NCBI GenBank assembly: GCA_026413885.1
Contig: JAOAKA010000002.1
Coordinates: 1 to 64,000 of the forward strand
Origin: Sulfolobales archaeon
GTDB lineage: Archaea; Thermoproteota; Thermoprotei_A; Sulfolobales; NBVN01
DNA length: 64,000 bases
Direction: 5' to 3'
In this document: one piece after another, positions 1 to 64,000 of the stretch
Position numbering within the stretch: the stretch's first letter is position 1
How the letters are laid out: each line of letters begins with the position of its first letter
The notes under the pieces: model-generated
Seen by the model: the letters and a program-made list of their open reading frames with translations, nothing else
The model's database searches: none
What the model was told of the DNA's origin: nothing
Position numbers and translations under genes: made by a program

Positions 1-1075
1 ATACTACAGGCTCCTTTGCAGGTGGAGCATAGGTTAGGATTACAGAATCTCTCTCTATAGCTCCATCTAGTGCCACAATAGATACTGAACTATAAGTCGG
101 TACCCATGGGATTATTTCTTTAACTAGAATATCTTGAGCTCTATGGGCGTATCCAACTGCTCTCTCCTTTTCTCTACTAGAGTAAAATCCTTCGAGTAGT
201 TCATCTATTCTCGAATCATTAACTCTCCACTCGTTCCACCCTCCGGGTCTTATTTCTCTACTGTGGAAGAAGTAGTAAAGATGTATAGGATATCTGGTGA
301 GACCCCAGCCGATTATCCATGCTTGAGCTGTTCCAGCTGTTGTAGCTGCGTCTAGTTCTCTACTGCTTACTGCTCTTATAGTTATTCTAAGTCCTACTGC
401 TTCTGCTTCAGTTTTTATGTATTGAGCTATCCACCAGTATACTGGTGATGTTGCTTCAGGTAGAGACAGTATCTCTATTTCAACAATTTTACCACCCTCT
501 CTCGGATCACACCAAGCAGGTCTACCATCAGGACCTGTACAAGGTGTGAACACCCTACTTAACAACGCTCTAGCTCTCCCCGGATCGTACGGATAGAGCT
601 TCTCGAAATCAGCTTCCCAGTTAGCCCAAGCACCGTGTGTTGGTGGGACTATTGTGGGACATTTAACCGCTAGTCCTCTTAGTGGTGATTCAGCGATTAT
701 TTTATCTCTATTCCATAAGTGAGAGAGAGCTGCTCTCAGCTCGTAGTACTTAACGGGCCACAATCGCACATTGAAGTGGAGTGATCCGAGAGAGTTTATA
801 CCTACTGTGAATATTATATGTGCGTCCGGTCTATTGGTTCTCACTCTATCTAGGTGAGCCGGAAGTACACCGTTTAGAGATAGTTCACCAGCCTCAAATG
901 CGAGGAGTCTCACAGTGTAGTCCTTCATTACTGGATAAGTTATCTTGTCTAAGTAGGGTCCAAATCTGTACCATTGCTCACCAAGTTCTTTCTGAGCTCC
1001 TACTGGAAGTGCGACACCTAGGAGTAGTAATGCTATGATCGATACTGCGACAAGACCTACTGTTACGTACCGCAT
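1..1075 (-). CDS. ABC transporter substrate-binding protein, family 5 (peptide/oligosaccharide type), C-terminus cut by window edge
   Basis: About 358 residues are visible and no stop is reached before the window edge, so the C-terminus lies outside. The protein starts MRYVTVGLVAV with a hydrophobic signal segment (residues 4-27) ending near GAQKELG, so it is probably exported and lipid- or membrane-anchored. A stretch near residues 100-130 (LHFNVRLWPVKYYELRAAL, then WNRDKI) is the family-5 signature seen in DppA/OppA-like receptors. Start: ATG at 1075 preceded by GGGGTGA (Shine-Dalgarno, 6-base spacing) and a TTTATAAA box at 1106-1113. Ligand cannot be told; archaeal members bind peptides or sugars. 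The permease and ATPase genes would be expected to the left. Confidence 0.85.
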   Translation of the reverse strand, partial: MRYVTVGLVAVSIIALLLLGVALPVGAQKELGEQWYRFGPYLDKITYPVMKDYTVRLLAFEAGELSLNGVLPAHLDRVRTNRPDAHIIFTVGINSLGSLHFNVRLWPVKYYELRAALSHLWNRDKIIAESPLRGLAVKCPTIVPPTHGAWANWEADFEKLYPYDPGRARALLSRVFTPCTGPDGRPAWCDPREGGKIVEIEILSLPEATSPVYWWIAQYIKTEAEAVGLRITIRAVSSRELDAATTAGTAQAWIIGWGLTRYPIHLYYFFHSREIRPGGWNEWRVNDSRIDELLEGFYSSREKERAVGYAHRAQDILVKEIIPWVPTYSSVSIVALDGAIERDSVILTYAPPAKEPVV

Positions 1076-1105
1076 AATTCACCCCAACACAGGTAACACT
1101 GAGAG

Positions 1106-1113
1106 TTTATAAA
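1106..1113 (-). promoter_or_regulatory. TATA box for the minus-strand substrate-binding protein gene
   Basis: The perfect TTTATAAA sits 31-38 bases upstream of the ATG at 1075, placing transcription start only a few bases before the GGGGTGA ribosome site. The same TTTATAAA occurs before the tRNA-Glu at the other end of the window. The rest of the 1076-1289 spacer holds a 6-bp inverted repeat (AACCTA/TAGGTT, 1165-1180) and no gene. Confidence 0.5.
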
Positions 1114-1289
1114 GCTTCTGATAATTCCGAAGCCACCCGACATACACATCGTTAGTGCGGCGGTAACCTAGAGCTAGGTTAGCTCTTACGTGTTAGTTGG
1201 TGAGCTTATTTACACTAATTTCAAACTGCTATCTATGACTTATTTAGCTAGTCTATATGTTATATGTGGAATTTACCGTAGGTGGTAGC

Positions 1290-2519
1290 ATGCTACCTAA
1301 ACTACCAGTTCTAGAAGATGTGAATGCTAGAAGACTTAAAACCCTAGTTCGAGTAGACTTCAATGTTCCACTGGATTCAGAAGGTAGAATTCTTGATGTA
1401 TCGAGAATTAGAGCTCACGTTACAACTATCAGAAAGCTTCTTGAAGCAGAGTGTGCTGTAGTTCTAATGTCTCACCAAGGTAGGCCTGGTGAGGAAGGCT
1501 TTACCCAGCTTAAACCGCATAGCGAGATTCTCTCAGAATACCTCGGACTTGAAGTAAAGTTTGTTGAAGATATTATAGGTCCTACAGCTATATCGGAGAT
1601 TAAGGGGTTAAACGCCGGGGAAGTCCTGCTTCTAGATAACGTCAGATTTGTTTCTGAAGAACTTATTGAAGCTCCTCCAGAAGTGCATAGTAAGAGCTTT
1701 CTCGTAAGGAGATTAGCACCTCTATTCGACCTCTACGTCTTCGATGCTTTTGCTACTGCACACAGGTCTCAGCCATCTATAGTTGGTTTCCCACCGGTCC
1801 TTAGGTCTGTTATAGGCTATGTTATGAAGAGTGAAGTTGAGGCCCTCAGAAAGATCGTGAATTCAGAGTACTCACCTAGAGTCTTCGTATTGGGTGGTGC
1901 GAAGATAGCTGATACACTTAAGATAATAGAGAATTTAAGTAAGAATAGACTAGCAGATAGAATACTTACTACCGGCCTAGTGGCATTAGTATTTCACGCA
2001 GCTCGAGGGGGGAAGATATCTGAGTACGTGTTGAAAGTTCTCGAAGAGAGGGGGCTTATGACCATGGTCCCGAGAGCCCGCCGGATACTAATGGGGGGTG
2101 CTCCAATAGACGTACCACTAGACTACGTAGTAGTTAAAGATAGTGGAACCGTAGATGAATGTCCCGCAAGTGCTATCGCCGGCGTGCCTATGGATATAGG
2201 AACGTACACTATGCAGATGTATTCTGAGTTAATGAAGGATGCTAAGCTGATAGTTATGAGAGGGCCGGCTGGATATCTCGAAGACCCTAGATTCAGAGCT
2301 GGTTCTGAATCTCTAATATCTTCAGCTTTAAGAAGTGGTGCGTTTCTCGTAATAGGCGGTGGACATCTCGGAGCTCTAGTAGGAAATAACGTCAGAGAGA
2401 AAATGCATATATCGACAGGTGGTGGAGCTCTCCTCATGGTACTCGCAGGTGAAGAACTCCCAGCTATTAAAGCTCTAAGAGAATCTGCTAGAAAATTCTT
2501 CGAGTGGAGTGACAGCTAG
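1290..2519 (+). CDS. pgk: Phosphoglycerate kinase
   Basis: Interconverts 1,3-bisphosphoglycerate + ADP and 3-phosphoglycerate + ATP in the cytosol (glycolysis/gluconeogenesis). Family motifs are in order: VDFNVP near the N-terminus, SHQGRPGE (the SHxGRP substrate loop), FDAFATAHR, GGAKI and the C-terminal nucleotide motif IGGGHLGAL. From the ATG at 1290 it is 409 residues, the usual archaeal length. An in-frame ATG at 1257 would add 11 residues, but 1290 is preceded by GGTGGT at 1281-1286 and a TATA-like TTATTTAG lies near 1240, which would put transcription start near 1265. Single-gene unit. Confidence 0.93.
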   Translation: MLPKLPVLEDVNARRLKTLVRVDFNVPLDSEGRILDVSRIRAHVTTIRKLLEAECAVVLMSHQGRPGEEGFTQLKPHSEILSEYLGLEVKFVEDIIGPTAISEIKGLNAGEVLLLDNVRFVSEELIEAPPEVHSKSFLVRRLAPLFDLYVFDAFATAHRSQPSIVGFPPVLRSVIGYVMKSEVEALRKIVNSEYSPRVFVLGGAKIADTLKIIENLSKNRLADRILTTGLVALVFHAARGGKISEYVLKVLEERGLMTMVPRARRILMGGAPIDVPLDYVVVKDSGTVDECPASAIAGVPMDIGTYTMQMYSELMKDAKLIVMRGPAGYLEDPRFRAGSESLISSALRSGAFLVIGGGHLGALVGNNVREKMHISTGGGALLMVLAGEELPAIKALRESARKFFEWSDS

Positions 2520-2658
2520 AAGTCAAGCTACATACACTCAGAAACATCGATTTTTACTGTGTAAACCATAGCTTGTGAAAGATTTTATGAAGAGAATTAT
2601 GTGGTCACACTCTTTGGATTTATAAGCTTAGTTAACGAATTCTCTAACGAGGATTAGT

Positions 2659-3660
2659 ATGCCCTTGAAAACACCTGTCCTCATAGGTCTCATTATCGTA
2701 GCTTTAGTCGTTGCCGGTATAGCTGTCTACACTCTGTGGCCTAGACCTGTAGCTAAACCCTTTACTCTAAACATATGGACGGGTGGAACCGGTGGAGTGT
2801 ACTATCCACTAGGTGTTAAGCTATCTGAGATGTTGAATAAATACGCTGGAGACGTAATCTCGTCTTCCGTGTCTACGAGTGGTGCTTCAGTAGCTAATAT
2901 GAGAGCTCTCTCTGCTGGTGATGCTCATCTCGTTTTCGTTCAAAACGATATCGCTTACTACGCCTTTAGAGGAATCTACATGTTTGAAGGTAGTAAAGTT
3001 GAAGTTGCGAGGGGTGTGGCAGTTCTCTACCCCGAAATAGTGCAGATAGTTGTCAGAGCAGATAGTGGTATAAAGAGCATATACGACCTCGAAGGAAAAA
3101 GAGTAGCTATAGGTGCTGCTGGTAGTGGAACAGCTGTTGAAGCAGAACTAATTCTAAGAGCTGCTGGATTGTGGGGTAAGATAGCGATTCAAAACTTAGA
3201 CTTCTCAGCAGCTGCTGAATCTATTAAACTCGGATTAGTTGACGCAGCCTTCGTAGTTGCTGGAATACCTACATCTGCTGTACTATCTCTAGCTGCGACA
3301 GTACCTGTAAACTTAGTTGAAGTTCCAGATGATATATTGAATAAGCTAACTGAGCAAGGATATAGATTCTTCATTAGGTACACTGTTCCCGCGAATACAT
3401 ATACTGGAATGACGTCTAACGTTAGAACTCTAGCAGTTAAAGCTATGCTAGCTGTTAGAGCTGATGTTCCAGAAAGCGTAGTCTACAACATACTGAAAGT
3501 CATGTTTGAACGTATTAGTGAGCTTAGAGAGGCTCACGCAAGAGCGAGAGATATAGAGCTAGCGAGAGCTTTAGAGGGAATGCCCATATCTCTACACCCT
3601 GGTGCTATAAGGTTCTACCAGGAGAAGGGGATAAGTATCCCAAGTGAGTTAAGACCGTGA
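2659..3660 (+). CDS. TRAP transporter solute receptor, TAXI family
   Basis: Extracytoplasmic solute-binding component of a TRAP-TAXI secondary transporter. Residues 5-27 form a single hydrophobic anchor (VLIGLIIVALVVAGIAVY), followed by the TAXI start motif GTGGVYYPLG and a body of about 300 residues, normal for the family. The gene is followed 10 bases later by a DUF1850 gene, a recurrent TAXI partner. The fused membrane subunit is not adjacent; a candidate lies at 21375-23501. A TATA-like ATTTATAAG lies near 2620 in the 2520-2658 spacer, which holds no gene. Substrate is unknown; characterised family members take dicarboxylates or glutamate. Confidence 0.88.
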   Translation: MPLKTPVLIGLIIVALVVAGIAVYTLWPRPVAKPFTLNIWTGGTGGVYYPLGVKLSEMLNKYAGDVISSSVSTSGASVANMRALSAGDAHLVFVQNDIAYYAFRGIYMFEGSKVEVARGVAVLYPEIVQIVVRADSGIKSIYDLEGKRVAIGAAGSGTAVEAELILRAAGLWGKIAIQNLDFSAAAESIKLGLVDAAFVVAGIPTSAVLSLAATVPVNLVEVPDDILNKLTEQGYRFFIRYTVPANTYTGMTSNVRTLAVKAMLAVRADVPESVVYNILKVMFERISELREAHARARDIELARALEGMPISLHPGAIRFYQEKGISIPSELRP

Positions 3661-3670
3661 GAGACCTCTC

Positions 3671-4210
3671 TTGACGTTTCGTAAATCTGAAGTAGTCTTT
3701 TTCTATTTCGCGTATATCTCAATGCTCGCAGTATTTTTCCTACTCATTTTTACACCATTCATATCGGTAGGCCTCATCAGTGTAGATGGGGAGACAGCAG
3801 CCGTAGTAGTTAACGCTGAAGCTGAAGTAATAGTTATCTACCGCCACAGTGTGGAGCACTACCTAGTTGTAGAGAGATATGTTGTCGAAAGCTGCAGTCT
3901 CAGACTCGCACAGCTAGAGTGGGCGGGATTTGGAGCTGGGATGCCTTCGTCACTTGTAGACATATCGAATGAAGCTATCCAGTGGAAGCCTGGTGAAGGA
4001 GCTATAGCTAAGATCAACTTAACTCTCGGACACAGGATCGCAGTATCTGTAAGATACGCAGTTGATTACGCAATATTTTTGAATAACGTAAGTATAGATG
4101 TAGAAAACAATGTAACTATAGAGACATGTTTAAAAATATCGATTGTAGACCTCCTAATAGAGTACTCTAAGCTCGTACTACTAAGGCTTTACTCACTGAG
4201 AGCTCGCTAA
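3671..4210 (+). CDS. DUF1850 family membrane-anchored protein (TRAP-TAXI partner)
   Basis: 179 residues from a TTG start; an internal ATG at codon 18 is an alternative. An N-terminal membrane helix (about 10-35) is followed by an outside domain containing the DUF1850-type segments YRHSVEHYLVVERY and LEWAGFGAGMPS. In bacteria this domain is encoded between the TAXI receptor and the fused permease and is thought to help the transporter, mechanism unknown. Here it follows the receptor by 10 bases, so the two are probably one transcript. There is a second hydrophobic stretch near the C-terminus (IVDLLIEYSKLVLL). Confidence 0.7.
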   Translation: MTFRKSEVVFFYFAYISMLAVFFLLIFTPFISVGLISVDGETAAVVVNAEAEVIVIYRHSVEHYLVVERYVVESCSLRLAQLEWAGFGAGMPSSLVDISNEAIQWKPGEGAIAKINLTLGHRIAVSVRYAVDYAIFLNNVSIDVENNVTIETCLKISIVDLLIEYSKLVLLRLYSLRAR

Positions 4211-4273
4211 CAGGATTTTGTGTTACTACTCTTTACCTATCTACTTCCTAGTGCTAGCTAGTTGGGGTAGACT

Positions 4274-5284
4274 CTGCTGGCTTCAAATTTCACTAAGCTA
4301 CTGTCGTGGTGTAAACCTGGAGCACTAATTGTAACCCATAGAAACGCCGATATAGATTCTATAGCTGCAGCTATTGCTTTAAGTTACAATTTAAAAATCT
4401 ACAATAGCGCAGATTTCGAAGTCTGTGCTCCTGAGGGTGTAGATGCTGTTAGTAAGAGAGTTCTATCTGCTTTAGGCTTCAACATTCCGGCTTCCGGGAA
4501 GTGCTCTAGTAGGAGAGTTGTATTTATCGATGTATCGTCTCTAACTCAAGTAGAGGGAGTAGAATTCGAGGAGTGTTCCTTCATAGATCACCACGCAGTC
4601 AATACGCTAATGAAGAGATGTGGTCCCTCAATATATGACCCAGAGTCTAAAGCTACATCAGCTATTCTAGCTGAAGTCTTCATGCTGACTGAATATGTCG
4701 TCCCTAGAGATTACGCAACACTACTGCTAGCGGGCATACTCTTCGACACTAGATTTCTGAGAAACACCGACTCAAGACTACTGAAAATAGCTGCGTGGCT
4801 TATTGATTCAGGTGCTGACTTCGAGAAAGCTGTTAGCTCTCTAGTTCAGCAGGAGGTGTCGTACGCTGAGCGTATTGCGAGGTTGAGGAGTCTCTCGAGA
4901 ATGGGAATCTACTCGATCGGGGAGAAATACCTCATGACCGTAACCTGCGTGGGAGCTTATGAGTCGTCTTCTCTTAGATACTCAATTGAAGCGGGATCTG
5001 ATGCAGCTATAGCTCTAGCACCTAGAGATAGAGTAATTCGGGTTACTGTGAGAGTGAGTAGTAGGCTAGTTAAAGACTTGGGAACTCCTGTAGCAGCTGA
5101 GTTAGCTAGGTATCTAGGTGAGAGTCTCGGCGGTAGTGGCGGCGGCCACGAAGCTGCTGCGGGTGCTGTAATCTCTAGAGACTCTATCAGAAGCTTGGAA
5201 GGAGTTATCGCTGAATTCTTTGGAGTTCGAGGTTTTAAAGTCCGGGCCCTAGACAGAGGTAGATGGTTTGAGGAGTGTGTTTAA
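4274..5284 (+). CDS. DHH family phosphoesterase (DHH-DHHA1, RecJ/nanoRNase-like) with a probable CTG start
   Basis: Predicted phosphodiesterase on short RNA/DNA or dinucleotides. Reading upstream of the first ATG (4610) gives clear family motifs: motif I HRNADIDS (residues 22-29), motif II FIDVSS (about 86), the DHH triad at 105-107 and the DHHA1 GGGH signature with His at about 292, total 336 residues. Starting at the ATG would remove all catalytic metal ligands. The frame is closed by TAG at 4268 and contains no ATG, GTG or TTG before 4610; the first possible initiators are CTG at 4274 and 4277, with GGGG 6 bases upstream. The XPF nuclease gene starts on the base after its stop, so they are an operon and probably act in nucleic-acid turnover or repair. 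Confidence 0.8.
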   Translation: MLASNFTKLLSWCKPGALIVTHRNADIDSIAAAIALSYNLKIYNSADFEVCAPEGVDAVSKRVLSALGFNIPASGKCSSRRVVFIDVSSLTQVEGVEFEECSFIDHHAVNTLMKRCGPSIYDPESKATSAILAEVFMLTEYVVPRDYATLLLAGILFDTRFLRNTDSRLLKIAAWLIDSGADFEKAVSSLVQQEVSYAERIARLRSLSRMGIYSIGEKYLMTVTCVGAYESSSLRYSIEAGSDAAIALAPRDRVIRVTVRVSSRLVKDLGTPVAAELARYLGESLGGSGGGHEAAAGAVISRDSIRSLEGVIAEFFGVRGFKVRALDRGRWFEECV

Positions 5285-5992
5285 ATGGTAAAGATCTACG
5301 TAGACGTTAGAGAGAAAGAGTCTGATGTACCTAAATACCTCTCGGAGCTAGGTGTTACAGTAGTCTTTAAGCAGCTCTCAGTTGGAGACTACGTGATAGC
5401 TGAGAGAGTAATTGCTGAAAGAAAAAGCGTCAGCGATCTAGCTAAATCTGTTTTCGACGGGAGATTCTTCAATCAGCTGTCTAGGCTTACACGAGAAGCT
5501 GAGAGATGCTTTCTAATCGTTGAAGGCGGTCTAGAGAGACTTAAAAACCTTACGTCGAACTATAGAGCTGTGCAGGCAGCGTTATACTACTCATCTGTCA
5601 TTAGTAGAGTGCCTATTATATTGACTGATAGCCCGAGACATACTGCGGAAATACTTAAGTACTTCTCTCTAAAGCTTCAAGAAGCACCTAAAGCACTAAG
5701 CAGTGTGAGTAGGTTGAGAAATAAGCCTAGAGATGTGTCTATAGCTGAGTGGCAGATATACGTGCTATCAGCTCTCCCCGGAGTCGGGGTGAAGACCGCT
5801 GAAAAACTATTAAAGAGGTTTGGAAGTGTTAAGAACGTATTTAACGCATCTATTCCCGAGCTGATTAGTGTTGAAGGTATATCGGAGGATAAAGCTTCCC
5901 TCATCTTCAGAGTTATAAATGAGCTGTACACTAGAAAGCAGGTAAGAAGTTTAGAGAGCTTTACTGAGAAGAATAAGAAAGAGGGTAGTTAG
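5285..5992 (+). CDS. xpf: XPF/ERCC4-type structure-specific endonuclease (crenarchaeal short form)
   Basis: 235-residue nuclease without helicase domain, the crenarchaeal form that works with PCNA on 3'-flaps and forks in repair. The nuclease domain shows VGDY (33-36) and the ERKxxxD active site (E45, R46, K47, D51). Two helix-hairpin-helix repeats follow (about 150-210: LPGVGVKTAEKLL and VEGISEDKASLI). The C-terminal QVRSLESF could be a degenerate PCNA-interacting peptide (inference). ATG directly abuts the stop of the DHH gene, so the two are co-translated. The 3' end overlaps the convergent formamidase gene by four bases. Confidence 0.92.
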   Translation: MVKIYVDVREKESDVPKYLSELGVTVVFKQLSVGDYVIAERVIAERKSVSDLAKSVFDGRFFNQLSRLTREAERCFLIVEGGLERLKNLTSNYRAVQAALYYSSVISRVPIILTDSPRHTAEILKYFSLKLQEAPKALSSVSRLRNKPRDVSIAEWQIYVLSALPGVGVKTAEKLLKRFGSVKNVFNASIPELISVEGISEDKASLIFRVINELYTRKQVRSLESFTEKNKKEGS

Positions 5993-6912
5993 CTAAGCTG
6001 TGTAAGAATATGTTCGAGCTTTACATAGTTCTTCGGGATCTCTGCTCTGACACCCTTCATCGGGTCTACCACCTGATTTATTCTGAGGTCGACTACTAGA
6101 CTTGAGAGCATGTATGCTTCCTCAAAACTTACGCTAAGAGCTCTCATGAGAATTAAAACAGCTTCTTCTGAAGCTCTATAAGCTGCTTCATCTAGATCTC
6201 TCCCGAAGGCTATAATAGAGTACCTGTCCCCAGTTTCAATCACCGGATATCTCGGTCTCTTTCCCTTTACCAACTCTAATTTCACTATAACCTCACCGGA
6301 AGCCTCAGCTGCGGCTACACATATCTCTCCATCTGCCTGAACTACGTGTATATCTCCTATAGCTAGGAGAGCTCCTTCAGTAAATACGGGTAGGTAAACC
6401 CTGCTTCCAGCTGTAAGTAAGGCTACATCCATATTTCCTCCATGATGACCTGATGTCCCAGTTGGGAGTTCTCCATCTTCTGGAGCAACACCTATAACAC
6501 CGACCATAGGTCTAGCTTCAATCTCTACGTCGTTAAATAGGACTCTTCTACCTTCAACTTTCAGCATCTTCACCATCGGCTTAATCTTCCTATCTGGAAG
6601 AGCACCGAAACCCGGCGCAACTACTATTACAGCTCTATCGGAAATCCTTATATCCTCTATTTCCACTATAAGGGTATCTCCAGGTTTCGCACCCTCGACG
6701 TAGAGAGGTCCTGTAGCTGGATTCACGCGGTTCCAGTCTATTGAATCTAGAGTAGTGGCTTCATCTACTATCTGACCCCCTAAAGCATCAACTGTCTCGA
6801 AAACCACTATATCGCCGGGTACAGCAGTATATTTTGCTTGATGTAGTTTAGAGAAGCTGTATATTACGTAGTCTCTTGGAAGCCTAGTAATCAAGGTTTC
6901 ACCACACTGCAT
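5989..6912 (-). CDS. Acetamidase/formamidase family protein
   Basis: 307 residues, ATG start. FmdA/AmdA-family beta-sandwich amidase, predicted to hydrolyse a short-chain amide such as formamide to ammonia and acid. Characteristic stretches are VNPATGPLYVEGAKPGDTL near residues 85-105, the pairing GTSGHHGGNMDV (about 150-165) that supplies metal/active-site histidines, and GDIHVVQADGEICVAAAE near 190-205. No amide transporter or nitrogen regulator is adjacent, so the physiological substrate is open. Single gene; the 6913-7053 spacer holds only its promoter region. Confidence 0.88.
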   Translation of the reverse strand: MQCGETLITRLPRDYVIYSFSKLHQAKYTAVPGDIVVFETVDALGGQIVDEATTLDSIDWNRVNPATGPLYVEGAKPGDTLIVEIEDIRISDRAVIVVAPGFGALPDRKIKPMVKMLKVEGRRVLFNDVEIEARPMVGVIGVAPEDGELPTGTSGHHGGNMDVALLTAGSRVYLPVFTEGALLAIGDIHVVQADGEICVAAAEASGEVIVKLELVKGKRPRYPVIETGDRYSIIAFGRDLDEAAYRASEEAVLILMRALSVSFEEAYMLSSLVVDLRINQVVDPMKGVRAEIPKNYVKLEHILTQLS

Positions 6913-7053
6913 ATTGATGTTGAGCTAATTAACTATAGCTCGACATCACGTAGAGGAGTGAAGCCGTGTAGAGACTTCTAGAAGGCGCATAGATATGGTA
7001 TAGGTGGGTAAGTGCTCTAAAGCTAGTTCTCTATAGATAGAATGTTAACTGTG

Positions 7054-8271
7054 TCACACATCTCTTTGTAAAGACATTTCTCTCGACATCCTGCCGAGGA
7101 GCTCTATCCTTGCTCCTCCGTATTTATACCAAATGTAGCAGGTGCCTTCTTGAGAGACCATGCATGGTCCATATGGATTGCCCGGTGTGCACACCGTCAT
7201 AAACATAGGGCACTGAGTCGGTTTAGCTATTCCTAACACTACTTCACCACACCGACACGCTGGAGGTAGGTCTGGACTTCCGGCAGCTGTTGTAAGAACG
7301 TATCTCTCCGGTCCTGGAGGTCTGAGACCGTATTGCTCATATGCGTCGAATTCTCTAAACTTTTCCCTCAGTTTAAGACCGCTTCTCGATACGTAGCCTA
7401 TGCCTCTCCAAGCACTATCAACTTCTTCAAATACTTCGTTAATGTAGGTTTTAGCTTGTGGATTGCCTTCCCATCTAACGACTCTTCTATACTCGTTGTA
7501 GAGTCCGGGAGATTCTTCAGCTATCATTCTCACTATTTCTGCGATAGATATCAGGAGGTCCACCCCATCAAATCCAGATATCGCTGTCGCTATACCGAAT
7601 TCCTTTGGGAGAAATTCCCACACTGATACACCTATAACTGTAGATACGTGTCCAGGAGCTATAACCCCTCTTATCGGGAGAAGACCCCTCTCCCTGTAGA
7701 GTTTTACAGTGTATCTCATAATTGGTGGAGTTAGTCTTAACGCACTTAAAAGTTTGAGATTGAGTGGTACTTTAAGTTTGTGTAGAGGTATCGCGTATGA
7801 AGGAGCTGTAGTTTCGAAACCTATTCCTAAGAAAACTGACTCTCTACTATCTTTCTTCACATCTTGAATAGCGTCTAGAAAGCTGTAGACAACTCTGACA
7901 TCAGCACCTTGAGCTCTAGCTTCCGCAAGACTTCGTGGAGGTTTCGGAGAGGTTGTTGGAGCTTTAAAAGCGTCACCAAACGTGTAGACTCTAACCCCAT
8001 CTAGAGCTAGCTTTACAGCTTGCTCGATAACTACACCGGGAGTTACACAGACTGGGCAGCCCGGCCCAGCAACTAGCTCAACTCCCTCCGGTAGAAGAGA
8101 CCTAACACCAAATCTAACAGCTGTCCACTCGTGAGTGCCGCAGAAATTCATTATCTTTACTGGTATTTCACCGCGAGACCTTAGCTTATCGAGATACTCT
8201 CTAGTAAGCTCTAGAGCTACTGAAACAACTCTCTCAGATCCAAGGTGCTTCAAGAGCTTCTCTATATCCAC
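7054..8271 (-). CDS. hypD: Hydrogenase maturation factor HypD
   Basis: 405 residues from GTG. HypD works with HypC to assemble the Fe(CN)2CO group of [NiFe]-hydrogenases. Diagnostic motifs: NFCGTHEWT with Cys44, GPGCPVC (69-75), GFETTAP (about 150), and the C-terminal cysteine cluster CRCGEV, PTQCPMF and GPCMVSQEGTC that binds [4Fe-4S]. About 15 residues follow the last cysteine region (LLGRMSREMSLQRDV). No other hyp or hydrogenase structural gene is in this window, so either those are elsewhere on the genome or this is a remnant of a dispersed set. Confidence 0.95.
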   Translation of the reverse strand: MDIEKLLKHLGSERVVSVALELTREYLDKLRSRGEIPVKIMNFCGTHEWTAVRFGVRSLLPEGVELVAGPGCPVCVTPGVVIEQAVKLALDGVRVYTFGDAFKAPTTSPKPPRSLAEARAQGADVRVVYSFLDAIQDVKKDSRESVFLGIGFETTAPSYAIPLHKLKVPLNLKLLSALRLTPPIMRYTVKLYRERGLLPIRGVIAPGHVSTVIGVSVWEFLPKEFGIATAISGFDGVDLLISIAEIVRMIAEESPGLYNEYRRVVRWEGNPQAKTYINEVFEEVDSAWRGIGYVSRSGLKLREKFREFDAYEQYGLRPPGPERYVLTTAAGSPDLPPACRCGEVVLGIAKPTQCPMFMTVCTPGNPYGPCMVSQEGTCYIWYKYGGARIELLGRMSREMSLQRDV

Positions 8272-8529
8272 TTAACTACCTACCCCAGAAATCTATCTAG
8301 TCGCAGTTCAAATTTTCCACTAAATCTATTCGATGAAGTCTGAGAAAAGCAGGCGGCACGCCGCTCCCACTATACTGCGCCTCGGAAACACATATGTATT
8401 TAGAACCCAGTAACTAGCTGTGTTCTATCTCGAATATGTTATCTTAGTAGATGTAGAGCTTGAGAAATCTGCTAGCATATACGAGTGTTTAGTATTCCTC
8501 GCCGCGGTTCTTGCTTAAGAAGACACATG

Positions 8530-8570
8530 CTCAGCTGAGACAGGTGTGATCATCGATCACTTCTGCTGAG
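8530..8570. other. Nested inverted repeat in the hypD-HD spacer (possible structured RNA or regulatory site)
   Basis: The spacer 8272-8660 has no ORF of note. It contains an outer arm pair CTCAGC (8530-8535)/GCTGAG (8565-8570) enclosing an inner perfect hairpin GTGATC (8546-8551), three-base loop, GATCAC (8555-8560). On the minus strand the same stretch also carries C-box-like GTGATGA just upstream and D-box-like CTGA just downstream about 48 bases apart, the size of an archaeal C/D guide RNA, but the internal boxes are poor and mutually complementary guides would be odd. Function unassigned. Confidence 0.3.
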
Positions 8571-8660
8571 TTCATCACCTACTAGAGAGATATCTAGATG
8601 TTTATTAATCTTGTGAAGCAACAGTTTTATGTTATTTATATATCATTGAGTTAAGTAAGG

Positions 8661-9224
8661 CTAGAATTCTTCAGAGATTAGTAGCTTCATTACTACTTCA
8701 CTAAGAATTCTGCGAGTTTCCTCTTTTATCTGTTCTGACTTAAGGATTTCTTCTACTCTACTCTTAGTTGATTCAACTAGGTCGATTACTGATGTATGTC
8801 CTTTATTGACGTATCTAAGTCCTTGGAGTAGCGTAGCTAGGTTATCGCAAATCTTAACTAATTGCGACTCGAGAGTTCTGCCTTCAGCTAGCTCTTGGTA
8901 TAGGTCTAAATAGCTCTCCAATCCTAACTCTCTCAGAGCTCTCTCTTCTAGTAGCTGTGAGTTAACTATATTTTCTTTAACCGATCTGACTATGTCTCCA
9001 ATAACGCTTTCTGTTACATCATGAATTAGTGCTAGCTTAATGACTTTAGATATATCTACATCTACACCTGTGTCTCTAAGTCTATCAGCTATAAGCATAG
9101 AGAGAAATGCTACTTCAAATATGTGTGAACTAACTGTCTCGGAGTCTGAGGGAGATATCCCCCTCATCATCCAACCGGATCTAGCGATATTTTTCACTCT
9201 CATAGCGAGAGAGTATTTAACCAA
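8661..9224 (-). CDS. HD domain phosphohydrolase (YfbR/HDDC2-like)
   Basis: 187 residues; TTG start at 9224 with GGTGGTT upstream, or ATG at 9203. All metal-binding positions of the HD superfamily are present: His34 (SHIFEVAF), His68-Asp69 in LALIHDVTE with Glu72, the following IGDI, and a C-terminal Asp in KICDNLA (about 125). The layout matches 5'-deoxynucleotidase YfbR/HDDC2 proteins that dephosphorylate dNMPs, so a nucleotide-pool role is likely; the substrate is inferred. It diverges from glutamate dehydrogenase across a 190-base promoter region. Confidence 0.85.
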   Translation of the reverse strand: MVKYSLAMRVKNIARSGWMMRGISPSDSETVSSHIFEVAFLSMLIADRLRDTGVDVDISKVIKLALIHDVTESVIGDIVRSVKENIVNSQLLEERALRELGLESYLDLYQELAEGRTLESQLVKICDNLATLLQGLRYVNKGHTSVIDLVESTKSRVEEILKSEQIKEETRRILSEVVMKLLISEEF

Positions 9225-9415
9225 GTCCCAACCACCCTGAATAACCCGGGTAACTAGATTTAAATAAGCTTTAGCCTACATTGAAGTCAGCCGTGCTTTA
9301 AGAAGTAATTTACTGACTGTGAATATATCTAGCAATATAAACTACTTATACATAAGTCCACAATATATTGAATGCCTTAAAAACCAGTTTAGTAGGTAGT
9401 GGTGAGGTGCGTATA

Positions 9416-10684
9416 GTGAGCACCACTAAAGTAAGTTATCTACAGTGGATGCTCCAAGTTCTCAAAAGATCTGTTGAGCTCGGTGGATTTCCAGAGGAAG
9501 TCTACCAGATTCTAAGCAGACCGGAGAGAGTCCTCATGGTCAGTATACCGGTTAGAATGGATAATGGGAAGCTCGTAGTGTTCGAAGGATATAGAGTTCA
9601 AAACAACAGTGCTCTAGGACCCTATAAAGGCGGTATAAGATTCCATCCAGAAGTCGATTTAGAGACAGATATGGCTCTAGCTCTCGGAATGACGCTCAAG
9701 AACTCCCTCAACGGTCTTCCATACGGAGGTGGTAAGGGAGCCGTTAAAGTAGACCCAAAGAAGCTCTCACCTGGAGAGCTAGAGAGACTATCGAGAGGAT
9801 ACGCTAGAGCGATAGCACCACTAATAGGAGACCTCATCGATATACCAGCACCAGATGTAGGTACGAATCCACAGATTATGGCTTGGATGGTTGATGAATA
9901 CAGTAAGCTCAAAGGCTATAATGTGCCCGGTGTGTTTACCGCTAAACCTCCCGACCTCTGGGGTAATCCAGTCAGACTCTATTCAACAGGTTTCGGAACT
10001 GCTGTAGCTGGTAAAGTAGCTGCTGAGAAATACCTGGGGACTTTCAAAGGACTTAGAGTATCAATTCACGGTTTTGGAAACGTAGGTCAGTACGCAGCAT
10101 ATTTCTCAGCGAAATTTGGTGCTAAAGTGATTGCTGTAAGCGATACTTCTGGAACAGTCTACGACCCCAATGGAATAGATGCTGAATTAGCCATTAAAAT
10201 TAAGGAAAGCACCGGTAAGGTCATCAACTACCCGAGAGGCGAGAAAATACCCGATCCAGACGCATCTCTATATGTAGACTGTGAGGTGCTGATGCCCTCA
10301 GCTATAGAGAACGTCATTAGAGAAGATAACGTACATAAAGTTAAAGCGAAAGTATTCTCAGAAGGTGCTAATGGCCCTATAACACCTGGAGCTGAGAAAG
10401 TACTCTACGAGAAGGGGGCTGTCATAGTTCCCGATATTGCTGCTAATGCTGGTGGAGTTGTAATGTCCTATCTAGAGTGGGTTGAGAACCTGCAGTGGTA
10501 CTGGTGGAGTGAAGAAGAAACCCTAAAGAGAATAGAGTCCCTTATGGAGAACAACATTAAGAGACTCATATCCAAGTACGAATCACTTAGAAGTGAAAAA
10601 GGATTAGTAACAATGAGAGATGCGGCGTTCGTCACAGCTGTTGAGAGAATATATAAGGCAATGAAGCTGAGAGGTTGGATATAG
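9416..10684 (+). CDS. gdhA: Glutamate dehydrogenase
   Basis: Reversible oxidative deamination of glutamate to 2-oxoglutarate with NAD(P). The sequence has [13 protein letters not shown] and the catalytic-lysine motif [14 protein letters not shown] in the N-terminal domain, APDVGT, then the dinucleotide-binding [10 protein letters not shown] in the Rossmann domain and [12 protein letters not shown] near the C-terminus. GTG at 9416 is preferred because GGTGAGGTG ends 6 bases before it and gives 422 residues, the normal archaeal hexameric GDH length; an in-frame TTG at 9368 would add 16 residues. A T-rich tract follows the stop. Probably highly expressed. Confidence 0.93.
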
Positions 10685-10702
10685 CTTCGATTCTCACACA
10701 GG

Positions 10703-10715
10703 TTTTTTAATTTTT
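10703..10715 (+). terminator. T-rich archaeal terminator after gdhA
   Basis: Two consecutive T-runs (six and five or more T) begin 19 bases after the gdhA stop, the typical form of archaeal factor-independent termination without a hairpin. The next gene starts 75 bases later with its own leader. Confidence 0.55.
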
Positions 10716-10789
10716 CCCACTTTCCACATTTCATGTCTTTACTAGATGTTATTTATTCTTACTTCTAAGATTATTTGAGGTAGAGATTA

Positions 10790-12229
10790 GTGGTAGATGA
10801 ACAACTACTCGCGAAGGCACTAGATTTAGCCTTATCTCAAGGAGTTACGTATGCTGAAGTAAGATTTCAGGAAGATTTAACTGACTCTCTGATTATGAGA
10901 AATGGTAGAGTACTCTCTCTATCTACATCAGCTATTCGAGGAGTTGGTGTTCGAGTTCTAGTTGGTGGAGCACTTGGATTTGCTGCAACTGATAGAGTTA
11001 CTAGAGAGTCTATAGAGTCTACTGTCGCAGAAGCTATTAGCAGAGCTAGAGCTATTACTCCACTAATGAAGACACCTATAGAGTTTGATGAGTCTAGAGT
11101 AGGTAGAGCTAGCTATGAAGTCGCATCTAAGAAGAGCTTCGAAAGCTTCAGTCTTGAAGATAGGGTTGAACTAGGTAGAGAGGTCTATAAATCCATCGGC
11201 AACGCTCTAAAGAAAGCTCGCTTATCTGTACTAACTTTTGGTTTTACAACACATACACAGAGAAAGCTAGTATTAAATAGTGATGGTGCTTACGTAAGGT
11301 CCTCGATTCCTAGAATATCTGTGTGGACAAACTTCGTCGAACACTCACCGGATAAAGGAACTATTCAGAGATTCATTGACTTTGGTGCTGTTGGTGGTGT
11401 TGAGTGGTTGAAAGAGTGGAAGGTAGTTGATGAGGCGTCTCAAGAAGCTTCAAATCTTGAGAGAGTTTTACTAGAGGGTGTTGAGCCTCCGAAAGAGGAT
11501 GTAGATGTAGTTGTTGGTTCAGAGATAGTTGGTTTAATCGTTCATGAATCAGCAGGCCATCCGATGGAAGCCGATAGAATACTTGGGAGAGAAGCAGCTC
11601 AAGCAGGTGAGTCATACGTTAAGCCGGATATGATCGGCGTGTTTGAAGTCGGTAACAAATATGCGACAGTTATAGAAGACCCAACTATACCTGGAAGTTA
11701 CGGATTCTACCTGTACGATGATGAAGGTGTTCCTGCTAGAGCTAGGCACCTATATAGAGAGGGCCTCCTCTACGAACCACTACACAATAGACATACGGCT
11801 AAAGTCTTTAGAACCCACAGTAATGGCGCAGCGAGAGCTATGAACTACGCTAGTGAGCCGATAATCAGAATGAGTAACACCTACTTAAAACCCGGAGATA
11901 TGGACTTCGAAGAACTCTTGGAAGATGTAAAGCTAGGTGTGTATATGAAGTCCTACATGGAGTGGAATATAGATGACGTAAGATGGAATCAGAGATACGT
12001 GGGCTTAGAATCCTACCTAATAGTTGGCGGAGAGATCTCGAAACCAGTTCGAAACCCCGTTCTAGAGGTAACGACGAAAGGATTCTACAGCAAGATATCT
12101 GGTGCTGGTAGAGACCTCAAGTTCTATCCGGGAACCTGCGGAAAGGGTGAGCCTTCCCAGGGAGTTCCAGTATGGTTTGGTGGTCCAGATGTTAAGCTCA
12201 CAAAGATTAAACTAGGTGTTGCGGTATGA
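10790..12229 (+). CDS. tldD: TldD-like metalloprotease subunit
   Basis: 479 residues from GTG, with GAGGTAGAG as ribosome site. TldD is the zinc-protease half of the TldD/TldE heterodimer that degrades unfolded peptides and, in bacteria, matures microcins. The HExxxH zinc motif HESAGHP lies near residues 250-256, with the downstream GSYGFYLYDDEG and C-terminal KISGAGRDLKFYPGTCGKGEPSQ typical of the family. The partner gene starts inside its stop codon (ATGA overlap), so the two are co-translated. Archaeal substrates are unknown. Confidence 0.92.
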   Translation: MVDEQLLAKALDLALSQGVTYAEVRFQEDLTDSLIMRNGRVLSLSTSAIRGVGVRVLVGGALGFAATDRVTRESIESTVAEAISRARAITPLMKTPIEFDESRVGRASYEVASKKSFESFSLEDRVELGREVYKSIGNALKKARLSVLTFGFTTHTQRKLVLNSDGAYVRSSIPRISVWTNFVEHSPDKGTIQRFIDFGAVGGVEWLKEWKVVDEASQEASNLERVLLEGVEPPKEDVDVVVGSEIVGLIVHESAGHPMEADRILGREAAQAGESYVKPDMIGVFEVGNKYATVIEDPTIPGSYGFYLYDDEGVPARARHLYREGLLYEPLHNRHTAKVFRTHSNGAARAMNYASEPIIRMSNTYLKPGDMDFEELLEDVKLGVYMKSYMEWNIDDVRWNQRYVGLESYLIVGGEISKPVRNPVLEVTTKGFYSKISGAGRDLKFYPGTCGKGEPSQGVPVWFGGPDVKLTKIKLGVAV

Positions 12230-13554
12230 GTGCGAGAGAGTTAGCCAGTAGGGTACTCTACGAGCTGAAGGAGAAATTCGATAACGTAGCAGTTAAAGTT
12301 GTTAGTAGAGATTCAGTGATGCTTAAGATATGGAATAATCAGCCGGGAGTTCTCCAGATGTGGAGAGACTTCATTACCTATCTACTCCTAGGTAAGCAGA
12401 GAAGAGTTGCTATACTAGAGTTTAGAGTTTCCTCACCCGAGGAAGTAGTGAGTGCTGTAAGGAGGATAGAAGACTATGTAGTCAGAGTTGAAGAATCGGA
12501 ACTCTACGCAGACCTCCCGGAAGTAAAAAAGCCGGCCCTACTTCAGGGAGGACACGATAAAAAGGTAGTTGAGTATCTCTCAGACCCTAAGCCCCTCGCA
12601 GAAGCTATGGTTACTTCAGCTCTCAACTCTGGTGCTGAGAGAGTGGCCGGCACTCTAGAACTCGAAGACATAGAGATAGCTGTAGCTACTAGCAGGGGCT
12701 TCGACGAGGTCTACCGCAAGACAGAGGTTATGGCTTACTTAAGGTCTTTTAGAGGTGATGTCAGCGGTCACTGGGCGTGGGGTTCTACATCTCTTGATCT
12801 AAAGTCTCTAGGTGAGGTTGGGTCTAGATCTGCTGAAGTTCTTAATTACGCAAGGACCAAGTCTGTGTTTACACCAGGTAGATACGATGTAATTCTATCT
12901 CCACTAGTCATCGGAAATCTAATGAATTACGTGGCCTCTATGGCTTCCGGTATGGCCATATTGATAGGGATGTCGTTCTTAGCTAAAAAGAATATTGGAG
13001 ATTTAGTGGCTTCAGAGAGCTTTACACTAGTAGATATACCTAGAGATACATCGCTACCAGGCTTCACACCCTTTGACGACGAAGGTGTTGAGACATACAA
13101 TAAGCCCATCATAGATAGAGGGAAGCTATCATCAATATTACACAATACAGCTACCGGTAGAATCTTTAGATCACCTAGCACCGGCAATGCGGGTTGGACG
13201 AATCCAAGGCCTTGGAACTTAGTTATAGAAGCTGGAAACTCTTCTCTCGACGACATGATTTCAGATGTAGATAAGGGCTACATAATATTGAATAACTGGT
13301 ACACGAGACTTCAGAACTATGTAGAGGGGCAGTTCTCCACTGTCGCGCGAGACCTAGTTCTCGAAGTTAGAGATGGAAGTATCGAGGGCTATGTAGATAG
13401 AGTGAGAATAGCCGACAGATTTGAAACACTGCTTAAATCTGTTAAAGCTATGAGTAGAGACCTATACGATGTAGCTTGGTGGGAGGTTAGAATACCTACG
13501 AGAGCCCCCTACGTGCTAGTAGAAAACATAAACTTGACGAAGCCAGCGATATAG
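12226..13554 (+). CDS. tldE: TldE/PmbA-like protease partner subunit
   Basis: 442 residues. It belongs to the same fold as TldD but lacks the HExxxH motif, as expected for the non-catalytic TldE/PmbA subunit. Recognisable segments are SGHWAWGSTSLDL, the metal/cleft region FTPFDDEGVETYNKPIIDRG and GNAGWTNPRPWNLVIEAG. Four-base ATGA overlap with tldD argues for stoichiometric synthesis. The 13555-13806 spacer behind it holds no gene; a repeated AATATGTTG at about 13733-13752 is the only visible feature. Confidence 0.9.
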   Translation: MSARELASRVLYELKEKFDNVAVKVVSRDSVMLKIWNNQPGVLQMWRDFITYLLLGKQRRVAILEFRVSSPEEVVSAVRRIEDYVVRVEESELYADLPEVKKPALLQGGHDKKVVEYLSDPKPLAEAMVTSALNSGAERVAGTLELEDIEIAVATSRGFDEVYRKTEVMAYLRSFRGDVSGHWAWGSTSLDLKSLGEVGSRSAEVLNYARTKSVFTPGRYDVILSPLVIGNLMNYVASMASGMAILIGMSFLAKKNIGDLVASESFTLVDIPRDTSLPGFTPFDDEGVETYNKPIIDRGKLSSILHNTATGRIFRSPSTGNAGWTNPRPWNLVIEAGNSSLDDMISDVDKGYIILNNWYTRLQNYVEGQFSTVARDLVLEVRDGSIEGYVDRVRIADRFETLLKSVKAMSRDLYDVAWWEVRIPTRAPYVLVENINLTKPAI

Positions 13555-13806
13555 AGACATAGAAGCAGCAAATCCAGGTCGAGTGTCACCTACCGCTAGA
13601 TTAATCGATTTTACCTTCTACATTGTTGGTAGAATCCTATTAATACTTAGATTCGATAGCTATACCTCAGTGTTACTCAGTAGCTCAGCTTTACTTCAGT
13701 TTAGCGCCTGCTTCTAACTGTGGTAGGATTTCAATATGTTGTAATATGTTGCTTAGAGTGTCTTGCTAATTCATATAGTGATGTGTAGAATACTGATCCG
13801 GTATCT

Positions 13807-14454
13807 ATGGAAGTTAGAGTTAGACTTAAGTGCTTTAATCAGAATACGTGTGGAGAGCTAGCTGAGTTTATATCTAGGCATAGGGGTGTTAAGTCTTCTC
13901 GAATAGTTTACGAAGTTCGCGGTAGCGTTCTCGAAGTATCGATTACCGGTTCTCCTAATGAAGTAGTTAACGCAAAGAAAGCTGTTAAGAGAGCTTACGA
14001 TGAGTGGAGAAAGTTTGTGGAATTTAAGTCTAGAAGACTGGGGAAGCTAGATGTAGATATACTATCCCGCATTACCGGTAAACCTGTAGTGCCCGACGTA
14101 CTGATTGTCTTACTGAAAGCTAGTGGGTATTCAGCTGAATTTAGTGGTAGTGAGCTAGTGACTAACGCACCACCAGATTTCATTGTAGACTTAAGCCTAG
14201 ACATATCGATGAAGTTCGAGGAGCTGTCCCGCAAGTATCCTAAAGCTAGCCGCGGTCTGAAGCATCTTCTCGTATCTCTCTCTGTACTAGGGTACGATGT
14301 GGAAGACATGCTTCAGTATTTGAAGCGGGAAGGATATGTTGAAGAAAACCACAGGCTTAAGTTAGTGAAAGAGTGGAGTAGCTTATTAGCTACATTACAT
14401 GCTATAGATATAGGTGTAAGTAGAGATGAAGATAGAGGTCAGGAAGATCGATGA
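13807..14454 (+). CDS. DUF2067-like archaeal protein
   Basis: 215 residues, ATG. I recognise it as the uncharacterised archaeal family usually encoded directly before the RNA polymerase L subunit (DUF2067); this rests on position and general sequence look. The N-terminal 80 residues resemble a small alpha/beta RNA-binding-like module (ITGSPNEVVNAKKAVKRAYDEW, KH-like), followed by helices. It ends 29 bases inside rpo11, so translation is coupled. A role in transcription or RNA handling is inferred from context only. Confidence 0.7.
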   Translation: MEVRVRLKCFNQNTCGELAEFISRHRGVKSSRIVYEVRGSVLEVSITGSPNEVVNAKKAVKRAYDEWRKFVEFKSRRLGKLDVDILSRITGKPVVPDVLIVLLKASGYSAEFSGSELVTNAPPDFIVDLSLDISMKFEELSRKYPKASRGLKHLLVSLSVLGYDVEDMLQYLKREGYVEENHRLKLVKEWSSLLATLHAIDIGVSRDEDRGQEDR

Positions 14455-14725
14455 GAAAGAGCTTATTATCAAGGTCTTTGGTGAAACACATACAATAGGC
14501 AATCTACTCGCTAAATCAGCTCTTAAACACCCAAATGTTAAACTCGCAGCTTACAGTATAGAGCACCCACTAGAAGAAGCCTTCATCTTGAGGATAATTA
14601 CCGACGGCAGTAAGTCTGTAGTTCACGTACTAAGGGAAGTTATTAAGAATTTAACAGACTTAAGTGATAGAGCAATAGAAAAATTCAGGGAAATAGCTGA
14701 AGCATCTTTATCTACTAGTGCCTAA
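14426..14725 (+). CDS. rpo11: DNA-directed RNA polymerase subunit Rpo11 (RpoL)
   Basis: 99 residues, archaeal counterpart of RPB11/AC19, which dimerises with Rpo3 to nucleate RNA polymerase assembly. The alpha-like dimerisation motif is GETHTIGNLLAKSALKHPNVKLAAYSIEHP (here given across residues 18-48), followed by the long helix of VLREVIKNLTDLSDRAIEKF. It starts within the upstream DUF2067-like gene. Confidence 0.95.
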   Translation: MKIEVRKIDEKELIIKVFGETHTIGNLLAKSALKHPNVKLAAYSIEHPLEEAFILRIITDGSKSVVHVLREVIKNLTDLSDRAIEKFREIAEASLSTSA

Positions 14726-14793
14726 ACACCTCTCTACTAGTTTAGAACCACGTTATAGGTATTAGAACTACTTCTCAAAGTGGGTGCTTCATA

Positions 14794-15123
14794 GTGAGTA
14801 ATCACGCAGAGAGTTTTAGACCCGGCACCCTAGCTGGAATTAAGAAAGAGTCGAGAATAGCTCTAGTTAAGAAGATCTATAAGCTAAACCTAATAGTAGT
14901 CTTCGTCTTAAGAGGGGTAAAAGGTTTAGAGAAAGCCTACGTAATAGATGGAGAAGAAGAGCTGAATAGAATTCTAGGGCAGTTTTCAGCTGTAATTCTA
15001 GATGTAGACACATTAGACCACGAGAAGCTGTTGAATCTACCCAACCGCTTCAGAGAGGTGATCACACACTATGGAGAGCTTCTAAAACGCTTATCTAGTG
15101 AGTTAACTCCTCTAATAGGATAG
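14794..15123 (+). CDS. Conserved-looking small protein upstream of tfs, function unknown
   Basis: 109 residues from GTG, with GGGTG as ribosome site. Not recognised. Visible are a basic N-terminus (GIKKESRIALVKKIYK), two predicted beta strands (LIVVFVLRG and FSAVILDVD) and a helical C-terminus, suggesting a small alpha/beta domain. The gene is sandwiched between rpo11 and tfs, and tfs begins on the base after its stop, so it is co-expressed with transcription genes. A transcription or translation accessory role is inference. Confidence 0.7.
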   Translation: MSNHAESFRPGTLAGIKKESRIALVKKIYKLNLIVVFVLRGVKGLEKAYVIDGEEELNRILGQFSAVILDVDTLDHEKLLNLPNRFREVITHYGELLKRLSSELTPLIG

Positions 15124-15468
15124 GTGAGTGAGGTGGAGTTCTGCCCTAAATGCGGTACACTGATGCTCCCAAAGAAAGAAAATGGAAAGACTGTGTTAGT
15201 GTGCCCTAAGTGTGGCTACTCATCACAAGCTAGGTCTGAGTACAGGCACTCTCAAGTTGTAGCTAGAAGAAAAGAGAAAGAGAAGCTAGTAGTAATTGAT
15301 GAAACATCTAAGAAGGTTGGACTACCTATAGCAAAAGGAATTAAGTGCCCTAAATGTGGTAATGAAGAAGCATACTACGAAATTCTTCAAACACGGAGAG
15401 CTGATGAACCTCCTACTAGGATATACAAGTGCACTAAATGCAGCTATGTTTGGAGAGAGTACGAGTAG
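15124..15468 (+). CDS. tfs: Transcription factor S (TFS, TFIIS-like)
   Basis: 114 residues from GTG. Rescues backtracked RNA polymerase by stimulating transcript cleavage. Two zinc ribbons are present: N-terminal CPKC...CPKC (residues 7-30) and C-terminal CPKC...CTKC (about 74-109). The catalytic acidic pair is in RADEPPT at the tip of the C-terminal ribbon, so this is an active cleavage factor rather than an inhibitory TFS4-type paralogue. Directly abuts the upstream gene. Confidence 0.95.
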   Translation: MSEVEFCPKCGTLMLPKKENGKTVLVCPKCGYSSQARSEYRHSQVVARRKEKEKLVVIDETSKKVGLPIAKGIKCPKCGNEEAYYEILQTRRADEPPTRIYKCTKCSYVWREYE

Positions 15469-15477
15469 GTAAGTAAG

Positions 15478-16110
15478 CTATTCCGGAGCAGCCTGCAGGA
15501 GCTCTCTTAAGTTACGTATTATGTAGATACTGTGATCAGCTATTCTCTCTAGAAACACTACCGAGAGTAGGTCTGTCATAAGGCACACGTCAGCCTTCTT
15601 CGAAGCTTCTCTAAGAACTGATGAAAGTATTTCATCAACATCTTTTTCGAAAGCTTCAGCTAGACCCGCTGTACCCTCTAATTCACTTTGTGAAGTATCT
15701 AGATATGTCGACATCATCTTAATCGAGAGCTTAACTAGTGTAATAGCTGATTGAAGAGCTCTCCAAGAATACTCCAAACTACAGCTAGCTGAATCTGCTG
15801 CGGAGATAAATCTCGATATATCGAGAGCGTACCTAGAGAATCTAAACATTCCGTACGATACCTCATAGAAGAACATTAGTCTGCTTAAATCAGATGCAGT
15901 AGGCTGAAAGCGTGCTACAGCTTCAGTAGTCATTCTCCGTATTTCTTCTTTTAGCTTCAAGGCCTTAGCCGCTCTATCTCTGTAGTACTCTAGATTCCAG
16001 TCCTTATTTACTAAGCGAACAGATGCTTCAGCAATTATTTCCGATAACTCAGTCAGCTTTTTCTTGATGTCGTCTATTGCGAGATCTATTGGTCTCACTA
16101 TCTCACCCAA
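15478..16110 (-). CDS. PhoU-like protein (helical only)
   Basis: 210 residues; TTG at 16110 overlaps the end of pstB, GTG at 16098 is an alternative. The protein is all helical with PhoU-type heptads and the characteristic C-terminal ERIADHSIYIIRNLRELL (E/DxxxD metal-binding helix). PhoU proteins bind PstB and signalling partners to limit phosphate uptake. As the last gene of the pst operon it probably sets transporter activity, while the second PhoU (20115-21113), with a DNA-binding domain, could set transcription (inference). Confidence 0.8.
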   Translation of the reverse strand: MGEIVRPIDLAIDDIKKKLTELSEIIAEASVRLVNKDWNLEYYRDRAAKALKLKEEIRRMTTEAVARFQPTASDLSRLMFFYEVSYGMFRFSRYALDISRFISAADSASCSLEYSWRALQSAITLVKLSIKMMSTYLDTSQSELEGTAGLAEAFEKDVDEILSSVLREASKKADVCLMTDLLSVVFLERIADHSIYIIRNLRELLQAAPE

Positions 16111-16864
16111 ACTTTCCAGTTATATATTTCTCAGTGAGCTTATTTCTAGGTCTAGTAAATATCTGCCCGGTAGGACCAGTCTCAACTATCTGTCCATCAT
16201 ACATGAAGGCTACGTGATCTGATACTCTAGATGCTTGAAATGGGTTGTGTGTGACTATTAGTATAGTTACTTCCTTCTTTAATTCTACTATGAGTTCCTC
16301 GATTTTAGTTGTAGCAACTGTATCTAAGTTAGAGGTAGGTTCATCCATCAAGAGGACTTTCGGCTTCATTGCTAGAGCTCTAGCTATACACAGCCTCTGC
16401 TGCTGGCCTCCGGAGAGCTTAGATGCTGGTGTTTGGAGTCTATCTTTAACTTCATCCCATAGATATGCTTTTTCCAGAGCCCACCTTACTAATCCATCTA
16501 GCTCTGCTCTCGACTTCGCTAGCTTATTGATCTTAGGTCCTAGCGCTACGTTATCGTAGATACTCATATTAGGTATCGGATTCGGTATCTGGAACACCAT
16601 TCCTACAGTGCGTCTAACTACTGATGGATCTGTCTTAGAGTCATAAACATCGACTCCATCCACTATAATTTTTCCTTTAACCGTCAGTCCTTCGTAGAGG
16701 TCGAGTATCCTATTTAGAGCTCTAAGTAGTGTAGATTTACCGCTTCCCGACGGTCCCATTATAGCGAATATTACGTTTCGAGGAACCTCTAGGTTTACTC
16801 CCTTAAGTATATCGCGGCCAGAGATATTCACCCACAAGTTCTCTATGTATATTATTGAATCCAC
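16103..16864 (-). CDS. pstB: Phosphate ABC transporter ATP-binding protein PstB
   Basis: 253 residues from GTG. Powers high-affinity phosphate import. Walker A GPSGSGKST (about 34-42), PstB-type Q-loop FQIPNPIPNMSIYDNVALG, signature LSGGQQQRLCIARALA, Walker B VLLMDEPTSNLD and the H-loop ILIVTHNPFQA. The NP-rich Q-loop distinguishes PstB from other importers. It is one base from pstA and overlaps the downstream phoU-like gene by 8 bases. Confidence 0.95.
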   Translation of the reverse strand: MDSIIYIENLWVNISGRDILKGVNLEVPRNVIFAIMGPSGSGKSTLLRALNRILDLYEGLTVKGKIIVDGVDVYDSKTDPSVVRRTVGMVFQIPNPIPNMSIYDNVALGPKINKLAKSRAELDGLVRWALEKAYLWDEVKDRLQTPASKLSGGQQQRLCIARALAMKPKVLLMDEPTSNLDTVATTKIEELIVELKKEVTILIVTHNPFQASRVSDHVAFMYDGQIVETGPTGQIFTRPRNKLTEKYITGKFG

Positions 16865-16865
16865 A

Positions 16866-17759
16866 CTATCTCCCTCTAAGAAGTAGTCTCGATGCGATAA
16901 ATAATACTAAACTGAGCACAAATAAAATAAACGAAGCCGCCCAGCTGAGATCGACCCAGTTTTCATATCCAGTTAATCCGAAATAGTATACTGCGAGAGT
17001 GAGGCTACCTATCGGTCTAAACAGCATTTGAATGTCGAATAGTGGATATACATCTGAACCGAATGCTGTAAAGAATAGTGCCGCGGTCTCGCTAACCATT
17101 CTCGCAAGTCCGATGGAGAGAGCTGCGTAGACAGTTGATTTAAGGTACTTCAGCAGTATATACGATGTGAGAAGTCTGCCCGCACCTAGAGAATATACTG
17201 CTTCTCGAACGTGTTGAGGGATAGACTTCAATCCATCTTCAATTTGTGCATACATATATGGAACTGAAACTAGGAATAGAGCTACAGCACCTGATAGTAG
17301 GCTAAATGGTTTGAAACCCGGTATTAAGGTCTTCATATAGGGTGTGAGTGCAGACATTATACCGTATACAGAGAGACCTACAACTATAGTTGGAAACTCT
17401 ATAAGCATATGGGTCATCAACCTCGTCATCTTACCGAGCTTTCTCTCCCACGGCTTGAGCGACTCTGCTGTAAATATAGCTGCTAGAAGAGATATCGGAA
17501 CTCCTATGGAGAAAGCTATAGTGACGAGTAGAGCTGTCCCCAGGAGGTGAGGACCGACACCACCTACCTCTCGAACTCCTGGAACTGCTGGAATATCGAA
17601 GAATATTCTAGGAAAGTTGGAAGCTACTACAGCTAGACCTCTATATGTAACCGTAGCTACAATGTGTCCCACTAATAGAAGAGCCAGCAAGAAAGCGGCT
17701 AGTAGTGAGATAAATACTACTGCTGACTTCAACTTTCTTGTCGATAGTAATGTCTTCAC
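16866..17759 (-). CDS. pstA: Phosphate ABC transporter permease PstA
   Basis: 297 residues from GTG, six predicted membrane helices. Carries the permease coupling loop EAVYSLGAGRLLTSYILLKYLKSTVY and the ETAALFFTAFGSD segment typical of PstA. A periplasmic loop includes FPRIFFDIPAVPGVREVGGVGP, matching the family's first external region. Starts inside the pstC stop (four-base overlap), so the two permease subunits are co-translated as a heterodimer. Confidence 0.93.
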   Translation of the reverse strand: MKTLLSTRKLKSAVVFISLLAAFLLALLLVGHIVATVTYRGLAVVASNFPRIFFDIPAVPGVREVGGVGPHLLGTALLVTIAFSIGVPISLLAAIFTAESLKPWERKLGKMTRLMTHMLIEFPTIVVGLSVYGIMSALTPYMKTLIPGFKPFSLLSGAVALFLVSVPYMYAQIEDGLKSIPQHVREAVYSLGAGRLLTSYILLKYLKSTVYAALSIGLARMVSETAALFFTAFGSDVYPLFDIQMLFRPIGSLTLAVYYFGLTGYENWVDLSWAASFILFVLSLVLFIASRLLLRGR

Positions 17760-18664
17760 GTTCTCTCACCACTCTTTAGTAGTAAAAAGTTTACTGCTAA
17801 ACTTATGAAGAACAGCACTAGAGCAGCGTAGAATAGTGCTGGAACCATGTAGTAATAAGCTTCTGCGTTTGGGTATTGATCAGCGATTAAACTAGATATA
17901 GTGTAACCAGGTCTAAATACCTTGAAGAAATGTGGGTTAACGACGTTACCTACAACCATAGCGACAGCAGCTGTTTCTCCAACAGCTCTACTATAGGAAA
18001 CAGCTATAGCGGTTAGTATAGATCTCCTAATGTACTTAAGCTCTAAAAGCACTACTTCCGTCTTCATTAATCCCAGAGAGTATAGTGCTTCTCTTATATG
18101 CATAGGTATAGATACTAGTCTCTCTCTAATTATTGAGGAAGATAGAGGAGTTACCATAATTGCTAGAAGTACGGCAGCTGAAAATAGAGATGTACCTGTA
18201 GGAGAAGGATAGCCGAAGTATGGGGATAGACCTAGCAACACTAGAGGCTCCATTACGTAACTCCTCAGTAGTGGAGAAAGAACTTTAAGACCCCAAAGTC
18301 CATATATTACACTAGGAATGGAGGCTGCTAAGTCCATAAAGTTCTTAACTACCGGTCTCAGTTTTTCAGGGATGTACTCAGCGTAGATTACAGCTAGTCC
18401 AATAGACAGAGCGAGAGAGATTACTAGAGCGAGAGACGCTGTAACGATAGTGCCGCCGAGAGCAAATAGAAATCCGTACTCCTCACTTACTGGATTCCAA
18501 ATACTGCGAGTGAGAGGTACTACCCCATCGCGAAAAACTATGGGTAGACTTGTTATAAGCAGAATTAAAACTACTAAGACTACAGAAGAAACTAGAATTA
18601 AGTTGATTATAGATATTACCTTAAACACATCTAAAAAACCTTTTAATTTTGACACCCTACGCAT
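17756..18664 (-). CDS. pstC: Phosphate ABC transporter permease PstC
   Basis: 302 residues, ATG. Six membrane helices; contains SIPSVIYGLWGLKVLSPLL, the coupling loop REALYSLGLMKTEVVLLELKYIRRSI and GETAAVAMVVGN, all PstC hallmarks. The leader is 20 bases after the pstS stop; overlaps pstA. Together with PstA it forms the phosphate channel. Confidence 0.93.
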   Translation of the reverse strand: MRRVSKLKGFLDVFKVISIINLILVSSVVLVVLILLITSLPIVFRDGVVPLTRSIWNPVSEEYGFLFALGGTIVTASLALVISLALSIGLAVIYAEYIPEKLRPVVKNFMDLAASIPSVIYGLWGLKVLSPLLRSYVMEPLVLLGLSPYFGYPSPTGTSLFSAAVLLAIMVTPLSSSIIRERLVSIPMHIREALYSLGLMKTEVVLLELKYIRRSILTAIAVSYSRAVGETAAVAMVVGNVVNPHFFKVFRPGYTISSLIADQYPNAEAYYYMVPALFYAALVLFFISLAVNFLLLKSGERT

Positions 18665-18683
18665 AGTACTCCAAGAGTTCCTA

Positions 18684-20000
18684 CTAGGTGCTTATTAAAG
18701 CTTCTAGGTATTGTAGTGCTTTAACTCTTAGAGCTTCTGGAATAGGTATGAATCCCTCAACAATATTCTCCGCTTTCTGACCTTCAGTCAGAACCCATCT
18801 AAAGAATTCGTAGAGAGCTAGTCTAAGCTCTCTAGGTGCGTCGAGATACATGAAGGCCACGGGAGTTCCAACGATTGGGTAGGTGTTCTCTCCCTCTCTA
18901 TTCATGTAGTACTTCAGAGGTAGGTCTCCCCAGAATTCCTGAGGTCCTGGTAGGTCCACAGCCGCTCTCTTCAGTGCCTCGGAGACCGTGGTTGCGTCGG
19001 GTTTAACGAACCTGCCTTCTCTATTCCTTACGAACGCCACGGGGATCTTCTGCTGAATAGCGTAAGCCGCTTCTACGTACCCTATGGAGTGCGGTGTGTT
19101 CAGTACCTTAGCTGAAACACCTTCGTTTCCTCTAGCTCCTTCTCCAAGACCCATCTGGTCTCTAGGCCATGTCACTGTGTACCCGTAGCTTATCTTCTCC
19201 GCCCACTCCTTCGAAATTAGGGTTAGGTACATGGTGAATAGCGCCGTTGTTCCACTTCCATCACTTCTGTGCACTCCGTAGATCTCTTTATCCGGTAGGT
19301 ACGTGCGGCACTTGCTGTCCTGAAGTTCCGCTATCCTGGGGTCGTTCCACTTGATTATCTTCCCTAGGTATATGTCGGCCACGAGCTCACCCGATAGCCT
19401 TAGCTCACAGCCCGCTCTCGCGAACTCCGGTATGTTGTATATTACCGCTACGCTGCCGGCTATTATAGGTATCTGAATGAACCTTCTCCTACCATCAACG
19501 AGCTTCTGGTACCCGGCTTTGGATATCCCGATATCGCTAACACCGAAGTCTAGAGCTCCCTCAAGCCACTTAGCTTCACCAGCACCACTACCAATAGATT
19601 GGTAGTTGACCGATGTCCTACCTCCAGTTACCTCCATAAACCTCCTGATCCAGAGCTGCATCTGAGGATTGACGAAGGTAGCGCCACCACCAGTTATACT
19701 AGTAGGACCTATCGTAACCGTTGGAGTAGGAGTTGGTGATGGTGTGGGTGTGGGAGTGGGTGTGGGGGTTGGTCTCGGTGTCGGAGTCGGCGTAGGGGTC
19801 GGAGTTACGGTTACGGTAACTACTACAGGCGTAGTTACTGTTACGGGTACAGCAGGACTCTGCGTTACGGTTACTCTCTCAGTAACTGTAACAACCTCTC
19901 TTCTAACCAGCTGATTCTGCGTTGCGGTAAAACCTACTACGCTTAGCACTACTACAGCAGCTATAACGCCTACTACCGCCACTAGCTTTAGGTTCTTCAC
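18684..20000 (-). CDS. pstS: Phosphate-binding protein PstS with a Thr-Pro repeat linker
   Basis: 438 residues from GTG with GGTGGTG upstream. Residues 1-25 are a signal/anchor; residues 26-65 are valine-threonine rich; 66-95 is an almost pure TP repeat; the binding domain starts at ITGGGATFVNPQ. Phosphate-contact motifs: GGGATF, SIGSGAGEAKW, SDIGIS, and the HRSDGSGTT loop. The TP linker should be rigid and probably O-glycosylated, holding the receptor above the membrane through the S-layer (inference). The middle of the gene is visibly richer in G+C than its neighbours, which could reflect high expression or transfer. Confidence 0.93.
   Translation of the reverse strand: MKNLKLVAVVGVIAAVVVLSVVGFTATQNQLVRREVVTVTERVTVTQSPAVPVTVTTPVVVTVTVTPTPTPTPTPRPTPTPTPTPTPSPTPTPTVTIGPTSITGGGATFVNPQMQLWIRRFMEVTGGRTSVNYQSIGSGAGEAKWLEGALDFGVSDIGISKAGYQKLVDGRRRFIQIPIIAGSVAVIYNIPEFARAGCELRLSGELVADIYLGKIIKWNDPRIAELQDSKCRTYLPDKEIYGVHRSDGSGTTALFTMYLTLISKEWAEKISYGYTVTWPRDQMGLGEGARGNEGVSAKVLNTPHSIGYVEAAYAIQQKIPVAFVRNREGRFVKPDATTVSEALKRAAVDLPGPQEFWGDLPLKYYMNREGENTYPIVGTPVAFMYLDAPRELRLALYEFFRWVLTEGQKAENIVEGFIPIPEALRVKALQYLEALIST
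19716..19805 (-). repeat. Low-complexity Thr-Pro coding repeat in pstS
   Basis: Ninety bases encode about 15 TP units (one RP and one SP interruption). The six-base unit is varied at third positions, so the repeat is kept at protein level rather than as a pure DNA microsatellite, although slippage-driven length variation between strains is likely. Confidence 0.85.
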
Positions 20001-20042
20001 TTACACCACCACGCCTACGGAAGTTTTACAGCTATTAAGCCC

Positions 20043-20083
20043 GTATATTTTGACGTATATTCAATATATGTAAATATATTTAG
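20043..20083. promoter_or_regulatory. pst operon promoter with repeated GTATATT heptamers
   Basis: Upstream of pstS lie two GTATATT copies on the + strand (20043-20049 and 20055-20061, 12 bases apart). The second forms a palindrome with the next bases (TATATTcAATATA, 20056-20068). A TATA-like AAATATATTTA follows at about 20073-20083. The same heptamer occurs twice upstream of the AbrB-PhoU gene, on the strand of that gene. Shared operator for phosphate control is inferred. Confidence 0.45.
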
Positions 20084-20114
20084 GTGTAGCTAGCTAGTCC
20101 CGCGCTTTAAGTAC

Positions 20115-21113
20115 TTAGCTAGCGGTTCTAGAGTAAAAACCGCTGACGATTACGTTAATAGCTACCTCCGCTATGTCCGTTATGTAGTCGTAGATTCTCA
20201 TAACGTGGTAAGCCGCTAGGGTACCGCTCTCTTTACGTAGTCTGGGGATAACGCTGTACCTGAGTGACTTCTTATTCTCTATAAGGTTAACTAGCTTAGA
20301 TACAGTATCGAGATCTCCGGAATCTTCACGGCTCTTAAGCAGGTTCTTGAAGATTTCAGCTATATCGAGAAAAGTTGACGACATAGCTCTTACTTGATTA
20401 GCTACGTCGAGCTGCTGAAGCGGTTGCTCGCGTACTTCGTAAACTAGCTGAACTAGGTGGTCCGATAGTCTCTCCAGGTATCTAGATACTAGAAGTAGTG
20501 AAATAAGTACTCGAACACCGGGGAACCCCGGGTGCGGTCTATCTATAGCTTTGTATATAGCTCTCTCAACTTCAAACCAAGCCCTATCTACCTCGCTATC
20601 CAATTCTCCTACGGCATCAGCGTACTCCTCAGAGATACTGGCAGCTTTTTCGAGTACTTCAATTACGTATTTAAAAACGGTGGAGACGCTGTTGAACTCT
20701 CTAAGAACTGCCTCGAAGGGGCTTCCAGGCTCCCGCGCTATAGCTATAGTTACGAAGTTCTCCCCTTCTTCAGCTATCTCGTAGCCTGGTGTGTAGTTAA
20801 GTACTTGAAGAATAAATCTTCTCACAGATAAGCCTATTCTCTTTTTAGATACCAGCCTCACTCTATCGAAACCCATTACGTATAGAGAGATCAGAACGTA
20901 CTTTAACTCTCCTTCAAATATACCATCCAAATCTACGACAGCGGACCTCTCCCTTACTTCACCGATCTCCACGCAGAGAGCTTTCTCTCCGTACCTAACC
21001 ACCACCTTAGAACCTCTATCAATGCCGTTCCTCCTACACCACTCTTTCGGTAGGTAGAGAGCTATAGACCCCCCGAGCTTCTGAAGTGTTCTAATTTCCT
21101 GCTTTACTTCCAT
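20115..21113 (-). CDS. phoU: AbrB-type DNA-binding domain fused to PhoU domain; probable phosphate regulator
   Basis: 332 residues, ATG. Residues 1-50 (TLQKLGGSIALYLPKEWCRRNGI, then DRGSKVVVRYGEKALCVEI) form a SpoVT/AbrB swapped-hairpin DNA-binding domain; residues about 120-332 are two PhoU-like helical bundles with ERLSDHLVQLVYEV and a C-terminal YDYITDIAEVAINVIV. Archaeal PhoU proteins of this form are predicted regulators. It lies directly upstream of pstS on the same strand (114-base gap with its own promoter), so autoregulation and control of pst are plausible. Confidence 0.88.
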   Translation of the reverse strand: MEVKQEIRTLQKLGGSIALYLPKEWCRRNGIDRGSKVVVRYGEKALCVEIGEVRERSAVVDLDGIFEGELKYVLISLYVMGFDRVRLVSKKRIGLSVRRFILQVLNYTPGYEIAEEGENFVTIAIAREPGSPFEAVLREFNSVSTVFKYVIEVLEKAASISEEYADAVGELDSEVDRAWFEVERAIYKAIDRPHPGFPGVRVLISLLLVSRYLERLSDHLVQLVYEVREQPLQQLDVANQVRAMSSTFLDIAEIFKNLLKSREDSGDLDTVSKLVNLIENKKSLRYSVIPRLRKESGTLAAYHVMRIYDYITDIAEVAINVIVSGFYSRTAS

Positions 21114-21253
21114 ACATACCTAGTATATACTCACCTAGACACAAATATACCAGTATGTTGATCTCGAATATACACTAAGTCATAAGCAATGTAGAGACTA
21201 ACACACAAGTAGACAGCTTCGAGCGGTAATTAACAGCTACTTAGACTCACAGT

Positions 21254-21283
21254 CTTTAGGTGGGGGCACACCACTACCTAAAG
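21254..21283. repeat. Hairpin-forming inverted repeat between phoU and the TRAP permease gene
   Basis: CTTTAGGT (21254-21261) pairs perfectly with ACCTAAAG (21276-21283), and inner GG/CC pairs extend it, enclosing a G-rich loop. It lies in a 260-base divergent spacer (21114-21374) that has no gene, about 90 bases before the permease start and 140 bases before phoU. It could be an operator, a leader structure or a small RNA; nothing in the sequence decides. Confidence 0.45.
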
Positions 21284-21374
21284 CACGATACTATGGAGAA
21301 CCTGAGCAGTGTAGAATAGAACTTCTGAGTAAACGTAAATAGCTACTTTTTTACCTCTATCTTAGTTAGAGTAG

Positions 21375-23501
21375 GTGGTATGTTTGACTGAAAGCTTAGT
21401 TGTTGAAAGAAGTAAGACTGGATTAATATCAAAGGTAGTGCTCGTTATTGGTGTGCTAGTGACTTCTTACGAGATTGTAATAGTTATGGGTTTAAACTTC
21501 GCTCTATACACTATTTTAAGAAACATAGGGATAGAACTCAGATTCTTACTCGACACCCTAGATATACAGCAGAGTATGGCTTTCGTTCTAGGATTAGTTA
21601 TGGCTGTAGCTTTTCTGATATATCCCGCATATAAGAAGGTTTTATCACTTAGAATACCTATATATGACTACGTGCTGGCCTCCATAGCTTTTCTATCTAT
21701 GTTTTACTTAGTGTTAGTATATCCATCGGTAGTTAGAGCCGGCTATGTTGAAGCCACACTAGCTAACATATTGATACCTACTGTAGCTATAATCCTACTT
21801 CTAGAGACTTCAAGAAGAGCTCTAGGAATAGCGCTACCAACTATAGCAGCAATAATCCTGCTTCTAGGTTACGTATTTAAGGGATTTAACATTAGACACT
21901 TAGTTAACCACATATACTTCGCGAGAGAAGGCATCTTCTCAACACCTCTCTTCGTAATGGTTTCCTACGTATTTGCTTTCGTTTTCTTCGGTTCCATACT
22001 CGAGAAGATCGGTGTAGGTGAGTACATAACTAAGTTCGTAATGTCTCTCGTAGGACATAAGTGGGGAGGACCTGCTAAAACTGCTGTAGTAGCTAGTGCT
22101 CTCATGGGGACTATATCTGGGAGCTCTGTTGCTAATGTTCTAACCACAGGAACGTTTACAATACCCCTCATGAAGAAAGCCGGCTATCCATCAGAAATTG
22201 CTGGTGCTGTAGAACCAGCTGCGTCTACTGGTGGTCAGCTGATGCCCCCCATAATGGGTGCGGCGGCTTTTGTTATGGCTCAATTTCTCGGCAGACCCTA
22301 TAGAGATATAATAATAGCAGCGGTAATACCAGCTATTCTATACTTTACCTCAATCTACGTTTTTGTCGATAGGCTGACTAAGAAGCTCAATGTAAAACCT
22401 CTAAGTAGGAGCGAGCTTCCATCTTTTAAAAGCTTAGTAGGAAAGATCTACATGCTCAGTCCAATACCTCTCATTACGTACCTACTTCTCGCCGGCTTAG
22501 AACCTCAGTACTGTGCTTTAGGGTCTATTGGAGCAGCTATAGCTTCAGCTTGGATATACCAGAGAGGAATACCTAAATCAACTAAGACTTTAGTTGTGTT
22601 ATCTATAGTTCTAGTGGCTCTCACTGGTTTTCTCCTCGGACTACCAGTAAGTACTGCTATATTTGTGTCTGGTGCTAGTGCTATTGTGATAGCAATAGCT
22701 CTTGGATTAGTGTTGAGAGGTGGAAGAGAGTTAGTTAAAGCTATTATAAGCTCCTTCGATACAACAATTCGAAGTGTTACCACAATATTTCTAGCTGCTT
22801 CTTGCGCCGGATTAATTCAAGGAACTCTAACACTGACTGGATGGGCTACTGAGATCGGCTATAGACTCGTAGATCTCTCGGGAGGAAACTTATTCATCCT
22901 CATGCTGACAGCTATGTCTATAAGTCTTGTACTGGGAATGGGTGTGCCGACAACAGCCAACTACATTATAACTTCAACTATAGTTGGCGCACCTATGGCT
23001 AGAGCTATACACCAGATAACTGGGATAGATATAGAAGCTTCTAGACTAGTCGCCCACATGTTTGTCTTCTACTTCGGGATCATGGCTGATCTAACACCTC
23101 CGGTAGCTCTAGCTTCATACGCAGGTTCTCTCCTAGCGAGATCTAACTTCTGGAGAACAGCACTCAATGCTACTAAACTAGCTATAGCTGGCTATCTGGT
23201 TCCATATATCTTCACTCTCAATCCAGCAATACTCATCTTAACTGCGGGCGCTTGGACTCTAGAGACTGCATTTAACCTTATCTACGGACTCATCAGCTCT
23301 ATTTTATCTCTACTTCTCTTAAGTGCTGGAATAGTTGGCTGGCACTTTTCTACTGTAGGAGTTTTTCAGAGAGCGCTGCTTGTAACAATGGGGTTTATAC
23401 TGCTAGTACCTATCTCTATCCGGGAGCTTATAGCTATAGTGACCACAGTCACCTACATAGCTCTCTACATATATAATAGTAGGAGGCTCTCCTCAAGATA
23501 G
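21375..23501 (+). CDS. TRAP transporter fused permease (TAXI type, small + large membrane subunits)
   Basis: 708 residues, about 16-18 membrane helices. The hallmark segment GTISGSSVANVLTTGTFTIP (about 245-265) followed by EPAASTGGQLMPPIMGAAAF, and later MGVPTTANYIITS, identify the fused DctQ-DctM protein that works with TAXI receptors. It moves solute with a cation gradient. No receptor is adjacent; the only TAXI receptor seen is at 2659-3660. GTG at 21375 or TTG at 21384 (better spaced from GGTGGT) are both possible. The last 9 bases overlap the convergent protease gene. Confidence 0.92.
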   Translation: MVCLTESLVVERSKTGLISKVVLVIGVLVTSYEIVIVMGLNFALYTILRNIGIELRFLLDTLDIQQSMAFVLGLVMAVAFLIYPAYKKVLSLRIPIYDYVLASIAFLSMFYLVLVYPSVVRAGYVEATLANILIPTVAIILLLETSRRALGIALPTIAAIILLLGYVFKGFNIRHLVNHIYFAREGIFSTPLFVMVSYVFAFVFFGSILEKIGVGEYITKFVMSLVGHKWGGPAKTAVVASALMGTISGSSVANVLTTGTFTIPLMKKAGYPSEIAGAVEPAASTGGQLMPPIMGAAAFVMAQFLGRPYRDIIIAAVIPAILYFTSIYVFVDRLTKKLNVKPLSRSELPSFKSLVGKIYMLSPIPLITYLLLAGLEPQYCALGSIGAAIASAWIYQRGIPKSTKTLVVLSIVLVALTGFLLGLPVSTAIFVSGASAIVIAIALGLVLRGGRELVKAIISSFDTTIRSVTTIFLAASCAGLIQGTLTLTGWATEIGYRLVDLSGGNLFILMLTAMSISLVLGMGVPTTANYIITSTIVGAPMARAIHQITGIDIEASRLVAHMFVFYFGIMADLTPPVALASYAGSLLARSNFWRTALNATKLAIAGYLVPYIFTLNPAILILTAGAWTLETAFNLIYGLISSILSLLLLSAGIVGWHFSTVGVFQRALLVTMGFILLVPISIRELIAIVTTVTYIALYIYNSRRLSSR

Positions 23502-25502
23502 ATGTGAATTAACGCTGGAGCGAATTTTTCCTAGAATAAATATAGTGACTACAGCGAGAAGTAATCCCAGAAGAACTCCTATCCCTACATAGGGCACCAG
23601 TTCCACTGGTTGTTTACTATATGTTAAAGTATAGACAGTAGTAATAGTTTTCTCACTAACTACTGTTTCTCTTTCATCACCTGCAGGTATCTGCTTCTCT
23701 AACTCAGACGTATTGAATTCGACACTCTCTCTTAGAGAATCGGTGTAGAACGATATTAAAGCAGATATCCTAGTGAGAGTATAAACCTTTGAGATAGCTG
23801 ATTCTTCTTGTGTAGCAGCGAGTTCTAGGTAGAGAACTAGACTAATCGGGGTGCAGTTCCTCAGAGGTTCTGCTTCTAGCTCCATGTTTACAGCTCTACC
23901 TAGAGCAGTTATAGTGCTGTTTACGTCTTGAGAAAACATGGAGACTAGGGTGACGTATCCATAAGCTAGCGCGTCAACGCCGAGAGACAGCCTATCTAGA
24001 GGTGTTTCAGACTTCTTCATTAAGTCCATCCTCATAATCATTTCATCAAACGTGGTAGATGGTATGTTGACCCGCCCCTCGAATGAGATTATATAGGCGT
24101 AGATATTGTGAACTAAGTTTTCGATAACGACTATTGAGTCATCTACGTACTCTGAATTTAAAATACAGCAACCACCTTCTTCAAGAGTTAAGAAACTCCA
24201 GAGTTCCACCGTTATCGCTCTAGATTCAGCTATAGCTAGGTAGTATGTAAGTCTATCTATGCGCGACTCTGAGAGAGATTTATTTAGGTAGAGTAGGGCT
24301 TCGTAAGCTCTACTTAGAGTGGCTATAGCTACATCTAGGTTTTGAAGACAAAGTTTACCAAACTCTGCGAACTGGCTATGAATTCTCTCTATAGCGGTAT
24401 TTACTTTGTTTTCTGTGTAGCTGCGTAGAGTGTTTAGAGTATCCACACTTCCGAGACCTTTGAGTAGATAGAGCCTCCACAGAGAGTATATGAGAGCCTG
24501 AAAGTATGTTGACGCAGCAGAGTAGAGATATTTCTGCTTGTAGAGACTATCAGCGCGGTCAAGTAAGCGCTTGAATTCACTCTCCATATCTCTTATAGCA
24601 GTCTCAAAACTAGCTCTGATAGACTTAGGTAAAGAGTTCAATGTAGAGTCTTTAATAGTGTCACCAGATTCCATAGTTTTCAAAGCTCTATCTCGGAGTG
24701 TCTCAGACCAAGACTTCATCTGTTGCTCAATTACTGAAGCACTGTAGGTAGTAGCTACTCTTTCAGTAGTTGGTCCTGGAGGTGTGTACCTGCCGTTTGT
24801 AAATACCTTCAGTGCTTCATGCACTGTAGCAACAGGTATTACTTCAATACCAAGCTCCCTCCCATAACTAATTAAGTCTATCACTACGGTCTTAGTGGTG
24901 TAGATAGTCACTGGTCCCACTACCTGAGGAACCGCTATTGTTTCAGTGTACTTTGTCTGTCCGTACGGGATTAAGAAGACTTTCGCACCAGATCTCACAG
25001 CTGCTTCCAGCTTTAGCTTTAATCCGCCTACAGGACCTATACTGCCGTCCGGCATAATCATTCCAGTTAATACTACGTCATCGCGAAGAGGTAGGTCGAG
25101 GAGTGCGGCTGCGAAGGCAACTGCTGTGGCAGCACTAGCACTAGGACCACCGATTATTGGGGAATCAGCTCTAATAGAAGCCAGGTAGTCACATGAAGTA
25201 AATCTAGCGCCGGAAACCCTACTTGCTACTATAGCAGCAATTCTAGTAGATGCCTGAAGGTCTATCTGACTTAACGGGAGAGTCTCGACGTAAACACCAC
25301 CACTTCCGGGACAGATTACTTGAACACCGAGTTTCGCAGAGACTCCGACGTAAGTATTATTAGATAGAGATGTAACTGCGACTATAGTCATCTCACGCCT
25401 CTTACTTACATAGCTTACGTGATTAGCTGAGTAGACTACTGAAGCCGTGTACAGTAGTACAATTAGTAGTAGTCCTAGAGCTATCTTTCGCATAGCTCTC
25501 AC
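23493..25502 (-). CDS. Membrane-anchored Lon-like S16 serine protease
   Basis: 669 residues. Signal/anchor at 5-25, then an S16 protease domain with catalytic Ser121 in GGPSASAA and Lys164 in GGLKLKLEAA, 43 residues apart as in Lon, plus DDVVLTGMIMPDGSIGPVGG. There is no AAA+ domain. Residues about 240-610 are helical, and a second membrane helix (VPYVGIGVLLGLLLAVVTIF) lies near the C-terminus with a basic tail. Topology implies an extracytoplasmic protease held at both ends. Similar proteins are widespread in archaea, substrate unknown. Ends overlapping the TRAP permease gene. Confidence 0.88.
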   Translation of the reverse strand: MRAMRKIALGLLLIVLLYTASVVYSANHVSYVSKRREMTIVAVTSLSNNTYVGVSAKLGVQVICPGSGGVYVETLPLSQIDLQASTRIAAIVASRVSGARFTSCDYLASIRADSPIIGGPSASAATAVAFAAALLDLPLRDDVVLTGMIMPDGSIGPVGGLKLKLEAAVRSGAKVFLIPYGQTKYTETIAVPQVVGPVTIYTTKTVVIDLISYGRELGIEVIPVATVHEALKVFTNGRYTPPGPTTERVATTYSASVIEQQMKSWSETLRDRALKTMESGDTIKDSTLNSLPKSIRASFETAIRDMESEFKRLLDRADSLYKQKYLYSAASTYFQALIYSLWRLYLLKGLGSVDTLNTLRSYTENKVNTAIERIHSQFAEFGKLCLQNLDVAIATLSRAYEALLYLNKSLSESRIDRLTYYLAIAESRAITVELWSFLTLEEGGCCILNSEYVDDSIVVIENLVHNIYAYIISFEGRVNIPSTTFDEMIMRMDLMKKSETPLDRLSLGVDALAYGYVTLVSMFSQDVNSTITALGRAVNMELEAEPLRNCTPISLVLYLELAATQEESAISKVYTLTRISALISFYTDSLRESVEFNTSELEKQIPAGDERETVVSEKTITTVYTLTYSKQPVELVPYVGIGVLLGLLLAVVTIFILGKIRSSVNSHLS

Positions 25503-25644
25503 CGCGATTAATGTGGGTGTGTCAGAAGTATTAAAAACTAGAGTGAAACTTTAGAGAGACTACTATCTAACACTAGTTGATATAATACTTATAGAGCGAG
25601 ATTCATAATTAAGAGTCTTACGTAAAGAGAGCTGGGAGGCATAC

Positions 25645-26193
25645 TTGAAGATATGTCTAGGTACTCGAAACCCTAGTAAGGTCTTTGGAGTTTCGAGAGC
25701 TGTTAGCGCGGTATTCAAGGAAGTAGATTTAGTTTCCGTGGAAACCCATACACACATTCCTCCACAGCCTATGGGTTTGAATGTGATAATCGAAGGCGCT
25801 AGACGTAGAGCTATGGAAGCTCTTAAAGGTGTTAGTGGGTGTGATATAGGTGTTGGAGTTGAAGCTGGTCTCTACTTGCTGAAAGACCGTGTTTTCGATG
25901 TTCAAGTAGCATATATAGTGACGGCTAGTGGGTCTGAGTCTCTTGGTCTTTCACCGTCGTTTATGGTGCCTGAGTCATTTGTGAAGCCCTTAGTTCTCGG
26001 TGAAATGAGAGAACTTGATGATGTAGTTGATAGAGAGTTTGGAGTTAGTGATATAGGAAGTAGAGGAGGCTTGATAAAACTACTCACAAACTCAATAGTT
26101 ACTCGTGAAGACCTAACCTACTACGCTATGTTAATGGCTTTAATACCGCTAGTTAATAGAGAAAGATACTTAGCTGAGCTAGAGCGTGATTAA
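25645..26193 (+). CDS. Inosine/xanthosine triphosphatase, YjjX (NTPase/DUF84) family
   Basis: 182 residues from TTG with GGGAGG upstream. Removes ITP/XTP from the nucleotide pool. The N-terminal GTRNPSKVFGVSRAV, the central GVGVEAGLY and REFGVSDIGSRGGLIKLLT match YjjX proteins. Its last four bases overlap the convergent acyl-CoA synthetase gene. It diverges from the S16 protease over a 142-base spacer with two possible TATA elements. Confidence 0.85.
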   Translation: MKICLGTRNPSKVFGVSRAVSAVFKEVDLVSVETHTHIPPQPMGLNVIIEGARRRAMEALKGVSGCDIGVGVEAGLYLLKDRVFDVQVAYIVTASGSESLGLSPSFMVPESFVKPLVLGEMRELDDVVDREFGVSDIGSRGGLIKLLTNSIVTREDLTYYAMLMALIPLVNRERYLAELERD

Positions 26194-27581
26194 CTCGCTA
26201 TCTGCTCTTTCTTTATGAGGTACTCTCTGTATTTCCTATATTTAAGTTGTGCTGCTAGTGCGTGTGCCGCTCTCTCGGGGGTCGGGTAAGCCGGTATCTT
26301 CAGATTTGTGAGGTGTTTAATTGCTTCATATGCTTCAAGACCACCTATAATAGCAACAGATATAGGCTTTCTCACTCCAACTTCGTCTACTGCTCCAGCT
26401 ACTGCTCTAGCTACTCCTACAGGACTGGTTAGTGCTGTATGGCAGTAGAGCACTAGAACAGCATCTATCCCGGAGTTCTGAAGTGCTGACTTAACAGACC
26501 TATAGTACCAATCCTCTGGAGCCATTCCAGTGAGGTCTACTGGATTAGCTAGTGAAGCAAATGGTGGTAAAATCTTCCTGACTTCTTCAACGAAGTCTTG
26601 CGGTGGTTTCTCAAGATATATTCCATCGTCTGCTAGTGTATCACTTGCTTGTACACCGGCCCCACCTCCGTTAGTTATAACTACCACTCTATCACCTGGT
26701 GGAAGCGGATTCCAGGATAGAGTCTTCACGAAGTCGAATGCTTCTTCAACACTCTTAGTTGATATAACACCACTCTGCTTGAAAGCTGATTCATATAGTG
26801 CTACATTACCTGCTAAACTACCTGTGTGACTAGCAGCTGCTCTCGCACCGGCTTCAGTTCTTCCTGACTTTATCACGATTACAGGCTTCTTCATAGATAT
26901 CTTAGAGGCTACATTAACAAATCTCCTACCGTCGCTAACACCCTCCATATATATTAGAACTACCGACGTATTCGGGTCCTCGTCGAAGAACTCTAGGAGG
27001 TCCGCGTCATCTATATCTGACTTATTGCCGACACTTACTATAGCTGAGATTCCTATACCTTCAAGTATGGTAGAACCCATTAGAGCTATACCTAGAGCAC
27101 CACTCTGAGTAATAAAAGCTACGTTACCTGGTATTACGTCTCTAGGTCCGAAAGTCGCATTGAGTCTAACAGGTGTATATACGTAACCGAATATGTTAGG
27201 TCCTAGAACCCTCATACCATGTCTTCTAGCTCTTCTAACTACTTCATTTTCGAGATCTACATTTCCTATTTCTTTGAAGCCGGAGGCTATAACTACTGCG
27301 TGTTTAACACCTGCTTTACCTGCGTCATCTATGGCCTCAGGTACTTTAGTGTTTGGTATGGATACTATTACGACATCTACCTTATCTGAGATTGTAGATA
27401 CAGCTGGATAGGTTTTCAGTCCCATCACATCACTAACTGAAGGATTGACTGGGTATATACCTCTCCTGTATCCGTACTCAACTATGTTCTTCAGAATTAT
27501 ATGGCCGATCTTAGTTGGATCTCTAGATGCTCCAATAACAGCTATTCCCCGGGGGTTGAAGAGGTCTTTCAGGTTACTCAC
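26190..27581 (-). CDS. acdA: ADP-forming acetyl/acyl-CoA synthetase, alpha subunit
   Basis: 463 residues. Couples acyl-CoA cleavage to ATP formation, the main substrate-level phosphorylation of peptide- and sugar-fermenting archaea. CoA-binding Rossmann domain (IAVIGASRDPTKIG, residues 13-26), ITQSGALGIA, and the phosphorylated histidine His252 in SHTGSLAGN. Followed by the ligase domain with VVVITNGGGAGV. The beta subunit gene is two bases upstream, so the order is beta-alpha on one transcript. Confidence 0.93.
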   Translation of the reverse strand: MSNLKDLFNPRGIAVIGASRDPTKIGHIILKNIVEYGYRRGIYPVNPSVSDVMGLKTYPAVSTISDKVDVVIVSIPNTKVPEAIDDAGKAGVKHAVVIASGFKEIGNVDLENEVVRRARRHGMRVLGPNIFGYVYTPVRLNATFGPRDVIPGNVAFITQSGALGIALMGSTILEGIGISAIVSVGNKSDIDDADLLEFFDEDPNTSVVLIYMEGVSDGRRFVNVASKISMKKPVIVIKSGRTEAGARAAASHTGSLAGNVALYESAFKQSGVISTKSVEEAFDFVKTLSWNPLPPGDRVVVITNGGGAGVQASDTLADDGIYLEKPPQDFVEEVRKILPPFASLANPVDLTGMAPEDWYYRSVKSALQNSGIDAVLVLYCHTALTSPVGVARAVAGAVDEVGVRKPISVAIIGGLEAYEAIKHLTNLKIPAYPTPERAAHALAAQLKYRKYREYLIKKEQIAS

Positions 27582-27583
27582 AG

Positions 27584-28288
27584 CTACTCACCTAAAATAG
27601 TTCTAGCATCAATTATTAAAGCACCTATCCCACGTGGGTAAAGTATAACTGGATTTAGGTCTATTGCCTCGATTTCCTCTATATCACTAATTATAGATGC
27701 TAGCTTGAGAATTAAGTTCTTTAAAGCCTCTATATCTCTCGGTTGAGAACCTCTATATCCTTCAAGTATCTTATACCCCTTAATCTCTCTGATCATTTCC
27801 TCGACATCTAGTTCTGTGAGTGGAGCTATCCTAAAGCTAACATCTTTTAGAACTTCAACAAATACTCCACCTAGACCGAACATAACGACTGGACCGAATA
27901 CCCTATCTCTAATGCCTCCAACAATTACCTCAATATCTCGCTCTACCATTTTCTGAACTAGTATTCCACTAATTCTACTTCCTGGAGCTCTCGCCGCAAC
28001 ATTTGCTACAATAGTTTTATATGCATCTGAAACTTCTCCCACACTATTTATACCGAGAACTACCCCTCCAACGTCTGTCTTATGGCTTATGTCGGGACTA
28101 ACGACTTTTAGAACTACGGGAAAGCCTATTTCTCTAGCTATAGCTACAGCTTCTTTTTCACTAGTCGCTAGCCCGTACTTAGCTACCGGTAGTCCGTAAA
28201 GCTCGCAGAGACGCATTGATTCATGCTCTAAGAGCTTGCGCCTACCTTCTAGTTTTGCTTTCTCGACTATTTCACGAGCTTCTCTCAC
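27584..28288 (-). CDS. acdB: ADP-forming acetyl/acyl-CoA synthetase, beta subunit (ATP-grasp)
   Basis: 234 residues from GTG. ATP-grasp_5 domain: EIGFPVVLKVVSPDISHKTDVGGV near residues 52-75, GILVQKMVERDIEVIVG, FGPVVMFGLGGVFVEVLKDVSFRIAPL and the terminal EAIDLNPVILYP metal-site motif. It receives the phosphate from the alpha-subunit histidine and makes ATP. Together with the adjacent alpha gene and gdhA this suggests amino-acid/2-oxoacid fermentation, though the oxidoreductases are not in view. Confidence 0.93.
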   Translation of the reverse strand: MREAREIVEKAKLEGRRKLLEHESMRLCELYGLPVAKYGLATSEKEAVAIAREIGFPVVLKVVSPDISHKTDVGGVVLGINSVGEVSDAYKTIVANVAARAPGSRISGILVQKMVERDIEVIVGGIRDRVFGPVVMFGLGGVFVEVLKDVSFRIAPLTELDVEEMIREIKGYKILEGYRGSQPRDIEALKNLILKLASIISDIEEIEAIDLNPVILYPRGIGALIIDARTILGE

Positions 28289-28463
28289 CTTAATCCCTAC
28301 TCAGTAAGAAAGAAATAATATAAGCAGAAGCTATTAATGCGTTAATCAATCTGTGGAGAAGTAAGAAACTACTATAGAAATACGAAAAGACCGGCCCTAA
28401 CTTCAGTATTCGATAGATCGAGAACTTCCTGAGACGTCACTATTCAGCAACTTTTTACTTAGA

Positions 28464-28520
28464 GTCTCTACTAGTGATATCACCTGGAGCTAGAGCAGAA
28501 TCTATAAGCCTCCAGGAGAC
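28464..28520. repeat. Two-step inverted repeat in a 550-base geneless spacer
   Basis: The spacer 28289-28838 has no credible ORF. It contains CCTGGAG (28483-28489) and CTCCAGG (28510-28516) as a perfect 7-bp stem around a 20-base loop, flanked by GTCTC (28464-28468) and GAGAC (28516-28520), which can extend the stem over a 14-base bulge. This could be a structured untranslated RNA or a terminator of the upstream ino1 transcript. T-rich patches occur near 28451 and 28755. Confidence 0.35.
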
Positions 28521-28838
28521 GTCTTCAAGTCTCTTTCCAGCTGAGATATAGCTGCAGCTAGAGTGTCGATAGATCTTTAACAGACTTTATAGTTTGAGTA
28601 AGAGAAGTGTGTAGGCTATCCTCTCAACCCACCGATATCCTCTATATGTGGTAGTTCTACTGTATTCGAGTTTTACATCAACAATAGTTTAGAGTTACAC
28701 CCGATGCTTGAGGTTCTTAAATCTCGAGACACAGTGCCTGCTTAGTGGTAGTTTGCTGAGTCTTTTCTACTCGGCTTCATCTATTTTCTATTTAACTAAA
28801 TAAGCAATACATTACCGAAGTTAAATCACGAGTGGATT

Positions 28839-29972
28839 TCAAGAGATCTGTGTGTTGTTCAATACCCAGTCCGGGAGTCTCTTCGGTTCAATCTTTATTT
28901 TCAATTTTTCAAGCTCTCTATATAGAGATGCTAGAGCTTCTTCATCACTCTTAGCTGGTACTGGAGGATGTTTAAAGTAGAATGAAGACGCCCAGCTAGG
29001 GCTTCCGTAGATTCCTCTGTCTTTAAGTGCTTTAGCTAGTCTAACTACATCTGCTAGTATAGCTGACGCCATAGCTTTATCATCTACGGTAAGCTTTAAG
29101 TCGATGATTACTGGGAGACCCATGAAGCCCGAGACCTTCATGTATATATAGGATATCTTCGTATTTCCTAGAAAGGGAATGTAGCCGCTGGGACCAGCAA
29201 ATATCTTGTTTAACATAGAGTCTGGATCTGATTGAGTAGTAGCTACAGCCATAGTCTTACTTACTTTCTTACTATCGAGTCTCCCTAGATCAAGCATGTT
29301 CTTAAAGTCTGTGTTACCACCTACGTTGAGCTGGTATGATTCCACTATTTCCCCACCTCTCATAGTGACTAGACTCGCTAGGGCTCTGTGAACTACTGTC
29401 GCACCCAGCTGCCCCTTGATATCGTCACCCAAGATCAGTGTGCTGAATTTCTCAAAGAGAGATATGTAGTGTCGATCGCTAGCTATAAACTCAGGGATAC
29501 AGTTTACGAAAGCAGCTCCAGATCTAGCAGCTACTTCTGCGTAAAATCTAGATGCTTCTCTACTACCAACCGGTAGTAAGTTGACTAACACATCAACTGA
29601 GCTACTTCTGACCTCATCTACTAGTTCCTCGAGTCTTGGTTGAGGTTCATCAGACGGTGAGAAGTCCTCCCTCATGTGCTCAGCAACCCCATCGAGAACT
29701 CTACCCATTCTAACTACAACTCCTGTTTCAGGTAGCTCTACGAGTTTAGGTACTTGATTTGGTTTAGAGAATATAGCCTCTTTTAAGTCTCTACCTACTT
29801 TATACCTAGATATATCTATTGCGTAAACTACCTCTATGTCTCCTACTCCGTATCCCCCGATATTAGTGTGAATAAGGCCGCTGAGTTCCCCTAGAGATCT
29901 TCTGTAGTACTCTATGCTCTGTATGAACATAGACGCGATGTTTCCAATACCAACTATACCTACTCTAATCAC
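28839..29972 (-). CDS. ino1: Myo-inositol-1-phosphate synthase
   Basis: 377 residues from GTG. Converts glucose-6-phosphate to inositol-1-phosphate for archaetidylinositol lipids and the compatible solute di-inositol phosphate. NAD-binding VGIGNIASMFIQSIEYYR at the N-terminus; catalytic region GDDIKGQLGATVVHRAL (about 200) and NVGGNTDFKNML with the SKTMA lysine; terminal LxxPPVPAKSDEEAL. It diverges from a PadR regulator over a 68-base region containing two palindromes, so it is a likely target of that regulator. Confidence 0.92.
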   Translation of the reverse strand: MIRVGIVGIGNIASMFIQSIEYYRRSLGELSGLIHTNIGGYGVGDIEVVYAIDISRYKVGRDLKEAIFSKPNQVPKLVELPETGVVVRMGRVLDGVAEHMREDFSPSDEPQPRLEELVDEVRSSSVDVLVNLLPVGSREASRFYAEVAARSGAAFVNCIPEFIASDRHYISLFEKFSTLILGDDIKGQLGATVVHRALASLVTMRGGEIVESYQLNVGGNTDFKNMLDLGRLDSKKVSKTMAVATTQSDPDSMLNKIFAGPSGYIPFLGNTKISYIYMKVSGFMGLPVIIDLKLTVDDKAMASAILADVVRLAKALKDRGIYGSPSWASSFYFKHPPVPAKSDEEALASLYRELEKLKIKIEPKRLPDWVLNNTQIS

Positions 29973-29987
29973 TATTGTTTCCCAAAA

Positions 29988-30007
29988 ATATTTCTGAGCA
30001 GAAATAT
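29988..30007. promoter_or_regulatory. Perfect palindrome in the ino1/padR divergent promoter
   Basis: ATATTTCTG (29988-29996) and CAGAAATAT (29999-30007) form a 9-bp inverted repeat with a two-base centre. It overlaps the likely TATA element of padR (AATATAAG, about 30003) and lies just upstream of ino1 (start 29972). Its position makes it suitable to control both promoters. Confidence 0.55.
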
Positions 30008-30017
30008 AAGTTTAGAT

Positions 30018-30038
30018 AGACATCTTTTCTGGATGTCT
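30018..30038. promoter_or_regulatory. Second palindrome, probable PadR operator overlapping the padR transcription start
   Basis: AGACATC (30018-30024) and GATGTCT (30032-30038) are perfectly inverted with a 7-base spacer and end two bases before the padR ATG. The inner ACAT/ATGT spacing (nine bases) resembles known PadR operators, which have ATGT/ACAT-type half-sites about 8 bases apart. Autorepression is inferred. Confidence 0.55.
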
Positions 30039-30040
30039 CT

Positions 30041-30373
30041 ATGGGGGAGAGTAGAGCTTACGAGCGCTTAATTAGAAAGCTAACTACCGAAGTTCTGTGG
30101 ATCTACGTAGCGAGAATACTTCTAGAATCACAGTCTCTTAAGGCTTACGAGATAAAAAAGAAAATCACTGAGAAGTTCGGTATAAAACCGCGGACTATGA
30201 CTACATACACAGTAATCTATAGAATGTCTAGAGAGGGATTAATAAAACCAGTGAAAGTAAATGGTGACACAGTATATGAACTAACAGAAGCTGGAAAGAG
30301 AGAGTTTAACGAAGCAGTAAAGTTTCTTGAGAGAATGGTTGAGTATTTAAAGCGTAGCCCTGAGCGAATATGA
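30041..30373 (+). CDS. PadR-family transcriptional regulator
   Basis: 110 residues, ATG. Winged-helix regulator: YEIKKKITEKFGIKPRTMTTYTVIYRMSREGLIKPVKV contains the recognition helix (about residues 37-75), then TVYELTEAGKREFNEAV as wing and a C-terminal dimer helix. It is compact, as in PadR subfamily 2. Operon with the downstream helical protein (20-base gap). The two upstream palindromes are candidate operators. Confidence 0.85.
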   Translation: MGESRAYERLIRKLTTEVLWIYVARILLESQSLKAYEIKKKITEKFGIKPRTMTTYTVIYRMSREGLIKPVKVNGDTVYELTEAGKREFNEAVKFLERMVEYLKRSPERI

Positions 30374-30393
30374 ACTACTCACGTATTTAACTC

Positions 30394-30852
30394 GTGTCGG
30401 CGTATATGTACTTGGTGTCAGAAGTGTCTTCGGATGTCTCTAGACTAGTAACTCAGTTGAACGCACTTAGTGAGTGGATCGAAATGCAGAAAACTACTAT
30501 AGAGACGTTTAAAGATATAAATAGTGGTATAGGTGAGGCAGATAGACTAACCTTAGTCTTACTGATTAGAAAGGCCTTCGACCACGTTATGAGGACTGTT
30601 AGAGAGTTCGATAAGTGGCTTGAAAATCCATTAGTGCTTAGCTATATCGATAGAGAGATGCTTCAAGAAGTCTGGAGCTCAGTCTATGAAATACTCGTAG
30701 AGCTACTAGAACTCGATATAAAACACACAACACTAGTTAGAGATAACGCTATAAAAATGCTGAAGTCTGGTAAGATACCTCCAGTTATAATGGAGTTTAG
30801 AAGAGCGAAAAGTGAGGAAGAAGAGACGAGGGAGGCTGTAAGGAGACTCTAA
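30394..30852 (+). CDS. Helical archaeal protein of unknown function (possibly DUF2153)
   Basis: 152 residues from GTG. Almost entirely alpha-helical, with no membrane segment; I think it resembles the uncharacterised crenarchaeal family DUF2153, with low certainty. The C-terminus is highly charged (RRAKSEEEETREAVRRL). It follows padR closely and its end overlaps the open frame of the radical-SAM gene, so the three may be one transcript. Confidence 0.7.
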   Translation: MSAYMYLVSEVSSDVSRLVTQLNALSEWIEMQKTTIETFKDINSGIGEADRLTLVLLIRKAFDHVMRTVREFDKWLENPLVLSYIDREMLQEVWSSVYEILVELLELDIKHTTLVRDNAIKMLKSGKIPPVIMEFRRAKSEEEETREAVRRL

Positions 30853-30863
30853 GGTGTTCTCTA

Positions 30864-31703
30864 ATAGCTGTAAGCTCGGGTATTCTAGCTTTCAATCCGG
30901 GAGGTAAGTTCTTAAGTATATCTATTACCGGCTCGTGGTGCGGTCTTAACTGCTCTTTCTGTAGAGGTAGATATCTTAACTCAATGACGCAATCTAACTC
31001 TCCTAGTGAACTGCGAGATATTCTATACTACTACTACGAGAGAGGAGCTAGAGGCTTTCTAATTAGCGGTGGCTTCAGTAGAGACGGCTACCTACCGATA
31101 GCTAGAGAACATGTAGAGGTGTTGAAGAATTTTAGAAAAGAGAGAGACGTATATCTATCTATTCACCTAGGACTCGCACCTAGAGAGCTGGTTGATGAAG
31201 TTCTAGAGGTATTTGACTTAGTAGACTACGAAGTCCCCCCCAGCTTCCAGTACGTAAGATATGGTAGAGGTTTGAGTAAGTCTACTGAAGACTATCTAGA
31301 ACTTCTAGATTACCTAACTAGAGAATATGGTGAAGATAGAGTAGCTCCCCATATAGTTCTCAGTAGTCCACTGGCTTCACTAAGTCAGGAACTTGATGTA
31401 GTAGAGAAAATCGGCGCTATCAATAGGAGACTAATTGTACTACTAGTACACACTGGTGTAGAGAGTCTAGATGAAAATAGAGTTCTCAGCGGGTTTCAGC
31501 TCTCTAGAAAACTCTTTAGGGAAGTCTCCTATGGATGTATGAGACCTAGAGGAAGTATTGAAGTAGTAGATAAACTCGCTAAATACAGATATATAGATAG
31601 AGTAGTAAACCCAAGTAGAAAGCTTATCGAGAAATACGGTATGCGCTTAATTAACTCGTGCTGCAGTATTTCGAAACAGACACTCAAACTCTTTGAAGAG
31701 TAA
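30864..31703 (+). CDS. Radical-SAM protein (COG1856-like) lacking a standard start codon
   Basis: The cluster-binding CxxxCxxC (C-GLN-C-SF-C) is encoded at 30939-30962, upstream of the first ATG (30984), followed by RGRYLNSM and, further on, LISGGFSRDG and HLGLAP. The overall look is that of the biotin-synthase-like COG1856 family, of unknown reaction. The frame is open back to TGA at 30813 but has no ATG, GTG or TTG before 30984. The best initiator is ATA at 30864, with GGTG seven bases upstream just after the stop of the previous gene, giving 279 residues; a frameshift from the upstream gene is the alternative. A CC pair lies near the C-terminus. Confidence 0.72.
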   Translation: MAVSSGILAFNPGGKFLSISITGSWCGLNCSFCRGRYLNSMTQSNSPSELRDILYYYYERGARGFLISGGFSRDGYLPIAREHVEVLKNFRKERDVYLSIHLGLAPRELVDEVLEVFDLVDYEVPPSFQYVRYGRGLSKSTEDYLELLDYLTREYGEDRVAPHIVLSSPLASLSQELDVVEKIGAINRRLIVLLVHTGVESLDENRVLSGFQLSRKLFREVSYGCMRPRGSIEVVDKLAKYRYIDRVVNPSRKLIEKYGMRLINSCCSISKQTLKLFEE

Positions 31704-31811
31704 GAAGTATTAGTGAATAAATATAGTTCTTCACTACTCAGCATAACATAACCTACATAGCAAGGAGACGTGTTTATTAGTCATTAGAGTACTGAGCTTT
31801 GGTGTTAGTAA

Positions 31812-32549
31812 ATGAGTATATCCTTCGGCTCAGCTAGACTGTTGAGATACGTAATTACTTCTGCTGCGAAGTTTAGTGAGAGTGCTGTGATAAATGTATC
31901 GAAAAACGAGTTTATTTTAAAAGCTATAGACCCCTCTACAGTGGCTCTCCTAGTTCTTGAAGTACCGAGGGAGTCTACTATAGCATATAGAGTCACTAGT
32001 AATGAGCAATTAGCAGTCAATCTCGAAGACTTCAGTAAGGTCCTTAAAAGTGCTGAGAGAGATGACACGATAACACTTGAGTGGACTCAGTCTTCACTCA
32101 TTGTTTCCCTTGAGAGAAGGGGCTTCAAAAGAACATTTACTCTCCCCCTAATGTCTTCCGCGGGAGAAGTATTTGATATAGAGCTAGAGTATCCCAATAC
32201 CTATGTAGTATCTCCCACATATCTCTATGAAGGATTAGAGAGCCTCGAAAGATTTGGTGACGTACTTAAAATTGAAGGTTCTGAAGAAGAAATTAGACTT
32301 AAAGCTGAAAGTGAGCTAGGTGAAGCTGAAGTCGTCTTAAGCAGGGAGAGAGGAGAGATAGAGGACTCTGATGTGAGAGCAGCTGGATTTAGTACTAGCT
32401 ATACGATGAAGTTTATCACATACTTTAAGCCGGTGATTAGAGTATCCGAGAAACTGGTGTTGAAAGTAGGTAGTGAGCTTCCTCTATACTTTGAGTCCGC
32501 ATCGCAAGGCATGCGGATAGAATACTATGTTGCTCCAAGGGCTGATTAG
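31812..32549 (+). CDS. pcn: DNA polymerase sliding clamp (PCNA)
   Basis: 245 residues, ATG. Toroidal clamp that tethers polymerase, ligase, FEN1 and XPF. The N-terminal SARLLRYVITSAAKFSESAVINVS, the IDPSTVALLVLEVP stretch, the interdomain region around residues 115-130 and the terminal GMRIEYYVAPRAD all match PCNA. Crenarchaea usually have three paralogues; adjacency to priS resembles the PCNA2 arrangement of Sulfolobus (knowledge recalled, not tested). The primase gene starts on the base after its stop. Confidence 0.94.
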   Translation: MSISFGSARLLRYVITSAAKFSESAVINVSKNEFILKAIDPSTVALLVLEVPRESTIAYRVTSNEQLAVNLEDFSKVLKSAERDDTITLEWTQSSLIVSLERRGFKRTFTLPLMSSAGEVFDIELEYPNTYVVSPTYLYEGLESLERFGDVLKIEGSEEEIRLKAESELGEAEVVLSRERGEIEDSDVRAAGFSTSYTMKFITYFKPVIRVSEKLVLKVGSELPLYFESASQGMRIEYYVAPRAD

Positions 32550-33599
32550 TTGATTCTAGGTAGAGAGGAAATTAGATTTATTCGTGATCTTTTTAGTCAC
32601 TACTACAGAATTGCTTACCTCAAGCTACCGAAGGACTTAGTTTCACGTGAGTTCGCATTTCAAACACTTGAGTCAGATATCTATGTAAGACACATGAGCT
32701 TTACCTCAGAGAGTGAAGTTAGAGCTTACCTAGTTGTTAATACACCTAAGCAGTCCTACTATTCAACAGCGAGATATTCAACTCCTACCGCACCTAGCTA
32801 TTCTGAAGCTGAGTGGAGGGGTTCTGAGATAATGTTCGATATAGATGCTGACAAGCTGCCGGGTTGTCAGACACTAGCTCTCGGAAGGGGAGTAGAAGTA
32901 GTAACTGAGAAATGTATTGATATAGCTAGAGAGGCACTCAGGAGATTAATATATGTCTTAGAGAGTCACATGGGCTTCAGCGAGGATGAGTTAATGATAT
33001 ATTTCTCTGGGAATAGAGGTTTTCACGTAGTAGTCACAGTAGAAGACCTAGAGTGGCTGAAATTAGAATCTAGACACCGCTTAGAGCTCGTCGACTACCT
33101 CTCGGGGAGAGGTATAGATTTAAAGAAGCTTCTGGCAAAGATGTCTGATAAGAAACTTACCCTACTCCCTCCGAAACCAGAGGACGGAGGCTGGAGGTCT
33201 CTGCTAGCTCTGTACTCAAGTAACGAAGTTAGTGACGAGACTATTAGAAACATTGCTATACCTGTAGACCCTTTAGTTACACAAGATATTTCGAGATTAA
33301 TTAGAATCCCAAACTCTATAAACGGAAAAACTGGGTTAGCCGCTAAGTTAGTGAAGATAAGTGAAGTAGATAACTTCAAGCTGGATGAGTCTCTGTCTCC
33401 ATTCGACGGTTACGCAGTAGTGAAGCCTAATATCAGTTTCAGCGGCTCCCTCGTCGGTAAGAAAGTTAAGATAAGTGATAAAATAGCTGTTAAGATAGAT
33501 ATCGATGTAGCTCTATATTTAGTTCTAAACAAGCTCGCTAATGTAATTAAATACGAGTTAGAGCATGTAGAGACATTCGAAATCTCGAGTAATGCGTAA
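32550..33599 (+). CDS. priS: DNA primase small catalytic subunit PriS
   Basis: 349 residues from TTG immediately after the pcn stop, so expression is tied to the clamp. Catalytic aspartates are in FDIDADK (Asp97, Asp99) and the nucleotide-binding motif is YFSGNRGFHVVV (151-162); IRIPNSINGKTGL is the third conserved region. Cys106 and Cys122 sit where archaeal primases bind zinc, but a complete four-ligand knuckle is not obvious. The large subunit PriL is not in the window. Confidence 0.94.
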   Translation: MILGREEIRFIRDLFSHYYRIAYLKLPKDLVSREFAFQTLESDIYVRHMSFTSESEVRAYLVVNTPKQSYYSTARYSTPTAPSYSEAEWRGSEIMFDIDADKLPGCQTLALGRGVEVVTEKCIDIAREALRRLIYVLESHMGFSEDELMIYFSGNRGFHVVVTVEDLEWLKLESRHRLELVDYLSGRGIDLKKLLAKMSDKKLTLLPPKPEDGGWRSLLALYSSNEVSDETIRNIAIPVDPLVTQDISRLIRIPNSINGKTGLAAKLVKISEVDNFKLDESLSPFDGYAVVKPNISFSGSLVGKKVKISDKIAVKIDIDVALYLVLNKLANVIKYELEHVETFEISSNA

Positions 33600-33762
33600 C
33601 TACATATCTTACAGACCGTAGAATCTCGCGATTTCCGTGGCTTCATTAAATCGGCAGATGGGAACTAATTAGCTACAATAGTAGTTCTTCACCGACATCA
33701 ACACTGTGAATTCGATCGTGAATATTTTTAAGCTAAATGTGAAAAATATTTACGGGATATTT

Positions 33763-34731
33763 ATGGCTGAGAGAGATAGAAATCTAGTGCTAATAGCTCT
33801 CGGGGGCAACGCTTTTCAGAGCAGAGAAGATAAAGGCACGCCGGAAGACTACTGGAGAAACGCGTTTATTGCTGCGAAGACTGTAGTTAGAGTAGTTAGA
33901 GATGGATATAGAGTAGTTATTACTCATGGTAATGGACCTCAGGTAGGCATTATAAGCGAGTGGATGGAGAATTTAAAGCATAAGATCCCACCTCAAACAC
34001 TCGATATTGCTGGAGCTATGACGCAGGGGTGGCTCGGCTATCTGCTAGCGCAATCTATACAGAACACTCTAGTTGAAGAGAAGCTAGTTGATAGAGTTCG
34101 CGGAGTTGTTGCGATAGTAAATAGAGTTGCCGTTAGAAAAGATGATCCTGCTTGGTCTAATCCAACTAAGTTTATTGGTAGTTGGTACACTGATGCTAGT
34201 GAAGTAGAGAAACTATCTAAGGAGAAAGGGTGGACATTCAAGAAAGACCCTAGAGGTGGGTGGAGGAGAGTAGTACCATCACCAAATCCATATAGAAATG
34301 TGGAAGCAGAAGTAGTTAAAACACTTCTTAGAGAAGGTTGGATAGTAGTAGCTTCTGGAGGTGGTGGAATACCTGTCGCAGAAGAACTTGGTGGAAGGTT
34401 GGTGGGAGTTGAAGCAGTAATAGATAAAGACCTAGCTAGTGAAGTACTAGCTACAGAACTAGGTGCTGCTCACTTTGTTATATTGACGGATGTAGATGGG
34501 GTTTACGTAAACTTTGGTAGAGAGGATAAGCGCAAACTCATTAATATAACTGCTAGTGAACTCGAGGAATACTATAAGCAAGGACACTTCCCACCGGGGT
34601 CTATGGGGCCTAAGGTACTCGCAGGCATCAGGTTTGTGAGAAATGGGGGACTGAGAGCAGCTATCGGACACCTCCACGAAGGATATGAAGTAATTAGAGG
34701 TACTAAGGGAACGCAGATAGTGCCTAGTTAG
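33763..34731 (+). CDS. arcC: Carbamate kinase
   Basis: 322 residues from ATG 33763. Makes ATP from carbamoyl phosphate, or carbamoyl phosphate from carbamate. Motifs: IALGGNAFQ at the N-terminus, VITHGNGPQVG, GGGGIPVAEE, EAVIDKDLASEVLA and TDVDGVYVNFG, ending with FPPGSMGPKVLA. An in-frame ATG at 33706 would add 19 hydrophobic/basic residues absent from the family; TTTTTAAG at 33725-33732 gives a start of transcription near 33755 and supports 33763. Single gene. Confidence 0.93.
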   Translation: MAERDRNLVLIALGGNAFQSREDKGTPEDYWRNAFIAAKTVVRVVRDGYRVVITHGNGPQVGIISEWMENLKHKIPPQTLDIAGAMTQGWLGYLLAQSIQNTLVEEKLVDRVRGVVAIVNRVAVRKDDPAWSNPTKFIGSWYTDASEVEKLSKEKGWTFKKDPRGGWRRVVPSPNPYRNVEAEVVKTLLREGWIVVASGGGGIPVAEELGGRLVGVEAVIDKDLASEVLATELGAAHFVILTDVDGVYVNFGREDKRKLINITASELEEYYKQGHFPPGSMGPKVLAGIRFVRNGGLRAAIGHLHEGYEVIRGTKGTQIVPS

Positions 34732-34760
34732 TGGTGATGGATTTAGGTAAAGCTCTGGGT

Positions 34761-34787
34761 TTAAAGTCGGTAGCAGCCTTACTTTAA
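34761..34787. repeat. Inverted repeat after arcC
   Basis: TTAAAGT (34761-34767) and ACTTTAA (34781-34787) pair perfectly across a 13-base loop, 30 bases after the arcC stop. Possible transcript-end structure; no T-tract follows directly. Confidence 0.3.
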
Positions 34788-34864
34788 CGCAGAGAATTTA
34801 GAGTCTGAGAACCTCAACTAGATCTTTTCACTGTCTTTTCTGTTGTAGAGTAGACATAGAGCAG

Positions 34865-34874
34865 ACTTAAAAAG
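34865..34874 (+). promoter_or_regulatory. TATA box giving a leaderless feoA transcript
   Basis: ACTTAAAAAG is centred about 27 bases before the ATG at 34897, so transcription should begin at or next to the start codon; no ribosome-binding sequence is present in between. Confidence 0.5.
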
Positions 34875-34896
34875 TTGGGCACACCTATATCTTGGC

Positions 34897-35136
34897 ATGG
34901 TACCACTAAGTGAAGTAAATTCGGGAATGCAGGTCAGAGTCGTAAAGATATCTGTCGGCAGTCTACTGAAGTCTAGGCTGGAGCAACTAGGATTATTTCC
35001 TGGTTCTCTAGTTGAAGTGCTAACTAACAATAAAGGACACGTATTAGTTAAAGCTTATGGATCTCTCATATCTTTAAGTAAGGGAATTGCTTCAAATATA
35101 CTAGTTGAAAAACTCAGCAACCTGCAGATCGAATAG
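34897..35136 (+). CDS. feoA: FeoA-domain protein
   Basis: 79 residues. SH3-like FeoA fold: VPLSEVNSGMQVRVVKI, the LEQLGLFPGSLVEVL motif in the middle and LISLSKGIASNILVE at the end. FeoA partners the FeoB ferrous-iron transporter or serves as a domain of metal-dependent regulators. No feoB lies nearby, so whether it acts in iron uptake is open. Leaderless promoter upstream. Confidence 0.85.
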   Translation: MVPLSEVNSGMQVRVVKISVGSLLKSRLEQLGLFPGSLVEVLTNNKGHVLVKAYGSLISLSKGIASNILVEKLSNLQIE

Positions 35137-35216
35137 TCGGGAGAGTACCGTAAGTTAGAAACTATTAAGTTCTTGAAGCTGTTTGATTCTACCTCTCGTC
35201 TAGCTAGTCAGCCTAG

Positions 35217-35281
35217 GAGAGCTTTAGGGAAGGCTAAATTATGCTATAAATTTACTGACTGCAGAGAGCTTTAGGGAAGGC
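35217..35281 (+). repeat. 18-base direct repeat in the serS leader
   Basis: GAGAGCTTTAGGGAAGGC occurs at 35217-35234 and again at 35264-35281, a 47-base period, the second copy ending three bases before the serS start codon. A TATA-like CTATAAATT (about 35244-35252) lies between the copies. The AGGGAAGG in the second copy is probably the ribosome site, so the first copy may be a duplicated leader or decoy. No other copy was noticed in the window. Confidence 0.8.
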
Positions 35282-35284
35282 GTC

Positions 35285-36877
35285 GTGAGATTTAAGGGAG
35301 TAGTAAGGATAGAGTTAAGTAGAAGCTTGAACCAAGACGACTCTAAGGCTTTAGAAGAAGCTATTAGAGAGGTATCTCTATCTCTAGTAAAAGGCTTCAG
35401 AGACCCCGAAGATGGTGGTAGAGTACTGAGTTGGAGAAGTGAGGATAGATTCCTCGTCCTAGAAGTTGAGAGTCGTAGATTGAGGATAGATGAAGCTGCT
35501 ATGAGGGTGAGGAACTCTCTCGAAGCATCTCTAGGAAGTAGCAGAAGAATTGGAGTGCGGGACATCGAGTTAGAGAGTGCTTTAGTAGAGATAGACGGTG
35601 AGATAAGGGTTAGTACTAAGCTTCCTTTTGTGAAAAGCATTGAAGCTGGAGATAAGCAAACAACTATACATCTTAAAACTCTAGGAGAGAAAGACCTTAA
35701 GAAACCAATTCTTCTCAGATTACTTAGACTACTCAGTGAGAAAGAGTTGAAGGCGGGGTGGAGAGGGAAGACTGAGCACTGGCAGCTAGTTAAGGAATCT
35801 AAAATAAAGTTCACTACACCTATCACTATGGAAGACCCAAACAAGATCTTAGAGGAAGCCGGGCTAGTGAAGAGATTCTCTATAGGTCAGTGGCTCTACA
35901 CACCTTTAGCTACGTACTTAATGAACATGGTTAGAGAGATATTCATTAGAGAGGTCGTCATCCCGCTAGGCTTTACTGAAGCTGTATTCCCTAAGATGTA
36001 TCCACTCGAGATAGGACTTAAAACTGGTCACCTAAGAGGCACTATTAACTCCATGGTCTTTGCTTCACTACCTAAGACATACAATATAGAGGAATTCGAG
36101 GAGCTCACAGACTATATGTATGTTACAAATGAAGCACCACCAGAGGAGGTAGGTAATTACCTTAGATACCCAGAGTATTTCTTATGCTACGCTCAGTGCG
36201 AGCCGTTCTACTGGTTCTTCGGCGGTGAGCTAATTGACGATGCGTCTATACCGGTTAAGTGGTTTGACAGAAGTGGGCCGTCCTTTAGATGGGAGTCGGG
36301 AGGTATCTACGGACTTGAGAGAGTTATTGAGTTTCATAGAGTAGAGATCGTGTGGCTCGGAAGACCGGAGCAGGTTATTCAAATTAGAAACGAGCTATTG
36401 AGTGAATACGAAAAGTTCATGGATAGAGTTCTAGACATAGAGTGGAGAGAAGCTTGGGTTACACCATGGTATTACGAGCAGAGTGGTGCCGTTGAGAGAG
36501 TCGAGGAATTCAACATAGATAGACCTGGAACTATAGACTTCGAACTGTGGCTACCTTACAGAGGACCTCGAGAAGATCGTAAAGCGTGGTTAGAAGTCGG
36601 TAATCTATCTATACATGGAACTAAGTTTACAGAGCCCTTTAGAATTAAGCACAATCGAGGTGAAACTCTGTGGACCGGTTGCTCTGGTTTCGGCTCTCAG
36701 AGGTGGTTAACAGCATTCCTAGCTCAGAGAGGATTCAATCCAGATAACTGGCCTCCGAAACTTAGAGACTACCTAAACAGAAATCCACCTCCAGAACCCG
36801 TAGCCACGGTGACTTACCCTAAGACTCGCACTGGTAGAGAAGAATTAGAAAAGCTAGTTAAGTTTCTATGGAGGTAG
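35285..36877 (+). CDS. serS: Seryl-tRNA synthetase, type 2 (methanogen-type, zinc-dependent)
   Basis: 530 residues from GTG. The N-terminal 165-residue domain (MRFKGVVRIELS and RRIGVRDIELE) and core are those of the rare SerRS described in methanogens, not the ordinary coiled-coil SerRS. Zinc ligands fall at Cys305 (YAQCEPF), Glu354 (FHRVEIVWLG) and Cys466 (WTGCSGF), nearly the numbering of the Methanosarcina enzyme. Motif 2 is SGPSFRWESGGIYGLERV; motif 3 lies around GSQRWLTAFLAQRG. It charges tRNA-Ser. Presence in a crenarchaeal-looking genome is unusual. Leader carries an 18-base direct repeat. Confidence 0.85.
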   Translation: MRFKGVVRIELSRSLNQDDSKALEEAIREVSLSLVKGFRDPEDGGRVLSWRSEDRFLVLEVESRRLRIDEAAMRVRNSLEASLGSSRRIGVRDIELESALVEIDGEIRVSTKLPFVKSIEAGDKQTTIHLKTLGEKDLKKPILLRLLRLLSEKELKAGWRGKTEHWQLVKESKIKFTTPITMEDPNKILEEAGLVKRFSIGQWLYTPLATYLMNMVREIFIREVVIPLGFTEAVFPKMYPLEIGLKTGHLRGTINSMVFASLPKTYNIEEFEELTDYMYVTNEAPPEEVGNYLRYPEYFLCYAQCEPFYWFFGGELIDDASIPVKWFDRSGPSFRWESGGIYGLERVIEFHRVEIVWLGRPEQVIQIRNELLSEYEKFMDRVLDIEWREAWVTPWYYEQSGAVERVEEFNIDRPGTIDFELWLPYRGPREDRKAWLEVGNLSIHGTKFTEPFRIKHNRGETLWTGCSGFGSQRWLTAFLAQRGFNPDNWPPKLRDYLNRNPPPEPVATVTYPKTRTGREELEKLVKFLWR

Positions 36878-36885
36878 ATTTAGAG

Positions 36886-37566
36886 CTAGCTAGACTCATC
36901 TTCCTCAAGCTCTCTTCTAATGGATTCCTGAAGCTCTCTAATCTTCTTCGCTTGTTCTAATGCTTTATCTATCCACTCTCTACTGGCTTCTACTCCCCTT
37001 CTTGCGAAATATGTAATGGCGTCACTTCTACTCTTAAATATTCCAGCATCAACTAGCTGATCTATGACCTCTAGGTCTTTTTCTCTAACTCTAACAGATA
37101 CAACTTGAGATACTCTATCAGGTATGTACTTGAAGCTCTTCTGCATAGACTCTATCATTTCGTTAATACTCTCAACAATGTCTTCAACCGATTGACTCAC
37201 ACTCACAGCTATACTTCTAACTATCTTTTCTGGGAGTGAAATACGCGGTAAGAATTTTCGGATTCTAAGTCTAGAAGTTTCTTCATTTATCTTAATGAGC
37301 AACTCTCTCAATTCTTTCTCGAAGTACTCTAGAGAAGCTCTAACTTCAGTCTCAGATATTTTAAGCTCTTTGACTTGAGATTCTAGTTTCACAAGAGAGT
37401 CCCTAGCCTTCTTAAGTATGTTGGTAATTCCTTCAATCCACACTCTATATGCTCTATAATATTCCTCTCTATTACTCAATTCTTCAACTCTCTTGCTGAG
37501 AGCTTCAATATCGCTTCTCAATTTTTCAATCAATTTTTCAAGTTCTTTTCTAAATTCCTCACTCAT
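36886..37566 (-). CDS. Coiled-coil protein with C-terminal ribbon-helix-helix-like domain
   Basis: 226 residues, ATG, not assigned to a named family. Residues 1-100 are a strongly charged heptad coiled coil; a middle helix includes IAVSVSQSVEDIVESINEMI. Near residues 155-190, VSVRVREKDLEVIDQLVDAGIFKSRSDAITYFARRGVEAS looks like a ribbon-helix-helix DNA-binding unit. A chromosome-associated or regulatory role is suggested by this architecture only. Convergent with serS. Confidence 0.75.
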   Translation of the reverse strand: MSEEFRKELEKLIEKLRSDIEALSKRVEELSNREEYYRAYRVWIEGITNILKKARDSLVKLESQVKELKISETEVRASLEYFEKELRELLIKINEETSRLRIRKFLPRISLPEKIVRSIAVSVSQSVEDIVESINEMIESMQKSFKYIPDRVSQVVSVRVREKDLEVIDQLVDAGIFKSRSDAITYFARRGVEASREWIDKALEQAKKIRELQESIRRELEEDESS

Positions 37567-37657
37567 AGTATCATATTTACTATTAGTTACTGAAATTTAA
37601 ACTTATGTGTAGTAGTGTAGTTTGTGAATTCGAATTAATTGTAGTAGCTAAACTCTA

Positions 37658-38320
37658 CTACTGCGTACCTCTAGCTATTTCCGGATGAGAGCAACGCACT
37701 CCATACATATAGTTTTCAATATATTTCTTTACTAGTCTAATACTTGAGACTACCATACTGGTAGGCACACCCGGAGCTCCATAGCCTATGAGAATAGAGT
37801 TCTTGGTGTTTAATTTAACTGAAGCAGCTTCAGTTACTCTGTAGGGGTATACATAGACTACTCTACCTACTTGGTCTTCGAGAACGATGCTACCGCTAGT
37901 AACTCTCAGCTCTCTACCCCTGAAGTCTTTTGTATGTATATCTCTAGTTAGGTAGGTGAGTCTGAGAGGTAGAGCTACTGTATCAGCATCTACCGCACTT
38001 ATGGGTATCCTGGTAAGTAAGGTAGCTAAGTTAACTAAATCTACAACAGTATTGTAGTAAGGAATTCTTCCAGTAGATAGAGCTTTCTTAAGTAGTTCTT
38101 CAGGGTAGACCTTAATTGAAGACCTACCTCCAATACTCTCGACAAAGGCTCTATACTTAGATATCACAGGATCACTACCGAGAGAAAACGTAGATTTCTT
38201 CACACTTTCTACAGCATTTCTAATTTCAAATAATATGTCTGCTCTTAATGCTTTAACCTCCATGTTATAACACGCAGAGTATACTACTGATATACTAGGT
38301 AAATCACAGACAACAGTCAA
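37658..38320 (-). CDS. B3/B4 (tRNA-binding/editing-like) domain protein
   Basis: 220 residues, GTG/ATG-like start overlapping the upstream gene by four bases. The body (KYRAFVESIGGRSSIKVYPEELLKKAL, VVDLVNLATLLTRIPISAVDAD) is the stand-alone B3/B4 domain related to the PheRS beta-subunit editing domain, found in bacteria and archaea with unknown substrate; a deacylase/editing role is possible. It forms a two-gene unit with the small cysteine winged-helix protein. Confidence 0.82.
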   Translation of the reverse strand: MTVVCDLPSISVVYSACYNMEVKALRADILFEIRNAVESVKKSTFSLGSDPVISKYRAFVESIGGRSSIKVYPEELLKKALSTGRIPYYNTVVDLVNLATLLTRIPISAVDADTVALPLRLTYLTRDIHTKDFRGRELRVTSGSIVLEDQVGRVVYVYPYRVTEAASVKLNTKNSILIGYGAPGVPTSMVVSSIRLVKKYIENYMYGVRCSHPEIARGTQ

Positions 38321-38664
38321 GTGGTGTATCCCGCATGTGTTGTTAGGTTAGTGTAGATGTAGTCTAAATTCACACTACTTTCACAGAGTCTCTTGAGGTA
38401 GCTACTTACTACGTAGACTTTAGTGCTGCTTCTATCTACACGAATACACAAACTTCTCAGAGGGCAGGAACCACATATATCCGTATCTAGCTCTATAGGA
38501 ACTATGTAGCTTGAACTTAGTAGTGCGCCGATTATTCTCTCCAATATAGAGTAGTTCAAACCTGTTTTAAGCTTCAATACTTCTATATCTACCTCACCGA
38601 ACTCGCAGAGTACACGAACTACTTTAGATACTGAGGAGTCTACTTCCAACCAGCTCCCACCCAT
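38317..38664 (-). CDS. Small winged-helix-like protein with CxxCPLxxxC cluster
   Basis: 115 residues. The first 60 residues fit a winged helix (VLCEFGEVDIEVLKLKTGLN, then LERIIGALLSSSYIV); then CGSCPLRSLC gives a C-x2-C-x5-C pattern like those of FeoC and related Fe-S winged helices. A redox- or iron-sensing regulator of the overlapping B3/B4 gene is an inference. Not assigned to a named family. Its upstream region contains a perfect tandem duplication. Confidence 0.7.
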   Translation of the reverse strand: MGGSWLEVDSSVSKVVRVLCEFGEVDIEVLKLKTGLNYSILERIIGALLSSSYIVPIELDTDICGSCPLRSLCIRVDRSSTKVYVVSSYLKRLCESSVNLDYIYTNLTTHAGYTT

Positions 38665-38678
38665 AAAAATATGGAATT

Positions 38679-38726
38679 AAAGGTATATCTAACACAATAA
38701 AGAAAGGTATATCTAACACAATAAAG
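38679..38726. repeat. Perfect tandem duplication of 24 bases
   Basis: Two identical 24-base copies (38679-38702 and 38703-38726), each beginning AAAGGTATATCTAACAC, lie in the divergent spacer between the winged-helix gene and the ABC ATPase gene. Each copy contributes one TATA-like GGTATATC, so the duplication may double a promoter or operator element. Absence of any mismatch suggests recent origin or ongoing slippage. Confidence 0.9.
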
Positions 38727-38767
38727 ATGAGTAGATTTCTAGATATAAGCTGTAGGTAGAGTATGAG

Positions 38768-39493
38768 ATGGTGGAAGAGGACTATACCATAGTAATTGAA
38801 GATGTGTATAAGGCCTACGTAACTAGTAGTGTAGTTACTTGGGCTCTTCTGGGAGTGAATTTAAGAGTGAGGAGAGGAGACTTCATATCGGTAATGGGAC
38901 CCTCAGGATCTGGTAAAACTACTCTCTTGAATCTCGTAGGCCTCATCGATAGACCCACCAAAGGGAAGATATATATAGACGGAGTTGATACATCAGTGCT
39001 TGGAGATAGAGAACTCGCAGAATTTAGAAATAGAAAAATTGGTTTCGTATTTCAAACATTTAATTTAATAAGTAGACTCAACATTTTAGAGAATATTGAA
39101 CTTCCCCTAATAGCTAGAGGGATCCCCAGAGAGGAGAGGTGGAGGAGAGCACTTGAAGCACTGCTGAAAGTCGGTGGAGATGAGTCATGGATCTATAAGA
39201 GACCTAACCAGCTCTCAGGAGGTCAGCAGCAGCGGGTAGCTATCGCGAGAGCAATTGTTGGTTCCCCATCGATACTGCTAGCTGACGAACCAACCGGAAA
39301 TCTCGACACTGCTTCAGCTAGAGTGGTTGTTAAAACGTTTGTGGAATTGAATAAGCTCGGCCAGACTATAGTATTAATTACTCACAATCCTGAAGTAGCT
39401 CACTGCAGTCAGGAAATACATGTTTTAAGAGATGGGCAAATAGTCAACACTCTGAAATCCGACTCTAGCAGGTGCTTGATATACAGTAAATAA
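38768..39493 (+). CDS. ABC transporter ATP-binding protein, LolD/MacB type
   Basis: 241 residues, ATG. Walker A GPSGSGKTTLL (about 41), Q-loop FVFQTFNLISRLNILENIELPL (typical of LolD/MacB/FtsE ATPases), signature LSGGQQQRVAIARAIV, Walker B ILLADEPTGNLD, H-loop VLITHNPEVA. Such ATPases pair with FtsX-like permeases and act in export or mechanotransmission, but no permease is encoded beside it. Its partner must be elsewhere. Confidence 0.9.
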   Translation: MVEEDYTIVIEDVYKAYVTSSVVTWALLGVNLRVRRGDFISVMGPSGSGKTTLLNLVGLIDRPTKGKIYIDGVDTSVLGDRELAEFRNRKIGFVFQTFNLISRLNILENIELPLIARGIPREERWRRALEALLKVGGDESWIYKRPNQLSGGQQQRVAIARAIVGSPSILLADEPTGNLDTASARVVVKTFVELNKLGQTIVLITHNPEVAHCSQEIHVLRDGQIVNTLKSDSSRCLIYSK

Positions 39494-39523
39494 TAACCGG
39501 TAGCTATTTTAGAGGGTGTAGAC

Positions 39524-40522
39524 ATGCGTATAGCTAGAATGCACTTGAATGAGTCACCTTTTGAACCAAGTAAGCACATTAGCTCACTACTCTCTAAATA
39601 TGTAAATACACTTAATCTCTACCATGTAGAAGAACTTGAAGAGGAATTCCTAAAGAAGCTCTCTAGCTATACAAAGCTACCTAGAGAGTACATACACATA
39701 TTTCCAGGATCGTCGGAAGCCTTAATTACTCTCATTAGGTTTTGTAGGTCTAGAGGTCTCAGACTGACGTCTATCTGGCCTAGTTTCCACGGATTTGTTG
39801 AATTCGCTAACATGGAGGAAGCTAACCTAGACTTCATATACCTGACTCCAGAGTCTTTCGAGTTAGATCTCGCTAAACTTGCTGTCGCTGGTAGCTACAG
39901 TAGAGCAATTTACTTAGCTAACCCCAATAATCCCACTTCAAATATGCTCTTTCAGGATGTAGACACACTAGAGCTTCTCTTAAATCGATTCGGATTGGTA
40001 ATAGTTGATGAAGCTTACTTCGAGTTCTCTAGATACACAGTAGCGGATAGAGTCTCAGATTACGATAATCTGATAGTTGTTAGAACGTTCTCGAAGGCAT
40101 TTTCAATTGCTGGTGCTAGAGTAGGCTATACAATAGCAAATCAAGAACTCTCAGAAGAGCTCAGTAGGTATACCGCACTATTCTCGACTTCGACAGCTTC
40201 TATAGCTTCAGCTCTCGGAGCTTTAGAAGACGTCGAATACGCGATGGAAGTAGTTAGAAAAGTAATTGAACTACGCGATGAATTGAAGAGAGACGTAGAG
40301 AAATTGGGTCTATACTCTCTAGACTCCAGAACAAACTTCTTATTCATTAAGACACCTATCTTAGGTAGAGATCTAGCTAGAAATCTAGGTGAAAAAGGTA
40401 TTAGAGTTAGAGCGTACAGTGACGACTTAATTAAGAACTATTTGAGGGTTAGTGTGTCATCAAGAGAAAATAACTTAAGATTTATCGAAGCACTAAAAAT
40501 ACTTCTCAGAGAGCACTATTAG
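39524..40522 (+). CDS. Pyridoxal-phosphate aminotransferase, histidinol-phosphate aminotransferase-like
   Basis: 332 residues. Fold type I aminotransferase: N-terminal HLNESPFEPS, FPGSSEALI, ANPNNPTS, VDEAYFEFSRY, and the PLP lysine in RTFSKAFSIAGARVGY (about residue 195), ending with FLFIKTP. These match HisC and the related threonine-phosphate decarboxylase CobD; no his or cobalamin gene is adjacent, so specificity is unresolved. 30 bases downstream of the orphan ATPase, probably independent in function. Confidence 0.85.
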   Translation: MRIARMHLNESPFEPSKHISSLLSKYVNTLNLYHVEELEEEFLKKLSSYTKLPREYIHIFPGSSEALITLIRFCRSRGLRLTSIWPSFHGFVEFANMEEANLDFIYLTPESFELDLAKLAVAGSYSRAIYLANPNNPTSNMLFQDVDTLELLLNRFGLVIVDEAYFEFSRYTVADRVSDYDNLIVVRTFSKAFSIAGARVGYTIANQELSEELSRYTALFSTSTASIASALGALEDVEYAMEVVRKVIELRDELKRDVEKLGLYSLDSRTNFLFIKTPILGRDLARNLGEKGIRVRAYSDDLIKNYLRVSVSSRENNLRFIEALKILLREHY

Positions 40523-40544
40523 TTAGGCTGGTTAAGTAACTCGA

Positions 40545-40694
40545 TCAACATTTAATCTTCGGGTCATCAATACATATCCGCAGTCTCTCAATAAACTTAC
40601 ACAGCTTATCTTGAGGAACTATCGCGTAGGAGTTTCTTTCTGTAACTACTAGAGCCACTTTCTCTCCAATTTTTACAGTAGCTCTCTCACACAT
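40545..40694 (-). CDS. Small 49-residue four-cysteine protein, unknown
   Basis: Too short for usual gene calls. ATG at 40694 lies three bases after the stop of the winged-helix gene, and the frame runs 49 codons to TGA at 40545. Sequence begins MCERATVKIGEKVALVV, then TERNSYAIVPQDKL and ends DDPKIKC; cysteines at positions 2, 32, 41 and 49. Codon use (AGA, GTA, GAG) equals that of neighbours. The predicted beta-rich N-terminal half looks like a small barrel. Translational coupling makes it credible; function unknown, perhaps metal binding. Confidence 0.6.
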   Translation of the reverse strand: MCERATVKIGEKVALVVTERNSYAIVPQDKLCKFIERLRICIDDPKIKC

Positions 40695-40697
40695 AGT

Positions 40698-41117
40698 CTA
40701 TCTTGGTTTTGCTTTTCTTTCTCTAAGCTTCATATCGATCAGATATTGAATAGCTGCTGATATACTTCCGGTAGCCTCGATTAGGTGCCCCCACCGCTTT
40801 CTAAACTTAGATGGAACTAGAGGTCTAACTCTCTTCTTCGTTTTAACCGGTATGTAGGTTTCCTCCATGCCTTTAAAACCGAAAGCACCGTCTACCATCT
40901 CCACTATTTCATCTCTCTCAATTAACCTGATGAGAACTTTTCTCAATCTATCTTCACCTACAACTCCACTAAGTTCTTTTCTCAATTCTTTCCACGAGAT
41001 CGGTTTTCCTCTTCTAGCTACTATATCTACTACTATTTTCTCTAGTTCTTCGTCACTAGGAGCACGGACAACAATGATGTCGCTGTCTTCATAAACAATT
41101 GAGGAATTTTCACTCAC
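40698..41117 (-). CDS. Winged-helix-like archaeal protein
   Basis: 139 residues, ATG. Residues 25-80 (IVVDIVARRGKPISWKELRKELSGVVGEDRLRKVLIRLIERDEIVE) form a probable winged helix, followed by a basic stretch KTKKRVRPLVPSKFRKRWG and a final helix with LRERKAKPR. Probably nucleic-acid binding; no named family recognised. It is coupled to the downstream four-cysteine protein. Confidence 0.75.
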   Translation of the reverse strand: MSENSSIVYEDSDIIVVRAPSDEELEKIVVDIVARRGKPISWKELRKELSGVVGEDRLRKVLIRLIERDEIVEMVDGAFGFKGMEETYIPVKTKKRVRPLVPSKFRKRWGHLIEATGSISAAIQYLIDMKLRERKAKPR

Positions 41118-41161
41118 TTACACTACCCCAATATATTATTAATTAGAAGTTTTTAAGTTCA

Positions 41162-41344
41162 TTATAGCTTATAAGCTCTAGCATTAACTATCTTAAGTAA
41201 CTCTCGAGACCGTTTATGATAGCTAGCAGATGAAATATAAAGATTTCGTTGAGTATCGATTGCTATATCTTCACTAGCAACCTCCTCCACGCGAACACCG
41301 AGAGGTCGAGTGGCACCTCTTACAATACTGCTAGACGCAGTCAC
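41162..41344 (-). CDS. Possible small protein divergent from tRNA-Tyr (60 residues)
   Basis: From GTG 41344 the frame reads MTASSSIVRGATRPLGVRV, continues EEVASEDIAIDTQRNLYISS and ends in a basic ARAYKL. Codon choice resembles real genes, and the longer frame through the tRNA is certainly not coding. The TATA-like element shared with the tRNA promoter is only about 15 bases from GTG, so a start at an inner GTG is possible. The rest of 41118-41385 shows no other gene. Confidence 0.3.
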   Translation of the reverse strand: MTASSSIVRGATRPLGVRVEEVASEDIAIDTQRNLYISSASYHKRSRELLKIVNARAYKL

Positions 41345-41354
41345 TATTTTTAAA

Positions 41355-41362
41355 TTTATAAG
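41355..41362 (+). promoter_or_regulatory. TATA box of tRNA-Tyr
   Basis: TTTATAAG is centred 28 bases upstream of the first tRNA base, the standard archaeal distance. Embedded in an A+T-rich stretch that could also serve the opposite strand. Confidence 0.55.
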
Positions 41363-41385
41363 TTTACTGAAGCTTATGTCTTGGA

Positions 41386-41470
41386 CCCGCCGTAGCTCAG
41401 CGGCAGAGCGCCCGGCTGTAGTGTGGAGGCTGAAACCGGGTGGTCGGGGGTTCGACTCCCCCCGGCGGGA
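41386..41470 (+). tRNA. tRNA-Tyr (GTA) with a 13-base intron
   Basis: Acceptor CCCGCCG (41386-41392) pairs with CGGCGGG (41463-41469), giving the archaeal tRNA-Tyr C1-G72 identity pair; discriminator A at 41470; no CCA encoded. D-arm GCTC/GAGC, anticodon stem CCCGG (41411-41415)/CCGGG (41436-41440), T-arm GGGGG-TTCGACT-CCCCC. The anticodon GTA is 41418-41420. The bases 41422-41434 interrupt the loop at the canonical position after base 37 and would be removed by the splicing endonuclease at a bulge-helix-bulge. A T5 run at 41485 may terminate transcription. Confidence 0.93.
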
Positions 41471-41484
41471 CTCGAGATCTAAGC

Positions 41485-41489
41485 TTTTT
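41485..41489 (+). terminator. Oligo-T after tRNA-Tyr
   Basis: TTTTT begins 15 bases after the mature 3' end of the tRNA, before the cysS leader. Confidence 0.4.
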
Positions 41490-41527
41490 ACTTCCAGCAG
41501 TGAAGTGCTTGTTGGTGACTGAAATTT

Positions 41528-42967
41528 GTGTTGAAGGTATACAATACACTTACGAAGAAAGTGGAGGTCTTTGAGTCTAGTGAAGCCGGTGTTGTTAGAG
41601 CTTACTTCTGTGGACCGACACCCTACGACCACCTCCACCTCGGTCACGCGAGGGCTTTCGTGTCGTTTGATTTTCTGCGGAGGTACTTAATTCTTAAGGG
41701 ATACAACGTATTCTATGTACAGAATATTACAGATATAGACGATAAGATAATTAGAAAAGCTAGAGAACTCGGAATTGAGTGGAGAGATGTAGCTGAAAAA
41801 TACATAAGTGAGTACCTAACTCTACTGAGAGAACTGAGAATTGAAGTCGACGTCCACCCCAGAGTCACCGAGCACATCGAAGATATAGTGAGATTTATAG
41901 AGGTTCTTATAGACAGAGGACACGCTTACATAGCTCCCAGTGGGTCTGTGTACTTCGATATATCTACATATAGAGACTATGGAAGACTCAGTGGTAGAGT
42001 AAGCACAGAGGAGTGGAGGCAGGAAGAAGAATTTCTATCCGAGAAAAAGAATCCATTTGATTTCGCTCTCTGGAAAGCTGCGAAGCCTGGAGAACCATAC
42101 TGGCGCTCTCCGTGGGGGCCGGGTAGACCGGGTTGGCACATCGAGTGCAGTGTAATGAGCTCTAAGTACCTAGGTAAAGCTATAGATATTCACGGTGGAG
42201 GTCAGGACCTGATATTTCCCCACCACGAAAACGAGAGAGCTCAAAGTGAGTCCTACTTCAACAGCTCTCCGTGGGTTAGATTCTGGATCCACATAGGTCC
42301 TCTAACTGTGGTCGGCGAGAAGATGAGTAAGAGTCTCGGAAACATTATCAGACTAGCTGACGCTATTAAGGCCTGGGGTTCTGAGGTCATAAGGCTGTGG
42401 ATCTTCTCATCACACTACCGGAGACCTCTAGACTACAAGGATGAGTCTCTAGAACAAGCTAGTGCCGTCTTTAAGAAGATCTTGAACACCCGCAGTATGT
42501 TGGTGAAGATGCTAAGAGAGCGTCCGGTAGAGTACGTACTAGACGAGAAGAAGGTTAAAACTTGGGTAGCTATATCACAGGTGTGGCAGGAGTTTATAGA
42601 ATCTATGGATAGCGACTTAAACTCACCTAGAGCGCTAGCATCACTACATAAACTTCTCACAATAGCTAATGCGGAAGTAGCTACTTCTGAAAGCAGCTCT
42701 CTAGCTTTTAAAGCACTTACGACACTAGAGTTAATAGACCGAGTAATCGGTGTTCTACCTCCGAGAGAAGAAGTGTTTTACACATCAGACGAACTCGAGG
42801 ACTTAGTTAAACTCATAGTGGAAGTCAGGTCGAAGTTGAGAGCTAAGAAGATGTATGAGGAATCCGACTGGATTAGAGCTGAGCTAGGTAGACTAGGGAT
42901 TAAGCTGGCAGATACTAAAGATGGAACTACGTGGACTATCGAGAAGCGCTTGAGGTCTGCTGAATAA
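41528..42967 (+). CDS. cysS: Cysteinyl-tRNA synthetase
   Basis: 479 residues; GTG 41528 (TTG 41531 is possible) with GGTGA upstream. Class I synthetase with HIGH motif [10 protein letters not shown] (about 35-44), zinc-site Cys28 in YFCGPTPYD and the conserved WHIECS and [14 protein letters not shown] region, and KMSKSLGN near residue 265. C-terminal helical domain with [24 protein letters not shown]. Charges tRNA-Cys directly, so this organism does not depend on the SepRS/SepCysS route. Stop overlaps the thiL start by one base. Confidence 0.95.
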
Positions 42968-43923
42968 TGAAGAAGCTGGCGGAGGTCGGGGAATACAAGA
43001 TACTAGAGCACGTCTTAAAGATAGTTGCCGAGCATGTTGAGAAGAATAAGCTTAGAGTTTTTGGAGTTGGTGACGATGCTCAAGCAGTTAACTTAGGTGG
43101 TATATGGATATTTCTAAAGATTGATGGAAGCTCTGCTAGCTCCTCTATGTATCCCTGGCTTACTTTCGGAGACCTCAGCTATAGAATAGCTCTCTCATCA
43201 ATTACGGATTTAGTTGCGAAAAACTCTAGGCCACTACTAATATCTTCCTCGGTATCGATAAGCAGTGACTCAGATTCTGAAACTCTCCTAGAGATCGTTA
43301 GAGGTGTTAAAGACCTTGCTGAAGCAGTAGGTGCGCTCTACGTTGGTGGAGATATAAATAAGCTTGATCACGATGACGTAGTTATAGATGTAGCATCAAT
43401 TGGGGTCAGTAGTAATCCAAAGCCCAGTGTGCCGTTTAGAGAAAATCTCTCTGTCTACTCGGTGAAGTGTCTCGGATTATCTTCAATACCAGCTGTACTC
43501 TACTATCTCGAGAAGGACTTTAGTGTTTGGAGAGACTTACTTCGAAGTACCGCAAGACCTGAGCCTCCAATGAGCTTTCTTAGTTATTCTGACTCTATCG
43601 AGGCGTCGACAGATATTAGTGACGGACTTAATTCCCTGCGTAAAGTACTTGAGAAAAGCAGGGTGGACCTGGTTCTCTCTTATGAAGCTCTGTGTCCAGA
43701 AGTAGTAGAGTTCTCCAGAGAGGAGAAAGTGGGTATAGAGCTACTTCTAAATCTTATGGGTGAAGAGTACGCGATAGTATCAACTACTGAAGTGCAAGAC
43801 CTTCCAGCAGTTAAGATTGGACATACAGCAAGTGGGTATGGGCGGATATACTTAGATAACCACGAGTTGAGAGGTGGCTGGGATAATTTCCTCGGCTATA
43901 GACTAGTTAATCAATACATTTAG
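42967..43923 (+). CDS. thiL: Thiamine-monophosphate kinase-like protein (ThiL, AIR-synthase fold)
   Basis: 318 residues, ATG in TAATG with the cysS stop. The fold shows VFGVGDDAQAV (ATP/Mg site), LSSITDLVAKNSRPLL, LYVGGDINK, ASTDISDGL and the terminal GEEYAIV, in the order of ThiL. Makes thiamine diphosphate from the monophosphate. Some positions are divergent (KIDGSSASSS in place of the usual D-x-L-E/V segment), so substrate specificity is less sure than family membership. Confidence 0.8.
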   Translation: MKKLAEVGEYKILEHVLKIVAEHVEKNKLRVFGVGDDAQAVNLGGIWIFLKIDGSSASSSMYPWLTFGDLSYRIALSSITDLVAKNSRPLLISSSVSISSDSDSETLLEIVRGVKDLAEAVGALYVGGDINKLDHDDVVIDVASIGVSSNPKPSVPFRENLSVYSVKCLGLSSIPAVLYYLEKDFSVWRDLLRSTARPEPPMSFLSYSDSIEASTDISDGLNSLRKVLEKSRVDLVLSYEALCPEVVEFSREEKVGIELLLNLMGEEYAIVSTTEVQDLPAVKIGHTASGYGRIYLDNHELRGGWDNFLGYRLVNQYI

Positions 43924-43944
43924 TAAATACTAAGAATCTAGCCA

Positions 43945-44328
43945 TCAGGTTTCCACAACTAGTTTGAGCCCCATCCTTCTATAAGGACACTGCTTCCAAT
44001 GGGTTTCACAGAGTCTAATTTCATGAACTCCGAGAAATCTCTTAAGGACGTGACATCCAGCTACATACTTACCCTGCTCAAGTTTAAATATCCTCACGAA
44101 ATTACAGGAGACTTCCGGGAGCTTATCTATCCCGTGTACTATTAGGAACGGTTTTCCAAATTCTTCATAGCCTTCTTCTCTAACTGTCTGAATTTCTCGA
44201 TAGTATCTACAGTGAGTATAGACTTCTCGACCACTAAGACAGTGAACTTTGTTGACTATATCTGACGAGGGAGACTCTAGGAGAGGAGAAGTGCAGAATC
44301 CATCTCTATACCAAGGACAGACCATCAA
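43945..44328 (-). CDS. Cysteine-rich protein of unknown function in the CDC48 operon
   Basis: 127 residues; nine or so cysteines, with patterns CPWYRDGFC near the N-terminus, HCLSGREVYTHCRYY, and CETHWKQCPYRR near the C-terminus, suggesting one or two bound metal ions or an Fe-S cluster. The middle (FLIVHGIDKLPEVSCNFVRIFK) looks beta-rich. Not assigned to a named family. Overlaps the stop of the coiled-coil gene by four bases, itself one base behind cdc48. Confidence 0.75.
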   Translation of the reverse strand: MMVCPWYRDGFCTSPLLESPSSDIVNKVHCLSGREVYTHCRYYREIQTVREEGYEEFGKPFLIVHGIDKLPEVSCNFVRIFKLEQGKYVAGCHVLKRFLGVHEIRLCETHWKQCPYRRMGLKLVVET

Positions 44329-44762
44329 CCACTACACCTCGCTTTAAGAACTGCGTACGTAGTCTTTAAGTCTTCCGATAGTTTCTCGACTTCAACTACA
44401 TCTGTTCCATATATTTCTTCAGCATATGTCTTAGTGCTCTCATATTTTCTAAGTAGTTCAGCAACATCAATAAGTATTTCCCTCTCGATGTGGACTCCCA
44501 CAGCGAGCATGTACTCTATTATAGTAGATAGAGGTTCTTCAAAGCCTTCAAAGCTCTCGAGTTCTCGAAGTCTACTAAGTATCTTAAAGAGAGCTCTACG
44601 TGAAGTTCTCAAAGATTTAACCTGGTCTACCACTGTGCTCAATTCTTTTTCTCCGGAAGACCTACCACAGCTCTTCCTCAACTTTCTCCCAATTCTATCT
44701 CTTCTGAGGACATTACTCTCCAGGTTCCTGTAGAGAATCGCTATATCAACCAAGAATACCAC
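44325..44762 (-). CDS. Helical (coiled-coil) protein in the CDC48 operon
   Basis: 145 residues from GTG, helical and charged throughout, with no recognised family. It begins one base after the cdc48 stop and runs into the cysteine-rich gene, so all three are co-transcribed. An adaptor or regulator of the ATPase is a reasonable but untested idea. Confidence 0.7.
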   Translation of the reverse strand: MVFLVDIAILYRNLESNVLRRDRIGRKLRKSCGRSSGEKELSTVVDQVKSLRTSRRALFKILSRLRELESFEGFEEPLSTIIEYMLAVGVHIEREILIDVAELLRKYESTKTYAEEIYGTDVVEVEKLSEDLKTTYAVLKARCSG

Positions 44763-44763
44763 T

Positions 44764-46947
44764 TCATATTATTATTTTCTTGAGATCGCTATACAATCTC
44801 TCATATCTACCAATTACATCACTCGATAGAGATGGTTTCACGATCTTCATAGCTTCCAGGAAGTACCTATTTTCAATCGGTCTTACAGCGAACTTCTCTC
44901 TGAGAGCCATCATTACGGCTTCTCTGACTAGAGCTTCGAGATCGGCTCCACTATACCCCTCCGTCATCTCGGCTAGTTTCTCAAGGTCTATATCTTTAGC
45001 TAGTGGAACACCTCTCGTATGGATCTTCAGTATTTCATATCTAGCTTTTCTATCTGGTGGTGGTACGTAGATAACTCTATCGAATCTACCAGGTCTCAGT
45101 AGAGCGGGGTCTATAAGGTCTACTCTATTTGTTGCTCCAATAACTACGACGTTCTTTAGAGTCTGAATTCCATCCATCTCAGCTAGTAGCTGGTTTACTA
45201 TTCTATCAGTTACCTCCGTGTCGTGTCTCATACCTCTAGTAGGCACTATTGCGTCGACTTCATCGAAGAAGATAATTGATGGTGCGACCTGCCTAGCTCT
45301 TCTAAATATCTCTCTAACAGCTTTTTCAGATTCTCCAACCCACTTGCTCAAGATCTCCGGTCCCTTTATAGCTATGAAGTTAGCGTTTGCTTCTGTAGCA
45401 ACAGCTTTAGCTAGTAGAGTCTTACCACAGCCCGGGGGGCCGTATAGTAGTATACCTCTAGGAGGTCTAACACCCATCTTCTCAAATACTTCAGGGTACT
45501 TGAGCGGCCACTCCACAGCTTCTCTAAGAGCTTGCTTAACGCTATCTAGCCCCCCGATGTCGTCCCAGCGGACTTCCGGCACCTCTACCAGCACTTCTCG
45601 CATTAGAGTTGGGTGCACTACCTTGAGTGAATCTAGAAAGTCCTGCTGTGTGACCTTCAGTTTCTCGAGAACTTCAAATGGTACGGGCTTGCTTAAGTCT
45701 ATCTTTTCTGTTCTCAAAAACCTTCTGAGAGCATTCATAGCTGCTTCTTTAACTAGAGCTGCTAGATCTGCTCCAGTAAAGCCGTATGTTATATTAGCTA
45801 GTGTATCAATATTTACGTCTTCAACTAGTGGTATATTTCTTGTGTGTACTTCAAGTATAGACTTCCTCGCGTTTTTATCTGGTGGTGGTATCTCAATCTC
45901 TCTATCGAATCTACCAGGTCTCCTAAGTGCTGGATCCACAGCGTCTACTCTATTTGTTGCTCCAATAACTATAACCTTCCCCCTCTCCTTGAGGCCATCC
46001 ATGAGTGCTAGTAGCTGTGCCACTACTCTTTTTTCTACTTCTCCTACTACTTCTTCCCGCTTCGGCGCTATTGCGTCAATTTCGTCTATGAATATAATAG
46101 CTGGAGAATTCTTCTGAGCTTCCTCAAATATCTCCCTCAACCGTGCTTCAGACTCGCCGTAGTACTTACTCATTATCTCCGGCCCATTTATAGCTATGAA
46201 GTACGCACCTATTTCGTTAGCTAGTGCTTTAGCTAGTAGAGTCTTTCCAACACCTGGAGGACCGTACAGTAGGACGCCCTTAGGAGGCTCAATACCTAAA
46301 TGCTTAAAGAACTCCGGGTGTTTGAGTGGTAGTTCAACCATTTCACGTATTCTCTCTTTTACTTCCTCTAAATCTCCGATGTCTTCCCAAGTAACTCTGG
46401 GAACACCTCTCAGTCTCTCTAGTGCTTCGATAGTTACAGGCTCCGGACTTAAGTCCACTCTGGTATCGTAGTCTATGAAAACTACTTGAGCTGGATCACA
46501 CGATTTAACGACGAATCTAAATGGTTCAGCATAGTATGGAAAGTGTACGAATATGATCTCTCCCTTCTTAACTGCTTTATTCAGTAGTCTTTCCTTTACA
46601 ATACCGGCGACTTGCTCCGGTGTTTCTAGTCTAAAGTCTATTGGAGCAAACACTACCCTCACACCTTTAACCACCTTGACTTTTCTGACAGTAACATAGT
46701 CACCTACTGAAACACCTAAGGCTTCTCTAGTTAAGCCGTCTATACGAATTATGTTAGTTCCCTCGTCTTCTGGGTAGACAGGTCTAACTTGCAGTATAGC
46801 TGAAGACTTGGTTCCCTCGATTTCAATAAAGTCTCCGTAGTTGATTCCGAGAATCTCCATGTGTTTTCTAGGAACTCTAGCGATTTTTCTACCTACGTCA
46901 TGAGGTCTAGCACTCTCAACTCTCAGCTCAACTTCATTACTGCTTAT
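44764..46947 (-). CDS. cdc48: CDC48/VAT-type AAA+ ATPase with a probable ATA start
   Basis: Hexameric unfoldase feeding the proteasome. Two AAA modules: Walker A GPPGVGKT and Walker [10 protein letters not shown] in D1, GPPGCGKT and IIFFDEVDA in D2, each with arginine fingers GRFDR. The first ATG (46860) begins in mid-domain at [10 protein letters not shown]. In the same frame upstream lie [18 protein letters not shown] and VPRKH, the conserved start of the CDC48 N-domain, back to TAA at 46953 with no ATG/GTG/TTG. ATA at 46947 gives 727 residues, GGGG seven bases upstream, and a TATA-like ATATATG (46981-46988) fits a start of transcription near 46958. ATG 46860 would need a leader of about 100 bases. 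Confidence 0.85.
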
Positions 46948-47120
46948 AGCTTAACCCCGATCGTAGCTGCTTGATGAAAGAATATATGTTTTACATATTG
47001 CCTAGACTGTGAATTCACATGTATTGAGTTACTAACTAGGGAGGTCTTAGATGGCTATTGAAACTGAAATAGCTATCTTTAAATACTTTAGAGATGCTAT
47101 TCTGTATCTGGTGGTTATAT

Positions 47121-47792
47121 ATGGTGAAAGTTCCGACTAAACTAGTTACGTGGGATGAAATTGTTGAGTGGAGCATGGGGTTATCTGAAGTTATAAAGAG
47201 AAGCGAGTTTAAGCCCGATGTAGTGGTCGCTGTCTCGAGAGGAGGCTATGTTCCAGCTAGATTGATCTGTGACTTTCTCTTGGTAGACAACTTGGTTTCT
47301 CTACAGAGTCAACACTGGACTGAAGCAGCTAAAGTAGCTGAGAAAGCTATTATAAAGTTTCCGTATAAAATAGAGTTAAGTGACCACAGAGTTCTCCTGG
47401 TAGACGATATAGTAGATACAGGTGATACATTAATACTGGCAAGAGACTTCATACTATCTGAGTGGAGACCTAGAGAACTCAAGATAGCTGCTTTACAGTG
47501 GATATCTCCGGTAGCTAAGATAAAGCCGGACTTCTACTACATCGAAGTAAAAGACTGGATATGGTTTCAGTATCCGTGGACTAGACATGAAGATACAGCA
47601 CAGTTTATCAAGAGAATCATAGTAGAGGAAAAAGAGAAGAAAGAATGGACACTGAGCGAGCTTGAAGCAAAGTTTAGAGATAGCTACGGTATATACGTAG
47701 GTGATAAATACTTTAAACTAGCTCTGAGAACTCTAGTAGAACTCGGTATGCTAAAGGAAGAAAACAATAAATACTTAGTTAGAAGCCTGTAG
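47121..47792 (+). CDS. Purine phosphoribosyltransferase-like protein with C-terminal winged helix
   Basis: 223 residues from ATG 47121, chosen over 47094 because GGTGGT sits 6 bases upstream. The PRPP loop VLLVDDIVDTGDT (about 88-100) and VVAVSRGGYVPARLICD define the Gpt/xanthine-guanine-type family. Residues about 170-223 (WTLSELEAKFRDSYGIYVGDKYFKLALRTLVELGMLKEENNKY) look like a winged helix, suggesting it may bind DNA in response to a ligand or salvage purines. A TATA element CTTTAAATAC lies about 40 bases upstream. Confidence 0.82.
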   Translation: MVKVPTKLVTWDEIVEWSMGLSEVIKRSEFKPDVVVAVSRGGYVPARLICDFLLVDNLVSLQSQHWTEAAKVAEKAIIKFPYKIELSDHRVLLVDDIVDTGDTLILARDFILSEWRPRELKIAALQWISPVAKIKPDFYYIEVKDWIWFQYPWTRHEDTAQFIKRIIVEEKEKKEWTLSELEAKFRDSYGIYVGDKYFKLALRTLVELGMLKEENNKYLVRSL

Positions 47793-47896
47793 TGAGATCT
47801 TCCAGAGTTTCCACATCAGATTTTGTCTCAGAATACTATGCTACCAAGACTTCTTAATTAAGGAAGTCGGTACTGCTAACACATTTGCTGCTTAAA

Positions 47897-48385
47897 CTAG
47901 GCTACTGAGCCGGAAGCTTCCTGTTGCTTAACTTCAGCATATTTCTCAGCTTCTTCGAGAATTCTTTTAGTAGCTTCACGCCGAGATGCGGCAGCTTGTT
48001 GGTCGATGTTTATTGTTTCCGACATGACCTCACTGATGTCATCACCGATCTCATCTAAAATAGCAGATATCTCCGGAATACTTCCAATTCTCTCACTGAG
48101 TTCTTTAAGAACATCTCTAGTAACTACGAGATCCTGTGTTACTGTATTCAAAGCTACGATATTCTCTAGCTTAACCTCTAGAACTCCAAGAGCATATACT
48201 ACGTATCTAATCTGCTTTAAAGCATTGGAGTAGGACTTAGCTATGCTGACTTCGATACCTCTACTTTTAGCATTCTCTAAACTTCTCTCAATTCTAGCTT
48301 CAAGAAGCTCGAGCCTGCGTCTCAAGGTCCTCATATCGTATAATATTCTCATCAGCTTACTTCTTTTCTTCAGTACTAGCACCAA
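47897..48385 (-). CDS. CdvB/Snf7-like ESCRT-III family protein
   Basis: 162 residues from TTG. Charged helices with the archaeal ESCRT-III pattern (LRRRLELLEARIERSLENAK, then LKQIRYVVYALGVLEVKLENI and ISAILDEIGDDISEVMSE), matching CdvB paralogues that polymerise during division or vesicle formation. It has neither the MIM2 peptide for CdvC nor the CdvB winged helix, so it is a CdvB1/B2-like or still shorter paralogue. cdvA/cdvC are not adjacent. Confidence 0.78.
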   Translation of the reverse strand: MVLVLKKRSKLMRILYDMRTLRRRLELLEARIERSLENAKSRGIEVSIAKSYSNALKQIRYVVYALGVLEVKLENIVALNTVTQDLVVTRDVLKELSERIGSIPEISAILDEIGDDISEVMSETINIDQQAAASRREATKRILEEAEKYAEVKQQEASGSVA

Positions 48386-48489
48386 AGAATTCTAGTCAGT
48401 TAAATGTTTTTAAGTTATGACCCGAATCAAACATTTCCCCAATTATGCTGTATTTAAGTCTAACTTCATAACTAACTGGAGGGCGGGCT

Positions 48490-49056
48490 GTGAGTAGCTC
48501 AGACTCTGTTCTTCTAGACCTCTTCGTAGCTTTCTTTAAAGCCGGCTTAATATTGTTTGGTGGAGGTCATACAGTAATTCCCATTTTAAAGCAGGAATTA
48601 GTGGTCTATAGAGGTATTCTCACGGAAAAAGAGTTCATCGACTTAGTATCTACGACTGAAGGTCTGCCCGGTCCAATAACTGTTAAGGTTGCTGTGCTTA
48701 TTGGATATAGAGTTGCTGGATTTACTGGATCTACTTTAGCAGCTGTAGCTATAGTGCTTCCAACATTCGTATTAACTCTTACAGCAGCTAAGCTACTGTA
48801 CTACTACTATCAACACCCTCTTACAATGAGTGTACTTCGTGGGATTAGGGGGGCTGCACTCGGCTTACTTCTATCGGCTACTCTAGTATTTGCTTCAGGG
48901 TCTCTGAGAGAGTTGACGAGCCACCAGGTAGTAGTTACATTCATACTAGCTATAGTCTCACTACTCCTTATTACCGTATTGCGAGTCGAAATCCTCGTAG
49001 TGGTTGGTGTGGCTGCGCTTGTAGGATTTGCTTTAGGTTTAGCTGGATTCTGGTAG
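48490..49056 (+). CDS. chrA: Short-chain chromate transporter family protein (half ChrA)
   Basis: 188 residues from GTG; five to six membrane helices. LFVAFFKAGLILFGGGHTVIPILKQELV and EGLPGPITVKVAVLIGYRVAG are the ChrA signatures. Short forms are one domain of the usual two and normally occur as a gene pair in which both halves are needed; no second half is adjacent here. Anion substrate unproven. The 49057-49266 spacer behind it holds only the met operon promoter (TATA-like GTATATATAG near 49220). Confidence 0.85.
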   Translation: MSSSDSVLLDLFVAFFKAGLILFGGGHTVIPILKQELVVYRGILTEKEFIDLVSTTEGLPGPITVKVAVLIGYRVAGFTGSTLAAVAIVLPTFVLTLTAAKLLYYYYQHPLTMSVLRGIRGAALGLLLSATLVFASGSLRELTSHQVVVTFILAIVSLLLITVLRVEILVVVGVAALVGFALGLAGFW

Positions 49057-49275
49057 CGTATCTCTTAGAATTAAGAGCTACGTAGCCGCCATCAAAAATC
49101 TCCACATATCTGATGCTTTAATTGCTTCTCGAACACTAAAGCTCTAGTTCTCTAACAGAGTACTAAGCAAGAAAAATGCGTCTAAATACCACCTCTTCAA
49201 ACTATGTCTTTCTCAGGTATATATAGTGAGTTTAGTAAATATCTTAACTAAACTAACTAGAAAAAGGTGGAGTTC

Positions 49276-50292
49276 ATGAAAATATGGGGTTCACCCCTCG
49301 GTGGACTTCCCAGAAGCAGAGTTTTAAGGAAAGCATTGAGAGACTACGAGAGGGGGGTTATCAACTACGAAGAGCTAGAGAAAGCCCTAGTAGGTTCTTC
49401 ACTAGTAGCACTCGGGGCTCAAATTTCATCAGGTTTAGCTTATGTTGTAGATGGGATGCTTGACTGGCACGATATCTTCAGACCCTTCGTTTCGATCTGG
49501 CGTAATGTAACTCCAACAGGTCTCTTAAGGTATTTCGACAACAATTTCTTCTACAGAGTACCTCTCTTTACCGGTAAACCTGAAGCAACATCCTATGTAT
49601 GGGCTCAGCGTGTTCGAAGATACGCTCCTCTAGCCGAACCTGCGGGCTTAAAGATAGTGATGCCCGGTCCAGTTACGTTTACCTATATGTCTAGGAATAA
49701 CACTGAACTCACTAATGAAGAACTAGCTTCCAGTGTAGCTGACTTACTAGCTGCTGAAGTTAGACTAGCTGTTGAAGCTGGGGCATCTCTAGTTCAAATA
49801 GATGAACCCCTTCTCGCAGACCCAGACATTGGTTCAGACCTCGGTGACCTAGCTGTCGAACTAGTGAGTAAAGTAGCTGCATCAGCTAGCTCCTCGAAAA
49901 CTGTGCTCGCAATCTACTTCGGAACCCCCAGAGTCGATATATACGAGAAAGTATTAAACTCCAAGGTTTCCTGTATCTCAATTGATATTGGAGACACTCC
50001 AAGCAGTTCCCTCAAGCTCATAGAGTCTAAAGGCTTCGGCTCACACTGTGCTATTCTTGGACTAGTTAACTCGAGGACAGTATATAGAGACCCTATAGAT
50101 ATATTAGTAGATGCAGCAGTTAGAGCCTTAAAAGACTACGAAGGTGAAGAAGTAGGTGTAACAACGACTACGTGGCTAGATCTCATACCGTATGAATACT
50201 ATATCTCTAAGCTGAGACTACTGGGTGAACTAGTAGACCTACTTTCATTAAAGCTAGGGGGTGAAAAAATCTCGGAGGTTGTGAAGCTATGA
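49276..50292 (+). CDS. MetE-like TIM-barrel protein (methionine synthase partner)
   Basis: 338 residues from ATG 49276 (GTG 49267 overlaps the AAAAGGTGG ribosome site). It resembles the N-terminal/partner half of archaeal cobalamin-independent methionine synthases, with [24 protein letters not shown] and [12 protein letters not shown], but lacks the HxC/C zinc ligands of the catalytic half. Overlaps the catalytic gene by four bases. It may bind the methyl donor or be a paralogue serving as scaffold (inference). Confidence 0.8.
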
Positions 50293-51284
50293 GAAGTTAT
50301 GAAGTCCCCAGGAAGTTCCCTACGACAGTTGTCGGTAGCTACCCTAAGATAGCTCAAGCCGATAGAGCAATTAAGTTAAGGAAGTCTGGTCAGATCAGTG
50401 AGTTAGAGTTTAGAGAATTAGTTAAACCAGCAATTAGAGAGGTAGTTGAAGACCATCTGTGGGCTGGTATAGATATCGTGAGTGATGGTGAGCAAGCGAG
50501 AGACGACATGGTTGTGTATTTTGCTGAGAGACTTAGAGGCTATAGCTCTGGAGGGTGGGTTAGAGTATTCGATAACGAGTACTTCAAGAAACCGATAGTC
50601 CTAGGGAAGATAGAGTGGATTGAACCTATGGCTGTAGATCTCTGGAGCTATGCGTCGAGTGTAAGTAGTGGGAGACCAGTTAAAGTTACACTTACAGGAC
50701 CCTATACGATGCTTGAGTGGAGTTTCGACCTCCACTATAGAGATAGAAAAGAGCTGATGATGGATTTAGCTAGAGCCATTAGAAAGGAAGTCGAGAAGCT
50801 AGTGGCTGCTGGTGCGAAATATGTGCAGATCGATGAACCTGCTCTATCGACGAAGCCGTTTAAAGAAGAGGCGGATATGCTTAAAGAAGCTCTAGATGTA
50901 GTATTTAGAGGTATTGAAGCTAAGAGAATTATCCACATATGTTATGGAAGAATTGAGAAGATACTGCCCTACATTCTGGAGTATCCTGTGGATCAGTTCG
51001 ATCTAGAGATGAAAAATAGTAACTTCAGGCTGCTGCCGTACCTCAAGGAGTACGGATACAATAAAGAGATAGGCTGTGGTGTCGTTGACGTTCATAGCTT
51101 TCAAGTAGAGAGCGTTAGAGAGATTAAGGAGTCTGTAGAAAAGCTGATGAGAGAGGGATTTATAGGTCCCGAGAAAGTGTATCTAGACCCAGACTGCGGA
51201 CTTAAGAGACTTCCTAGAGAGATAGCTAGAGCAAAACTTAAGAATATTGCTGAAGCAGCTAGACAGCTAAGAGAAGAATGGTAA
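50289..51284 (+). CDS. metE: Core methionine synthase, MetE catalytic-domain type
   Basis: 331 residues, ATG. Zinc-dependent methyl transfer to homocysteine. Conserved pieces: [43 protein letters not shown], the zinc ligands in IHICYG (His, Cys) and DPDCGLKRL (Cys). It lacks the folate-binding N-domain of bacterial MetE, like the archaeal core-MetE enzymes that take methyl groups from methylcobamide proteins rather than methylfolate. Forms an operon with the upstream partner; a MetF-like gene follows. Confidence 0.9.
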
Positions 51285-51375
51285 CACAGAGTTCAGCGAC
51301 ACACCATGTCGAGTGGTACCTTGGCTCTCGCGCTTTCAGCACTATTTAATTTAGCAATTTGAGGTGGGTAGTAGG

Positions 51376-52098
51376 TTGGAGTTTCTGTTTGAGCTCACTA
51401 CAGTTAGAAGGCGGGAAGAGCTTATGTCTAGAGTAAAGACACTTAAAGAAATAGTTGACTGGATCGATGTTCCAGACTCACCGATGGGTGTAGCTTCACA
51501 ATTTTCTCCCGTAGTGAGTTGCTACATTAAGTCAGTAGAAGATATGGGAGTCATAGCTCACGTAAGGACGATAGACCTAAGTCGAGTAGCGCTAACAGCT
51601 TTAGCTAAGAGTTTAGCACTCTGCGGTGTTGAGCGTGTTGTCTACGTCAGAGGTGACACCGTAAGTAATTCTACAGTTGTGAGAGATCTTGAGCCAGAAG
51701 ATGCCGTAGATTTAGTTAAACAGCTAGGTATGGGCTTAAGTCCAGGACTTACCTTGAGTTTAAGAAAAGAGCTAGCAGAGATACTGAAGAGAGTTAGTTT
51801 GAAGGCCGACTTCTATCTAGTTTTAAACCTAGGTAGAGACACTGAAGGTAAGTTAGCAGAGATTGCTACTATATCGAGAAGACTTGGGTTGAAGCTGTAT
51901 CCCTACTTAGTCATAGCGTCAGAAGAGAGCCGCGAAAAACTAGTTAGAATTCTAGGTGGAGATAAAGTACTATCAGCAAGTAGAGCGCTAGAGCTAGCTG
52001 TAGAATACAGCTATTTAATTGATGGTTTCCTAGTATCTTCACCACTAGACTTCAAAAGCGGTGTAGAGTTCCTAAACAAACTTAGAAGTAGGGTCTAG
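51376..52098 (+). CDS. Methylenetetrahydrofolate reductase-like TIM-barrel protein
   Basis: 240 residues from TTG 51376, which sits 8 bases after GAGGTGG (an in-frame GTG at 51364 lies inside that ribosome site). FELTTVRRREEL, VIAHVRTIDLSRVALTALAKSLALCGVERVVYVRGD and VDGFLVSS resemble MetF-type flavoprotein barrels, where the GVxNILALRGD segment is here GVERVVYVRGD. It is shorter than true MTHFR (about 290). Proximity to metE suggests one-carbon supply for methionine, perhaps with a different pterin. Confidence 0.7.
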   Translation: MEFLFELTTVRRREELMSRVKTLKEIVDWIDVPDSPMGVASQFSPVVSCYIKSVEDMGVIAHVRTIDLSRVALTALAKSLALCGVERVVYVRGDTVSNSTVVRDLEPEDAVDLVKQLGMGLSPGLTLSLRKELAEILKRVSLKADFYLVLNLGRDTEGKLAEIATISRRLGLKLYPYLVIASEESREKLVRILGGDKVLSASRALELAVEYSYLIDGFLVSSPLDFKSGVEFLNKLRSRV

Positions 52099-52123
52099 TG
52101 TGAGGAGTGTGGTGCAGCTCTAT

Positions 52124-52142
52124 ATAAAAAATAAATAAAAAT
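52124..52142 (-). terminator. T-rich tract downstream of the MBL hydrolase gene
   Basis: On the minus strand this is TTTTTATTTATTTTTTATA, about 90 bases after the MBL stop and between convergent genes; a 5-bp hairpin (CCGCA/TGCGG, 52145-52164) precedes it. The 52099-52231 spacer shows nothing else. Confidence 0.4.
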
Positions 52143-52231
52143 TACCGCATAGTGGGCTCTGCGGTTAGTGATTGATGATACGGTACTGATCTATCTACAC
52201 ATATCTATTTACTGCTCCACCTACTTGTTAT

Positions 52232-53146
52232 CTACGCTGTTTTGTTTTTGCGGAGCAGGTAGTCATGTAGTCCAGCAATTACTCTGTATGTAGATCCGCG
52301 GAAGGCCGGCATATGTTCCTCCAGCTGTTTTGCGTAAGCTAGCTCTATATCTTTACTTAAGATGTGCTGATATACCTCTTCTACTTTCAAAATTCCGCTT
52401 CTAGCTAGGCTATCAATGTAATAAGTCCAAGAGACCAGCTTATCTCTAGCTCTCTGTATAAAAACACCCGGATCTTCATCGACTAATCCATAGTGGGCTA
52501 CCGCCACTCTCTTCGGCTGAAGTTGAAGCACTAGATCGAGACTCTTTAGATACTCTTCACCATCAAATGGGTGAACCGTTACTGGATATAGCCTTCCGTT
52601 GAAATAGTTAGCAATTGAATCTCCAGCAAAGAGTAACCCATCCGGCTCTAGTAGATACGATATATGATGTGGAGCGTGGCCGGGAGTCGGTATAGCTACT
52701 AATTTAGAGTTACCTAACTCTATCTCAGCTCTACCCACTAAACCTACGATGCGGTCTTGAGGCACCGGCCTAGGTTCTCCTAGCAGTCTAGCATTACTCC
52801 CTAAAACCTCTAGTGTAGACTGCCAGAGCCTTGAGGGATCTATGAGGTGTCTCACACCGCGAGAGTGAACAAATACTGTAGCATTTGGAGCCATCTCCAC
52901 TAAATCCCCGACAACTCCAGCGTGGTCTATGTGGATGTGTGTTAAAACTATGTAGACTTTCTTAAAGCGGTTTACCTCCACTAAATCGAAAAGCTTACCG
53001 AAGGCTTCCACAGAAGACTTTGGTCCTGGATCTACGATAGCCATATTTTCAGAGTTCTTCACTACATATGTAGATAACCACCCAGCCGTATTCGAAGGTT
53101 CTAAGTCGACTGCTACCACTCTATTAGATATTTTCTGTATTCTCAC
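52232..53146 (-). CDS. MBL-fold metallo-hydrolase
   Basis: 304 residues, ATG. Zinc-binding HIHIDHAG (HxHxDH, about 70-77), PTPGHAPHH, FAGDSI and VAVAHYG supply the dinuclear metal site of metallo-beta-lactamase-fold hydrolases. A C-terminal helical extension of about 80 residues (RARDKLVSWTYYIDSLARSG onward) resembles that of glyoxalase II/LACTB2-like members. Substrate unknown. Diverges from a Gfo/Idh gene; the spacer has a 7-bp inverted repeat TTAAGCA/TGCTTAA (53179-53206). Confidence 0.88.
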   Translation of the reverse strand: MRIQKISNRVVAVDLEPSNTAGWLSTYVVKNSENMAIVDPGPKSSVEAFGKLFDLVEVNRFKKVYIVLTHIHIDHAGVVGDLVEMAPNATVFVHSRGVRHLIDPSRLWQSTLEVLGSNARLLGEPRPVPQDRIVGLVGRAEIELGNSKLVAIPTPGHAPHHISYLLEPDGLLFAGDSIANYFNGRLYPVTVHPFDGEEYLKSLDLVLQLQPKRVAVAHYGLVDEDPGVFIQRARDKLVSWTYYIDSLARSGILKVEEVYQHILSKDIELAYAKQLEEHMPAFRGSTYRVIAGLHDYLLRKNKTA

Positions 53147-53178
53147 TTTATCCCCAGTCTTGAAGTATGTATTGAAAC

Positions 53179-53206
53179 TTAAGCAGTAGCTGTATGGTTT
53201 GCTTAA
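53179..53206. repeat. Inverted repeat in the MBL/Gfo-Idh divergent spacer
   Basis: TTAAGCA (53179-53185) and TGCTTAA (53200-53206), 14 bases between arms, 33 bases from the MBL start. Could be an operator; a direct GATCGA pair also lies at about 53223 and 53244. Confidence 0.3.
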
Positions 53207-53287
53207 ATTTGTATAGGTATTTGATCGACTCTTGAATTAATGTGATCGAGACTTTTGTTTTAGCTATCTCTATATCTAGGGCGTACT

Positions 53288-54217
53288 TTGAGCTCGATAG
53301 AAGTAGTTTTAGTTGGAGCGGGAAGATGGGGAGAGAATATAGCTAGGACTCTAAAGCACTTAGAGCTAGAGAGACTCGTTACCTTAAGCTATGTAGTTGA
53401 CGTAAATCTATCGAGAGCTATTGAAGTCTCGAATAAGTACGGATTTCGATCAGCAGTAGATAGTATTGACAAGACCTCTGGTAGTGCTTATATTATAGCT
53501 ACACCAATAAACACTCTCTCTAAAGTCGCAAAGAAAGCTATGGAGGTAGCGCACTGTGTGTTCATAGAGAAACCGGCCGCAGAGAATTCTAGAGAAGCTC
53601 TTGAGCTACTCTCTCTCGCTGAATCTAGAGGTTTAGTGCATCAAGTAGGCTACCTATCTAGATTTGATTCAATAATTATAGAACTCAAGAGGAGAGTTCT
53701 GTGGGAGAATGTTTACGGATTACGTTTTAGAAGACTCTCTGGAAGACCTCTCTATATGAGAAGCTATCCAATAACACTCGATATTATGTCTCACGACATC
53801 GATCTAGCATTCCACCTACTCAATCAACGCGAAGTTAAGACTTTATTCTCAGTATTTCAAGTAGATGAGTTCGGAGTGCCTCAGAGAGCTATAGCTGGAG
53901 TTACCTACGGCGATATTGATGTAGTATTTGAAGCAGATGGAGTGATTCCCGCTAAAGTTAGAGAAGTCGATGTCTTGTCTGAGAAGGAGGTGGTGAGAGC
54001 TGATTTAGTTTCTAGGAAGTTAACAATTAGAGCAGAAGCTAGTAGCAGACAGATTGATGTTGATGGCGAGACACCTCTGAGAAGTGAGCTTAGAGCGTTT
54101 GTAGAGAAGTGTAGTGGAAGAGATGTTGAAGTTCCAGACCTCGAAGACGCAGTAGCAGTTCTCAAGCTAATAGAGGAAATCTCTAGTGCTGCTGTAAGTA
54201 TTCGTGAAACCGAATAA
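53288..54217 (+). CDS. Gfo/Idh/MocA-family oxidoreductase
   Basis: 309 residues from TTG. NAD(P)-binding VGAGRWGENIARTL (about 8-21), then FIEKPAAENSREA (the EKP motif, about 92) and DIMSHDIDLAFHL (catalytic lysine/histidine region). Family members oxidise or reduce sugars and sugar nucleotides; substrate unknown. Not obviously linked to its neighbours. Confidence 0.88.
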   Translation: MSSIEVVLVGAGRWGENIARTLKHLELERLVTLSYVVDVNLSRAIEVSNKYGFRSAVDSIDKTSGSAYIIATPINTLSKVAKKAMEVAHCVFIEKPAAENSREALELLSLAESRGLVHQVGYLSRFDSIIIELKRRVLWENVYGLRFRRLSGRPLYMRSYPITLDIMSHDIDLAFHLLNQREVKTLFSVFQVDEFGVPQRAIAGVTYGDIDVVFEADGVIPAKVREVDVLSEKEVVRADLVSRKLTIRAEASSRQIDVDGETPLRSELRAFVEKCSGRDVEVPDLEDAVAVLKLIEEISSAAVSIRETE

Positions 54218-54268
54218 AAATCCGCTATTCATGAAAAATATTTATTTGCTGTAGCACATATTTTATGG

Positions 54269-55603
54269 ATGAATATGGTTAAGAGAGTAGTTATTGCTGG
54301 AGCTGGAGGTAGAGATTTCCACAACTTTCTAGTATACTTCAGAGACAACCCTGAATACGAAGTAGTTGCTTTTACAGCTACTCAAATACCAGGTATAGAG
54401 AGAAGAAGATTTCCCCCAGAACTGGCTGGGCCCAGGTATCCTCAGGGAGTACCTGTATACCCAGAGAGTGAACTCCCTAAGTTACTTAGAGATCTTAAGG
54501 TAGATGAAGTAATTCTATCTTACAGTGACTTAACTTATCAGGACGTTGGGAAGCTAGCGTCTATAGTTCTATCGGCTGGTGCTTCCTTTAGGTTGCTGTC
54601 TCCCTTCGAGACATTTCTTAAGTCATATAAACCTGTTATAGCAGTTACAGCAGTAAGAACTGGAGCGGGTAAGTCTACTGTCTCTAGAGCAGTAACTAGA
54701 GAGTTACTGAAGACCGGTATTAAAGTAGTGCCTATTAGACACCCTATGGCCTATGGAGACTTAGTGAAGTCAGCTGTACAGATCTTCAGATCTGAGGAAG
54801 ACTTCGCTAAATACGGGATAACTATTGAGGAAAGAGAGGAGTATGAGCAATATATAAGACTAGGACTCCCAGTTCTAGCAGGTGTTGACTACGGTAGAAT
54901 CCTTCTCGAAGCAGAGAAGTTAGGAGATGTGTTACTCTGGGATGGAGGTAATAACGACACCCCCTTCATAAAGTTCGACTACATGATCACAGTAGCTGAT
55001 GCTATGAGACCGGGTCAGGAAGTATTAGCTTATCCCGGTGAAGTCAATGCTAGACTCGCAGACGCTGTAGTTATAAATAAGATCTCTAGGTCTAATAGAG
55101 AGAGCGTTAAGAGAGTAGTTTCAAATATAGAGAAGATCAACCCGAAGGCGAAGATAGTGCTAGCAGATATGGAGGTCACAGTAGAGAAACCTGAACTCAT
55201 AAGGAATAAGAGAATTGCTGTAGTAGAAGATTCACCATCAGTTACCCACGGCGGTCTACCCTACGGTGCTGGATTTGTTGCTGCTGAAAAATACGGTGCT
55301 GCCGAAATAGTTGACCCAAGACCTCACGCAGTCGGCGTCATAAAGACTATGATTGACGAATATCCACATATGGGACCGGTAGTACCATCTACAGGCTATA
55401 CACTTGAGCAAATTAGAGACCTCAATGAGACACTGAGAAAAATGAACGTTGATGCGGTAGTTCTCGGAACTCCAGCAGATATCTCAGGGCTCCTCGATAT
55501 CGACGTACCTATTGTAAAGGTATTGTGGGAACTCAAGGTGCTTGAGGGACCGACTATCAGTGAGTTAGTTAGAGAGTTTCTAGCACGTGTTGGATTAGTG
55601 TAA
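54269..55603 (+). CDS. Cyclic 2,3-diphosphoglycerate synthetase-family GTPase (COG2403)
   Basis: 444 residues. N-terminal Rossmann-like segment VVIAGAGGRDFHNFLVYFRD, P-loop VRTGAGKST (about 131-139), LLWDGGNNDTPF and VTHGGLPYGAGF, all typical of COG2403, annotated as cyclic 2,3-diphosphoglycerate synthase or predicted GTPase. Where real, the product is a thermoprotective solute; many crenarchaeal members are unproven, so the reaction is uncertain. Start ATG 54269 or 54275 (MVKRVV). Confidence 0.82.
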   Translation: MNMVKRVVIAGAGGRDFHNFLVYFRDNPEYEVVAFTATQIPGIERRRFPPELAGPRYPQGVPVYPESELPKLLRDLKVDEVILSYSDLTYQDVGKLASIVLSAGASFRLLSPFETFLKSYKPVIAVTAVRTGAGKSTVSRAVTRELLKTGIKVVPIRHPMAYGDLVKSAVQIFRSEEDFAKYGITIEEREEYEQYIRLGLPVLAGVDYGRILLEAEKLGDVLLWDGGNNDTPFIKFDYMITVADAMRPGQEVLAYPGEVNARLADAVVINKISRSNRESVKRVVSNIEKINPKAKIVLADMEVTVEKPELIRNKRIAVVEDSPSVTHGGLPYGAGFVAAEKYGAAEIVDPRPHAVGVIKTMIDEYPHMGPVVPSTGYTLEQIRDLNETLRKMNVDAVVLGTPADISGLLDIDVPIVKVLWELKVLEGPTISELVREFLARVGLV

Positions 55604-55635
55604 TTCTATCTTTTTACCTACATCACGCAGTTTCC

Positions 55636-57162
55636 TTGGTGAAGAACTTAGCTAGATATGTTGGAGTATTCAATGAGTACAACGTCTACGTGAGGTTTTC
55701 TGGGTATCCTAAAATAGCTCTGGTATATCCAAGTACATATCAAGCCTCGATTACAAATCTCTTTACACACATAGCCTACTTCTACCTACTAGAAAAAAGT
55801 GACGCACTAATAGATAGATTTACTCTGGATAACCCAGATAGGGGCTCTATAACTGGGAGGAAGCTGCGTGAGTTCGACCTAATTCTCGCTAGTGCTAACT
55901 ACGAGTTAGACTTACTATATCTCGCTAAGCTACTCGCAGACTCCGGTGTGGAGGTCCTAGCTGAGAAGAGAGACATGAAGCCTCTCGTTATTGTGGGCGG
56001 TCTAGCAGCGATGTCTAATCCCGAGCCTTTTCTAGATCTAGCTGATGCTTCCTTTATCGGGGATGGAGAAATCTTGCTACAGAAGTTAGTCCGCTATCTC
56101 GACATACTGCCTAAAGACCCTAGAGGCTTCCTGGACTCTCTAGGTGAGGGAATATATACAGGTGAGGAGAGAGTTAAGAAAATATTTATTGAAGACCTAA
56201 ATAATTCGATACACCCTACTGTAGAAATCAGGTCGAGAAAGATTGAGCCGGTATTTGGGGAAGGTTTCTATGTCGAGATATCGAGAGGGTGTAGGTGGCT
56301 CTGTAAATTCTGTCTTGAGTCATACGTTATGTATCCATATAGATGTAGAAGCCTAGAGACTGTGAGGAACCTTGTTGATGAAGGTTTAAAACACGTAGAC
56401 CGGAGAAGAGTGGTTATATATTCTTCGTCTCCATTCGACCACCCAGGTATTAGAGACCTCCTCAAATACCTCGTCGAGAATGAAATCGATTTCTCACTAC
56501 CGTCTATTAGATGGGATACTGTGAGACTCGATGACCTAGATATGATTTCAAAATCTAGTCAGAGAACTCTAACACTTGCTCCAGAAACCATGAGTTCGAG
56601 CTTAGGCTGCTCGATCGGTAAGTGCTTTGACCCTACCGCATTCAGTGAGTTAGCTACTGCGGCTCTCAGAAGAGGTTTCAACATTAAGCTCTACATAGTA
56701 GTCGGCTTCCCCTCCGAGAGGGATGAAGACCTTCAGAAGACTTTGAGGCACTTAAAGAAGCTCTCTACTCTCTCACGTGAATTCGGTAGGAGACTTACAG
56801 TAAACATAAATCCTTTAATCCCTAAACCACACACACCTCTTCAAGATAGCTCTCTACTGACTGAGAAAGAGTACTTGAAGAGAGTTAAGTTATTTGAAGT
56901 AGAGCTAGGTAGAAGCACTATAACACATCTTCAGTGGCTATATGCTTTCGCACAATCTCTGATAGCTCTCGGTAGCAGACCTATCGGAAGATTATTTGCG
57001 CTTATAGCTTCTAGACGACTATCCAGGCGAGATATAACTGAACTAGCTAGCACTCTAAAAGTAGATATTAAGTTTCCACTAAGGCAGAGAACCCGAGAGG
57101 AGAGACCTTGGAATCGAGTCATATTTCCATTAGACCACATTATCGATAGAATATCTATCTAA
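55636..57162 (+). CDS. Radical-SAM protein with N-terminal cobalamin-binding-like domain
   Basis: 508 residues. Residues 1-170 resemble the B12-binding Rossmann fold (IALVYPSTYQAS, LVIVGGLAAMSNPEPFLD, ASFIGDGE). The radical SAM cluster motif is CRWLCKFC (about 219-226). FNIKLYIVVGFPSERDEDL and LTVNINPLIPKPHTPLQ are the later strands of the barrel, as in YgiQ/MiaB-type and archaeal TIGR-family proteins. Reaction unknown; may modify a nucleic acid or small molecule. Confidence 0.86.
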   Translation: MVKNLARYVGVFNEYNVYVRFSGYPKIALVYPSTYQASITNLFTHIAYFYLLEKSDALIDRFTLDNPDRGSITGRKLREFDLILASANYELDLLYLAKLLADSGVEVLAEKRDMKPLVIVGGLAAMSNPEPFLDLADASFIGDGEILLQKLVRYLDILPKDPRGFLDSLGEGIYTGEERVKKIFIEDLNNSIHPTVEIRSRKIEPVFGEGFYVEISRGCRWLCKFCLESYVMYPYRCRSLETVRNLVDEGLKHVDRRRVVIYSSSPFDHPGIRDLLKYLVENEIDFSLPSIRWDTVRLDDLDMISKSSQRTLTLAPETMSSSLGCSIGKCFDPTAFSELATAALRRGFNIKLYIVVGFPSERDEDLQKTLRHLKKLSTLSREFGRRLTVNINPLIPKPHTPLQDSSLLTEKEYLKRVKLFEVELGRSTITHLQWLYAFAQSLIALGSRPIGRLFALIASRRLSRRDITELASTLKVDIKFPLRQRTREERPWNRVIFPLDHIIDRISI

Positions 57163-57176
57163 GACAGCTCTGAAAC

Positions 57177-57692
57177 TCAGTGCCTCAGCCCCCTCAACTC
57201 AGCTACGAGATGCCTTATTTCAGGGAGTACTAGTTTATCTAGAGCTAGCTCAACTGCGGTAGGAGATCCCGGTGTAACAAACACTATTCTATCTCTCACC
57301 GCACACGCTGTTGCTCTAGTCGCTAAAGCAGCAGAACCGTAGGTTTGGAAGGTTAAGTACCTAAACAACTCACCGAAGCCTGGAATATCTTTAGAACACA
57401 TTTCTTTAACTACATCAACAGATACGTCTCTAGGTCCGAGACCAGACCCACCAGTTACTAAAATTACGTCACACCTCTCGAGATTCTCAGTCAGTGCTTT
57501 AATTAGTGCGCTTCTGTCGTTAGAGACTAAGTCGTGACCTCTGAGGCCTATTTCGTACTTACTGAGAATTCTGGTAACCAATGGAATAACTTCATCTACG
57601 TAAATACCACGAAGTACTTTATCACTAGTTACTATAACACAGAAAGAAATACTTAGCTCTCTGGATTCACTTCTATGTCTCTCAATAGACAA
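57177..57692 (-). CDS. moaB: Molybdopterin biosynthesis protein MoaB/MogA
   Basis: 171 residues from TTG, two bases after the upstream stop. VTSDKVLRGIYVDE, VSNDRSALIKAL, VTGGSGLGPRDVSVDVV and TPGSPTAVELAL are the adenylating-enzyme motifs that prepare molybdopterin for Mo/W insertion, here likely tungsten. Oddly it shares an operon with a MIP18 protein rather than other moa genes. Confidence 0.9.
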   Translation of the reverse strand: MSIERHRSESRELSISFCVIVTSDKVLRGIYVDEVIPLVTRILSKYEIGLRGHDLVSNDRSALIKALTENLERCDVILVTGGSGLGPRDVSVDVVKEMCSKDIPGFGELFRYLTFQTYGSAALATRATACAVRDRIVFVTPGSPTAVELALDKLVLPEIRHLVAELRGLRH

Positions 57693-57693
57693 T

Positions 57694-58098
57694 TTAAGCC
57701 CCAGACCTCTGCACTCCTATAGAAGCTCTCCTAGTATATGCTTCAACTATATCGTATCCAAATATCTCTTTAAATCTCTTCCTACCTTCTTCAGTCATCT
57801 TTGTTGGATCCCACGGAGGGTCGAATACGAGGTCGATATTAACTTCGTTAATGTCTTTAACATCTGATAGAGCACTGTATACTGCTTCCTGAACTTGGTG
57901 AAGTAAAAATGTAACTATAGGGCAGCCCGGAGCTGTTAACGTCATCTTGATCCTCACATTTCCTGAGTCATCGACATCTATGCCGTAGATTAGTCCTAGG
58001 TCCCAAATACTTATCGGGATTTCTGGGTCGTATATCTTTCTAAATGCTTCTCTAAGCCTCTCAACGACTAAATTCTTATCGATCAACTTTAACACCAT
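57694..58098 (-). CDS. MIP18/PaaD-like iron-sulfur assembly protein
   Basis: 134 residues, ATG, with a TATA element ATTTATAAG about 23 bases upstream, so leaderless or nearly so. IYDPEIPISIWDLGLIYGI and TAPGCPIVTFL are the DUF59 signatures of proteins that help load Fe-S clusters; the C-terminal DPPWDPTKMTEEGRKRF is the archaeal extension. Co-transcribed with moaB. The spacer 58099-58251 behind the D-aminoacylase start is otherwise empty. Confidence 0.88.
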   Translation of the reverse strand: MVLKLIDKNLVVERLREAFRKIYDPEIPISIWDLGLIYGIDVDDSGNVRIKMTLTAPGCPIVTFLLHQVQEAVYSALSDVKDINEVNIDLVFDPPWDPTKMTEEGRKRFKEIFGYDIVEAYTRRASIGVQRSGA

Positions 58099-58251
58099 TA
58101 ATGTATATATTCTAGCCTTATAAATGTGGACACAGAGTAGATATCCTTAAGCCGGGAACTTGAGTTAAAGTATTAAAACCCTAGTCAATAGCTAAGTAAG
58201 CTTGTAAAGCAGAAATCCGAGTGAAGTGATTTAAAAATATAAACTAGTTTC

Positions 58252-59841
58252 TCAGTCTGCGGTGCCTCTTCTCAGTGCTTTTCCAGCTCTAACATGTGGA
58301 TCTAGCTTACCTGAATCAACTGCTATCTTACCGTTTACGATAACGTATTTAATTCCCTTTGGATAAGAGTGCGGATTCTCGTAAGTAGATGTATCCTCGA
58401 TGCCATAGTAATTAAATACTACGAGGTCTGCTTTAAATCCCGGCCTGATCAATCCTCTGTTCCACAGCCTCAACTTTCTTGCGGGGAGAGACGTCATTTT
58501 TCTAATAGCTTCCTGTAGTGAAAGTACTTTCTCCTCTCTAACGTATTTAGCTATAACTCTGGGGAAAGTGCCGTATCTTCTCGGATGAGGTTTTCCAACA
58601 CCGAATCTACCTACAGATCCATCACTTCCGATAGCTACTAGAGGATGTGATATAACTGCTCTTACGTCTTCCTCTCTCATTGTAAATGTCACCATTCCAG
58701 TGGCTAGCTCGTCGTCTAGGAGTATTCTCACTACGGCTTCTATTGGGTCAACACCCATAGACTCCGCTATCTTATCTAATCTCGCGCCCTCAAACTCTCT
58801 GTGTTTTGGAGAGTACGATATCATTATGTCAGACCACGAGATATATCTCTCTTCAAATACGGCTTCACCCAGTCTTTCCTTAAGCCGACTCACGGTGTTT
58901 GATTCTCTCAACTTCTTCATAATTTCTTCAGAGCTAGCTCCCCGCATATCTCTAGGTAGGAGAGTCATGAGAGATGTAGACGCAGCAATATAGGGATAGG
59001 CATCCGCCGATATATCGTAACCTCTAGATGCGTAATCCTCTATTATCTTCAAAGCAGTTAAGACCTTCCCCCAGCTAGGTCTACCACTAGCTTTCAGGTG
59101 GGAGATCTCCACACTTATCCCAGCTCTTAATCCAATAGATATAGCTTCGAATACAGAGTCAAGTAGCCCTATTCCTTCATTCCTCATATGTGTCGAATAC
59201 ATACCGCCGTAGGAAGCAGCTACTTTAGCTATCTCTACGATTTCTTCTGTCGAAGCAAACGTGCCTGGAACATATATGAGGCCGGTACTTACTCCAAATG
59301 CTCCAGCCTCCATAGCTTCTCTAGCTAGCTCTTTCATCAATTGAATATCTCTATCAGAAGGCTTCTCGGGACCAAATCCTAGTGCCGCCGCTCTAATAGT
59401 TCCGTGACCTACTTGAGGAGCTATGTTAACTGCTGGTCTGAGCTCACTGAGAGCTTTAACGTATTCTCCAAAACTTCTCCACTTAACTTCCACTTCAGGG
59501 TGTTCGCGCTTAACCCACTTTACCGCTTCATCAAAGTTGACGTCTGTTAGAGGAGCTGGTGAAGAACCACAACTCCCGGTAACAAGTGTTGTAACACCTT
59601 GAAGTATGTAGTTATCAGCTGTTGGAACCTCGAATATGGTTATGTCGCTGTGATTGTGCATATCTATAAATCCGGGTGAAACTATCAGTCCAGATGCATT
59701 TATTACTCTCTCAGCTTTCTCACCACTTAAATCTCCAATAGACTTTATCTCATCTCCTAAGATCCCGATATCTGCTTTAAATGGAGGCGAACCACTCCCG
59801 TCTACTACTACCCCACTCTTAATGACTATATCGTAACTCAT
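58252..59841 (-). CDS. N-acyl-D-amino-acid deacylase (amidohydrolase superfamily)
   Basis: 529 residues from ATG 59841. Zinc-dependent amidohydrolase: IDMHNHSD (about 60-67), the metal-bridging CGSSPAP segment, GLIYVPG, THMRNEG, EISHLKASG, and the late GSDGSVG aspartate. These match D-aminoacylase, which releases D-amino acids from N-acyl forms. The upstream aminotransferase ends three bases from its ATG (TAAAATG), so the two form an operon; GTG 59850 would overlap it. Confidence 0.88.
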   Translation of the reverse strand: MSYDIVIKSGVVVDGSGSPPFKADIGILGDEIKSIGDLSGEKAERVINASGLIVSPGFIDMHNHSDITIFEVPTADNYILQGVTTLVTGSCGSSPAPLTDVNFDEAVKWVKREHPEVEVKWRSFGEYVKALSELRPAVNIAPQVGHGTIRAAALGFGPEKPSDRDIQLMKELAREAMEAGAFGVSTGLIYVPGTFASTEEIVEIAKVAASYGGMYSTHMRNEGIGLLDSVFEAISIGLRAGISVEISHLKASGRPSWGKVLTALKIIEDYASRGYDISADAYPYIAASTSLMTLLPRDMRGASSEEIMKKLRESNTVSRLKERLGEAVFEERYISWSDIMISYSPKHREFEGARLDKIAESMGVDPIEAVVRILLDDELATGMVTFTMREEDVRAVISHPLVAIGSDGSVGRFGVGKPHPRRYGTFPRVIAKYVREEKVLSLQEAIRKMTSLPARKLRLWNRGLIRPGFKADLVVFNYYGIEDTSTYENPHSYPKGIKYVIVNGKIAVDSGKLDPHVRAGKALRRGTAD

Positions 59842-59842
59842 T

Positions 59843-60979
59843 TTACACACCGAAGTAGTGTAGAGCTTCTTGAGCAGCTCTTAGAGATGAACCTAGTTCT
59901 ACCCTATACCCTAGTCTCGCTAGAGATCTCTCTAAAGCTGCTAGAGTAGCAATTACGTCACTAGCTGCTACCTCACCCATATGTCCTATTCTAAATATCT
60001 TTCCACGTAGTTCTCCTAGCCCACCAGCAATCTCTATTCCTCTACTGCGCATCTCACTGTAGAGTTTTACCCACTCAACGCCTTCCGGTATATAGGCAGC
60101 TGTAACTGTGTGAGCTCTAAACGGCTCTTCAGCTACTAGCTTTAGACCTAGTGCTTCAAGCCCTCTCTGAACAGCTTTAGCTAGTATTTCGTGCCTTCTA
60201 TATCTTGCTTCAAGACCCTCTGAGAGGATCTTCTTTAGCGACCCGCTGAGTGCGTAAACTAGGTTTACTGCTGGAGTAATGTAGTAGTTTCTAGTAGACT
60301 CCATCTCCTTTAGGAGCTTCGATATATTGAAGTAAGTTGTCTCGCTATCTGTTAGTGGAGTAAACTCCTTTCTGAAGGCTACTATAGCTAGTCCTGGAGG
60401 TACTGCCAGTGCTTTTTGAGAACCTGTTAGACATACGTCAACACCCCACTCATCTAATCTCATATCCATTCCACCGATAGACGCTATTCCGTCAACTACG
60501 ACTTTAGCTCCAAACTTCTTAGCTTTCTTCGCTATCTTCTCAACTGGATTAGCTACAGCTACTGACGTCTCTACGTGTTGGAGTAGTATAGTGCTATAGC
60601 TACCTTCTGCTAGAATTTTCTCTACATCTTCTTCAGTAAATCCTCTACCGATTGGTGACTGCACTACACTAACGCTAGCTCCAATTCTTCTAGCAGCGTC
60701 AGCCAGATACTCTGCGAAGTAACCCGCTTTAAGAACCACCACTCTCTCTCCAGGTTTAACTGAAGCTCTAACTGCTAGCTCTATAGCAGCAGTCCCACTC
60801 CCAGGAATAACTACGATGCTACCTTCCGTTCTAAATACTTTCTTCAGCATATCCAGAGACTCCTTATGTACTGTATCAAAGTCTGCTGACACATGACTGA
60901 GAGTTGGTTTAGCCATATCGAGCATTGTCTCCGGGTCTACTAGTGAGGGGCCCGGTATCATCAGTAGGAACCTAGTCAA
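59843..60979 (-). CDS. Class V aminotransferase, serine/alanine-glyoxylate type
   Basis: 378 residues from TTG preceded by GAGGTGAT, one of the best ribosome sites in the window. PGPSLVDPETM at the start, PGSGTAAIELAVRASVKPGERVVVL, VDGIASIGGMDMRLDEWGVD and the PLP lysine in GSQKALAVPPGLA (about 193-205). Predicted to transaminate glyoxylate or pyruvate with serine or alanine. Operon with the D-aminoacylase suggests amino-acid catabolism. Confidence 0.9.
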   Translation of the reverse strand: MTRFLLMIPGPSLVDPETMLDMAKPTLSHVSADFDTVHKESLDMLKKVFRTEGSIVVIPGSGTAAIELAVRASVKPGERVVVLKAGYFAEYLADAARRIGASVSVVQSPIGRGFTEEDVEKILAEGSYSTILLQHVETSVAVANPVEKIAKKAKKFGAKVVVDGIASIGGMDMRLDEWGVDVCLTGSQKALAVPPGLAIVAFRKEFTPLTDSETTYFNISKLLKEMESTRNYYITPAVNLVYALSGSLKKILSEGLEARYRRHEILAKAVQRGLEALGLKLVAEEPFRAHTVTAAYIPEGVEWVKLYSEMRSRGIEIAGGLGELRGKIFRIGHMGEVAASDVIATLAALERSLARLGYRVELGSSLRAAQEALHYFGV

Positions 60980-61168
60980 CTAATCACCTCAAGCAATACT
61001 ATACTTACAGCATTATATAGAAGTCAGCACAATTCTACACACTCAGCTTTCTAAACTGTAGTCAACTAAATACGTAAAAGCCCGCCCAGAGTAAGTGAGT
61101 AGGGATGCTTCCACCATTTTTCTAAACTTATTAGTGCTCTTTAACTACCCAAGTTGAGGGTAGTCATA

Positions 61169-61834
61169 GTGTTTAGAGTAAAAGTAGTTGACCATCCGTA
61201 TGCTCAAGCCATACTCACTATTCTCAGAGATAGAAGGATTTCACAAATAGAGTTTAGAAAAGGTCTGGTAAGACTCGGTAGAGTTATCGGGTTCGAGATG
61301 GTAAAAGAACTCGAGATAGAGGAATGTGAAGTTGAGACCCCTCTAGGTGTTAGAACTAGAGGTGTGAGGTTAAAGGACCTAGATCGAGTAGTCATCATCA
61401 CAATACTGAGAGCTGCGTGGCCTCTTACTGAGGGCTTAGTTAAGATATTCTTTAATGCTAGACAGGGAGTTATAGTAGCTAAAAGAATCGAAGAAAAAGG
61501 CATGCGAAACTACGAGTTCGATGTAGATATAGCATACATCAAGATCCCGGTAATCGATTCGGAGAATATCGTAATATTGAGTGACGTCATGGTTGCTACC
61601 GGTTCTACAGCTGATAGAGCACTTAGAGAAATAGTTAAACACGGAAGAGCTAAGAAATACTTCCTAACATCAGTTATAACTACACCTATAGCACTCTCGA
61701 GACTGAGTAAAGTAAGTGAAGAACTTGGGATAAACCTGACAATCTACTCAGTAGCTATAGATCCGGAAGTCAACGATAGAGGCTACATAGTTCCAGGACT
61801 CGGAGACGCTGGGGATAGAGCTTTTGGTTCATAG
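61169..61834 (+). CDS. upp: Uracil phosphoribosyltransferase
   Basis: 221 residues from GTG 61169 with AGGGTAG 6 bases upstream; TTG 61154 lies within that site. Makes UMP from uracil and PRPP. FRVKVVDHPYAQAILTILRD and FRKGLVRLGRVIGFEM are the usual start; the PRPP loop is SDVMVATGSTADRA (about 135-150) and the uracil site is YIVPGLGDAGDRAFG at the C-terminus. Overlaps rpp21 by 11 bases. Confidence 0.94.
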   Translation: MFRVKVVDHPYAQAILTILRDRRISQIEFRKGLVRLGRVIGFEMVKELEIEECEVETPLGVRTRGVRLKDLDRVVIITILRAAWPLTEGLVKIFFNARQGVIVAKRIEEKGMRNYEFDVDIAYIKIPVIDSENIVILSDVMVATGSTADRALREIVKHGRAKKYFLTSVITTPIALSRLSKVSEELGINLTIYSVAIDPEVNDRGYIVPGLGDAGDRAFGS

Positions 61835-62150
61835 AAAGAGTGTAGCTTTAGCTAGAGATATAGCGAGACAGAGAAGCTTAATACTCCACTCACTAGCTAT
61901 TCAATGTGTTGAGAGAGGAAATATCGATAGAGCTCGCTCATACATTGAAGAAGGTCTAAAGATACTTCAGAAGAATAGAGCTAGAAAACCTGCTTACTAC
62001 AGAAGGTGGATATGTAAGAAGTGCCGTGTCCCACTAGTTCCCGGCTTAACAGTTAGAGTAAGAATTAGAAGTACACACTCCTACTTAGTGATAGTTAAGA
62101 AGTGTTTAATCTGCGGTTGGATAAATAGAACAGCTGTTAGTAGAAAGTAA
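61824..62150 (+). CDS. rnp4: RNase P protein component 4 (Rpp21/Rpr2 family)
   Basis: 108 residues from TTG inside upp. Helical N-terminus (VALARDIARQRSLILHSLAIQCVERG) that pairs with Rpp29, followed by the zinc ribbon CKKC...CLIC near residues 64-95 and the basic stretch GLTVRVRIRSTHSYLV. Part of tRNA 5'-end maturation. Confidence 0.94.
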   Translation: MVHRKSVALARDIARQRSLILHSLAIQCVERGNIDRARSYIEEGLKILQKNRARKPAYYRRWICKKCRVPLVPGLTVRVRIRSTHSYLVIVKKCLICGWINRTAVSRK

Positions 62151-62324
62151 GTCCTCTCACTCAAATAGAATACCTATGTTCACCTCACCATAGAGTTCTG
62201 GCTAACACTATAGTCACTGCTCAAGATATTTACTCCACAGCTCTATGTAGTCTCGATGTTCTACATGATTCGCAGAGAAGACCTGCACTTACTGACTGGT
62301 GATTGAACTTGAAGAATTCGAGAC

Positions 62325-62507
62325 TTGCCTCATTCTCCAGTTTGCCGCGTCTACTCTTTAAAGTACAGGCTAGTGAGATTTAGACTGAGAGTACGATATG
62401 CTGTTAATGACAATGGCGGTCATTCCATAGAAATCTGTGTAGAGAGCTGTGTATCTGTAACTACTTTATTAGGTGATGTAGATTATGCTTTGAGTAGAGG
62501 GTTATAG
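62325..62507 (+). CDS. Possible small protein (60 residues), unknown
   Basis: TTG start at 62325, stop at 62507. The C-terminal 45 residues (KYRLVRFRLRVRYAVNDNGG, then HSIEICVESCVSVTTLLGDV) look protein-like with alternating beta pattern, and codon use is that of neighbours; the first 10 codons are less convincing. It lies 30 bases before the next gene. No family recognised. The preceding 62151-62324 holds nothing visible. Confidence 0.35.
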   Translation: MPHSPVCRVYSLKYRLVRFRLRVRYAVNDNGGHSIEICVESCVSVTTLLGDVDYALSRGL

Positions 62508-62537
62508 CTTATCAGTTATAGCTGAGGAAGAGTTAGT

Positions 62538-62861
62538 TTGGTGCGCAACTTGAAGACCATTACGTTAGTAGCCAGAGTTCCAGCTCTAGAGAGTGGTAAA
62601 TATATCGCTAAAATTAAGCAGGTAGTCGGTAGTTTAATGGAACTCGATTTCAAGGTCCATCTCTTCATAGATCAGGGAGAGATTCCGGAACTCATAACGC
62701 AGGGAGAAATAATAGACCTCAGGAAGACAAGTGTTAAAGACATCGTTAAGCGTATTCTAAGCTATATTAGCATAGATGTTTCAGATCCTGACATGTTAGA
62801 GAAACTTGCTGGAGCCGGCATCAATGAGTCAGGAGAGCTCTTAGAGCCAGATTCTCTCTAG
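62538..62861 (+). CDS. Archaeal protein of unknown function
   Basis: 107 residues from TTG (GTG 62541 possible), GAGGAAGAG upstream. Predicted beta-alpha-beta fold: ITLVARVPALESGKYIAKIKQVVGSLMEL, then FKVHLFIDQGEIPELI and DLRKTSVKDIVKRIL. No motif recognised. Located between RNase P and AMMECR1 genes. Confidence 0.65.
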   Translation: MVRNLKTITLVARVPALESGKYIAKIKQVVGSLMELDFKVHLFIDQGEIPELITQGEIIDLRKTSVKDIVKRILSYISIDVSDPDMLEKLAGAGINESGELLEPDSL

Positions 62862-62971
62862 TTAGGTGAGCCTAGGAACTCTACACCTTATTCTTAGTTA
62901 ATATTTTCGTAAGCTGAAAGTTATTACTTTTAACTAGGAAGATCTAGTGAGACCTATCTGAGGTACGAGGA

Positions 62972-63628
62972 ATGCCTGAATACGCAGACCCCACTCTACT
63001 GAGTCTAGAAGATGGAGCCTTTCTGGTGAAACTTGCGAGAAGAGCTGTTGAAGAGTATTTGAAGACCGGTAGCGTTATTGAGTCTCCAGCTGTAAGCAGC
63101 ACACTGCAAGCTAGAGGCATGACTTTTACAACTATAAGAAAAGCATATAGAGAGCGGTATCTGCTGCGGGGTTGTGTTGGGTATTTATCTCCTATCGAAT
63201 CTCTAGTTAAGAATGTAATTACAACAGCTCTTGCGGCCGCTTTTGAAGACCCTAGATTCGAGCCTCTGCGAGACGACGAACTTGATCATGTAGTTTTTGA
63301 AGTCAGTGTTCTATCTACCTCTAGAGAAATAAAATCCGTGGGTAGAGAAAGATCTCGAGAAGTAGTAATAGGTAGAGATGGACTTGTAGCTGAATATAGG
63401 GTACACAGAGGAGTTCTACTACCTGAAGTACCTATTGAGTACTGCTGGGATGAAGAAACATTTCTATCAGAGACATGTGTTAAAGCCGGTATGCCTCCAG
63501 ACTGCTGGTTGAGTGAGAAAGTAAAGATTAAGAAGTTTACCGCTAGAGTCTTTAGAGAAACCTCACCTAGAGGAAGTGTTGTGGAGCTAGATCTATCGAG
63601 AGAGTATCGAGAAAAATGCCGAATATAG
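62972..63628 (+). CDS. AMMECR1 family protein
   Basis: 218 residues, ATG. [17 protein letters not shown], the signature [27 protein letters not shown] (split here around residue 70-95), [24 protein letters not shown] and [22 protein letters not shown]-type segments are those of AMMECR1/TIGR00296. The function is unknown; its conservation with Mho1 and pterin genes hints at a redox or modification role. Convergent with tRNA-Glu. Confidence 0.9.
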   Translation: [218 protein letters not shown]

Positions 63629-63806
63629 TCGAATACACTAGAAATAACACATAGTTAAACTAACCACACAACTCAGAAGAGCTCGAAATACTAAAACATT
63701 ACTTCATCGCTACAATATTTTCGTGTTATGTATTTAGGTTTAACTGCCGTAAGCGGCTCACAAACTGTCTTCAACACGTTTTCAAATAAGAGAAATACTG
63801 TGAAAG

Positions 63807-63881
63807 TGCCGCGGCCGGGATTTGAACCCGGGTCACGGGCTCGAAAGGCCCGCATACTTGGCCGGGCTATACTACCGCGGC
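63807..63881 (-). tRNA. tRNA-Glu (TTC)
   Basis: On the minus strand the acceptor GCCGCGG pairs with CCGCGGC, discriminator A at 63807. The anticodon arm CGGGC-CTTTCGA-GCCCG gives anticodon TTC, and the T-arm contains GGTTCAAATCC. No intron and no encoded CCA. A TTTATAAA box at 63907-63914 lies 29 bases upstream. The 63629-63806 spacer has no gene. Confidence 0.93.
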
Positions 63882-63906
63882 TCCAGATACTTATCGATAG
63901 CTCTAG

Positions 63907-63914
63907 TTTATAAA
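63907..63914 (-). promoter_or_regulatory. TATA box of tRNA-Glu
   Basis: TTTATAAA centred about 29 bases from the first tRNA base, same box as that of the gene at 1-1075. It may also serve the plus-strand gene starting at the window edge. Confidence 0.5.
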
Positions 63915-63969
63915 GGTTGTAAATAGGATCTGTGTTTCGGGTTAGCACACAGTTGCTTGGGGATCAACT

Positions 63970-64000
63970 GTGGCAGGTACAATAGAGTTCACTAAACCTA
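63970..64000 (+). CDS. Start of a gene running off the window (10 codons seen)
   Basis: GTG at 63970 is preceded by GGGG (63959-63962) at 7 bases and opens MAGTIEFTKP. Too little is present to identify it; the ribosome site and position after a TATA box support a real start. Confidence 0.4.
   Translation, partial: MAGTIEFTKP

Follow-up and report, generated by a model that had tools for sequence, protein, structure and literature searches.

Translation of a DHH phosphoesterase gene in a genus of Sulfolobales probably starts at a conserved CTG codon

Comparison of seven species of a genus of Sulfolobales indicates that translation of a DHH phosphoesterase gene probably starts at a CUG codon (position 4274; probability roughly 0.8). 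The gene was identified in the window, a stretch of 64,000 nucleotides on contig C16 of a draft bin (designated G000; 1.3 Mb, 89% complete), and was found in all seven species (G000 and its congeners G001-G006); all genomes compared were metagenome bins. The reading frame occupies positions 4271-5284 of the forward strand, is limited upstream by a TAG (4268-4270) and ends with a TAA (5282-5284). The whole frame was checked between this TAG and the first in-frame ATG (4610-4612), and no ATG, GTG or TTG was present, as the initial annotation had reported. Its further statement that motif I (HRNADIDS, 4337-4360) and the DHH motif (4586-4594) are encoded 5' of this ATG was borne out by the translation, and a start at 4610 would delete both. 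Counted from the putative start codon (CTG, 4274-4276), which is directly followed by a second CTG at 4277, the gene (4274-5284) comprises 336 codons plus the TAA, and a length of 335-336 codons from the same column was found in all seven species.

The encoded protein matches the Pfam families DHH (PF01368; 1.7e-11, 44.9 bits, cut-off 28.1) and DHHA1 (PF02272; 6.9e-6, 26.9 bits, cut-off 25.9), and shares these domains and the HRNADIDS and DHH motifs with NrnA, GdpP-like proteins and the Mn-dependent pyrophosphatase. Unlike members of the NrnA (oligoribonuclease/PAP phosphatase; NF053633) and archaeal RecJ (NF053576) equivalogs, it scored below the curated cut-offs of these models (29.5 bits against 350 and 29.8 bits against 360, respectively), and no NCBIfam equivalog reached its curated cut-off with this protein. 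The ATG of an XPF-type 3'-flap endonuclease gene (5285-5992, forward strand; ERCC4 1e-29; NF040956 2.1e-61 but under the cut-off of that model) lies immediately 3' of the TAA, in line with the abutting downstream gene described previously; this junction is kept in six of the seven species, while the two genes overlap in G002. On the other side of the DHH gene, positions 2659-4210 (forward strand) hold a gene for a TAXI-type (NMT1_3) solute-binding protein followed by a DUF1850 gene, an order also seen in TRAP-TAXI transport loci.

Protein identity to the window DHH protein was 55-74% for the six congeners and 65-74% for the four of these which carry the CTG. The aligned leaders read GGGGTAGACT-CTG-CTG in the window, GGGGTAGGTC-CTG-CTA in G004, GGGGGAAGCCG-CTG-TTA in G001, GGGGACCCGGCC-CTG-CTG in G006, GGGGGTCGAGTC-CTG-CTG in G005 and GGGCGGACTACGGTG-TTG-CTA in G003. 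The alignment of orthologues, which had been proposed as a check, has CTG in the column of 4274 in five of the seven species, each from an independent assembly, and TTG in a sixth, while G002 lacks the CTG and carries GTG GTG at a distance of four to five codons 5' of this column. In the window and in G005, the stretch from the upstream stop to the conserved region has no in-frame ATG, GTG or TTG; the frames of G004 and G006 likewise have none ahead of the conserved N-terminal helix, and the first canonical codons of the G004, G005 and G006 frames fall within the conserved region. A usable canonical start is thus missing in these four species, where CUG would be the sole start of the gene. The CTG does not hold throughout the genus, given the arrangement in G002 and an in-frame GTG six codons upstream of the CTG in G001. 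Almost all DHH orthologues from outside the genus have canonical start codons available close to the conserved N-terminus.

Codons 2-112 of the gene are under purifying selection, with 18, 14 and 48 differences between the window and G004 at codon positions 1, 2 and 3, respectively. Upstream of the CTG, only 19 of 60 bases are identical between the same two species in an ungapped comparison, and this DNA is not conserved. The Pfam matches, the third-position divergence and the CTG in five of seven species argue together that the frame is coding and did not arise by chance. CTG accounts for 10.5% of leucine codons in G000, 18.7% in G004, 10.7% in G001 and 41.7% in G005, and for 16 of the 37 leucine codons of the DHH gene of G006; the product of these frequencies, which ignores shared descent, gives a chance of about 4e-4 for five CTG codons in one column. 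As CTG is uncommon among the leucine codons of the A+T-richer species (10-19%), five ordinary internal leucine codons of this type are unlikely.

A Shine-Dalgarno-like GGGGT (4264-4268, forward strand) precedes the CTG; the GGGG (4264-4267) ends 6 nt before 4274, the distance given in the initial annotation, and the full element, which overlaps the TAG, ends 5 nt before it. A GGGG-type element was present 5-8 nt upstream of the CTG in all five CTG species, within ribosome-binding-site distance, and a G-rich element also lies just 5' of the start column in G003, which has the TTG. The 16S rRNA 3' end of the congener G001 is GGCTGGATCACCTCC, with a standard anti-Shine-Dalgarno sequence (CACCTCC), and GGGGT is able to pair with it when one G-U pair is included.

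On these data, the GGGGU element would position the 30S subunit with CUG 4274 in the P site, where a normal initiator Met-tRNA with a CAU anticodon may pair with it in spite of the mismatch at the first position. The resulting protein would presumably begin with Met-Leu-Ala, methionine being the expected first residue, and the CUG might have an effect on expression level. More generally, start-codon selection in the genus may be loose, such that CUG, ACG and AUA codons behind a good Shine-Dalgarno element could be kept over long evolutionary times, including in household genes.

Other readings of the locus were weighed against a start at CUG 4274. The initial annotation had left the choice between 4274 and 4277 undecided, and the comparison favoured the former: the column of 4277 contains CTG in the window, G005 and G006, but CTA, TTA, CTA and CTA in the remaining four. 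This column is not conserved, which makes 4274 the better call, and a start at 4277, which would also lengthen the spacing to the G-rich element to 8-9 nt, is improbable. Initiation at another codon just upstream of the CTG, or at differing places in different species, has about the same low probability; it would accommodate the GTG directly before the TTG in G003 and the more distant GTG codons of G001 (six codons away) and G002 (four to five), but the codon before the CTG is itself not conserved (ACT, GTC, CCG, GCC and GTC in the CTG species) and is mostly not a near-cognate, the sequence further 5' has diverged as described above, and an in-frame stop lies one to five codons upstream of the start column in three species. 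A TAG is close upstream in G004 and G006, as in the window.

A start at ATG 4610 is effectively excluded by the orthologues and by the purifying selection on codons 2-112, which lie upstream of it. That the window sequence contains an error, or that the gene is degraded, is hardly credible: G000 is a draft bin, but the CTG is present in five independent assemblies, four of them without a usable canonical start, and selection and the XPF junction have both been maintained, which upholds the earlier view that this is not a decaying gene. That the DHH frame is entered from a start further upstream, by a programmed frameshift or by read-through, is rated slightly below the two neighbouring-codon readings; a +1 shift does seem to give access to the frame of release factor aRF1 in the same order, but neither a start or stop codon nor a slippery site is conserved in the other frames of the seven aligned DHH leaders, and a prfB-like NTT-stop-C site in frame with an upstream start was not seen in them.

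The aRF1 gene lies on the same contig outside the window, with its main frame, which encodes the eRF1 domains, at G000:C16:134220-135326 and a short upstream open reading frame at 134213-134227 (both forward strand). The main frame lacks a start codon in all seven species of the genus, and lacks a canonical one in most genomes of the order examined. In the genus it is preceded by a short frame such as GTG CTA GAT ATT TAG C, and continues one base further on (AGC TCT GGA). Of 30 genomes of the order, 23 have a start codon followed by, in most cases, one or two codons, NTT and then TAG or TGA (18 identified by script and five read by eye, including ATG AGT CTT TGA C in G040), and two others have TAT TAG. 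This NTT-TAG/TGA-C arrangement resembles the shift site of bacterial prfB, YTT_TRA_C (PMC3711429). Judged by this pattern, aRF1 looks like a case of release-factor +1 frameshifting, perhaps autoregulatory, the alternative being initiation at a non-canonical codon, with Phe-Ser conserved. A 2021 review lists a single reported programmed frameshift in archaea, a -1 shift (PMC8211752).

Orthologous starts were also compared across approximately 1.5 Mb of sequence sampled from five species. An automatic survey of conserved start-less genes gave many false cases (DNA conserved between close species, antisense frames), and hand-checked alignments were used instead. Among 395 Shine-Dalgarno-aligned orthologue comparisons, which are not independent genes, 347 start columns were canonical (145 GTG, 133 ATG and 69 TTG), and CTG was the commonest non-canonical codon (11), followed by ATA (6), ACG (5) and GTA (5), with the rest scattered; for several of the 48 non-canonical columns, an alternative GTG or ATG is located nearby. 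A small control sample from another genus of the family gave one CTG, with an in-frame GTG three codons upstream, and one ambiguous ACG among 37 columns. Because this control is small, specificity to the genus is in general not established, and wider sampling was applied to the genes for TFS and Nop10.

In all seven species, the start column and next codons of the TFS zinc-ribbon gene (PF02150; G000:C16:135325-135615, reverse strand) read ACG AAG TTT TGC, and a GAGGTG-type element lies 4-6 nt upstream of them. Outside the genus the same column holds ATG in 21 of 23 genomes, TTG in one, and GTT with a TTG just before it in the other. Within the genus, G003 also has GTG at the second and third codons before the ACG, and in G006 a canonical codon precedes it by seven codons. 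For Nop10 (PF04135; G000:C11:401853-402014, reverse strand), the column which contains ATG, GTG or TTG in other genomes contains GTT in all seven congeners. As this GTT is preceded by TTG in two species (G002 and G006) and by TCG or TCA in five, the exact start is unsure. A frameshift in Nop10 (GTG AAG CTC GGT TAG) was not favoured, since G002 lacks that GTG and the TTG lies one codon before the GTT in G002 and G006.

Further cases were seen in single genes. An acetamidase/formamidase gene which adjoins the DHH/XPF pair (window 5989-6912, reverse strand) has its conserved start at TTG 6894, after GGTGA, and not at the automatically called ATG 6912; this column is TTG in the window and three other species and CTG in G004. 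In G003, ATP-synthase subunit D and a DUF61 gene have CTG where the others have ATG or GTG, and the eS30 gene reads ACG CCT ACG CAC GGG in G001, with GTG in G003. In each of the three species in which a JAB-domain gene was seen, its start column holds ATA; the out-of-frame stop immediately before this codon probably ends the upstream gene. A radical-SAM gene (window 30816-31700, forward strand) encodes its Cx3Cx2C motif 5' of the first canonical start, and its start is probably ATA 30864, 7 nt after GGTG and present in G004 as well. C-to-U editing of start codons (ACG to AUG, CUG to UUG) would fit several of these genes but not those with ATA or GTT, and no evidence for it was found.

The initiation machinery was also compared. 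Initiator tRNA genes of all seven genomes are ordinary, with a CAT anticodon, ruling out a changed initiator anticodon. Loss of aIF1 was likewise ruled out, the factor being found in six of the seven bins. A DNA pattern over the QGDHR motif of aIF1 showed asparagine in place of aspartate (QGN) in the five matched congeners G000-G004 (G000:C11:405132-405153, reverse strand; the same motif in G001-G004). Among the matches listed, the aspartate is kept in 34 other genomes and asparagine occurs in four genomes of two genera of the same family (g3 and g9); where genomes of these two genera were checked, their TFS has a normal ATG. In yeast, changes at the corresponding aspartate of eIF1 (sui1 alleles) relax start selection. 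The aIF1 of S. solfataricus favours discrimination against non-canonical starts (PMC6237735). The substitution is a candidate, and a possible, non-exclusive cause of relaxed starts. That the whole genus has relaxed start selection, with CUG, ACG, AUA and perhaps GUU or UCG as sole, long-conserved starts of household genes (TFS, Nop10, eS30, ATP-synthase D and DHH), possibly through loss of the aspartate in QGDHR, is advanced tentatively, at a little under even odds.

A review of archaeal initiation names AUG, GUG and UUG as start codons, and the string CUG is absent from its text (PMC7531240). The DHH gene agrees with the reviewed mode in its Shine-Dalgarno element a few bases upstream and in the ordinary CAU initiator tRNA of the genus, and differs from it in the CUG. 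A literature search for archaeal CTG start codons, which covered few subscription papers, returned nothing relevant. In eukaryotes, CUG and ACG are known near-cognate starts (PMC11706245, PMC6898956), and the aIF1 and aIF2 of archaea share homology with their eukaryotic counterparts; in contrast to the eukaryotic near-cognates, the DHH CUG would be the only start of its gene, fixed across most of the genus and selected with a Shine-Dalgarno element instead of scanning. Archaeal starts have been taken to be AUG, GUG and UUG, and a sole CUG across most of a genus, together with the ACG of TFS in all seven species, suggests that a lineage can loosen initiation while its core machinery still runs. 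The role of aIF1 in start-codon fidelity thereby becomes testable through natural variation. If start selection is indeed relaxed, gene callers limited to ATG, GTG and TTG would cut off or miss N-termini across the lineage, and the loss of catalytic N-termini is a warning for the use of standard callers in such lineages. In all seven species, the initiator tRNA gene was also observed to contain a short intron directly after the CAT anticodon, with conserved ends and a variable middle.
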